A stretch of DNA of 37,079 nucleotides from positions 1-37,079 of IMG/VR virus record IMGVR_UViG_3300006752_000078; one strand, given 5' to 3'. Positions within the stretch are counted from its first letter, which is position 1. Each line of letters begins with the position of its first letter. This DNA comes from a virus. A program made the translations under genes and the position numbers. The notes beneath the pieces were generated by a model. It had not been told where the DNA came from and ran no database searches. It saw nothing but the letters and a program-made list of their open reading frames with translations. This document shows, piece after piece, positions 1-37,079 of the stretch.

Positions 1-3000
1 ACACCAGTCCCATTTGTTCGTGTAAATGTATAATTATCAGTTGAGTTAGTTACACCTTCGAATACTTCCATATCCGTAGTTGCCCCAACAAACGATACAA
101 TTGTTCCATCATTTTGAGAGGCAAATGTATGAGCTTCATTCGTAAGGAATGTAGTTACTGCATCCGAACCATCCGCACCATCCGAACCATCCGTACCATC
201 CGCACCGTCTGCCCCATCACTACCAGCAGCACCATCTGCTCCACCTTCTACTTTAAATACCTTTGTTGAATCAGATAAATTATTTGCATTGTTTGATACA
301 GATACAGTTAATGGTAAATCTGATTTTGCTAAAGATGAGAATGGAACTGTAAATGTCTGTTGCCCAGTACCACTACTAATTGTACCACTTAAAGATGGAG
401 TAGTAAGTGTACTACCACCAGCTTTTGTGATTGTAATATCACCTGTATCGATTGTATGTGCTAAATTTTGTTGAGCTATTGTAAATACAATTGATGATGG
501 GGTTGCTGAATTATCAGATGAATCATCAAATCCAAATACTTGTGAATCAGATGTGATTGTTAATATTTTTGCAGATGAACCATCTAATCCATCACTACCA
601 TCCTGCCCATCACTACCATCCTGTCCATCAGTACCATCCTGTCCATCAGTACCTTGTTTAGCTTTTGTTAAACTCATTAGTTTACTTAAACTAACTTCAC
701 CAGAAGCTCCACTTGCAGATACTGCTGTAATTATTAACGAACCACTATCATGTCCCATTGAAGTTACAGTAACTGTATTTGAACTAACAGATGAACTAAC
801 AGATGTTGTTGATGTTGCACTTATAGAATAATTTGAAGTTGTATTTGTAATACCTTTAAAAATATTAACATCGGTATCACCACCTGTAAATGAGATTATG
901 TTTCCGTTTGGTTGAGCGGCAAATGTGTGTGATTCATTTGTAAGAATCATTACTCTCGCATCTTCACCATCAGAACCATCAGCACCATCAGTACCATCAG
1001 TACCGTCTGCCCCAGCAGTACCACCTTCTACTTTGAATATTTTAACAGAATCTTGTAATCCATCTTTGGTTGCTGATATTTGAATCGGTAGATTTGATTT
1101 AGTTCCAGCTGCCCCACCATTATTTAATGCTTGTGAGAATACAATAGAACCACTTACGATACCTGTTCCACTACTAATATCAGAATTATTAAAATCAAAG
1201 TTAGTAATATTAGAACCACCAGCGGTTGTAATTGTTAAATCACCCGATACAATTGCTGCTGATAAGTTTTGTTGTTGGAAACTAAAGAATATTTCTAATG
1301 GGTCTGAAGAACTATCTGCTGCATTATCAAATGCAAATACCTGAGAATCTAAACTACCTATTAACAACTTAGCAGCCGTTCCATCTGAACCATCTGAACC
1401 TTGTTTAGCTTTTGTTAACGACATTGTTTTAGATAAACTAACACTAGCAGATGTTGCAGTAATCTTCACACTACCACTATCGTGAGTTAATCCACTAATA
1501 GTTACTTTTTTACCATCATCATTTGCAGTTACACCTGGCCCTCTTGATGAGGATATCGTATAATTGGATGTTCTATTTGTAATACCTTCGAATACTTCCA
1601 TCTCAGTACTACCACCTACAAAGGATGCGATAGCACCAGTAGAATCAGCAGGGAAGGTGTGTGATTCATTAGTTAAGAAAGCAGTTACTGCATCAGCTCC
1701 ATCCGACCCATCGGCTCCATCCGAACCATCGCTACCATCCGAACCATCAGAACCTGCCGTACCACCTTCAACCTTAAATATTTTTAAACTATCCTCTAAA
1801 GAATCTTTAGATACAGTCACTGTTATTGGGAGCTTACTTTTAGTACCACTCACAATTCCACTAAATGTAATAGTACCTGTAACAGTACCAGTCCCATCAG
1901 TAACAGATGCACTTAATGTAGGGTCTGATAATGTATTACCTTGAGCATCAACAATAGTTAAATCACCAGTACCAATCGTACCACTTAAATTTTGTTGATT
2001 TATTGTGATAGCTATATCATTATCAATTGCCGTTGATGAAGATGCAGAAGGGAATGAGAATACCTGAGAATCTGATGATAGTGATAATAACTTAGCATCA
2101 CTACCAGCTAAACCTGCAGTACCTTGTTTGGATTTAGTTAACGACATTGTTTTTGAAAGTGATACACTTGCTGAGGTTGCGGTTATTGTAACTGAACCAC
2201 TATCGTGTGTCATACCACTTATTGTTACTGTCTTTCCACTATCCGTTGCCGTTACACCTGGTCCTCTTGAAGATGAAATAGTATAGTTTGAAGTTGAATT
2301 GGTTACACCCTCAAATACTTCCATATCTGTTGAGCCACCAACGAAAGAAATAATAGTACCATCACTTTCTGCAGTAAACGTATGTGATTCGTTTGTAAGG
2401 AATGTTGTAACAGCATCAGTACCATCTGCTCCATCCGTACCATCTGCCCCATCTGACCCATCACTACCAGCAGCACCATCTGCTCCACCTTCTACTTTAA
2501 AGAGTTTGATTGAATCACTTAACCCATCTTTAGTTACCGAAATGGTTACTGGGAAGTTAGATTTAGTAGAATTTAATCCACCACTATTTAATGCTCCAGT
2601 AAACGATACACTACCTGATGATATACCACTATGTTTACCACTACTATTTGTTACACTATTATTATCGAATCCAAAATTCGTTACATTACCACCAGCAGTC
2701 GATATTGTGATATCACCACTACCAATAGCAGCGTTTAAGTTTTGTTGGTTAAATGAGAATACAACTTCAGTTGGTGTTGCCGAAGTATCTGATGAATCAT
2801 CAAATGCCATTACTTGTGAATCAATACTAGCAACTAAAGTTTTTGCCGAAGTACCATCTAAACCATCTGTACCATCTGTACCATCTGCACCATCAGAACC
2901 AGTCTGTCCAGCAATTGCTTTGGATAAAGACATTGTTTTTGATAATGATGTACTTGCCGAAGTTGCTGTGATTATAATAGAACCACTATCGTGAGCCATC

Positions 3001-3290
3001 GATGTTACTGTAATTGTGTTTGAACTAATAGAAGAACTAACTGAGGTGGTTGAACTTCTACTATATGAATATGAATTTGTTTTATCAGTTACACCTTCAA
3101 ACACAATCATATCCGTTGAACCACCAGTTAGAGATACAATACTCTTATCAGGATTAGCGGCAAATGTATGAGCTTCATTAGTTAAGAAAGCAGTTACTGC
3201 ATCTGTACCATCTGTTCCATCTGTTCCATCACTACCATCTGTTCCATCACTACCATCCGACCCATCACTACCACTTGCAGCTGCTTGAAC
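1..3290 (-). repeat. Tandem protein-coding modules of about 722-780 bp with Gly-X-Asp linkers
   Basis: The VEGG-encoding sequence (plus strand ccacctt) recurs at about 241, 1021, 1763 and 2485, spacings of 780, 742 and 722 bp. Each is followed on the coding strand by a Gly-X-Asp run (plus coordinates about 148-240, 957-1020, 1686-1760 and 2412-2490, with a related run at about 3196-3280 without VEGG). A second, shorter linker lies in each module at about 576-660, 1378-1410, 2080-2130 and 2848-2910. The copies are clearly homologous in protein sequence but diverged in DNA, so this is an old duplication series under selection rather than a recent tandem repeat. Confidence 0.85.
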
Positions 3291-5531
3291 ACCAAACAAT
3301 GTTAAGGTATCGTTTGCTATTGCAGAACCACCAGATGCTACTTCGAATGTTTTTACTTCATATGTAACTGGTGTTGATGCCGTTGGTAATTCATTTGATT
3401 GGTCTGCTACAAATGTATTAGATGTACCTCTAGCACCCTGCAAAGAACCACCTTTACGGAATTCGTAATATACAGTTCCAACGTGATTTTGTTGTGTTGC
3501 CGTTAATGTTATAGTTTGACCTGTAGGGTCTTGGTTTCCTAATGAGTTAAATGTAACAACATAACTACTAGCACCTAAAGCTACTGTTTTAGAAGTGTTA
3601 GATGATGTTGCTTCTGCAAGAGCATTACCCACATCACTACCATCTGATAATTGTAATTGTCCTCTAATTACCAATGCCTCAGTAGTTGGATTCCAAACTA
3701 ACTTATTACCTAATGAAAAGTTTGAACCTGAATCTACATAGAATCCTGTATTAGAATTATTATATGTTCCACTTCCTGCAAATAGTTTATTATCTACTAA
3801 TTTTAATCCACCAATAGAGCCAGATGTAAACTTAGCAAAACCTTGTTGTGTTATAGCGGCTTTCGCTGTGTTTATATTAGTACCCGATGGAGTAAATATA
3901 TTGTTTACACTTAAATCGGCCTCAATGGTTGCATCTGCCCCAATAATCAAACTATTATTTTTTGGGTCTAAATGAAATATTGATGAACTGATTTCTATAT
4001 TAGAATCAGAACCACTAATATATTGTGATGTTTCAGTACCTATAAAAAACTTATCAGTTTTAACATCTAATATACCACCATCGGCAGTTGAGAATATAAG
4101 GTGTCTATCATCGTTATCACCAATGAATTGCATACCAACACCTTGTAGTACATCAGCCCCCATCTTTAAATTATTAGAACCACTATAGATTACAAATCCA
4201 CCTGGCGCAGTTCCTAATGATGCTGATGTCTGTCCTTTGAATCCAACAGAACGCATGAATCCACTACTAGCCCCACCAATCTCTAATCCAGTACCCAATG
4301 CATTTGATATAAAAAGAGAACCACTAATTAAATTTTGTGAACCACCAATATATTGATTTCCACCTGCGAATACAAATGGAGAAGATAATGTTTCCGTTCT
4401 TGATATCTCACCAATTGAGTTAAGATATTGAATTTTTAATAACTTAGGGTCTTGTAAGTTTTCAGATGGCATTGGTATCTTCACACTAAATGAAGAACTA
4501 AATGGTACTGCTACTTCATTTAATAATTCAAATTCACCTGGCAACCCATCTGATTTTTGAAGTACTTTTACTTTATCAACAACACCAGCTATTGGGTCTA
4601 CATCTGTAAATGCTAAATTAACAAATGAACGTTGATTTTCAGTAGTTACGTTAGAACCACTTCTAACATATTGTATTGTATAATCCGATTCTTCAATCGA
4701 ATTGTAAGTATGTTTTAAACCTTCTCTATCTCTAAAGGTAGCTGTGTATGGGTTTTCTAAAAGAATTGTTGATGAATTCAACACCTTATTAATAGAACCA
4801 CTAAAGAAGGTTAGGTTTGTTGGTTTTTCTTTTGATTTAGGAGTAGCTGGTTCTGTATAGTTTGATAAAACTATAGAACTATCCTTCATCTCTTGATTAA
4901 AGGTACTACCATCTGTTATTTGTACAATTGGAGTTCTACCTTTAAGTATGTATCTAACTTTACCTGTCTGAGTTGTTCGATTTAATTTATTACCTGATTG
5001 TGGTTGGTTTTTATAAACTTCTATACTCTCAGATATAGATAAATTTGGTAATGTGGTTAATGGATTAAATATGATTGGAGTTATACTTTTTCTATCCCTA
5101 TCAACATTTACCTTAACCTGCCATCTTACATTATATTTATCTTTATAAGATGGTGGAATCGGGTTACCATCTTCCGTTTTAGTAGCTACACCAATTAACG
5201 TAATTATTGCCTCACCATTTGGGGTGTTATCATCACCTTTATCGTGGTAAATGTATAATGAAATTAACCTACTCTTATCATCTTCGATATAATCAGGTAT
5301 CTCATAGTAAATATCATTCCCATTGGAATCTCTTACATCTATAAGAATCTGAGTACCTTCTTTAAGATTTGTAGGATGGCCTGATATTCTTAAAAGGTTC
5401 TTACCCTTTGTGAGTATTTGAGGAACATCCGACACTCTAAAGAAGCTCGGTGATAATGTAGATTTATCATCAATTAAGACTGGTAAATCTTTAATGTTTT
5501 CCCTAAAAGATTTTTTTAATACTAAAGGCAT
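1..5531 (-). CDS. Giant modular tail fibre / adhesin-like virion protein (3' end outside the window)
   Basis: An open frame runs from an ATG at 5531 (preceded by GGAGATTGA, a good ribosome site) to the left edge without a stop, giving more than 1843 codons. Residues about 1-550 are an ordinary mixed segment. Residues about 550-740 (plus coordinates about 3900-3300) resemble the central part of host-specificity/tail-tip proteins, with runs such as KLVWNPTTEALVIRGQL. From about 3290 leftwards the protein consists of repeated modules, each starting with a Gly-X-Asp run (GSDGSDGADGTDG type), then a conserved FLTNEAHTFAAN segment, a serine/threonine-rich beta-like part with a HDSGS motif, a second Gly-X-Asp or KQG linker, a DSQVFxF segment and a VEGG end. 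Recognised as a fibre by composition, size and repeats, not by a specific family. It likely acts at the tip or side of the virion in host contact. It follows the Mre11-Rad50 gene by 26 bp. High confidence in the gene, moderate in the role. Confidence 0.85.
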   Translation of the reverse strand, partial: MPLVLKKSFRENIKDLPVLIDDKSTLSPSFFRVSDVPQILTKGKNLLRISGHPTNLKEGTQILIDVRDSNGNDIYYEIPDYIEDDKSRLISLYIYHDKGDDNTPNGEAIITLIGVATKTEDGNPIPPSYKDKYNVRWQVKVNVDRDRKSITPIIFNPLTTLPNLSISESIEVYKNQPQSGNKLNRTTQTGKVRYILKGRTPIVQITDGSTFNQEMKDSSIVLSNYTEPATPKSKEKPTNLTFFSGSINKVLNSSTILLENPYTATFRDREGLKHTYNSIEESDYTIQYVRSGSNVTTENQRSFVNLAFTDVDPIAGVVDKVKVLQKSDGLPGEFELLNEVAVPFSSSFSVKIPMPSENLQDPKLLKIQYLNSIGEISRTETLSSPFVFAGGNQYIGGSQNLISGSLFISNALGTGLEIGGASSGFMRSVGFKGQTSASLGTAPGGFVIYSGSNNLKMGADVLQGVGMQFIGDNDDRHLIFSTADGGILDVKTDKFFIGTETSQYISGSDSNIEISSSIFHLDPKNNSLIIGADATIEADLSVNNIFTPSGTNINTAKAAITQQGFAKFTSGSIGGLKLVDNKLFAGSGTYNNSNTGFYVDSGSNFSLGNKLVWNPTTEALVIRGQLQLSDGSDVGNALAEATSSNTSKTVALGASSYVVTFNSLGNQDPTGQTITLTATQQNHVGTVYYEFRKGGSLQGARGTSNTFVADQSNELPTASTPVTYEVKTFEVASGGSAIANDTLTLFGVQAAASGSDGSDGSDGTDGSDGTDGTDGTDAVTAFLTNEAHTFAANPDKSIVSLTGGSTDMIVFEGVTDKTNSYSYSRSSTTSVSSSISSNTITVTSMAHDSGSIIITATSASTSLSKTMSLSKAIAGQTGSDGADGTDGTDGLDGTSAKTLVASIDSQVMAFDDSSDTSATPTEVVFSFNQQNLNAAIGSGDITISTAGGNVTNFGFDNNSVTNSSGKHSGISSGSVSFTGALNSGGLNSTKSNFPVTISVTKDGLSDSIKLFKVEGGADGAAGSDGSDGADGTDGADGTDAVTTFLTNESHTFTAESDGTIISFVGGSTDMEVFEGVTNSTSNYTISSSRGPGVTATDSGKTVTISGMTHDSGSVTITATSASVSLSKTMSLTKSKQGTAGLAGSDAKLLSLSSDSQVFSFPSASSSTAIDNDIAITINQQNLSGTIGTGDLTIVDAQGNTLSDPTLSASVTDGTGTVTGTITFSGIVSGTKSKLPITVTVSKDSLEDSLKIFKVEGGTAGSDGSDGSDGSDGADGSDGADAVTAFLTNESHTFPADSTGAIASFVGGSTEMEVFEGITNRTSNYTISSSRGPGVTANDDGKKVTISGLTHDSGSVKITATSASVSLSKTMSLTKAKQGSDGSDGTAAKLLIGSLDSQVFAFDNAADSSSDPLEIFFSFQQQNLSAAIVSGDLTITTAGGSNITNFDFNNSDISSGTGIVSGSIVFSQALNNGGAAGTKSNLPIQISATKDGLQDSVKIFKVEGGTAGADGTDGTDGADGSDGEDARVMILTNESHTFAAQPNGNIISFTGGDTDVNIFKGITNTTSNYSISATSTTSVSSSVSSNTVTVTSMGHDSGSLIITAVSASGASGEVSLSKLMSLTKAKQGTDGQDGTDGQDGSDGQDGSDGLDGSSAKILTITSDSQVFGFDDSSDNSATPSSIVFTIAQQNLAHTIDTGDITITKAGGSTLTTPSLSGTISSGTGQQTFTVPFSSLAKSDLPLTVSVSNNANNLSDSTKVFKVEGGADGAAGSDGADGADGTDGSDGADGSDAVTTFLTNEAHTFASQNDGTIVSFVGATTDMEVFEGVTNSTDNYTFTRTNGTG

Positions 5532-5557
5532 TCAATCTCCATATATTCTTTTTATAA

Positions 5558-8500
5558 CTATAAATATCTAATAGATGAAAATCCACCTAATTTTGTAATA
5601 TCTATAATTTGGTCTACCATATCTCTTGTTTTATCAATATGTGAAATCGTAACTATGAAATCAAATTGATTCTTTAGGTAATCGAATAATAAATATAGAG
5701 AATTAAAGTTATCCGTATCTAAAGAACCAAATCCCTCATCAATTGCTATGAAGTTTGGACGTGGTAGATTTGATACATTTACCAATGCGGTTCTAATAGC
5801 TACAGATGAAATAAATTTCTCCATACCACTTGTCAATTCTAACGGCCAATACTCATCAGTTCCATACGCAATATATGAATTAATATTCTTACCATCTGTA
5901 TTTAGAAGGATTTGGAAATCTACAATTGGTTGTAGTATATTATTAATCTCTACTTCTAACTTTGGAAGTATCTCTGAAATTAGTTCGTATGGAATTCCAT
6001 CTCTTCTAACACATTGTAAATAATATTCATACCCTTCATACTTTTGTTCCATAAATTCTAACTTATCGATAGAATCATTTACTGTTTGAATCATATTTTG
6101 TGAAATACGAATATCGCCATTGATATCAATTATATCATCATTTAAATCAGAAATATCAATATCTAAATAATCTAAAGAATCCTTTGTTTTATCAATTTTT
6201 TGTTGTATCTTTGTATTATGCTTTACTGATGCTTTTTGTTCTAAAGATTTATTTATGTTATCTTCAGTAGAATCTAATTTACTTTTTAACTCAGATAATT
6301 CTAAATTACAGGATTTGTTTGTTAGTTCTAATTTTTCTATTTTATTAGATAAATCATCTGATTGTGATTTTAGTTCTTGAACTGTAACTAATACTTCTCT
6401 AACATCATACTTAAACATCTCAGATTTCATATCGATAATTTCTTCACCTAATCTATTTGATTTTAGTTTTAACTTTTCGATATCATCAGATAATGTTTTT
6501 GATTTTTTAGCAAATGGTGTATTTTGATTCTTTACACAATGTTCACAATCATCATCGAATGTTAGTGAACCAATTCCATCTAAATGCTCTTGCTTATGTT
6601 CTATATCGGTATTGATAGAATCTAACGAATGTGTAATCTCTTCTAATCTACCAACATAGGATTGGTATTTTAAGTGATTATCTTTTAAAATATTTAAATC
6701 ATATGATTGATATAAACCAGATACCTTATCCAAATCTACAGATAAAGTTTCGATATCTGTAACATAACCATTACATTCTTTCGATTTATCTATTATTTGA
6801 ACTTTTAATTCTTTTTTAAGTTCTTTAAGAGAATCTGTATCTATGATTGTATCATCTACAGGTTTTAACTCAGATACTAAATTATCTTTAGTTTCTCTTA
6901 ACTCATTTCGTTTGTCTTTTAACTTAGATAGTTTATCATTATGTTTAATTAGTACCTTTTCATTCTTTTGTAAATCTTCTTTTGCTTCTACTAATTTATC
7001 AGTAAAGTTTTGATTCTTATAATCTTTTAGTAAAGCACTTAACTCTCTAATCTCATCATTAGCTATTTGATACAATTCTTCAAATACATTCATATCTAAG
7101 AATTGAGCAAGAAGTTCTTTCTTCTCTCTTTGTGATTTCTCAATGAACCCACCACTATTAGATTGATTAGACATTGCTGTAAGAATAAAATCTTCATACG
7201 AACCAACATACTGTCTGATTATAGAGTTTGTATCTCTTCTCTCTTCACCATTTAGAGATTCAGTAGAACCATCTTCGTTTATCCGATAGAAGTTTACATC
7301 AACCTTTACAGTTCCCCTCTTAGGCGACTTCTTACCAACTCTTTCGATAAAGTAATCAATACCATTAATCTCAAAGTTAAACTTACAATCAAACTTTGAT
7401 TTAGAGTAATTCAATACATCCAATGCTTTGTTTGTTCGAGAACACTTATCAAATAAACAGAATGATAGAGCATCCCATAATGATGATTTACCACTAGCGT
7501 TTGGAGCAAAGATTCCATATGCCCCTTTCATTTGTGAGAAATCAACTACATTGTTTGTACCATATGAAAACATATTAGAGAACTCAAATGTTTTTGGTTT
7601 CCATATAATGTTTTTCATTCCGTGAACACCACCCAACTTATTGTTTATATCTTGATTGATGTTTCGTATCACTTCCATTTGTTCATCAGCGATGATGTAC
7701 TTATCTGATAGATACTTTTCCATCATTTTATTTTGGAATCCAATATCTCTTACGTTTTGTAATGTGATGTTTGAATCACCAATAGAATCGTTTCTATCTG
7801 ATAATACTTTTTGAATCGTTAGTTCTTGTACTTTTCTACCAACCTTAACTTCTGATATAATTTTCTTTAGTTGTGATTGTGATGTATCTTTTACCCTAAC
7901 TCTCATACGAGGTTTGTTAGGTATCGTTGGATTACCTATCAACTTTCCGTTCTCAACATCTAAGGTTACATATCCATAATCATTGTGAATCGGAACAAAC
8001 TCTGATTCTTTGGTTTCAATATCCCATACCAAAATACCATGCTCAGGATATTTGGCTTCGGCATGATTCTGCATAATCGTAGAACCACAATACTTTATCG
8101 TACCCTCATCGTTTAATGATTGATTTGGTACGTGAATATCCCCCAATAGAACTAAATCGTAACCATCGAATGAATCTACCTTTACGTTTTTATTCTCTAA
8201 TTGGAATCCGTATTCTGTTTTTACCTTATCTACAGGCGCATGATATAAGGCAATCTTATAATCACCATGCACCTCTTCAGCAGGAATAATTTCTTTTACA
8301 TCACCGAAAACAGATGAGTGTGAAAAGGAAATTCCACCCATTTTCCAAACTCCATCATCTTTCAGATAATGTAGATTAGGATGATTCAATGCGTTTACGA
8401 TTGGTGATAATGCATCTAATCTATTTGGATTGTTTAGATTGGCGTCGTGATTACCTGGTATCAGAATAGTTGGTAACATATCCGATAACGATTTTAGAAA

Positions 8501-8731
8501 TGTTTGAGTCATTTCTATAACTTCAGGTGTCATATCAGTTTTAGCATGAACGATATCACCACACAACACTATGATGGATTTATCATTCATTGTCGATGAA
8601 ATATACTCATAAAGATGGTTAAATACTTCACGATACTCTTTATGTCTTTTTAAATTTCTGATATGTACATCAGCTATGTGGTAAATCTTTTCAATTGTAC
8701 CATCATACTTAATTCTCTTCGATTTTCTCAT
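5558..8731 (-). CDS. Single-chain Mre11-Rad50 (SbcD-SbcC, gp47-gp46) nuclease-ATPase fusion
   Basis: This 1057-aa protein joins two enzymes that are usually separate. The N-terminal third is a calcineurin-like phosphoesterase with all the expected metal motifs: DVH (21-23), GD (58-59), GNHD (93-96), H164 and GDIH (197-200). From about residue 378 it continues as a Rad50/SbcC ATPase: Walker A at 406-417 (GIFAPNASGKSS), a Q-loop near 523, long coiled coils at about 575-720 and 745-895, a zinc-hook CEHC at 729-732, an ABC signature variant LTSGME at 967-971, Walker B FIAIDEG at 994-1000 and a late ISH. T4 gp47 plus gp46 total about 900 aa, so little is missing. Expected role: ATP-gated end processing of phage DNA for recombination and replication. 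Its ATG overlaps the primase stop (ATGA), so the two are translationally coupled. Confidence 0.95.
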   Translation of the reverse strand: MRKSKRIKYDGTIEKIYHIADVHIRNLKRHKEYREVFNHLYEYISSTMNDKSIIVLCGDIVHAKTDMTPEVIEMTQTFLKSLSDMLPTILIPGNHDANLNNPNRLDALSPIVNALNHPNLHYLKDDGVWKMGGISFSHSSVFGDVKEIIPAEEVHGDYKIALYHAPVDKVKTEYGFQLENKNVKVDSFDGYDLVLLGDIHVPNQSLNDEGTIKYCGSTIMQNHAEAKYPEHGILVWDIETKESEFVPIHNDYGYVTLDVENGKLIGNPTIPNKPRMRVRVKDTSQSQLKKIISEVKVGRKVQELTIQKVLSDRNDSIGDSNITLQNVRDIGFQNKMMEKYLSDKYIIADEQMEVIRNINQDINNKLGGVHGMKNIIWKPKTFEFSNMFSYGTNNVVDFSQMKGAYGIFAPNASGKSSLWDALSFCLFDKCSRTNKALDVLNYSKSKFDCKFNFEINGIDYFIERVGKKSPKRGTVKVDVNFYRINEDGSTESLNGEERRDTNSIIRQYVGSYEDFILTAMSNQSNSGGFIEKSQREKKELLAQFLDMNVFEELYQIANDEIRELSALLKDYKNQNFTDKLVEAKEDLQKNEKVLIKHNDKLSKLKDKRNELRETKDNLVSELKPVDDTIIDTDSLKELKKELKVQIIDKSKECNGYVTDIETLSVDLDKVSGLYQSYDLNILKDNHLKYQSYVGRLEEITHSLDSINTDIEHKQEHLDGIGSLTFDDDCEHCVKNQNTPFAKKSKTLSDDIEKLKLKSNRLGEEIIDMKSEMFKYDVREVLVTVQELKSQSDDLSNKIEKLELTNKSCNLELSELKSKLDSTEDNINKSLEQKASVKHNTKIQQKIDKTKDSLDYLDIDISDLNDDIIDINGDIRISQNMIQTVNDSIDKLEFMEQKYEGYEYYLQCVRRDGIPYELISEILPKLEVEINNILQPIVDFQILLNTDGKNINSYIAYGTDEYWPLELTSGMEKFISSVAIRTALVNVSNLPRPNFIAIDEGFGSLDTDNFNSLYLLFDYLKNQFDFIVTISHIDKTRDMVDQIIDITKLGGFSSIRYL

Positions 8732-9660
8732 ACACCTAATAACTTATACTCCATTAACTTCCTTAGAGAAAGTAATTCCGTACTTTTTATTTTTTCATTA
8801 ATAGTTTTAAAACCCATATCTGATGGGTCTGAATCTTTTAGTTCAACGATGTGAACTCCCACTCCATTATTCATAAGGGATTCTGCGAATCGGAGTGAGT
8901 TCTTAAAAGCATCTGAATCTAATGCCAGATATACACTTTTAACACCCTTACTAATTATTTTCTTTTGTAGTTCCGATTGTGGTGATTTACCAAACAATGG
9001 GATACTATTCATTCTAACTGCTATTGCATCAAATACTCCTTCACATATTACAATTGGTAAATCCCAATTAACAAACATCTCAAATCCTACTACATCTTTA
9101 GATACTTCTGGATTCTTATGTTTAAATGCCGTATCGTAAAAACTTCTTCCTACAAAATAATTTAACATACCATTCTCATCATAAGATGGTACGATTATTT
9201 TATGTTTGTATATTCCTTCCTCACAATATCCCATTTGATACTTTAACACCTCTGCCGAACTCACACCCCTTCTATCTAAATAAGATAACGCATGTTTTCT
9301 TATAACGGATGTTGAAGGTTTCCATAAAGGAATATATTCTTTAGGTAATTGAACCACTTTGGATTCTTCGGTAGCTACATCAGTTCTGTATCTATACTTT
9401 CTACTGAAAATAGAATTATGCTCATCCCAAATCTCTTTAGATACTTTGAGTTTTCTAAAAAGAGAACGGATTGATTTACCTTTTTCATCGGATATCCAAC
9501 AATGCCAAGGGTTATCTGCATTAGAGTTTAACTTTATGTTTATCTCTAATTTAGGTTTATGGTGGTTCACAAAAGGAGACCAAAACGCATAATTATCACC
9601 ACTTGTTTTCTTAGCTTTACCTAAGACTGATTCTAGTAAAGAGAGTAGTCTTTCTTCCAT
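8728..9660 (-). CDS. DNA primase (DnaG / T4 gp61-type, TOPRIM domain)
   Basis: A 310-aa protein that should make RNA primers at the replication fork together with the phage helicase. The TOPRIM core is clear: ICEGVFDAIA with Glu207, then LALDSDAF with Asp248 and Asp250. A segment before it (IVPSYDENG... YFVGRSF, about 156-174) matches the catalytic-core entry of DnaG-type primases. The N-terminus (about 23-65) has the layout of the DnaG zinc ribbon (YAFWSPF..HHKP... WHCW), but most of the metal-binding cysteines are absent, leaving one Cys (C54). Length is close to T4 gp61 (342 aa). No Shine-Dalgarno precedes the ATG; a TATATTTA box lies only 7 nt upstream, so a leaderless transcript is possible. 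The gene lies between endonuclease I and the Mre11-Rad50 fusion. Confidence 0.88.
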   Translation of the reverse strand: MEERLLSLLESVLGKAKKTSGDNYAFWSPFVNHHKPKLEINIKLNSNADNPWHCWISDEKGKSIRSLFRKLKVSKEIWDEHNSIFSRKYRYRTDVATEESKVVQLPKEYIPLWKPSTSVIRKHALSYLDRRGVSSAEVLKYQMGYCEEGIYKHKIIVPSYDENGMLNYFVGRSFYDTAFKHKNPEVSKDVVGFEMFVNWDLPIVICEGVFDAIAVRMNSIPLFGKSPQSELQKKIISKGVKSVYLALDSDAFKNSLRFAESLMNNGVGVHIVELKDSDPSDMGFKTINEKIKSTELLSLRKLMEYKLLGV

Positions 9661-9667
9661 ATTGTTC

Positions 9668-9699
9668 TAAATATACAAAAAATATTTGAATTAACCAAA
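9668..9699 (-). promoter_or_regulatory. Candidate promoter TTTG-N20-TATATTTA before the primase
   Basis: On the coding strand TTTG (9696-9699) is followed after exactly 20 bp by TATATTTA (9668-9675), then GAACAAT and the primase ATG. The layout matches the Bacteroidetes -33/-7 pattern (TTTG, TAnnTTTG) except for the last base. The same arrangement and spacing occur upstream of clpP. In AT-rich DNA a chance match is possible. Confidence 0.4.
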
Positions 9700-10116
9700 G
9701 AAATTTACTTTTTCTTTTTCATCTATCCATTCTTGTGGGATTTCTTTTTTAGCCCATTTGAATCCGTTCTTCTCACACCATTGTGCATATGTGGTTTTAG
9801 AACCTTTGTATATTTTAGAATTTGGGGATTGTAGTACGAACCTTAAATCCATATCAGGATTCTGTTCTTTTATTAATAAATGTTTTTTTCTATCCTCAGG
9901 TAAGAACCATCCTTTTGATTCTATGAAGATATTGTTAGGTAATCTAAAATCGGGTTTGTAAGTATGATTAGTTGCTGGTATTGTGTATGATACTTCGTGC
10001 TCTTCATACTCACCATCAATACCTTGTGATTTAAGTTGCTCATCTATGCGAGTTTCCAACCCACTTTTGTGTCCCTTCATCTTTTGGATGTGAGACCAGT
10101 TTCCTTTTTTATTCAT
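9691..10116 (-). CDS. Endonuclease I, T7 gp3-type Holliday junction resolvase
   Basis: Cuts branched DNA (four-way junctions) before packaging. Recognised by close likeness to T7 endonuclease I across the whole domain: SGLE, then a YEEHEVSYTIPATNHTYKPDF stretch, IFIESKGW, DRKKHLLIKEQ, KIYKGSKTTY and a closing EWI. The four catalytic residues of the family are present as Glu21, Asp56, Glu66 and Lys68 (numbered from this start). I chose the ATG at 10116, which gives 141 aa (T7 protein 149 aa) and leaves 13 bp after the upstream gene. An upstream in-frame ATG at 10164 would add 16 residues and run 35 bp into the end of the LamG gene, which looks less natural. It is the first gene of a three-gene DNA-processing set inside structural genes. 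Confidence 0.93.
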   Translation of the reverse strand: MNKKGNWSHIQKMKGHKSGLETRIDEQLKSQGIDGEYEEHEVSYTIPATNHTYKPDFRLPNNIFIESKGWFLPEDRKKHLLIKEQNPDMDLRFVLQSPNSKIYKGSKTTYAQWCEKNGFKWAKKEIPQEWIDEKEKVNFFG

Positions 10117-10129
10117 AACTATTCTTTTT

Positions 10130-12043
10130 TTAAAAACCTTGTGGATTCCATCGGAATTTACCATCAGGTCTTTTTTGTAAAATATGAGGTTGCTGTCTTG
10201 CTTTCGGTGCTTTGTTACCTAAATCAGAATCTTCCTTAGAAGCACTAAAGTGTGGAGTACCAAATGGGCCATCCATATCTAATCTAACTTTTACAGAAAT
10301 ATCAACATCGTTTCTATTTTGAATAGCCGATGCTAATTTACCAATAGCAATCAAATCCCCTTCCTTATTATATAATCCAATTTGTGTAAAGTATGGTGAG
10401 AAATCTGAACCTGTTACGAATGGTTTTAAGAACATTTCTCTAATATCATTATTTTTTCTTAATGATGGATTTGTACTTATATTGAATTCAGATGCACCTA
10501 CTTCACATACTACAGATGTTTCATACAATTTTTTTGTAGATTTATACTTTGCAGTAAATCCTCTATTTGTAGAATCGTAATCCCAATTACCATCCCCTAC
10601 TAATACATTTTTGTATTTTGGTCTTGGGTCTGAAACTACCACTATTCCATGATTGTAAAATACCTCACCTACAATATCTTCTTGATATGCCGAACCAGTG
10701 TTCCAATCATTGGATGATAATCCTTTAATTTCCGATGTAGTTAAAGCTCTTCTATAATATCTTAATTCATCTAACGAACCTGTTAGTGAGTTGTAATTAG
10801 TTCCGATTCTAGCTCTATCAGTTTTGGCGTTCATTCCGTATCTACCAACATCTGATATATACTTAGAACCTAATACTACATCGTATTCATTCCAAATTTC
10901 TTTTACCTTTATAGGAGTCGTACCTTCTTTAGTACCATCTACCCATAATTCTAAATTAGAACCTTTTTTATTAAATACAATGTGATGTTGATTACCATCG
11001 TTTATTTTAGTGGATGATGTAACTTCTACGTTTCGTAATCCATCTGATAAACTTGCAACCAACTTACCACTATTAGCAACACCGGCTGATTGATTATAAA
11101 CTTTTAAATCATATGGGAATATAGATGATTCATTATTTCTTTGTCTTGTTGCAATATTATTCTTTTTTCTAGTTCTAAACTCTTCGTTATAAGAACCATT
11201 TTTATTTAAAATCCAATTGTATGTTGAACTAACATCTGATTGAGATACAGGCATTTCTGTCCACAATGATATTGAATAATCATTTCCTTTTACAGGAGAA
11301 TATCGGTTTGTATTGTTTATTTTTATATAAGAATCCGTACCATTAAAAACAACCTTAGTTCCAGACGTTAATGATGCTGTACCTGTTGTTTTAATACCTC
11401 TTCTATATTCTAATGATTTACCAACTGCATGGTTTTGGTAACCACTTCTATCTTCAATCTTCTTATCAAAGTTTTTTCTAACAGGAACTACCTCATCGTT
11501 AAATCCCCAATAACCCATCAAATCCCCAAATGGAGCGTATGAACTTGTATTCAAAGATGTATCGATTAAGTACCCATGATATTCATCAATCTTTCTATCG
11601 ACTATATGAATATGTTCACCGATTCTACCTATTTGTGATTTATCATCAATTACTACTGAGCCCGGTAATATACCATCACCCAATCGTTGATGAGGTACTG
11701 AGAATATAGATGCCGAAACATATAAATCTCTTTCGTTGTTAGGTCTATGTTTAAAAAATTGTTGGTTTAACCCAGACCATATAACCTTTTGTTCTTTTTT
11801 AGCTAAGTTAGAAGTTGTATTTGAATTGGTGTTATCTAATTGAGAATCATCCGCAACCAATGAATTTTGAAATGATTGGGATAGGGGAACTTTCTCTCTG
11901 TAGAGTGGCGATATACCTTTTATGATGGATGTTTGATATAAATCATCTCTGTAATTTACATCGGTAACAATCCATCTTTTATGTGCATTGAAAGGGTAAA
12001 GTTGTAACCCACCCCCATTTATAGGTTTTAGTGCTTCTGCCAT
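10130..12043 (-). CDS. LamG (concanavalin-like) domain virion protein, probable fibre or tail adhesin
   Basis: A 637-aa protein. Residues about 176-434 form a LamG-like jelly-roll: it opens with MGYWGFND, has FNGTDSYIKI, ISLWTEMP and NQHHIVFNKKGSNLELWVDG, and closes with the typical GSLDELRYYRRALTTSEI. Such domains bind glycans or fold as trimeric fibre parts. Residues about 534-590 repeat the C-terminal module of the 366-aa gene next door (pattern GLYNKEGDLIAIGKL... VKVRLD). The start has AAGGA eight bases upstream and a TCATATTTATAG motif 22 bp before the ATG. It is the first gene after a strong terminator, so it probably begins its own transcript. Exact location in the virion is unknown. 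Confidence 0.8.
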   Translation of the reverse strand: MAEALKPINGGGLQLYPFNAHKRWIVTDVNYRDDLYQTSIIKGISPLYREKVPLSQSFQNSLVADDSQLDNTNSNTTSNLAKKEQKVIWSGLNQQFFKHRPNNERDLYVSASIFSVPHQRLGDGILPGSVVIDDKSQIGRIGEHIHIVDRKIDEYHGYLIDTSLNTSSYAPFGDLMGYWGFNDEVVPVRKNFDKKIEDRSGYQNHAVGKSLEYRRGIKTTGTASLTSGTKVVFNGTDSYIKINNTNRYSPVKGNDYSISLWTEMPVSQSDVSSTYNWILNKNGSYNEEFRTRKKNNIATRQRNNESSIFPYDLKVYNQSAGVANSGKLVASLSDGLRNVEVTSSTKINDGNQHHIVFNKKGSNLELWVDGTKEGTTPIKVKEIWNEYDVVLGSKYISDVGRYGMNAKTDRARIGTNYNSLTGSLDELRYYRRALTTSEIKGLSSNDWNTGSAYQEDIVGEVFYNHGIVVVSDPRPKYKNVLVGDGNWDYDSTNRGFTAKYKSTKKLYETSVVCEVGASEFNISTNPSLRKNNDIREMFLKPFVTGSDFSPYFTQIGLYNKEGDLIAIGKLASAIQNRNDVDISVKVRLDMDGPFGTPHFSASKEDSDLGNKAPKARQQPHILQKRPDGKFRWNPQGF

Positions 12044-12065
12044 GTTATCAATCCTTATATTCTTA

Positions 12066-12077
12066 CTATAAATATGA
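12066..12077 (-). promoter_or_regulatory. Candidate late promoter motif TCATATTTATAG
   Basis: On the coding strand TCATATTTATAG lies 22 bp upstream of the LamG gene and just downstream of the terminator of the preceding operon, where a new promoter is needed. Near-identical 12-mers occur at 13997-14008, 14065-14076 and 14083-14094, all in gaps before structural genes. Assignment to the gp55-like sigma is inference. Confidence 0.45.
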
Positions 12078-12110
12078 ATTTATAATTTATTAATACTAAG
12101 ATTCGGGTAT

Positions 12111-12150
12111 AAACAAAAATTGCCGTAAATATATTAACACTTACGGCAAT
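12111..12150 (-). terminator. Intrinsic terminator after the 366-aa structural gene
   Basis: A perfect 10-bp stem, ATTGCCGTAA (12141-12150 read on the minus strand) with TTACGGCAAT (12119-12128), encloses a 12-nt loop and is followed on the minus strand by TTTTTGTTT. It begins 24 bp after the stop of the 366-aa gene, with the correct orientation for rho-independent termination of the structural operon. Confidence 0.88.
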
Positions 12151-12173
12151 CTTAAATTACATATTGCTAATTA

Positions 12174-13274
12174 TTAAAAGTCTAGCTTAACCTTAACCAA
12201 TACCTCATTAGAGAATGATTTTAAAATTGGTTGAGATAACTTAGCTACTGCTAATAGTTCTTGTGAACTATTAAACAATCCAACAGTTGTTATGTATGAT
12301 TTTGGATTATTAATAAAAGAATCTTGTCTAAATTTACCATTTGAACCAGTTACATATGATGGATTATTTGAGAAGTTATATTCACCATTCTTAGCTCTAA
12401 CGAAATAGAATGTTGATTGAACTCTTTCTTCATTTCTAGCTTGGAATCCAAGTCTATTACCACCATCTCTAGTATCGTAAGAACCACTAATAGAGTGGAA
12501 TAACTTCATAGCGTTATCACCATTGATGTTTGAACCTGTTACAGTGTTAAATGCTAACTCAGTATTTAGTTTATCAGCGTTTAGAATGATAACTCCTTGC
12601 TCTGGGAATACTGAACCATAATATTTGGCTGGTGAATGAACACCTTTAAGGATAGAACCAGATACTAAGTTATACACTCTACCAACTTGTCCAGCTGATT
12701 GTTGTGTATCTGCTGAATCATCTATTAGATGAACAATCTTTCCACCAACTTTTAATTGGATGTTAGAACCTGTTGCGTATTTGTTAATTGCACCAGAAGC
12801 GTTACTATGTGTGATTTCTCCAAGATTCAATTGGAAGTTACCTGGGTCTAACCTATCTTTCAATCTAGCTCTGTTGAGGTTGATTGCGTAAATATGTTGA
12901 GATGCAACATTATTAAATTTAAATACTCTTTGGTTTCCTGGCAAAAGGATTTGTTGGTATTGGGAATAGATTGCGTTTGAAGGAGAATCTTCGTTCTGTC
13001 CTAATGACCCACTACCATCATTATGTCCGTATGCTATAGAAAACTGACTCTCATTTTGTGAGTTAGTTGAAATTCCATTAAAAACTTCGTAGTAATATTG
13101 TTTCTGTAATGCTGATTGTGCTGAAGAAGTATGGAAAGAAGATAACGTACCTACGTTACCACTCCAAAGGCCTCTAGTCACTCTCTCAACGCCACCTTCG
13201 ACTACATCTCCTACTTTGAATGCCGTATATACTCTTTTTGATGTATTAAACGAACCTGCTGGTAAAATTGCCAT
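12174..13274 (-). CDS. Virion structural protein sharing a C-terminal module with the LamG protein
   Basis: A 366-aa protein with no catalytic motif. It is rich in Ser, Gly, Asn and beta-type sequence, with repeated TGSN and SGS strings typical of fibre and baseplate-appendage proteins in this window. The last 55 residues (YITTVGLFNSSQELLAVAKL to VKVKLDF) match the module at residues 534-590 of the neighbouring 637-aa LamG protein, so the two probably occupy the same assembly site or bind each other. The start has a clear AAGGAAATAGAT ribosome site. It is the last gene before a strong terminator. The specific role is unknown. Confidence 0.7.
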   Translation of the reverse strand: MAILPAGSFNTSKRVYTAFKVGDVVEGGVERVTRGLWSGNVGTLSSFHTSSAQSALQKQYYYEVFNGISTNSQNESQFSIAYGHNDGSGSLGQNEDSPSNAIYSQYQQILLPGNQRVFKFNNVASQHIYAINLNRARLKDRLDPGNFQLNLGEITHSNASGAINKYATGSNIQLKVGGKIVHLIDDSADTQQSAGQVGRVYNLVSGSILKGVHSPAKYYGSVFPEQGVIILNADKLNTELAFNTVTGSNINGDNAMKLFHSISGSYDTRDGGNRLGFQARNEERVQSTFYFVRAKNGEYNFSNNPSYVTGSNGKFRQDSFINNPKSYITTVGLFNSSQELLAVAKLSQPILKSFSNEVLVKVKLDF

Positions 13275-13297
13275 ATCTATTTCCTTTTAATTTTTTA

Positions 13298-13963
13298 TTA
13301 TAATGTTGACCCATCGATAGTATTACCTACTGAAATATCTGGGTTATTTGTTACTGTTAATGTGATTTCTTCTCTACCACCTGTTTCATTACCAACAACA
13401 ACTACTCTTGTCGATATATCAACATTATCAGCTAATACTTTTGAAGTTACTGTAAATGTTGAGTTTGTGCTAATAGTGATACTTCTCTTATCTTCGTTTG
13501 GCCCTACTGGGTCAGCGTTATTAGCGATTCCGTTACCATCACCAACTATACTTGCGGCATCAGAGTTGATTAGTGTTACGGTGTATCCTAATGTTTCATT
13601 ACCACCATTTTTAGTAGTAAGTGTAACAACCTGTTGGTTACCACCTTCTTCTAAAGTAATGTCCGTTGGATTCGGAACAATCTGAGGAATACGAATTGTA
13701 TTCTTTGGTAATGTTAATAGTTTATACTTTAAAGAGTAACTCTCATCAGTTACTGCTTCTACAATTGGCATATTCTCAATAATGATTCCGTAGTAATCAG
13801 AACCTAGTGGATGTGCCGCATTCCACAATTCATAATCAACCTCATCATCTGCTAATGCAAACTGACTGATTACGAAAAAGTCTCTCCCTTTTGCCAATAA
13901 CTCTCTACCCTTTTTGGTAAGGATAGCATCTACCGTTATTGATGAATTATCTAAATATCCCAT
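13298..13963 (-). CDS. Structural protein with Ig-like C-terminal region
   Basis: A 221-aa protein. The N-terminus (MGYLDNSSITVDAILTKKGR) has the look of a conserved phage structural-protein family, with an ILTKKGRELLAKG segment and a VDYELWNAAHPLGSDYYG segment. From about residue 105 it becomes a threonine- and valine-rich beta domain (TLEEGGNQQVVTLTTKN... ITLTVTNNP), probably Ig-like. There are no enzyme motifs. The start has AAGGTAACACATT before the ATG, and a TCATATTTATAA motif lies 33 bp further up, so it may open a transcript. It sits among tail genes; a tail or fibre-attachment role is inference. Confidence 0.65.
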   Translation of the reverse strand: MGYLDNSSITVDAILTKKGRELLAKGRDFFVISQFALADDEVDYELWNAAHPLGSDYYGIIIENMPIVEAVTDESYSLKYKLLTLPKNTIRIPQIVPNPTDITLEEGGNQQVVTLTTKNGGNETLGYTVTLINSDAASIVGDGNGIANNADPVGPNEDKRSITISTNSTFTVTSKVLADNVDISTRVVVVGNETGGREEITLTVTNNPDISVGNTIDGSTL

Positions 13964-13996
13964 AATGTGTTACCTTTTTGTATTTTCTTTGTTCCC

Positions 13997-14094
13997 TTAT
14001 AAATATGATAAAAAATATTTTTAAGTTAATTTGACACCATGCCAAATTATTTCTTTTAAACCATTAATAAATATGAGGTTTCTAATAAATATGA
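13997..14094 (-). promoter_or_regulatory. Three copies of the TCATATTTATWA motif in the gap before the 221-aa gene
   Basis: The 157-bp gap 13964-14120 holds three copies on the coding strand: TCATATTTATTA at 14083-14094 and again at 14065-14076 (18 bp apart, identical), and TCATATTTATAA at 13997-14008. The last copy is positioned to serve the 221-aa gene. The clustering in non-coding DNA argues for a regulatory site, either promoters or sites for a regulator. Confidence 0.45.
14030..14046. promoter_or_regulatory. Imperfect 17-bp palindrome, operator-like
   Basis: TTTGACACCATGCCAAA has half-sites TTTGnCA and TGnCAAA around a 3-bp centre. It lies between the candidate promoter motifs in the same gap. 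It could be a repressor or activator site. Nothing else supports function. Confidence 0.25.
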
Positions 14095-14120
14095 AATTTT
14101 TATTAAAAAAGTTAATTTCC

Positions 14121-15401
14121 TCACTTCTTTCTGAATAATGGGTTTGTTTTAGATTTTTGATTTTTAGTTTTGATGTAATCAATATCCTCTTTTTTATCTA
14201 TATCTAATAACTTTCTAATGTTTATTAATTTATTTAACTTATTGTAATCTTCCAAAGCTTTATTGCCTTTTGGTACTACTATAAGTATATCATCCGGCGT
14301 AGTTTCTGAATTCAAATCAAAATCAGATTCTTCACTTTCAACAATATCCCTATGTGGTACAACTTTTCTACCCAATTGTTTTTCTAATTGAGCAACTTCT
14401 TTTCTCTTAATCTGTACTTCACTTTCTTGTGCTATATCAGGATTACGTTCTTTCTTCTCTCTCTGTTCTAATAAGATATCACCTTCAAAGAAAGTATGAA
14501 CTTCTGATTTTCTAACTAAGTTTACTTTAAATTTAGTTTCCTCAGCTTTTCTGATTTGTTCTTTCTTTAATCTTTCGACCTTTTTTATTTGTAACTCTTT
14601 CTTTTGTTTTTTAATGATATCCTTATTGGCTGTTATTTTTCTCTTATCCTCTATACGTTTAACTTCTCTTTGTTCAAGTTCTGTTTTAGAAAACTTTTTA
14701 AGATTCTTAGAATTACCTTTACTAAACTCAGGATATACGTCATCTAAATACAATTGGAATTCAGCTCGTTTTTGTTTGAGTTCTTCATCAAATAAAATTC
14801 TTCTCTTTTCCTCATCTCTAAACGCTTCATTGATTTCTCTTTCACGTTCTAAGTCAAGCTCTCTACGTCTTTTTTCTTCTTGCTCTAATCGGATTCGTTC
14901 TTTCTCATCTAAATCAGAAGCTCGAACAGGTTTAACACCCACAGGTCTTATTTTGATTACATTTTTTACTTCTTGTTTAGTAATCTTATCAATGAAATCT
15001 TCTTCTGATACCTTATCACTATCATCAATTCTACCACCACCCTTAATATTTTTAGGAGTATCAACTTCCTTTTCAACTCCTTTGATGATATCCTCTAACT
15101 CTTCTTCTTCAGATTTTATCTTAACTGGTGATAAAGGTCTAACATTTAGAATTTCTTTTTCGTTCTTCAGTAGTTCTTTTGTTACCTTACCTATATCTTT
15201 AACAGGTGCATCTTCTTTAGGTGGCAAATCTGGCATTATAAAATCTTCCAAACCAACATCACCTACAAACTCATTTGGTTTAGGTGGTTTAGTTGGTGGT
15301 GGTGGAAACATAGGTTTCGTTCCTCGTTTACCTCTTGGACGTGGAGATAGCTTACCGATTGGTGCTTTAGCTTTCTGCTTTTTTAATTTCTTCTTAGCCA
15401 T
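14121..15401 (-). CDS. Charge-rich coiled-coil protein (unknown structural or scaffold role)
   Basis: A 426-aa protein dominated by Lys, Glu and Arg. Residues 1-30 are very basic (KKKLKKQKAKAP... RPRGKRGTK), followed by a proline-rich patch (FPPPPTKPPKPNEF, about 31-44). An acidic linker precedes a long predicted coiled coil at about 160-370 (EEKRRRELDLEREREINEAF and similar). No known domain is recognisable. Its ATG overlaps the stop of the 1780-aa gene by one base (TAATG), so the two are coupled. The coiled coil resembles the C-terminal tail of that protein in composition, which suggests the two pair with each other. It could be a fibre-linking or assembly protein; function unknown. Confidence 0.65.
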   Translation of the reverse strand: MAKKKLKKQKAKAPIGKLSPRPRGKRGTKPMFPPPPTKPPKPNEFVGDVGLEDFIMPDLPPKEDAPVKDIGKVTKELLKNEKEILNVRPLSPVKIKSEEEELEDIIKGVEKEVDTPKNIKGGGRIDDSDKVSEEDFIDKITKQEVKNVIKIRPVGVKPVRASDLDEKERIRLEQEEKRRRELDLEREREINEAFRDEEKRRILFDEELKQKRAEFQLYLDDVYPEFSKGNSKNLKKFSKTELEQREVKRIEDKRKITANKDIIKKQKKELQIKKVERLKKEQIRKAEETKFKVNLVRKSEVHTFFEGDILLEQREKKERNPDIAQESEVQIKRKEVAQLEKQLGRKVVPHRDIVESEESDFDLNSETTPDDILIVVPKGNKALEDYNKLNKLINIRKLLDIDKKEDIDYIKTKNQKSKTNPLFRKK

Positions 15402-18400
15402 TATTTACCTCTCCTTTTTGATTTAACTTCTCTTCCTTTTTTAATTTCATCTAAATTCGGTTTAGGGAGTTCTAATTTTTTAATTAGTTCTCTATCCAAC
15501 CCTCTATCTTCTATAAACTCTTCTCTTTCTTTTTTAGGAAGTTTACTTAATTTTTGAGCCAATCCGCTAAATCTTTCTTTTTCAATTTCTTCTTTTCTTT
15601 CAACATTAACCTGTTGGCCATCTAAGAATCTAACATCTCTTGGTAAATCTGGTTGAATAAATTTCTCTTCTTCTCTTTCTTCTATTTCTTTTCTAACTAC
15701 TTCAGGGTTATTTACGATATCATACTCTTCTTGTCTAGCCTTTTCTCTGATACTAATATCTTCGGAGTTTTGTTTTCTTAAATCGAATTCAGCTCTTCTA
15801 CGTTCTTCAATATTAACCAATCGTTGTATCTCTCTACCGAATTTAACTTTTTCTTTTTTGTACTCAATTCTTCTTTGATAGAATACTTCTGTAGAAATAA
15901 ATAGTTCTTCTATATTAAGAGTTGTAAGACCTGTTAATACATCTACATCTAAATTACCTTCTTCTGCAGTTTGAGATGTATTGATTAACACATTAGGGTC
16001 TGCTTGGAATACTTCAATTACAGGTTTACCATCAGGTGTATCTGGTGAATTTGTTGTTAAAGAATCTGATGTCATTTTACAACCCAAATGTCTTAAATTA
16101 AATACAGCTAATGGCAATTCATCAGTTGATACTTGTGATGGGGAATACGATGATGAATACGATAATCCTAACGATGCTGATAATGCTGAACTATAAAAAT
16201 AATTTATACTTCGTGCGTACTTAGCAGGTCTTTTATTAAGAACAGTAGTTCCAATAGGGTCGTAATTCCACTTACCATTAGAACCTGTAATCCACCCTAA
16301 TCCAAATCCAACATCAGCTGATTGTGATGGAATTAAGATTGTAAATTTATATTGTGATGGTTTGTAAGGTATCTTAGCCGTAATCAAACCTTTATCTTCT
16401 AAATCCTTTTTAGTAACTTCTATAGAATGTGATACTTTTAATGGTGCATTGTATAATGTAAAATCACCAACTACTCTATCAGGTGTAGTAAGTAAAATAT
16501 CAGGAGTGTTGGTATAATCAGCCGAAGCACTTCTTTGATTTTCAATACTAATTTTAGTTGTATAATCTTTGTAATCACCAATTAAGTTTTGAGATTGTGT
16601 TAAGAATAACTTTGTACCATACGTTGGGTACTCACCATTTCCAACTAATGATTGTGTTAAGAATAGTTGAGTTTTATGAGTTACATATGCAGCATCAAAA
16701 CTAGCAGTTGCTTTTGGTATAAACAAACTATCAAAATTATCATATGTTGGATAAGTCATAAATGGTCTTGGTCTAACTAATACTTTATCCTCTAATGGAG
16801 TTGTTTCCATACTGATATCAGGTGCCGCTCCACCACTTATCTCAGTTTCATACGTTGGGTATTCCCATTCTTGCTCAGGTCGTGCACTCATAGATACTTC
16901 TAATGGAGTGATAAACATCTGAGGTTCTTTATCGATTTGCTTTATTACTGTTTTGTAGAATGGTTCTGTTTTAGTAAGTTTGGCTTTAGATTTAACTTTA
17001 GGTCTTTCTAAGATATGTGGTTCAATTATAATACCTGAATTGTAATCTACCCTAGCTGGTATGGTTTGTCTAATCTGTTCAAATACAGAGAAATCATATC
17101 TTGCCAATATATCGATAGTACTATTGATTAAGTTCTTAGTACTATACTTTTTAAATACCTGCCTTCTTAAATAATCCAATTGTTCATTTTGTTCTGTAAA
17201 CCCTTCTCTTTGGTCTGGGTCACCAATGTAATCATCTACTTCAAAGAAACCTGTATGGTTGTATATATCTTCATTATACATTTTTGTAGCAGATAGATAC
17301 ACGCCTAATTGATTAGAATCATTTGGAGCTGAATCGAACTTAGATGTTTCTTTTCTTTGGTCAACATCCAACATACCTCTCAATCGGTTTGGCTCTACCC
17401 TAACCTTATTGTTCATAATATTGTTTGCTCCAGCCGATGGCACTTTTGTATGATACTCATCGGTTACACCTCTTAAATCATCCGGCTCAAAGTTGTATAA
17501 AGAAGCGGATAATATTCTACCATCTAATACTGTTGATATTTTTTGATTAGGATGTTGTGATGGTTGTGAATCATATGATTGTACGTTTTTTAATCTTGAA
17601 TCAGGTAAAAATCTAAACTTCAAATCAAAATAAGAAGAAGATGGTGAATTACCATGATATGATTCTCTTGATAATGTATGTTCATCAATAACAATATCTT
17701 TTAATGGTTGTGCCCAATATCTTAACTCTTGTATTGAACCACTCATATATAATGCAGAGCCAGGAAAAGAATTAGGTAACGTTTTACCAACTGTCAATGT
17801 ACCACTACCAGTCCAAGCCGCATTGTATGATGATTCCGTTGAACCATCAATTAATATACTTGCCGAATGAGATACTGTAATATCATCTCTACGATGTCTA
17901 CGATAGATTAATTTATACTCATTATCTTTAGTGATATCATCTACTGATTCTTCTCTTTGAACAATTAACGTTCCCATCTTAGAATCAAATAAACTTATGT
18001 TGTTAATAGATGCTGATTTATACCCACTACTACCACTTAGATAAAAATGTATGTTACCCCTAACTCCTTTTCTAGCGGTAGATACATTTTCATATCGTAC
18101 TGCAAACTTACCATCCTTATTAAAGATAGCAGTATCTCTATTCATATTTTGTTGAACTTGTAGTTCTATAGTATCAATAGGATTCGGGTCTCTGTTTTTA
18201 TATGTTATTGGGTCAATATCATTTACCTTACCAAATGGAACTTCCATATAGTTATCGGTATCAAATCTCTGATGATATACAAATCTATCATGCTCCCAAA
18301 ATTGTCTTTCCTTTTTAATTACAGGCCCACCATATTCTCTAATTGATAAGAATGTTTGAGGAATACCATATGTTGAAATCAATGCTTTAACGGCTCTAGC

Positions 18401-20743
18401 AGAACCTTTTGTTTTTAGAAGGTATGGTATGTTGTTAACAATTCTTCTCCAAATCTCATGAGTATATTGTTCTATTGGTTTGGATGCTAGTGAACCCGAT
18501 TGGACTGGGTTACCAAACTTATCTGTACCCAATGCGTAGTTCCAAAGTTCTTCTCTATCTTTACCATGTGATAATTTCCAACCCATAGATTTAGCCACAT
18601 CATAAAGTAAGTTGTTTGGCATACCATCAAATGGATGTTCTTCTCTCGTATGAATAGAAGTTAGTTTTTTAATGTAAGCCCATGTAATATCAAAGTGGTG
18701 TCCTATCATATCAATGAACAATACATAATCTCTGTTTAACGGGTCCTCAACGATTGATGCTGGAATTGTTTTTGTTAATCGTGCATCATTCATAGCATCA
18801 AAGTAACTTGCTGATTCTATTAGATTGTTATAGTATTTTATTGCTCTTGAAGAAGTAGGTGAATGTAATACTGGTGGTTGTGTTTTAACTTTTGGCCACG
18901 GACCAAATGTAAATCTAGAACCACTATAATGTGAATACAATGAACTTGATGGTTCGGTGTACATCCATCTTTCAAACCCATCCATTCCACTTACAACATT
19001 ATTTTTTCTAACAATAGATTGTGATATATTTGTTAATGCTTCAGAACCACTAATCTGTTTCAATGTTTTTATTCTACCATCATATGATTCGATTAACTCT
19101 AATTTATATTTAAAGTTATTTACTCTTTCAACTGCAGATGAGTAATGTACAAATTCTGAAAAATCAGAATAGTTTACATTTATATTTGGCGCTGATGAAG
19201 CACTAATGTATTTATCGATTATTTGTTGGGATGTAGCTAGATTTGCATCTAATAAACTATTCCAATTTTTTAAATCAGTACCTACAGATTTTCCATAAGT
19301 ACCCATATCAATTTTAAAGTTAGGTTCTGAGAAGTTATTTTGAACTTTTCGTTCTTTGTATGGATATACTAAAACTTTCTCAATATAAGAATCCCTAACT
19401 ATTTTTTCAATTGTAGGTTGTTCGTTTTGTAAATCACCTCTTAATGGTTTATACAACTTTACAGTTACAGTTTGAAGTGCTTGAAAGGTTGGGTCGTAAA
19501 TATCAATTGTAGATGAAATGGGTGCACCATTTAATTCTTTGCTGTAAGGCGACATTTTAGCTATAGGAAATGCTCTAGCATCATCCGATGAACCATTTAT
19601 ATAGTATATAGGTTCTTGTAGAATTCTACCATTACTAGTAACCACATCTCCTGATATTTGAACCCAAGTAGATGATAATGGGTCTGGTGAAAATTTAGCA
19701 CCTCTACCAGTTGCTTTAAATTTTAAAGGTATGTTTATATCAGCAGTTGTAGATGAGTACTTACCTTTGTTTACAACAGGCATTCCATTTGGTGGTGCAG
19801 TAGATGGATAGTGAGATGCTACTTGTACTGTTTCTGTCTTAGTAGTAGCTTCACTACCTGATTCCGCAGGTACTACAACTTCTTGTTCTTCTTCTGTTAT
19901 AGTAACATCTGCTAATAATGGTGTATAACTTTCATCCAATTGTTCTTTAGTACCACCCTCACTTGTAATTGTTTCACCTTCAATTAATATACTACCACCA
20001 GTGAATACTTCAATCCAAAGATTATCAGTACCCGCCATTGGATAGAATCTAGTAGGGTTACCTTCGAATGTTTGTTCGGGAAATGGTACTTCAACTCTTC
20101 GATGTCCTTTTCTTGGATTTAAGGTAAAATCAAAGTTAGTAATTGCCGCTAAATCATTGTTACCAAAGTTTAATACATATTGTGATTGTAAACCATCACC
20201 TTCTCTTGGTTTACCTAAATCATTTTTATTAAGAAGTGAGCTCTCTTCAAAAATATCTTGTAAACCATCTAAAGTATTAACCTCTCCTTTTCCAAGACCA
20301 AGTGTTAATTGTACTTCTGTACCATCACCTGATACTTCTTCTACTTTTAATTTATCTGTTTTTTGGTCTAAGAAATTATATACTAATGTAAATGAACCTT
20401 TTGATATGTTAGCTCTTCTTACATCCTTTTCAGGACTTATTTCAATATCATAATCATGTAATGTATCTGCATTGTTTTCTAATACAGAGTTAATTCCGTT
20501 TCTTGCTAATTGCTGATATGAATATAATAGATTTTCTCCAGAGTAAATATGGAAGTGTGTTTGTGCCGTACGTGGTATATCTGAAGGATACCCACTCTCT
20601 CTACGTTGTAAATCGGCGGCAGTAACTTGAACAGGTTCAACTGTAATTTTATCTAAATCAGCATCCGTATATATTTGTGGAGCATCTACGGGCTTTCTAG
20701 ATGTTAAAAGTTCACTTCCTTTATTATATAAATCTAAACTCAT
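15401..20743 (-). CDS. Very large baseplate/fibre protein with gpI (gp7)-like and LamG-like domains
   Basis: A 1780-aa virion protein. Residues about 675-805 resemble the tail protein I/gp7 wedge region: a VLFIDMIGHHFD segment, then EIWRRIVNNIPYLLKTKG and SARAVKALISTYGIP, the characteristic motif of that family. Directly after it, residues about 825-1020 look like a LamG-type jelly-roll ending GSIQELRYWAQPLKD. The middle holds repeated YPTY/LTQS strings (about 1330-1430), and the final 150 residues are a Lys/Glu-rich coiled coil. T4 gp7 is 1032 aa, so this would be an enlarged wedge with fused fibre parts. The order gp25, gp6, then this protein follows the W-J-I order of other contractile tails. 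One-base TAATG overlaps couple it to both neighbours. The domain calls are by eye. Confidence 0.72.
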   Translation of the reverse strand: MSLDLYNKGSELLTSRKPVDAPQIYTDADLDKITVEPVQVTAADLQRRESGYPSDIPRTAQTHFHIYSGENLLYSYQQLARNGINSVLENNADTLHDYDIEISPEKDVRRANISKGSFTLVYNFLDQKTDKLKVEEVSGDGTEVQLTLGLGKGEVNTLDGLQDIFEESSLLNKNDLGKPREGDGLQSQYVLNFGNNDLAAITNFDFTLNPRKGHRRVEVPFPEQTFEGNPTRFYPMAGTDNLWIEVFTGGSILIEGETITSEGGTKEQLDESYTPLLADVTITEEEQEVVVPAESGSEATTKTETVQVASHYPSTAPPNGMPVVNKGKYSSTTADINIPLKFKATGRGAKFSPDPLSSTWVQISGDVVTSNGRILQEPIYYINGSSDDARAFPIAKMSPYSKELNGAPISSTIDIYDPTFQALQTVTVKLYKPLRGDLQNEQPTIEKIVRDSYIEKVLVYPYKERKVQNNFSEPNFKIDMGTYGKSVGTDLKNWNSLLDANLATSQQIIDKYISASSAPNINVNYSDFSEFVHYSSAVERVNNFKYKLELIESYDGRIKTLKQISGSEALTNISQSIVRKNNVVSGMDGFERWMYTEPSSSLYSHYSGSRFTFGPWPKVKTQPPVLHSPTSSRAIKYYNNLIESASYFDAMNDARLTKTIPASIVEDPLNRDYVLFIDMIGHHFDITWAYIKKLTSIHTREEHPFDGMPNNLLYDVAKSMGWKLSHGKDREELWNYALGTDKFGNPVQSGSLASKPIEQYTHEIWRRIVNNIPYLLKTKGSARAVKALISTYGIPQTFLSIREYGGPVIKKERQFWEHDRFVYHQRFDTDNYMEVPFGKVNDIDPITYKNRDPNPIDTIELQVQQNMNRDTAIFNKDGKFAVRYENVSTARKGVRGNIHFYLSGSSGYKSASINNISLFDSKMGTLIVQREESVDDITKDNEYKLIYRRHRRDDITVSHSASILIDGSTESSYNAAWTGSGTLTVGKTLPNSFPGSALYMSGSIQELRYWAQPLKDIVIDEHTLSRESYHGNSPSSSYFDLKFRFLPDSRLKNVQSYDSQPSQHPNQKISTVLDGRILSASLYNFEPDDLRGVTDEYHTKVPSAGANNIMNNKVRVEPNRLRGMLDVDQRKETSKFDSAPNDSNQLGVYLSATKMYNEDIYNHTGFFEVDDYIGDPDQREGFTEQNEQLDYLRRQVFKKYSTKNLINSTIDILARYDFSVFEQIRQTIPARVDYNSGIIIEPHILERPKVKSKAKLTKTEPFYKTVIKQIDKEPQMFITPLEVSMSARPEQEWEYPTYETEISGGAAPDISMETTPLEDKVLVRPRPFMTYPTYDNFDSLFIPKATASFDAAYVTHKTQLFLTQSLVGNGEYPTYGTKLFLTQSQNLIGDYKDYTTKISIENQRSASADYTNTPDILLTTPDRVVGDFTLYNAPLKVSHSIEVTKKDLEDKGLITAKIPYKPSQYKFTILIPSQSADVGFGLGWITGSNGKWNYDPIGTTVLNKRPAKYARSINYFYSSALSASLGLSYSSSYSPSQVSTDELPLAVFNLRHLGCKMTSDSLTTNSPDTPDGKPVIEVFQADPNVLINTSQTAEEGNLDVDVLTGLTTLNIEELFISTEVFYQRRIEYKKEKVKFGREIQRLVNIEERRRAEFDLRKQNSEDISIREKARQEEYDIVNNPEVVRKEIEEREEEKFIQPDLPRDVRFLDGQQVNVERKEEIEKERFSGLAQKLSKLPKKEREEFIEDRGLDRELIKKLELPKPNLDEIKKGREVKSKRRGK

Positions 20744-22035
20744 TATTGCTTTCCGTTTTGCTTAGTAACCATCATACTTCCGGTCTTACGCTTAGCCCTA
20801 GCCGATGCGTTTAATAAAATCATTAAGTCCATCCATGTCTCATCATAGATAGCATTTGTACTTCCTAAGTTTGCAAACTGATTATTAAATGACCTGTTAA
20901 ATCCAAATGCACTTGTTGAGGTGGTTTTCTTAATACCATTACCTCTAATCTCTTTATCTATAGCATTTTTCCATTCAGGTATAGTTCTATCTTTAAGTCT
21001 TTCATTACTTCGTTGATTACTACTTGGTCGTTTCTTCCACGCTTTTCTTAAAACATTTCTCATAGAAGTCATTCGTGTCATAATAAACTCATCTCTAGCA
21101 TCCATTCTTGAAATGTTGAGTAAAAGTTCATCGTAGTTAATAAGTATGTTACCATTATTAATTGGACCCGTTTTAGTTTCTATATCTTCTCTAAAGTTTT
21201 TAGCATTTTTATTACTTCCGAAAAGAGAACCAAATCTACTTCCCGATAATGTAGTATTTGAATTTAAATACCCACTACCACCAGCTATTATATCTTCACC
21301 AATAAAATTAAGTACTTTAATAATTGCATCATCTTTTAGTCTTGGAGATACTAATTTAATTTTTGATTTCCATTGACTTAGCTTTTTCGTTGTACCCAAT
21401 CCTTGTATTATAGGAGTTTCATTTCCAAATAATTCTCTAGCAGCTAAATATGCTAAAAATGCATAATTGTTAACACCATTATATTTTTGACTACTACCTC
21501 TGAAATTTCTTTCTTCATAATAAAAATGAAGTCCTGAAATTAATTGTTCAAATGATATCTGTGCGTTTTCTTTAATAAGTGGTCTTGATGATTGTACACC
21601 GACACCAGCAGTATTACCAAGTGATGAATCTGGTTCTGGTAGGGGCAACGCATAATAACTGATACCTGCTTTTGATACCCAATCATAATCTGCACCATCT
21701 ACTCTTATCTTTTTTGGATTTCCAATCATTTTAGTCCACTTATCAGATGATTTTGAAAACTTCCAAAGTTCAGCCCCATTACCAGGTGTTCCATCTGGAT
21801 TTGGTGGTGTAGGTGGTGTCGCTGGTACTGGCGGTGGTGGTGGTACTATATTAGTTCTTGATGGTACTCTAGCAACCGTTCTAATAATATTCGATGCTAA
21901 TCCACCAACTATAGGAACTTGACTAACAATATTACTAATAGGTGCGGCTACAGTTTGCACTACATTTGATACACCTCGTTGAATACCACGTCCAACATTT
22001 CTAATACCTCTTCCTATACGACTAAATAATCCCAT
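20743..22035 (-). CDS. Unknown structural protein with proline-rich linker
   Basis: A 430-aa protein. The first 60 residues are Gly/Arg/Val-rich and amphipathic (GLFSRIGRGIRNVGRGIQRG, then a hydrophobic run ISNIVSQVPIVGGLASNII), reminiscent of membrane-interacting or assembly segments. A poly-proline linker (PPPPPVPATPPTPPNPDG) follows at about 64-81. The rest is a soluble domain with no motif I recognise, ending in a basic tail. It lies between the 566-aa and 1780-aa virion genes, three bases after the former and sharing one base with the latter. A baseplate or tail-appendage role is suggested by position only. Confidence 0.6.
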   Translation of the reverse strand: MGLFSRIGRGIRNVGRGIQRGVSNVVQTVAAPISNIVSQVPIVGGLASNIIRTVARVPSRTNIVPPPPPVPATPPTPPNPDGTPGNGAELWKFSKSSDKWTKMIGNPKKIRVDGADYDWVSKAGISYYALPLPEPDSSLGNTAGVGVQSSRPLIKENAQISFEQLISGLHFYYEERNFRGSSQKYNGVNNYAFLAYLAARELFGNETPIIQGLGTTKKLSQWKSKIKLVSPRLKDDAIIKVLNFIGEDIIAGGSGYLNSNTTLSGSRFGSLFGSNKNAKNFREDIETKTGPINNGNILINYDELLLNISRMDARDEFIMTRMTSMRNVLRKAWKKRPSSNQRSNERLKDRTIPEWKNAIDKEIRGNGIKKTTSTSAFGFNRSFNNQFANLGSTNAIYDETWMDLMILLNASARAKRKTGSMMVTKQNGKQ

Positions 22036-22038
22036 AAC

Positions 22039-23739
22039 TTATTTCTCCACCTTTACTTGATTATACTTATCTAATAAACGCTTTCCACCATACAAATCAA
22101 ATACCATATAAGAGAATTGTGTACCTAACCAATTAGTTAATCTACCCATAAGAGTTGGTTTCTCAACAACTCCCATTTTGTATCCCATATATTCTGTCCA
22201 AGGTTTGAACAACTTATATGCTAACTTTGTATTTTGTGGATTCTCTCTCATAAATTTAACAACACTTCTAGCCCACATCTGATACCCGATTACCAATTTA
22301 GGGTCTGATTCAAACATCATATCACCATATCTTTCATCAGCATCCCACATTTTTTCAGATAGATATCCTTGTCTGTAAAGTTCATTACAAATAATCTTTC
22401 TTCCTCTACTACTCCTTCTTATTGTCTTAGTTGTTCTTCCAATGGATGTACGACCGAATGGACTTGTTGCTCCAGTTGAAGTAGTTGATACAGTAATATT
22501 CTTCCATCTATATTGACCATCAGTACCGGCTGCTCCGAATGGTGTATATCCATCAAAGTACCTTAAATTTATTTTTCTAAGTCTTGGTGTTATGTTATCA
22601 CCAGTAATAGTATATGTTCTTTGAACTAATGCTTTTTTTGATTGTGAATCAGTTGTTGTTGTAACAGGTTCAACTCTTATTAATGTAGGGTTGTTTTGTC
22701 CCCAATAGTGTATCTCAATATCAAGTCTAGCAGTTAAATCGTGTGTACCTCTCTTTTGAATTGTATTTATTTTTAAATCTTCTGTAAGTGTTGTTGCTAT
22801 TTGTTTTCTAGCTTCTACAAACTTATCTTTACTTAGAAAATGTACATAACTTACTTTTGTAGCCTCATCTCCGACTACGTGTATCTGTTGAAAGGTATCT
22901 TCTTTACCATCTTTTACACCTACTAATTCTTTATTAACGTAATATGTTATCATTACAACATCATCTGCAATATCACCTAACACTTTTCGTTTACCAATAT
23001 CACCACCATACTCATTTGATTCTACATATGCGATTGATTGTCTATTGTAACTCTCTACATCATATAATGCATATTGGTTTTGACCATAATCTAATTGTTC
23101 ACCTAATGCCGTTTTGTACTTCCCACCATAATCATATTCATCATTAATTCTAAATCCTATCGGAACTTTAAGTTTTTCAGCTAAAAACCAAAGTGTATCA
23201 TTTCCGTTAATTGTGTAAAATAAACCCTCTTCAATATAAAAAAATGAAGTGTTTGAAGAACCAACTCTAACAATTTCTCCTGTAAATTTAAGATTAGATA
23301 CTGCATCCTCAGTTATGATACCTTCTACTGGTGCAAATGATACGGCATTTAGTTTGTTAATCTCAGCAGTTTTATTTGTTGATACATCTCTAGTGAATTG
23401 CTCAATATCATTATCAATTGCTTTAAAGTATTCTTGTTTTATATATTCGTTCCGTACACCAGCTAACTTTATCGTACCATAGTTATACACCTTACCATTA
23501 TCGTTTTTTACAACAACATCGGTTGAAGGTCTAGCAGCACCACTTTTAGGAATATCATAGGATATTATTTGACCAGAGGTGTTTCTTCTGATTTCTCTTC
23601 TATCAGGAGTTTTACCTTTGATTTTAGATTTAACGACATCATCAGATGTTTTACCAATCTTTTTTGGAATGGCATTTCGTTTTGCGCTATCAACGGCCCT
23701 TGCTTTTGCTTTTTTTATGGATTTTTTATCTACTGCCAT
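22039..23739 (-). CDS. Unknown virion protein of the post-gp6 baseplate cluster
   Basis: A 566-aa protein with a very basic N-terminus (about 1-60, many Lys and Arg) and a large folded body. A stretch near 170-190 (FYTINGNDTLWFLAEKL) has a faint LysM flavour, but not enough to call. A beta-rich region with SATSPFGRTSIGRTTKTIRR follows near 425-445, and the C-terminal 120 residues are aromatic and basic (YQMWARSVVKFMREN). No enzyme motif is seen. Its first base is shared with the last base of the stop of the 676-aa gene, so it is translationally coupled in the tail operon. Function unknown. Confidence 0.6.
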   Translation of the reverse strand: MAVDKKSIKKAKARAVDSAKRNAIPKKIGKTSDDVVKSKIKGKTPDRREIRRNTSGQIISYDIPKSGAARPSTDVVVKNDNGKVYNYGTIKLAGVRNEYIKQEYFKAIDNDIEQFTRDVSTNKTAEINKLNAVSFAPVEGIITEDAVSNLKFTGEIVRVGSSNTSFFYIEEGLFYTINGNDTLWFLAEKLKVPIGFRINDEYDYGGKYKTALGEQLDYGQNQYALYDVESYNRQSIAYVESNEYGGDIGKRKVLGDIADDVVMITYYVNKELVGVKDGKEDTFQQIHVVGDEATKVSYVHFLSKDKFVEARKQIATTLTEDLKINTIQKRGTHDLTARLDIEIHYWGQNNPTLIRVEPVTTTTDSQSKKALVQRTYTITGDNITPRLRKINLRYFDGYTPFGAAGTDGQYRWKNITVSTTSTGATSPFGRTSIGRTTKTIRRSSRGRKIICNELYRQGYLSEKMWDADERYGDMMFESDPKLVIGYQMWARSVVKFMRENPQNTKLAYKLFKPWTEYMGYKMGVVEKPTLMGRLTNWLGTQFSYMVFDLYGGKRLLDKYNQVKVEK

Positions 23740-25769
23740 TATCTCACCACTTTAAATACGTTCCCGCCAAAGTATTCTTGTTTTCCACCTCTATCAACTC
23801 TGAATTCAAATTGATAGAATCTTTCAGGTTGTAAAGTATTGAACCAAAAGTCAAAATAGTTTCCGTTTGAATCACAACTTAATTTTGTATAAGTTGTATC
23901 ATATGGTATCAATACTAAATTAGTTTCAACATCTCTTACTTGGTAATAAGTATTCTGTGGGAGATATTTAATTGTAGTATAAGGATTAGAATCCGAAAAA
24001 CTTCTTTGTGGGTATCGTTCTCTACCAACTACTCTAACTCTGGATTTTGAACTTTCTTTATATTCGGATGATAAGTTCTTTGGATAGATTACAATATCAT
24101 CTGATGTTAATGCACTTAATGAACCTGTATTAAATGTGGAATCATCCCACCTAACTTCTAATGTAGGAACATATATTGTATGAGTTTCATTTGAAAAGAA
24201 TTTAGCCGAACCATATCTTACCGAGCCACTCTCTTGTGAAACTGGTCGTTTAATAAGGAAACCATTATTTGGTCTTGAACCATTTAACCAATCATTTACA
24301 TACTCAGTAACATTTGCATTTAAGTTGGTTGTATATTTGTTGAATCTCTGAGATACTTTTGTACTATTCATAGATGATGTGTACCAAGTACCCCCACCAG
24401 TGTTTTTAAAGAATGATGCCTCAGATTCAGGTGGAGTTTTTAATGAACCCGAATATACTATTTTAAAGTTATCTATAGAACCAGTTGCTCTACTACTACC
24501 TGTTGCAAAGTATGTATAGTTAAATCTATAATCACCACTCGTTGGTGGTGTAAATTGAATTGATTGAGTTACAGATGATGTATATAAACTTTTCAGGCCT
24601 GTAATCTGACTTGGTGTCATTTTTATACCTTTTGGATTAAATACAGCAAATCCATATGATGGGTAGTTACCCAACTTTAATTCATTTGTTATTGTATATT
24701 TTAATGATGAATCCAAATATTTTTTGTATTCAGCAGTAGCCCCACCAGTGTTATCTGATTGGAAAAATAGTTGTGAGCTTGATACAAATTGTTTTGGCAT
24801 TACACCTTCAGTACTTTTAATAACGTTTCGTTGTCTAAATAAACCTTCATTAACTGCAAACGTTTCTCTAACTATAGTATTACCAGCACGTTCCGTAACA
24901 TATACTTCATCAAAAGTACCTGTAGTTGATGCTGATGTTCCATCGTTATCAAAGAATGTAAATCTTAAATTATATTGACCTGATGATGCCGCAGTTATCA
25001 TAAATGATTGTGTAGATGGTGTTGTAATATTACCAATCATATCTGCATAAGAATCTTCGTTTTGAATTAACCCATTTGGGTTTTCAATTCTAAATTGAAC
25101 ATCGGTGAAATTTTTTGGGTCTATTTGAAATTGTACTTTATAGTTTAAAGAGTTTTCTAATTCAAGAGGAAATACTAAAGTAGTACCTGCAAAATTAGAT
25201 GCTGATATAACCAACCTTTCGTTTTCAACAAACATAAATGGTGAGTTACCACTAATATCATTAATTGATTCTGTTAAGAATGTAGAACCTGTGCCATTTG
25301 TAAATGTTTGGGATAGTACTAATCCCTCAGTAGGGATATCAATTTTTCTGAATCCGTTAAATACACTTGCAGAGGTAGCATTCCAATTCGATACACCATC
25401 TCTTGATTTCCAACTACACCCATCTGTTGAAATTGGCGTATAGTTATACTTACCACTACCTTCACCCCAGCTTTGAGATACTGGAAATATATCCAAATCA
25501 TATTCTGATTGAACTTCGGTTTCAGATACTGATGTTAAATTAAGATAGTACTTTATACTACCACTAATTTCACCACCTACTATAGATTGTGATATTGGTG
25601 CTAAATCAAATTGTGTTAGTACCCTACTATTACCAACCCAAATACTATTAGAATCATCATCGTAGAATTTTGTAATTTCTAAGATTTCATCCTTACCTGT
25701 ATTCTGGTTGTTACGATTGGTTTGTTCGTATATTGTAGTATCTTTTTGTCCGTATATTCTATAAATCAT
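23739..25769 (-). CDS. DNRLRE/CBM-like virion protein with duplicated beta-sandwich
   Basis: A 676-aa protein. The N-terminus (IYRIYGQKDTTIYEQ... VGNSRVLTQFDLAPI) follows the DNRLRE-type pattern seen in many secreted and phage appendage proteins, including SQSWGEGSGKY near 115. Two related segments of about 85 residues, at about 206-290 and 356-438, share the scheme SLxY, xNPxG, TQSxxxTxxxSGxYxxxxTYF, TGxxDxxxV, typical of a carbohydrate-binding beta-sandwich. The C-terminal 90 residues look fibronectin-like (YQFEFRVDRGG). The ribosome site AAGGAGAATATT is strong. It comes directly after gp6, where T4 encodes gp7 to gp12, so a wedge-appendage or short-fibre role is likely. Confidence 0.68.
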   Translation of the reverse strand: MIYRIYGQKDTTIYEQTNRNNQNTGKDEILEITKFYDDDSNSIWVGNSRVLTQFDLAPISQSIVGGEISGSIKYYLNLTSVSETEVQSEYDLDIFPVSQSWGEGSGKYNYTPISTDGCSWKSRDGVSNWNATSASVFNGFRKIDIPTEGLVLSQTFTNGTGSTFLTESINDISGNSPFMFVENERLVISASNFAGTTLVFPLELENSLNYKVQFQIDPKNFTDVQFRIENPNGLIQNEDSYADMIGNITTPSTQSFMITAASSGQYNLRFTFFDNDGTSASTTGTFDEVYVTERAGNTIVRETFAVNEGLFRQRNVIKSTEGVMPKQFVSSSQLFFQSDNTGGATAEYKKYLDSSLKYTITNELKLGNYPSYGFAVFNPKGIKMTPSQITGLKSLYTSSVTQSIQFTPPTSGDYRFNYTYFATGSSRATGSIDNFKIVYSGSLKTPPESEASFFKNTGGGTWYTSSMNSTKVSQRFNKYTTNLNANVTEYVNDWLNGSRPNNGFLIKRPVSQESGSVRYGSAKFFSNETHTIYVPTLEVRWDDSTFNTGSLSALTSDDIVIYPKNLSSEYKESSKSRVRVVGRERYPQRSFSDSNPYTTIKYLPQNTYYQVRDVETNLVLIPYDTTYTKLSCDSNGNYFDFWFNTLQPERFYQFEFRVDRGGKQEYFGGNVFKVVR

Positions 25770-25779
25770 AATATTCTCC

Positions 25780-27759
25780 TTAGAAAGATTGAGTTACAAC
25801 CTTACCTCTTATATCTACATTAGGATACTTAACTTCAAATATAGCAGGGTCTTTAGGTGGATATATAATACCCATTCTAGTGGCCACACTCAAATCATAT
25901 TTATTTGGTGAGTAGTTTCCATTATATCTATTCATAATTTTCAAACCACCTTCACCATCAGAATCAGGTCTTGGTACTGTTTGAACACCATCCACCTTAT
26001 CTAATAAAATATAGACTTGTGATACATTAATTGGTTGGTTAATTTTCCAATTGTTAATGTTAAAATAATCTTTTAATGCTTGAATACATCTAAGAAGAAC
26101 TTCATTAGAATTGTAATCAGGTAATACTACAATATCAAAATTAATAGCGATATTAACAATGTATGCATCTTTAATATTAACTGCATCTGTTAAGATTCTA
26201 TAATATGCTAAATAGTTTTTTAAATTGTTTTTAGTAGCAGGATTTAGGTGAGTTACCTTTTTATCTTTATCATAACCCAATGTGTATAAGTTAAGAGCTA
26301 ACGGATTCGGTGATTCCGTTTCAACTATCTTTGGTATAGGGTCACCCGGTAATATAGCATGTGGTGAAAAACTTCCATTACCTTTTGTTTCTATTTGGTA
26401 ATCTTGTGCTAAATAAGCTTTAGCAACTGAACCAAATTGTGGTGGAAGTGCGTAACATCTCATAATATAATCTTCTCTACTTACAGTTCTATTCTGAGCT
26501 GCAAAGTAACCCATTGCGTTATTACGAATTTCATCATCCGTTTCTTTACTTCTACCACCAACAGCTGCTTCTGGGTTTGTAACTGCTAATGAGTTCTGTA
26601 CGAATCTTAGAGTTTCTTGATTTAGATTTATGGTGTTATCATTTTCATATACTTTACTTACAACATTGATTAAATCCTTAGCAGGTACATTATCTTCAAC
26701 ACCATTACCTACTAAGTACTCAATATCTAATGTTGTATTAGCTGGAGCAACTCCATACGTTTTTGTATATAAGAAGTTGGATGGGTCTAACCCTTGGTCT
26801 ATATTTCCAGTGTTTTCATATAACGCTGAACCAACATTATCAGGATTTGGAATTATTTCCTCATCAGCGTTTGCTGATACACCGGCTCCAAACTGAACTA
26901 CTAAATCTTTTTCAGATTCAAACTTTGTTATAAATCGTTTAGGTACTCTCTTTAAATTTAACAACTTAGGAGTTTCCCCACTATATGGTTGTAAGTTAGT
27001 AGAGTTATCTTCGTTATTTTCTACCTGTTCAAATACAGTATCTTGAGCAAGATATGGAACTTCAGTCCAACTATCTCCATCATCATCCATTACGGATTTT
27101 ATTTTAATAATATTAGCATCAGAGATTCGTATCTTATCATATATCTTAGGTGATGTAAATACATATTGTTGCTTTTTTACTTTACCACTTGATGCCTTAA
27201 CAGATTTCTTTAATAAATAATAGATAGGTTCGTTGGTGTTTTCATCAATTTGATACACCGATACACCTGTAGGGTTGAATGAAGATGATGCTGCAAAATC
27301 CACATCGAAGTTTGTTGAAAATTCTACATCACTATTAGAATCAGAACTGACTATCATTCCACTTGCAACTTTCAATGCGTAATCATAATCAGGTCTTACC
27401 TCATCACCACTACCTTTGGCTGGTAATATTTGAAAGACCTCCAACTCAACTGATGCTGGTACTACATTTTTTGGTTTGTACCCATGCACTGCTGCTAGAT
27501 TGAAAAGGTTTACTTTCTCTTCTGCGTTGGATAATAAAGATTCTCTTAATTGAGTATCTGTATAAAAGGATAGTACATCACCTACATAAGATGCCATCTC
27601 AATGAACATCATACCCGGTGAGGATTCATTAAAGTCATTAAAAGTATTTGGGAAATAAGTTTTAGAAAAATCAATTAAGTTTTTTCTTAACTCTCCGAAA
27701 TCCTTTCCAATGAGTTTAACATCCTTTTGGACTAAATCTGATTTGTTTGCTTTTGCCAT
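25780..27759 (-). CDS. Baseplate wedge protein, gp6 / J-like
   Basis: A 659-aa protein, almost exactly the length of T4 gp6 (660 aa). The N-terminus has the family signature: a NLIDFSKTYFP segment, then FNESSPGMMFIEMASYVGDVLSFYTD and a LLSNAEEKVNLFNLAAVHGY stretch. The middle carries the baseplate_J region with GGRSKETDDEIRNNAMGYFA and TVSREDYIMRC, and the C-terminal third has NIAINFDIVVLPDYN. In the virion gp6 dimers form the ring of the baseplate wedge around the hub. It follows gp25 by 6 bp with an AGGA ribosome site, and gp25-gp6 adjacency is conserved in contractile tails. Confidence 0.95.
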   Translation of the reverse strand: MAKANKSDLVQKDVKLIGKDFGELRKNLIDFSKTYFPNTFNDFNESSPGMMFIEMASYVGDVLSFYTDTQLRESLLSNAEEKVNLFNLAAVHGYKPKNVVPASVELEVFQILPAKGSGDEVRPDYDYALKVASGMIVSSDSNSDVEFSTNFDVDFAASSSFNPTGVSVYQIDENTNEPIYYLLKKSVKASSGKVKKQQYVFTSPKIYDKIRISDANIIKIKSVMDDDGDSWTEVPYLAQDTVFEQVENNEDNSTNLQPYSGETPKLLNLKRVPKRFITKFESEKDLVVQFGAGVSANADEEIIPNPDNVGSALYENTGNIDQGLDPSNFLYTKTYGVAPANTTLDIEYLVGNGVEDNVPAKDLINVVSKVYENDNTINLNQETLRFVQNSLAVTNPEAAVGGRSKETDDEIRNNAMGYFAAQNRTVSREDYIMRCYALPPQFGSVAKAYLAQDYQIETKGNGSFSPHAILPGDPIPKIVETESPNPLALNLYTLGYDKDKKVTHLNPATKNNLKNYLAYYRILTDAVNIKDAYIVNIAINFDIVVLPDYNSNEVLLRCIQALKDYFNINNWKINQPINVSQVYILLDKVDGVQTVPRPDSDGEGGLKIMNRYNGNYSPNKYDLSVATRMGIIYPPKDPAIFEVKYPNVDIRGKVVTQSF

Positions 27760-27765
27760 AAGTTC

Positions 27766-28206
27766 CTATTCTATTGTTGCAGTTCCAGCGGAATCTACAA
27801 ATAATATTATTTGTTGGTTAGCACCTTGCTCTGTAACTCTAAAGTTTAATGTGATACCAACGTGATTTCTATCTTCATCAGGCGTAACTACAACTTCATC
27901 AATAATTATATAAGGTAACCAGAAATTTATATCTACTAATATACCATCTTCCATTTTTCGTTTTAAATCTAATGAAATTGGTTCAAATAGTAAAGCATAA
28001 ATTTGAGAACCGAATGTAGGTTGAAATACTCTTTCACCTTTTCTAGTCAATAATAGATTCTTTAAATTAGATATTGCCTGTTCTTCAGTTGAATATGAAA
28101 GAGAGAATAACCCACTATTCTTAGAGAATGGTAGTTTAATCCCAACAGCAACATCTTTTTCAAAATCTATTGGATTGTAGAAATATTCTTTTCTTGGTTT
28201 AGCCAT
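27766..28206 (-). CDS. Baseplate wedge protein gp25 (W / GpW_gp25 family)
   Basis: A 146-aa protein (T4 gp25 is 132 aa). It shows the family core: DFEKDVAVGIKLPFSKNSGLF, then EEQAISNLKNLLLTRKGERV, FQPTFGSQIYALLFEP and a beta strand pair near VGITLNFRVT. gp25 is the sheath-initiating wedge component that contacts gp6 and the first sheath ring. It lies immediately before gp6, as in most contractile tails, with GGGA eleven bases ahead of the ATG, four bases after the preceding gene. Confidence 0.94.
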   Translation of the reverse strand: MAKPRKEYFYNPIDFEKDVAVGIKLPFSKNSGLFSLSYSTEEQAISNLKNLLLTRKGERVFQPTFGSQIYALLFEPISLDLKRKMEDGILVDINFWLPYIIIDEVVVTPDEDRNHVGITLNFRVTEQGANQQIILFVDSAGTATIE

Positions 28207-28210
28207 TTAA

Positions 28211-28690
28211 TTATTTTCCCTTTTTCTTATCAATTGCTTTCATCAATTGAGAATAATCTTTTGTTATAGCACCCATCACATTAGCCACTTCAGGGTTAGA
28301 TGTATCAACAGGTCTACCATCGATATCTTGTGTTGGTGCTACTGTAGTAGTTTCTCTACCACTCCATGCTTGTGCTTGATTAGAACCAAACTGAGCATCC
28401 ATATTTCTCCACTCACCATCTTGCATTGTTTCATTCAACATTTCGTTTAACATTGAATTCTTTGTAAACGTTTTTGATTGAGATGTTTTCTTATTTTCTT
28501 CCATTGATAAAATAGCTCTCATATCAATATCCAACGGGTCTGTTTCAACTTTCATTTTTGGTTTAGACTTCGTTTCTTTTATAATTGGTTTAGAAGCATT
28601 TTTCACTTCCGCAATAATAGGTTTTAGTTCTTCTCTAACTACCTTTCTTACGATTACTTCTACTAATTGTGCTAATTGCTTTGCCTTCAT
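28211..28690 (-). CDS. Small hypothetical protein of the baseplate operon
   Basis: A 159-aa protein with no recognised domain. The first 30 residues form an amphipathic helix (AQLVEVIVRKVVREELKPII); the middle is Lys/Thr-rich and likely disordered; a DGEWRNMDAQFG segment and a PEVANVMGAITKDYSQLMKAID helix close the protein. Such Met- and Gln-rich small proteins are common in phage morphogenesis operons as assembly or chaperone-like factors, but I cannot assign it. An AATATTTAT motif lies about 15 bp upstream of the ATG, so transcription may start here. Four bases separate it from gp25. Confidence 0.6.
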   Translation of the reverse strand: MKAKQLAQLVEVIVRKVVREELKPIIAEVKNASKPIIKETKSKPKMKVETDPLDIDMRAILSMEENKKTSQSKTFTKNSMLNEMLNETMQDGEWRNMDAQFGSNQAQAWSGRETTTVAPTQDIDGRPVDTSNPEVANVMGAITKDYSQLMKAIDKKKGK

Positions 28691-28705
28691 AATTTTCTAC
28701 TTTAT

Positions 28706-28717
28706 ATATAAATATTA
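28706..28717 (-). promoter_or_regulatory. Weak copy of the ATATTTAT motif before the 159-aa gene
   Basis: The coding strand reads TTAATATTTATA about 15 bp before the ATG at 28690, within the 39-bp gap that follows the 201-aa gene. It is two bases off the consensus of the copies at 12066 and 14000-14094. Low weight on its own. Confidence 0.25.
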
Positions 28718-28729
28718 AAAACTTTCTTT

Positions 28730-29335
28730 TTATACTAGTCCAACCCATACTTGTGGCACAGGTCCTACTGGAACTGGGGTTGCAGGTGAACCACCTGTTA
28801 CAAATTCTGTTTGTAATCCACCTACTGTTGTTAAGTGATTTGTAAATGCCGTTGCTAATTTAGTTGCAAATGGAACACCATACAATGCTGGTGCTGGTGG
28901 ATGTGTAAATGCCGTTAACAAATCATTTTGTAATGCTGGTATAACTCCACCATTATTTATTATATGACTTATAGGAGCAGGTATCCCAGCCGTTCCAGTT
29001 GATAATCCCATATTGATTGGGTGAAATGGAGTTGGGGACATTATTACAGATAACCAATATGCAGAGGTTGTGTTTGCCCAATTTGTAAAATGATATATCT
29101 TTGCAACACCTTCGGATTCTCTAATATCATCTAAACATTGTTTTATTGCACCTTTGATTGGAGTATATGCTGGTTGTGATAATACCATATTTGCATGAAG
29201 TGATGTCATAGCAGTTTTTACTGCTTTATGATATTCCGATGAAATCTTTTCAGCGGTATCAGTATGAGTCTTTTCAGATTTATCATCTAAAAAACTTCCT
29301 ACTGTTGATATGAATCCTGGCCAAACTGCTGGCAT
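28730..29335 (-). CDS. Unknown tail/baseplate-region protein
   Basis: A 201-aa protein, Ala-, Thr- and Pro-rich, with no signal peptide or catalytic motif that I can see. Residues 1-75 are helical (SEKTHTDTAEKISSEYHKAV); the second half has PTPFHPINMGLSTGTAGIP and a run of Pro/Gly turns ending GPVPQVWVGLV. It has a good ribosome site (AAAGGAAACAATT). It sits between the spike-like protein and gp25 in the operon, so a virion or assembly role is likely. I do not recognise the family. Confidence 0.6.
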   Translation of the reverse strand: MPAVWPGFISTVGSFLDDKSEKTHTDTAEKISSEYHKAVKTAMTSLHANMVLSQPAYTPIKGAIKQCLDDIRESEGVAKIYHFTNWANTTSAYWLSVIMSPTPFHPINMGLSTGTAGIPAPISHIINNGGVIPALQNDLLTAFTHPPAPALYGVPFATKLATAFTNHLTTVGGLQTEFVTGGSPATPVPVGPVPQVWVGLV

Positions 29336-29347
29336 AATTGTTTCCTT

Positions 29348-30340
29348 TTATTGTTTCATCGCCTGTATATCACTAAGTATGGATGCCACCTTACTAGCAT
29401 TAGTAGCAGGTCCAGTAGGTCCAACTCCAGTTGCATAGGTTGATTTAGCTGATGTTAAATCTGTTAACTCTTGTGCTAACTTCTCTACCAATGTAAAGAA
29501 CTTATCCATTTCCATAGCCCAACCTGGCGTTGCATTTATTATATCCTTCTTAGATGTTAATATAACATTTTCAGTTCTTGAGTTTAGTAATATTCTATCT
29601 GATGTGATTACTACCGATGGGTCTTTGTATGAAGATTGTGATTTTACACCACTACCTAAATTTGATTGAGCGGTTTTAAGTTGTAGTTTTTGTGATGAGG
29701 TTAAGTATATAGATGATAAATCATCATCAATAGTTTCTATAATAAATTTATTATATTCACCTGGACTTTTTCTACCATTTGCTAAAATAGTAATTGGGTC
29801 GTTATCCGTAGATGAACTCCAAGTTGGTTGTTGTGTTGTTTCAGCACCTGATGGAGTGTATCCAAATCTTAGAGAATGCCCGAATCTACCTTCAAACATT
29901 ACATCTCCAATAAATGGTTGTAGTGAACCTACATCAGTTCTTTCAGTAAACCCTTCACCCAAATTAGCTTCTTCAGAACCACCAGATGTATTTGGATTTC
30001 CTGCAGCTGTTGCTGCTATCGATGCCCCAATACTTTTAATATTTTGGGTTATAGAACCTTTTGGTAATGCGTTATTATGTACATTGAGTTGTACCGATGT
30101 TGGTGCGAAATAATATTGTTTAGCTCTTCTACTACCACCACTTGCTTCAGGACCTAAACCAGCAAACACTAATACGGATTCACCGATTAGTGGAATTCTT
30201 TTTATATTACTATCAGTAGGATAGCATTTTTCAAATTGCCCTTGCCCTTGTGATGTTAATATCTCAATACTAAACAATTCATTTACATCATCATCTTTAA
30301 GGTTGATTCTTTGAACTGTACCAATTTTAAATGAACTCAT
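29348..30340 (-). CDS. Baseplate hub/spike-like protein with N-terminal OB fold (gp5/gpV type)
   Basis: A 330-aa protein. The first 75 residues have the pattern of the OB domain at the head of gp5, VgrG and gpV spike proteins (IGTVQRINLKDDDVNELFSI... IPLIGESVLVFAG). The middle carries a DVMFEGRFGHSLRFGYTP segment, then ITILANGRKSPGEYN, and the C-terminal part has SDRILLNSRTENVILTSKKD, the usual beta-prism entry in spike proteins. There is no lysozyme domain, unlike T4 gp5 (575 aa). It would form the trimeric central spike or its base. It precedes gp25 and gp6 in transcription order and shares one base with the upstream gene. Confidence 0.72.
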   Translation of the reverse strand: MSSFKIGTVQRINLKDDDVNELFSIEILTSQGQGQFEKCYPTDSNIKRIPLIGESVLVFAGLGPEASGGSRRAKQYYFAPTSVQLNVHNNALPKGSITQNIKSIGASIAATAAGNPNTSGGSEEANLGEGFTERTDVGSLQPFIGDVMFEGRFGHSLRFGYTPSGAETTQQPTWSSSTDNDPITILANGRKSPGEYNKFIIETIDDDLSSIYLTSSQKLQLKTAQSNLGSGVKSQSSYKDPSVVITSDRILLNSRTENVILTSKKDIINATPGWAMEMDKFFTLVEKLAQELTDLTSAKSTYATGVGPTGPATNASKVASILSDIQAMKQ

Positions 30341-30708
30341 TATTCATCTCCCTCAATCTTATCAAGTGCTTCTATTTCTTTATCAATAGCTTCTGCGTTT
30401 GCCATCAACTGTTTCTTTTCATCATCAGTTAATCCAAACCCGCCATCATCACCTGAGTTAGCATCTTTCATCATTCTTTGTACGATTGCGGCTAACTTAA
30501 CAATCTGGTCATCATTTTTGATTGACACTTCCATATACTCTTTAATCAAAGGAACAATCACTGTAGCATCTTGTAGATTCTTAACCAATGGTTCTAACTG
30601 AGCGATAAGAAGTTTTAATTGTCTATCCTTCTTTTTCGAATTGTTATAAACATCAGACATGATATCAGAAAATGTTTTTCCTTTAAATAATTCAGTATCC
30701 TTATCCAT
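30340..30708 (-). CDS. Small helical coiled-coil protein of unknown function
   Basis: A 122-aa acidic, almost fully helical protein (KKKDRQLKLLIAQLEPLVKN, IKNDDQIVKLAAIVQRMM, then DDEKKQLMANAEAIDKEIEA). There is no membrane segment and no motif. It overlaps the end of the sigma-factor gene by 8 bp and shares one base with the spike-like gene, so it is translated as part of the same message and links the regulatory and virion blocks. It may be an assembly or chaperone-type factor; this is only inference from size and place. Confidence 0.6.
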   Translation of the reverse strand: MDKDTELFKGKTFSDIMSDVYNNSKKKDRQLKLLIAQLEPLVKNLQDATVIVPLIKEYMEVSIKNDDQIVKLAAIVQRMMKDANSGDDGGFGLTDDEKKQLMANAEAIDKEIEALDKIEGDE

Positions 30709-31423
30709 TACTATCCTTTAATTTGTAAGTCACTGCTAAATGACCTGTTCGATTATATTCCATATATAATTCAGCATAAATACCTTTTAACTTACCAACT
30801 ACTTTTGTTATATATTGAGTGTGAACTCCAGTTCTTTCTCTAATAAGTATGTAGAGTGCCTTCTTATTGTACGAATAAAGGTCTAATCTATTCTTAAATA
30901 ATTCATTTATAGAATCTGCTATAGCTCTATCTCTATCTTTTAAGAACAAAGTATATAAATGATAATCTATATATTTTGTAAAATGGTCTATAAAATCTGA
31001 TTTTGCTTCTTTGTTGTTTTGGTCTATAACCTCATTTGTTATATTACGAGAACTATCAATATACTTTACTTCTGTTTTAGATTTCATTCTAGCATAGTTA
31101 GCATTATTTTCATTAAATAAATAGTTTCGTGCTACAACTGTAAAGTAAGAAAAAGCCCTACCATTCTCTCCATTGAACTTATGAATCTTTTCATTTAGGA
31201 AAGCTACTACACTCGCCTTTACATCTTCATAAGGTACATCGAAGTAATATGTTTTGTAGGTATGAATTACATTTTCTGATAACTTATCAAATGGGTAGTG
31301 AATAAATCTGTTATAAATTTTATTTTTCAGTGCGTTATCATCACATCCATTATATGCATTTATAGCTATCTCTGTAATTTTAGTAAAATATCTTTTACTT
31401 CTTTTTCTTCTTTTTTTAGGCAT
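30701..31423 (-). CDS. Late-transcription sigma factor, gp55-like
   Basis: A 240-aa basic protein. The central block FNGENGRAFSYFTVVARNYL followed by FNENNANYARMKSK matches the sigma region-2-like segment of phage gp55-type factors (aromatic residues that melt the -10 element). A second helical part at about 175-225 (ADSINELFKNR... ALYILIRERTGVHTQYITKVV) looks like a helix-turn-helix. T4 gp55 is 185 aa, so this version is longer, with a very basic N-terminus (PKKRRKRSKRY). It would direct host RNA polymerase to late promoters, fitting its position just ahead of the virion genes. The call rests on pattern resemblance; a general sigma-70-family protein is the alternative. Confidence 0.7.
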   Translation of the reverse strand: MPKKRRKRSKRYFTKITEIAINAYNGCDDNALKNKIYNRFIHYPFDKLSENVIHTYKTYYFDVPYEDVKASVVAFLNEKIHKFNGENGRAFSYFTVVARNYLFNENNANYARMKSKTEVKYIDSSRNITNEVIDQNNKEAKSDFIDHFTKYIDYHLYTLFLKDRDRAIADSINELFKNRLDLYSYNKKALYILIRERTGVHTQYITKVVGKLKGIYAELYMEYNRTGHLAVTYKLKDSNG

Positions 31424-31697
31424 TCTTGTTTATTTCATTGTTTAGTTTATCTAATGCGGCTTGTATCTCTTCAAAAATAAAACCACTTTCATCATCAGCT
31501 TCAAACGAACCAACTCTATCTACCTCTCTCATTCGAGCTAATGCCCTATCAACTGAGTCGGCTGCTGATTCAATTAGTTTATCAGATTCTTCAATACCAT
31601 CTTCTAACTTCTCAACCTTACGAAGTAAATTCCATACTATATAAAGTAAGATTGATATTATTAATAATGGTAAAATTATTTGTTGTAATATTTCCAT
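31416..31697 (-). CDS. Single-pass membrane protein with coiled-coil tail
   Basis: A 93-aa protein. Residues 4-25 form one transmembrane helix (LQQIILPLLIISILLYIVW), followed by a basic stop (LLRKVEK) and a soluble helical domain with heptad-like spacing (IEESDKLIESAADSVDRALA), then a short acidic tail. The topology looks N-out/C-in with the coiled coil in the cytoplasm. It overlaps the sigma gene by 8 bp and follows the HD gene by one base. No Shine-Dalgarno is seen. Function unknown. Confidence 0.6.
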   Translation of the reverse strand: MEILQQIILPLLIISILLYIVWNLLRKVEKLEDGIEESDKLIESAADSVDRALARMREVDRVGSFEADDESGFIFEEIQAALDKLNNEINKNA

Positions 31698-31698
31698 A

Positions 31699-32472
31699 TT
31701 AAGATTCTTCTACATCACCAAAGATAGATTTGAAATCAAGCTTCTCTGGCATTGTTACGTTTTCTAATTTCTTTTTAGTTGTGGGTCTACCACCTTTATT
31801 TTTTGTAGTGATAGAACCATCTTTTAATTTCTTCCACCTTTCCCACTCAAATCTAGTAGCCATAATATCAGCTTGATGCATCAAAAATGGGAATGATGAT
31901 TTAAGAGCTTTGTTTGGGTCATACGATATGTAATATTCTTTATTAGCCTCATCGTACAATCCATCTGTAAGTTGAATTGCAATCCACTCACCCTCTTCTA
32001 CTTTAACCCCAAACTGATTTAACAACCAAAACGTTCTTCCAGTCATATTCATAAAATTCATATCTGGGTTTGCTTTGTATATTTTACCTTGATTCTCAAT
32101 ATGCCATTGAGAGTCATTTGGTAAATACCAGTTCTCATCTAAACTACCAACCTTACCTAAATCGTGGTGAAGTGCTGAGAAGATTACGTTTTCTTTTGTG
32201 AACTCCCCTAACCCAATACCTAACTCACTATACAAGTCGTATAGTTTAACTGCGTTTCTCGTAACTCTAAGAACGTGGTCGATATACCCACCAGCAAATG
32301 AGTTGTGGAAATGTTCCATTGATGATGCTGGGGTTAGTACGATTCTATCTTCAAGAGCATCGTACATCTTATTAAGCGATTCTAATCTTTCGCCTGTAAA
32401 TGTTTGGTTAATTAGCTTTCTAAACTTTTCGTAGTTATCTGCTATTTTGTTTTCATCTAAAATGTGTATCAT
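31699..32472 (-). CDS. HD-domain metal-dependent phosphohydrolase
   Basis: A 257-aa protein with an HD-type metal site: H66 in YIDHVLRV, H102-H103-D104 in the ALHHDLGKVGS motif, and a closing D202 in MHQADIMA. This order (H...HD...D) and the all-helical character are those of HD phosphohydrolases, which act on nucleotides or cyclic nucleotides. The C-terminal 45 residues are a basic Lys/Thr-rich tail with a TKNKGGRPTTKKK patch, perhaps for nucleic acid binding. In a phage it may hydrolyse host nucleotides or signalling nucleotides; the substrate cannot be told. It is followed after one base by the small membrane protein gene. No ribosome site is visible before the ATG. Confidence 0.82.
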   Translation of the reverse strand: MIHILDENKIADNYEKFRKLINQTFTGERLESLNKMYDALEDRIVLTPASSMEHFHNSFAGGYIDHVLRVTRNAVKLYDLYSELGIGLGEFTKENVIFSALHHDLGKVGSLDENWYLPNDSQWHIENQGKIYKANPDMNFMNMTGRTFWLLNQFGVKVEEGEWIAIQLTDGLYDEANKEYYISYDPNKALKSSFPFLMHQADIMATRFEWERWKKLKDGSITTKNKGGRPTTKKKLENVTMPEKLDFKSIFGDVEES

Positions 32473-32490
32473 AATTTATTTTTTATTTGT

Positions 32491-32543
32491 TAACTAATTG
32501 ATTATCAATGTGTTGTGATGATAGTGTAACTGATTGATTATCA
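32491..32543. repeat. 17-bp imperfect direct repeat with internal palindromes
   Basis: TAACTAATTGATTATCA (32491-32507) and TAACTGATTGATTATCA (32527-32543) differ at one base and are 36 bp apart, in the gap between groES and the HD gene. Each contains ATTGATTATCA-type inverted symmetry. This could be an operator pair or a folded mRNA element. Confidence 0.35.
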
Positions 32544-32548
32544 GACAC

Positions 32549-32845
32549 TTACGCTTCATCTAATATAGATAAGAATTCACTTTCTCTATAAATGTGATAT
32601 GTTTTACCACCATTTTTGTGTTTGAATCCAGTTCCATCTAATAGAACTGTATCGCCCACCTTTGTACTCATAGGGATAATCTCACCCGAATGAGTAAATA
32701 ATCCACTACCAACGGCTACTACTGTACCCATCATTGTAGTTTCTGAACCTGATGGTTTGTATAAACCACCTTTAGTTTTTTCATCGTTTCTTTTGAGTAT
32801 CTCTACTACTACTCTATCCCCTAAGGGTCTATAATTGTATTCCAT
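32549..32845 (-). CDS. groES: GroES-type co-chaperonin (Cpn10)
   Basis: A 98-aa protein of standard Cpn10 size. The opening YRPLGDRVVVEIL is the family signature, the KTKGGLYKP segment (about residues 24-32) corresponds to the mobile loop that binds GroEL, and GTVVAVGSG and KVGDTVLLDG follow as expected. It closes the host GroEL cage, and in T4 the analogue gp31 is required to fold the major capsid protein. This one resembles bacterial GroES more than gp31. It lies three bases after clpP without a ribosome site. Confidence 0.96.
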   Translation of the reverse strand: MEYNYRPLGDRVVVEILKRNDEKTKGGLYKPSGSETTMMGTVVAVGSGLFTHSGEIIPMSTKVGDTVLLDGTGFKHKNGGKTYHIYRESEFLSILDEA

Positions 32846-32848
32846 AAC

Positions 32849-33493
32849 TTATATAATTTTATCAATAATTCCTAATTCTAATGCATCTCCTGCTGATAAG
32901 AAGTAATCAGTTCTCTGATTCTCTTTCCAAAACTCTTTATCTTTCTTTGTACATTCAGCCATAATGTTATTACAATCCTCTTCTAATTGTTCTGCGAACT
33001 TAGCGTTGGATTTAACATCTTCTAATTTACCCATATTGAATGTTGAAAGTTGGTGAACCATAATCTTAGAATGTTTAGATGCTGCTCTAAGACCTGTTCC
33101 TGCGGTTAAAAGAAGTGCCGCTGCACTCATAGCTGAACCTCTACAAACAATGTTCGTATCGATTCCTTCATTTTCTTTTATAGTTCTAATGTAATCTATT
33201 AGTGCTAATGTTTCTACTACATCACCACCTGGTGAATTTAGTAAGATAGTTACTGATTTTAAATCTTTGTTTATCTTTCTCAATAATCTAACTTTAGATA
33301 TTGTATCGAACACCATACCTTGTGATATCTCATCTTGTACTAAGATGATGTTTGAATCAATATCTAATCCGTAATCAAATTCTCTAAACTCCTGAAAGTG
33401 TTTATCTCTTTCGGATGGTGCTTTTACATCATAAGATGGTTGTATTTCACCACCAGTAGTTGTTGTTCTACCGTCATTATATAAATCGCTCAT
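32849..33493 (-). CDS. clpP: ClpP-type serine protease
   Basis: A 214-aa protein, close to the usual ClpP length. The family motifs are clear: LLNSPGGDVVETLALIDYI (85-103), the active Ser123 in RGSAMSAAALLLTAG, His147 in KIMVHQLS, and Asp196 in the TDYFLSAGDALELGIIDKI ending, so the catalytic triad is intact. It would form a barrel protease with a Clp ATPase, probably the host's, since none is in the window. In phages ClpP homologues may serve head maturation or protein turnover; with GroES next to it, a general proteostasis role is plausible. A TTTG-N20-TATATTTA promoter-like site lies upstream. The first 30 residues are likely a disordered leader. Confidence 0.95.
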   Translation of the reverse strand: MSDLYNDGRTTTTGGEIQPSYDVKAPSERDKHFQEFREFDYGLDIDSNIILVQDEISQGMVFDTISKVRLLRKINKDLKSVTILLNSPGGDVVETLALIDYIRTIKENEGIDTNIVCRGSAMSAAALLLTAGTGLRAASKHSKIMVHQLSTFNMGKLEDVKSNAKFAEQLEEDCNNIMAECTKKDKEFWKENQRTDYFLSAGDALELGIIDKII

Positions 33494-33527
33494 ATGCTTT
33501 TGTAACTATTTTATTGTTAAACTTATG

Positions 33528-33559
33528 TAAATATACAAAATATATTTTACAATACCAAA
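33528..33559 (-). promoter_or_regulatory. Candidate promoter TTTG-N20-TATATTTA before clpP
   Basis: On the coding strand TTTG (33556-33559) is followed after 20 bp by TATATTTA (33528-33535), with about 34 bp more to the clpP ATG. Motif and spacing are identical to the site before the primase and match the Bacteroidetes promoter layout except at the last base. It lies in the 72-bp gap after the membrane-protein gene. Confidence 0.45.
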
Positions 33560-33565
33560 TTTATT

Positions 33566-34702
33566 TTAATAAGTTTTTATATCATCATTATCGGTTTCGT
33601 TTGCCACGTTCCCATCTGAATATGGTTTTGAGAATCCACCATATATTTTCTTCTTTGGTTTTTCTGGTTCTACTTTTTTAGTAGCCAATATCTCTTCGTT
33701 CTTTCTTATCATTTCTTCTACTTCACTATAATGTTCACCATCATTTCCGTTTTGACCAATAATATTCATTCTTTTTTCAGCTTCTTCCCAAGCATCTTTA
33801 AGTGATTCGTTAGGTTCTGATTCCTTTTCTGATTCTTCTACAATTTTTGAAATATCTCGAGGTGATAAATCTTCTTCTTCTTTTCTACCATTACCAAAGA
33901 ATTTATTTACTGCAATTACCATAGCGATAGCCATAGGGTCGAATACAAATACAATCATTAGAGTAAACCAATTCACAATTACATCCATTGACCTGCCTGT
34001 AATCTTAGCCATATATCTTAGTGGTCCAATCTCCGCTGCTACTTCATTATTGGATTCCATATCCAATACTTTTAAATCTAACTTAGTAATTGAATCGGTT
34101 AACGCTTCCATCTTAACTGATACACCATTGCGTTGCTCCTTCATATCATTTAACTGAGATGTAAGAACTCTTCTTGTTGATGATGATGTAGTTGTTATAA
34201 TCTCACCAGTCTCTTTATCTTTGTATTGTATAGTGTTATTAGATAACCCTTTAGTAAGTTCTGTAATCGAACTATTAAGTTGATTACGTTCTATCTTATA
34301 ACCCTCTAATGATTCTGAGAACCTATCTCTTTTCATTTCAACTACAGCTACTTGTTTATCTACGATAGTTAATTGGTCGGCAGTAGTTTGATATGCTGAT
34401 GTTAGGAATCCATATATACCTGCTGAGGTTATAATCATTAAGATAGCCACACCTAATGTAAGATATGATTTTAAAAGTAATCCTAATTTACTCCAATGGT
34501 TATGTAGATATGATGCTACAATTAATTTAGCTAACTCTAATGCTGAAGCCATTATGATAACTTCAAACTTAGCACCAGCAAATAAAGAACTTAATCCAAA
34601 TACTGAGTAATATGCGGCTGTACCTGCTAATGATAGAGTAGAGAACACCATCAAAAATCCGAATCCAGTTCTTTTAGAAAAAAAGTTTTTAACAATATCC
34701 AT
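33566..34702 (-). CDS. Four-TM membrane protein with long coiled-coil loop
   Basis: A 378-aa protein. Hydrophobic segments at about 13-36, 47-65, 79-101 and 241-266 look transmembrane. Between the third and fourth lies a 140-residue soluble helical region with heptads (VDKQVAVVEMKRDRFSESLE... LNDMKEQRNGVSVKMEALTD). The C-terminal 110 residues are polar and acidic with a conserved-looking SPRDISKIVEES. An even number of TMs places the coiled coil on the opposite side of the membrane from the termini. The ribosome site AAGGA is good. It may be a host-envelope effector or a phage membrane protein; no family is recognised. Confidence 0.65.
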   Translation of the reverse strand: MDIVKNFFSKRTGFGFLMVFSTLSLAGTAAYYSVFGLSSLFAGAKFEVIIMASALELAKLIVASYLHNHWSKLGLLLKSYLTLGVAILMIITSAGIYGFLTSAYQTTADQLTIVDKQVAVVEMKRDRFSESLEGYKIERNQLNSSITELTKGLSNNTIQYKDKETGEIITTTSSSTRRVLTSQLNDMKEQRNGVSVKMEALTDSITKLDLKVLDMESNNEVAAEIGPLRYMAKITGRSMDVIVNWFTLMIVFVFDPMAIAMVIAVNKFFGNGRKEEEDLSPRDISKIVEESEKESEPNESLKDAWEEAEKRMNIIGQNGNDGEHYSEVEEMIRKNEEILATKKVEPEKPKKKIYGGFSKPYSDGNVANETDNDDIKTY

Positions 34703-34863
34703 ATTTTTTCCTTAAAATTAGTTTTATTAACTTCGAGTTCTGTATTTATTTACAACTATTATTAATAAGTAATAAGTAATTAGCTTGCTAGACAACCTAA
34801 TAATCTATAACAATAAGTATTAAAATAATAATAATTAATACTTAAACAAGCCAAACGACCATA
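34703..34863. other. 161-bp gap after the UV endonuclease gene
   Basis: AT-rich non-coding DNA. It holds a perfect 10-bp AT-only inverted repeat, TAAGTATTAA (34814-34823) and TTAATACTTA (34835-34844), just after the UVDE stop; without a T-tract it is a weak terminator candidate. No clear promoter for the membrane-protein gene could be seen, apart from the AAGGA ribosome site close to its ATG. Confidence 0.35.
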
Positions 34864-35769
34864 CTATGCTTCCGCCTGAATGTACTCTAAGATTGATAAT
34901 TCTTTAGCCTTAGCCTCTACCATAATATCTACATCTAAACCATAAGTATTAGGAACACTACTGATATAATCTGAGTGTGCTTGAGGTTTGAGTTTATCAT
35001 TACTCTCATGCAAAGATTTAGATTCTGAATAGTGAACTACAGGTTTGATATCACCCCAAGTAGATGCTGCAAGTTTGAGAGCTTCTTCCTCTGATAAATC
35101 TCCAGTACAAAATTTGTGGTGGTGATAATCGAATACAATAGGAATACCAATACGTTCATGTATGTACATCAAATCTTTTACTGAGTACATAGATGCTTTA
35201 TCATCGTTCTCTACAGTCAAACGAGTCTGAACTGATTCAGGCAACCTCTCAAAGTTCTTACAGAACCTATCCATAGCTGCAATCTTATCACCATATACAC
35301 CATTACAATGAATATTGAGTTTGTTGTACGGAGTACGGGATAATCCCATCAAATCAAATACCTCACCATGCGTAGTCAAATCAGTAATAGTATTTTGTAC
35401 AACATTTTCTTTAGGTGATACCAATACATTGAATGGGCCAGGATGTGATGTGATACGTTGATTGTACTTCTTAGCAAGATTTCCAGCACCAGCTAATAGG
35501 TTTTTGATACGATTGTAATGTGGCATTTCTGTGAGATTGTATTCAGATGCCCAAGGGAACATACCTGAACTCAACCTAAAGAAGTTGATACCATTCTGGT
35601 GATTCCATTTGATAATCTCTACTAAATCTCTACAATTCTGAATTCCTAACTCAGATGCGTAAGGAATACCTTTCTCATTGAAAGTTTTTTTAATCATACT
35701 ACGGTTGGTAGTAACTTTGGGTTTCTGTGAACCCAATGTCATGTTGATACATGCATAACCTAAATTCAT
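34864..35769 (-). CDS. uvsE: UV-damage endonuclease (UVDE/UvsE family)
   Basis: Nicks DNA 5' of UV photoproducts to start alternative excision repair. Recognised from the start MNLGYACINMTL, the FRLSSGMFPW segment, and the metal-site series ITSHPGPFNVL, LNIHCNG, TVENDDKASMY, VFDYHHHKFC, PVVHYSES and PQAHSDYI, in family order. Length 301 aa matches the family. I chose the ATG at 35769 because the protein then begins exactly at the conserved GYAC block; an upstream ATG at 35811 would lie in the terminator T-tract of the preceding operon. The gene stands alone between a terminator and an AT-rich gap, with its own candidate promoter. It suggests a phage or host exposed to sunlight. Confidence 0.94.
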   Translation of the reverse strand: MNLGYACINMTLGSQKPKVTTNRSMIKKTFNEKGIPYASELGIQNCRDLVEIIKWNHQNGINFFRLSSGMFPWASEYNLTEMPHYNRIKNLLAGAGNLAKKYNQRITSHPGPFNVLVSPKENVVQNTITDLTTHGEVFDLMGLSRTPYNKLNIHCNGVYGDKIAAMDRFCKNFERLPESVQTRLTVENDDKASMYSVKDLMYIHERIGIPIVFDYHHHKFCTGDLSEEEALKLAASTWGDIKPVVHYSESKSLHESNDKLKPQAHSDYISSVPNTYGLDVDIMVEAKAKELSILEYIQAEA

Positions 35770-35800
35770 AATGATACAATTTTTAATTATTATTATACTA

Positions 35801-35832
35801 CTAATATACAAAAAAAAGGGGACTTATACAAG
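35801..35832 (-). promoter_or_regulatory. Weak candidate promoter for the UV endonuclease
   Basis: On the coding strand TATATTAG (35801-35808) lies just after the terminator T-tract, with CTTG (35829-35832) 20 bp above it inside the terminator stem. This is a degenerate form of the TTTG-N20-TATATTTA pattern. The position, right after a terminator and 31 bp before the gene, supports a promoter more than the sequence does. Confidence 0.3.
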
Positions 35833-35838
35833 TCCCCT
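35808..35838 (-). terminator. Intrinsic terminator after the Hsp20 operon
   Basis: A perfect 9-bp stem, AGGGGACTT with AAGTCCCCT (35830-35838 and 35817-35825), and a 4-nt loop are followed on the minus strand by a run of T (35811-35816). It begins 15 bp after the stop of the 61-aa gene. Stem, loop and T-tract all fit a rho-independent terminator. Confidence 0.92.
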
Positions 35839-35852
35839 ATGTTAACAAATTG

Positions 35853-36038
35853 TTAAATATCTTCCCACTCTATATCCATAACTTCTTCACAAAAATAATA
35901 GTAAGGTTCTTTTTTAAATACTTTATCAGCCATTAAGTGCTCTTTCCATACTTGTACAACAGGTCGATGGTCGATTCGTATTCTTCTTTTCACTATCCAT
36001 AGAGTATTGTTAATATTTAAAATTTGTTTATTAAACAC
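35853..36038 (-). CDS. 61-aa protein coupled to Hsp20
   Basis: A 61-aa frame with a GTG start whose first base is the last base of the Hsp20 stop (TAGTG), so reinitiation is expected. The sequence looks like a real folded small protein: NTLWIVKRRIRIDHRPVVQV then WKEHLMADKVFKKEPYYYFC and an acidic EEVMDIEWED end. It is rich in Trp, Tyr and charged residues with no membrane segment. The terminator directly downstream supports a gene here. Function unknown; an internal ATG would leave only 26 residues. Confidence 0.6.
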   Translation of the reverse strand: MFNKQILNINNTLWIVKRRIRIDHRPVVQVWKEHLMADKVFKKEPYYYFCEEVMDIEWEDI

Positions 36039-36373
36039 TATCTAACGGATACTTCAATTACTTTGGCTTTCTTCTCTTCCATCTTCGGAATTGATACAGT
36101 CAATACACCATCCTTTACAGATGCCGTAGTTTTTGTTACATCAAAATCTTCACTAATACTGTAACGTTTATTAAAAGTTCGTTTCTCATTATCACCTTCA
36201 ATATACAGAACTGAATCTTCTACCTTTACGTTGATATCTTTTTTTGATAAACCAGGCACATCAAATTCCATAGTGAGTACATCATCTTCTAATCTCATAT
36301 TACGAGTATCTCTTTGAGGTTTTTTAAATACCTCATCCATTAAATCCCATGCGTTGTTCATTGTTAAAATCAT
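36038..36373 (-). CDS. Hsp20 / alpha-crystallin small heat-shock protein
   Basis: A 111-aa protein made almost wholly of the alpha-crystallin domain: LTMEFDVPGLSKKDINVKV, SVLYIEGD, KRYSISEDFDVTKTTASVKD and the hallmark GVLTVSIPK. The N-terminal arm is short (about 25 residues), and the C-terminal tail VIEVSVR carries the I/V-x-I/V motif used for oligomer contacts. It holds unfolding proteins and prevents aggregation without ATP. The ATG at 36373 has GGGA six bases upstream; a second ATG four codons in is possible. A tandem dyad site lies about 80-110 bp upstream. The gene is followed by the coupled 61-aa frame and a terminator. Confidence 0.95.
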   Translation of the reverse strand: MILTMNNAWDLMDEVFKKPQRDTRNMRLEDDVLTMEFDVPGLSKKDINVKVEDSVLYIEGDNEKRTFNKRYSISEDFDVTKTTASVKDGVLTVSIPKMEEKKAKVIEVSVR

Positions 36374-36450
36374 TTTATTCCCTTTTTTTATAGTTAAACA
36401 ATTAATTTCTTATGATTACTATAGTACTAAATGTGTACCAAAGGGTATTT

Positions 36451-36487
36451 ACTGACATTTTGTCATATAGATACTGACACTATGTCT
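36451..36487. promoter_or_regulatory. Tandem dyad operator-like site upstream of Hsp20
   Basis: Two copies of ACTGACA-N3-TGTC lie at 36451-36465 (TGACATTTTGTCA, perfect 5-bp arms) and 36473-36486 (TGACACTATGTC), with their starts 22 bp apart, about two helical turns. The second touches the stop codon of the upstream gene. This spacing and symmetry are typical of a cooperative regulator binding site. The TGTCAG steps at 22 bp also recall a Pho box, but the intervening 11-bp unit does not match. Confidence 0.45.
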
Positions 36488-36932
36488 AATTTACTGAAAA
36501 TGGTGGGCCGTTACCTATGATTTTGTAACTAAGAATTACATTCCAAGGTTCAAATTTTGTAAATGTAACCTCTCTATCCATTAGTATTAAACCATTTAAC
36601 TGCATATCGTTTGCAACTTTAAGTATAACATCTAATGTTGGGCCTTCTATTGTTAGAACATCGGTATCTATCAATACCTTAATTTCATTACGGAACGATT
36701 CTAATGGTTCATCATCTGCATCTTCTAATGATTCTCCCATAGAACGCAATGCATCTTCCATAGCATCATGCATCTCATCTTCATCTGGTGTAAAAATAAA
36801 CTCTTCACCAAACTCACCTAAACATAAGTCGTAGATGTACATAAGTTTATCTTCATCTTCTAATGTTTTGAAAAAGTTGAATTCACTTTCATCCCAAAGA
36901 CCTGCCCATTCCATAGTATTATCTCCACTCAT
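36486..36932 (-). CDS. Acidic protein of unknown function
   Basis: A 148-aa, very acidic protein (EDEDKLMYIYDLCLGEFGEE, DEDEMHDAMEDALRSMG) ending in a beta-type stretch (FTKFEPWNVILSYKIIGNG). No known motif; such acidic small proteins are sometimes DNA mimics or inhibitors, but nothing here proves that. The start at 36932 overlaps the stop of the preceding gene (ATGA). An alternative start six codons in (36914) has GGAG eight bases upstream and is about equally likely. It is the gene before the Hsp20 control region. Confidence 0.6.
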   Translation of the reverse strand: MSGDNTMEWAGLWDESEFNFFKTLEDEDKLMYIYDLCLGEFGEEFIFTPDEDEMHDAMEDALRSMGESLEDADDEPLESFRNEIKVLIDTDVLTIEGPTLDVILKVANDMQLNGLILMDREVTFTKFEPWNVILSYKIIGNGPPFSVN

Positions 36933-37079
36933 TTTTTGAAATCTTTAATAATCTCTTTAGTTAACCATGTGGGTTCTGAAGAAAAGTGTTTGAAGTATTC
37001 TTCTTTCAGTAAATAGAGTTTTAATTCAGATTGCTTTTTCTCATCACTATCATCAGTTGATAGGATTTCAGTAATCTTG
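36929..37079 (-). CDS. 3' end of an unknown gene, cut by the window edge
   Basis: The last 49 codons of a minus-strand frame enter from the right edge and stop at a TGA (36929-36931) that overlaps the next ATG. The visible protein is charged and helical (ITEILSTDDSDEKKQSELKL, then LLKEEYFKHFSSEPTWLTKE), ending IIKDFKK. The frame is open to the edge and coupled to its neighbour, which supports a real gene. Too little is visible to assign a function. Confidence 0.6.
   Translation of the reverse strand, partial: KITEILSTDDSDEKKQSELKLYLLKEEYFKHFSSEPTWLTKEIIKDFKK

Follow-up and report, generated by a model that had tools for sequence, protein, structure and literature searches.

A modular phage fibre of alternating Ig-like domains and acidic collagen-like linkers whose lengths follow a triplet rule

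What is built by a phage gene in which folded segments alternate with short acidic Gly-X-Asp runs, and how could its product change in length without harm? The question is raised by a 37,079-bp IMG/VR fragment of an uncultivated phage, analysed here as a whole and referred to as the window, in which an initial annotation had recognised a modular fibre with collagen-like linkers. That description was borne out by the profile matches of the encoded protein, which hit the Pfam Collagen family (PF01391; 47.1 bits against a cut-off of 27.2, E 2e-12) as well as the PHROG family 'collagen like minor tail' (9e-27) and contains nine runs of 3–9 triplets. We propose, with a probability of about 0.75, that the repeated part of the protein forms a trimeric spacer arm, whose linkers act both as short triple helices and as recombination joints.

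The gene had been confined to positions 1–3290, but its N-terminal ~750 aa lie outside that range (Table 1). It stands directly after an ORF at 5558–8731 (minus strand), where metallophosphoesterase and SbcC/Rad50-type ATPase domains are united in a single 1057-aa frame as a fused gp47–gp46-like recombination nuclease, and the same gene run contains gp25 (PF04965) and a gp6-like wedge protein. The gene product would be a long fibre of the tail (baseplate fibre) in a myovirus whose baseplate genes are T4-like. Residues 754–1843 hold nine Gly-X-Y runs of 9–27 residues, each beginning where one domain ends and stopping where the next begins. HMMs built from the window's own segments distinguish two domains, A and B, which alternate along a cassette of five A (starts at residues 778, 1040, 1281, 1525 and 1791, the final one truncated), four clear B (starts at 896, 1146, 1387 and 1654) and nine linkers. 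The initial annotation had described four modules of 722–780 bp ending in VEGG, followed by a fifth related start; indeed, the VEGG ends fall at residues 1013, 1254, 1501 and 1761, with spacings of 241, 247 and 260 aa (723, 741 and 780 bp), and the fifth copy runs off the contig. VEGG itself comprises the end of a B domain and the first Gly of the next linker. The alternation of folded segments and linkers also stood, although each module proved to contain two different domains with two linkers. As had been remarked, the copies differ: their DNA identity is about 60–75%, and they are old duplications.

Table 1. Features of the fibre gene in the window
Feature	Coordinates	Strand	Evidence or remark
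Fibre gene, 1843 aa, 3' end cut at the contig end	3..5531	-	Complete genes of relatives likewise follow the fused gp47/gp46-like gene
Conserved N-terminal region, residues 1-400; FnIII-like beta-sandwich ~150-390	4332..5531	-	16-sequence alignment, model, fold matches
Residues 401-753: Gly/Ser-rich shaft-like stretch, then weak B-like domain (647-748, E 9e-4)	3273..4331	-	
Linker 1, 24 aa (residues 754-777)	3201..3272	-	
Ig-like domain A1	2910..3200	-	HMM E 1e-38
Linker 2, 21 aa	2847..2909	-	
Ig-like domain B2, end VEG(G)	2487..2846	-	HMM E 6e-48
Linker 3, 24 aa	2415..2486	-	
Ig-like domain A3 (modelled)	2124..2414	-	HMM and structure model
Linker 4, 9 aa	2097..2123	-	
Ig-like domain B4 (modelled)	1764..2096	-	HMM and structure model
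Linker 5, 24 aa	1692..1763	-	
Ig-like domain A5	1401..1691	-	HMM
Linker 6, 9 aa	1374..1400	-	
Ig-like domain B6	1023..1373	-	HMM
Linker 7, 21 aa	960..1022	-	
Ig-like domain A7	654..959	-	HMM
Linker 8, 27 aa	573..653	-	
Ig-like domain B8	243..572	-	HMM
Linker 9, 27 aa	162..242	-	
Ig-like domain A9, cut at the contig end	3..161	-	HMM E 4e-22

An AlphaFold2 monomer model of one linker-A-linker-B-linker unit, obtained from a 37-sequence alignment, predicted both A and B as full Ig-like beta-sandwiches of about eight strands with pLDDT near 90, while the linkers reached 52–67. The best fold match of A was a Bacillus anthracis Sap S-layer domain (Z 9.3), whereas B best resembled Ig domains of KIT (Z 9.2 and 9.0) and DIP-alpha (Z 8.9), antibody constant domains scoring almost as well; such values indicate a shared fold and nothing beyond. 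Among predicted viral proteins, the A-linker-B unit found its top fold matches in pb4 of phage My1 (E 5e-15) and in a gpJ-type central straight fibre protein. Beta-sandwiches were likewise predicted for the N-terminal 400 residues (mean pLDDT 82), with matches to FnIII domains (Z about 10) and T5 pb4 (Z 8.3), and this conserved part would attach the fibre to the virion. Searches by sequence against solved structures returned nothing at E ≤ 1 for the protein as a whole, and for the module profile only two weak matches (E 0.19 and 0.33) that we did not trust.

Relatives were gathered from IMG/VR as overlapping sets of 17 loci via the fibre, 29 via the fused gp47/gp46-like gene and 70 via the module profile. 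The earlier suggestion that domain number and order vary among relatives was upheld, since complete fibres contain 0 (L151, L162, L164), 2 (L216), 4 (L156), 6 (L200), 8 (L204), 10 (L014, L183, L203), 11 (L006), 14 (L008), 16 (L010) or 18 (L004) A/B domains. With none to eighteen beads, the string looks like an add-on arm of evolvable length. In the cleanest case, residues 1–971 of L156 match L162 (78%) and L151 (74%), two fibres devoid of A/B domains, residues 1760–2941, up to its end, align to the same two (50% and 64%, respectively), and the cassette at residues ~972–1759 is missing from both. By these alignments, the cassette is cleanly inserted, with the conserved N-terminus on one side and, on the other, a tip that bears Peptidase_S74 in most complete relatives. 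The removable A/B and Gly-X-Y cassette would then be a spacer arm leading, in complete relatives, to a variable C-terminal tip. This domain, a trimeric intramolecular chaperone, was detected in the same ORF in seven relatives (L008, L010, L012, L151, L156, L162 and L164) and in the next ORF in L004 and L014; no adjacent Peptidase_S74 gene was found beside the complete fibre of L006. The C-terminus of the window fibre lies beyond the contig end, and the presence of this domain in relatives points indirectly to a trimer. Ig domains are about 4 nm long. Counting 4 nm per Ig domain and 0.286 nm per residue, the cassette would reach ~89 nm in the truncated gene of the window and 69–148 nm in the five complete relatives computed, figures that hold only if the triple helix is real. 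The corresponding rise in EPcl is given as 2.88 Å in the accessible part of PMC3368898. Reach may well be the property under selection.

Asp had been said to occupy every third position of the linkers. In the 62 triplets of the window it holds the Y position in 84%, although not everywhere, as two linkers are just nine residues long (GTAGLAGSD and GSDGSDGTA); X is Ser, Thr or Ala, Lys, Arg and Pro are absent, and the net charge amounts to -0.85 per triplet. Gly-X-Asp runs of at least two comprise 49 triplets, whereas 2000 same-residue shuffles averaged 0.32 and never exceeded 6. Nine distinct relatives show Asp at 23–62% of Y positions, with basic residues at 1 per 435 triplets in total. When IMG/VR was scanned for six consecutive Gly-X-Asp triplets, at least 120 stretches carried them, and Gly-X-Asp as a unique signature was therefore rejected. 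Among the matches listed, 119 of 120 stretches had an ORF containing the run, 24 of these 119 had no Lys or Arg, Lys or Arg often stood at X, and the charge of the window linkers fell at the 7th percentile of Gly-X-Asp runs (of four or more triplets in the IMG/VR set, three or more in the fibre family). Since Asp/Glu at Y accounts for 0.1–7.8% across non-animal groups in Table 4 of PMC3368898, as far as the available text goes, and long Gly-X-Asp runs are common in IMG/VR, such acidity departs from what has been published but is by no means a rarity in nature. Calcium-binding repeats of RTX or EF-hand-like type were rejected as well, the RTX nonapeptide GGxGxDxUx being absent from all 1843 residues and DxDxD/G motifs from the protein. 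The flavobacterial-type O-glycosylation motif is D[ST][AILVMT]; none of its seven occurrences in the fibre falls inside a Gly-X-Y run, which lends no support to glycosylated linkers. A different linker design appears at residues 1242–1333 of the L155 fibre, where GISPVKGVDYFDG repeats mixed with Gly-X-Y triplets follow an A domain up to the contig end.

The charge of the linkers could suggest, in line with the cation dependence raised in the initial annotation, a salt- or cation-gated rod, unfolded in low salt and stiffened into triple helices at the ionic strength of sea water. Salt dependence is plausible, because in the accessible part of PMC4030969 crowded Asp destabilises collagen homotrimers and NaCl restores their stability, the Tm of (DDG)3-block peptides, 20.8 and 17.5 °C without NaCl, reaching 31.8 and 29.4 °C, respectively, at 500 mM. 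However, the same architecture occurs in relatives with far less Asp (23–40% of Y positions), so that strong acidity is not required, and the divalent-ion motifs named above are lacking in the protein. We consider such gating rather unlikely. Slightly better, though still doubtful, are the prospects of a combined reading, according to which the linkers would be, as protein, acidic triple helices stiff only at sea-salt ionic strength and, as DNA, a 9-bp Gly-X-Asp code serving as shared joints at which recombination moves Ig pairs from phage to phage, reading frame and helix register being preserved every time. The fibre would in that case be a self-indexing, extendable arm, with its length and bead order reshuffled at a much higher rate than other parts of the genome. 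Should the strongly acidic linkers indeed depend on salt, they would represent a naturally occurring collagen adapted to sea water, opposite in design to the collagens of animals and EHEC phages, which are rich in Pro and have paired charges.

The proposed role of the linkers as joints in the spacer arm is approached by comparing fibres. Between the window and L005, domains A1, B2 and A3 are 96–97% identical in protein, against 78% for the neighbouring N-terminus, while the linkers that precede A1 and follow B2 and B4 measure 24, 24 and 24 residues in the window and 15, 12 and 12 in L005; linkers thus vary fast. Along the locus, the window is closer to L006 (95%) than to L005 (78%) in gp46/47 but closer to L005 (78%) than to L006 (59%) in the fibre N-terminus, and closer to L005 in the modules too. 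Near relatives differ in units of entire domain pairs. L187 and L010 share 94.8% DNA identity up to the linker past the first B, whereupon L187 has an extra A-B pair, and L014 and L216 are 90.9% identical as far as the linker at residue 1318, which is followed by nine more domains in one and one in the other. L147 (identical to L003) and L156 have in common 1138 bp at 93.3% inside the modules, compared to 74.0% over the 4.7 kb upstream; both ends of this block lie in linkers, and at the left-hand end identity leaps from about 0.4 to 0.9. In L004, three domain pairs are closest to L006 and flanked by stretches closest to L146, with exceptions such as A11. A scan of all pairs of 24 fibres yielded eight blocks of at least 200 bp and at least 88% identity. 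Their 16 ends included six at a sequence end, one outside the module region and nine that could be scored, seven of which lay in linkers against 2.3 expected, in what is a small and non-independent set, though its trend runs one way. These data suggest how a phage can lengthen or reshuffle its fibre unharmed, by swapping domain pairs at linkers of common sequence whose register is preserved.

The high identity of A1, B2 and A3 might also be read as a sign that the Ig beads themselves matter and not the length, the fibre being an array of weak glycan binders that keeps the phage close to mucus or to the surface of the cell, while the linkers merely space them. Phage Ig-like domains have been proposed to bind surface carbohydrates, a statement made of T5 Ig/OB domains in the available text of PMC10038345. 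On the other hand, no carbohydrate-binding family matched the A or B domains, and synonymous differences are also fewer in A1-B2 (18 of 108 fourfold sites) than in the N-terminus (45 of 120), so the identity may stem in part from recent exchange. A glycan-binding array is accordingly judged unlikely.

A spacer arm held by triple helices makes a prediction of its own, namely that the linker length between fixed flanking points should shift by threes only. We examined the window together with nine of 17 loci, the remaining eight (L007, L011, L013 and L015–L019) being copies of these. Between in-domain anchors, all 38 B-to-A lengths (11–44 residues, ten different lengths) fell in one class modulo three, as did 37 of 38 A-to-B lengths (24–45 residues); the lone exception was found in L010 near residue 1902, and one further A-to-B junction had no anchor. 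Glycine in the B-to-A linkers was distributed by phase as 203/8/4, with 38 of 38 linkers perfect. The rule was also obeyed by junctions not used in deriving it (26 of 26 B-to-A and 18 of 18 A-to-B), whereas domain-internal lengths, taken as a control, spread over the three classes (24/9/6 of 39 for B and 35/7/6 of 48 for A). With raw HMM boundaries, before anchoring, the main class comprised 38 of the 43 lengths from B to A and 30 of the 39 from A to B, and an A-to-B anchor pattern that mixed two start points, giving 16 and 8 of 24 in two classes, was replaced. Because the junctions, like the fibres, share ancestry, the counts are not independent and we claim no p-value for the rule. In the window, 33 distinct 9-mers with mixed codons encode the 62 triplets, which argues that the phase of glycine is kept by selection on the protein and not by fresh copying, although slippage of 9-bp units could partly produce the triplet-wise changes in length. 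The rule provides a simple sequence test of whether a linker really forms a triple helix, in which the length from anchor to anchor must be constant modulo three and the domains supply the control; it needs no structure and can be applied to any fibre family.

This regularity bears on a third alternative, in which the linkers are flexible acidic tethers, disordered and mutually repelling, so that three loose chains are joined only at their ends, partly as in the FnIII strings of T5. The low pLDDT of the linkers in the monomer model would agree with it, as would the lack of Pro and the effect of Asp crowding on homotrimers noted above; in the accessible part of PMC10038345, the FnIII strings of the T5 central fibre begin as three independent strings and a negative patch suggests repulsion. 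The same features weigh on the triple helix, since Pro-free, Asp-crowded linkers should make weak helices (by the peptides in the available text of PMC4030969) and many have just three triplets. Yet disorder requires neither Gly at every third residue nor a length rule kept at all but one of the anchored junctions, and loose tethers are in our view distinctly unlikely. Returning to the trimeric spacer arm, a parallel homotrimer would set three A or three B domains abreast as beads, and each linker would wind into a short triple helix holding the three chains in register. The arm could then change length either by gain or loss of whole triplets (9 bp) within linkers, or by linker-to-linker recombination that adds, drops or swaps whole Ig pairs, with frame and helix register left intact.

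That one module was expanded or collapsed by the assembler, a possibility raised with the first description of the locus, is hardly credible and was rejected in the main on the DNA divergence of the copies, which argues against an expanded single copy, and independent contigs carry complete genes with differing copies, even though, among 20 loci with a complete gp46/47 match, a contig end lay within 10 kb on the fibre side only in 10 and on the other side only in 1 (two-sided p 0.012). Eight of the nine partial loci outside that count end inside gp46/47 itself, so contig breaks are not special to the repeats, and ends near the fibre gene possibly reflect strain diversity there. The fibre ORF was open at the contig end in 13 of 23 loci, including L148 (755-aa ORF). 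The 'complete genome' record of Microcystis phage Mel-JY01 (PP395634.1; L174, 27739–30002) likewise stops inside an unannotated ORF related to the fibre N-terminus. Bacterial and archaeal genomes gave a single match, a 5195-bp contig from a Euryarchaeota bin in GTDB (JABJFP010000295.1; L177), which encodes ABABA modules 58% identical to the query module and is probably a misbinned phage contig.

The cassette of this fibre is genuine, clearly delimited and extendable, and the principle of a collagen-linked arm is already known from lactococcal and streptococcal phages. Tal of the lactococcal phage BK5-T (P335 type I) is described in the accessible part of PMC9692632 as a trimeric adhesion protein with ten repeats of a small beta domain and a short collagen-like linker, measuring 140 nm as against 45 nm in the one-unit C41431, where copy number acts as a spacer. 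The window fibre shares with it the repeated beta domain, the collagen-like linker and a variable copy number (0–18 domains). However, BK5-T Tal is a siphophage tail-tip protein of a Gram-positive host whose repeat is a three-stranded half-FnIII '3beta' domain, a repeat that the window lacks, its A and B being full, alternating Ig-like sandwiches; trimers were predicted for BK5-T, whereas the window unit is known from a monomer model. Tals of Streptococcus thermophilus phages (PMC9437275) are a close precedent, but they carry carbohydrate-binding modules on the linkers, with no long array of Ig pairs described in the available part of that report. Pectobacterium phage My1 pb4 contains two A domains (A-HMM E 6e-16 and 2e-11) 207 residues apart, the first followed by GVEGIAGTA, but this T5-like siphophage protein has short linkers and no B domain detectable by the window-family HMMs. 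In addition, its gene follows that of the baseplate hub pb3, in contrast to the fused gp47/gp46-like gene in the window; since the window gene is not directly after pb3, the fibre was not filed as pb4.

Collagen domains in trimeric phage tail proteins have experimental support in EPcl, from side-tail proteins of E. coli O157:H7 prophages (accessible part of PMC3368898). EPcl differs in having a single long collagen domain with Pro or an acidic residue at X and a basic residue, Ala, Gln or Thr at Y; Asp/Glu at Y reaches 0.1% in EPcl and 7.8% in other viral collagens (Table 4 there), and the window reverses this arrangement, with Ser/Thr/Ala at X and Asp at Y. FibU, a baseplate fibre of Staphylococcus phage 80alpha, also combines an Ig-like domain with a predicted collagen-like triple helix, but in one short stretch, and a trimer is expected while density is reported for only twelve copies (available text of PMC7048315). 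In a full-text search of the literature that included few subscription journals, we came upon no paper that treats this fibre, a rule by which linker length changes in triplets, or a use of Gly-X-Asp linkers as joints. New in detail are the alternation of two Ig domains as a pair and, for the linkers, their acidity, their triplet-wise length and their joint-like character.

Elsewhere in the window, a Phage_endo_I gene (T7-type Holliday junction resolvase) at 9691–10164 (minus strand) gave a strong match (7.6e-55), though the phage has T4-like baseplate genes. Further phage-encoded genes on the minus strand specify Cpn10 (GroES-like), Clp protease and Hsp20 (32549–33493 and 36038–36373) and a UV-endonuclease UvdE (34864–35811, 2.3e-68). 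The ORF at 10130–12043 (minus strand) encodes a 637-aa protein with a Laminin G/concanavalin A-like lectin domain, which could represent a second adhesin.
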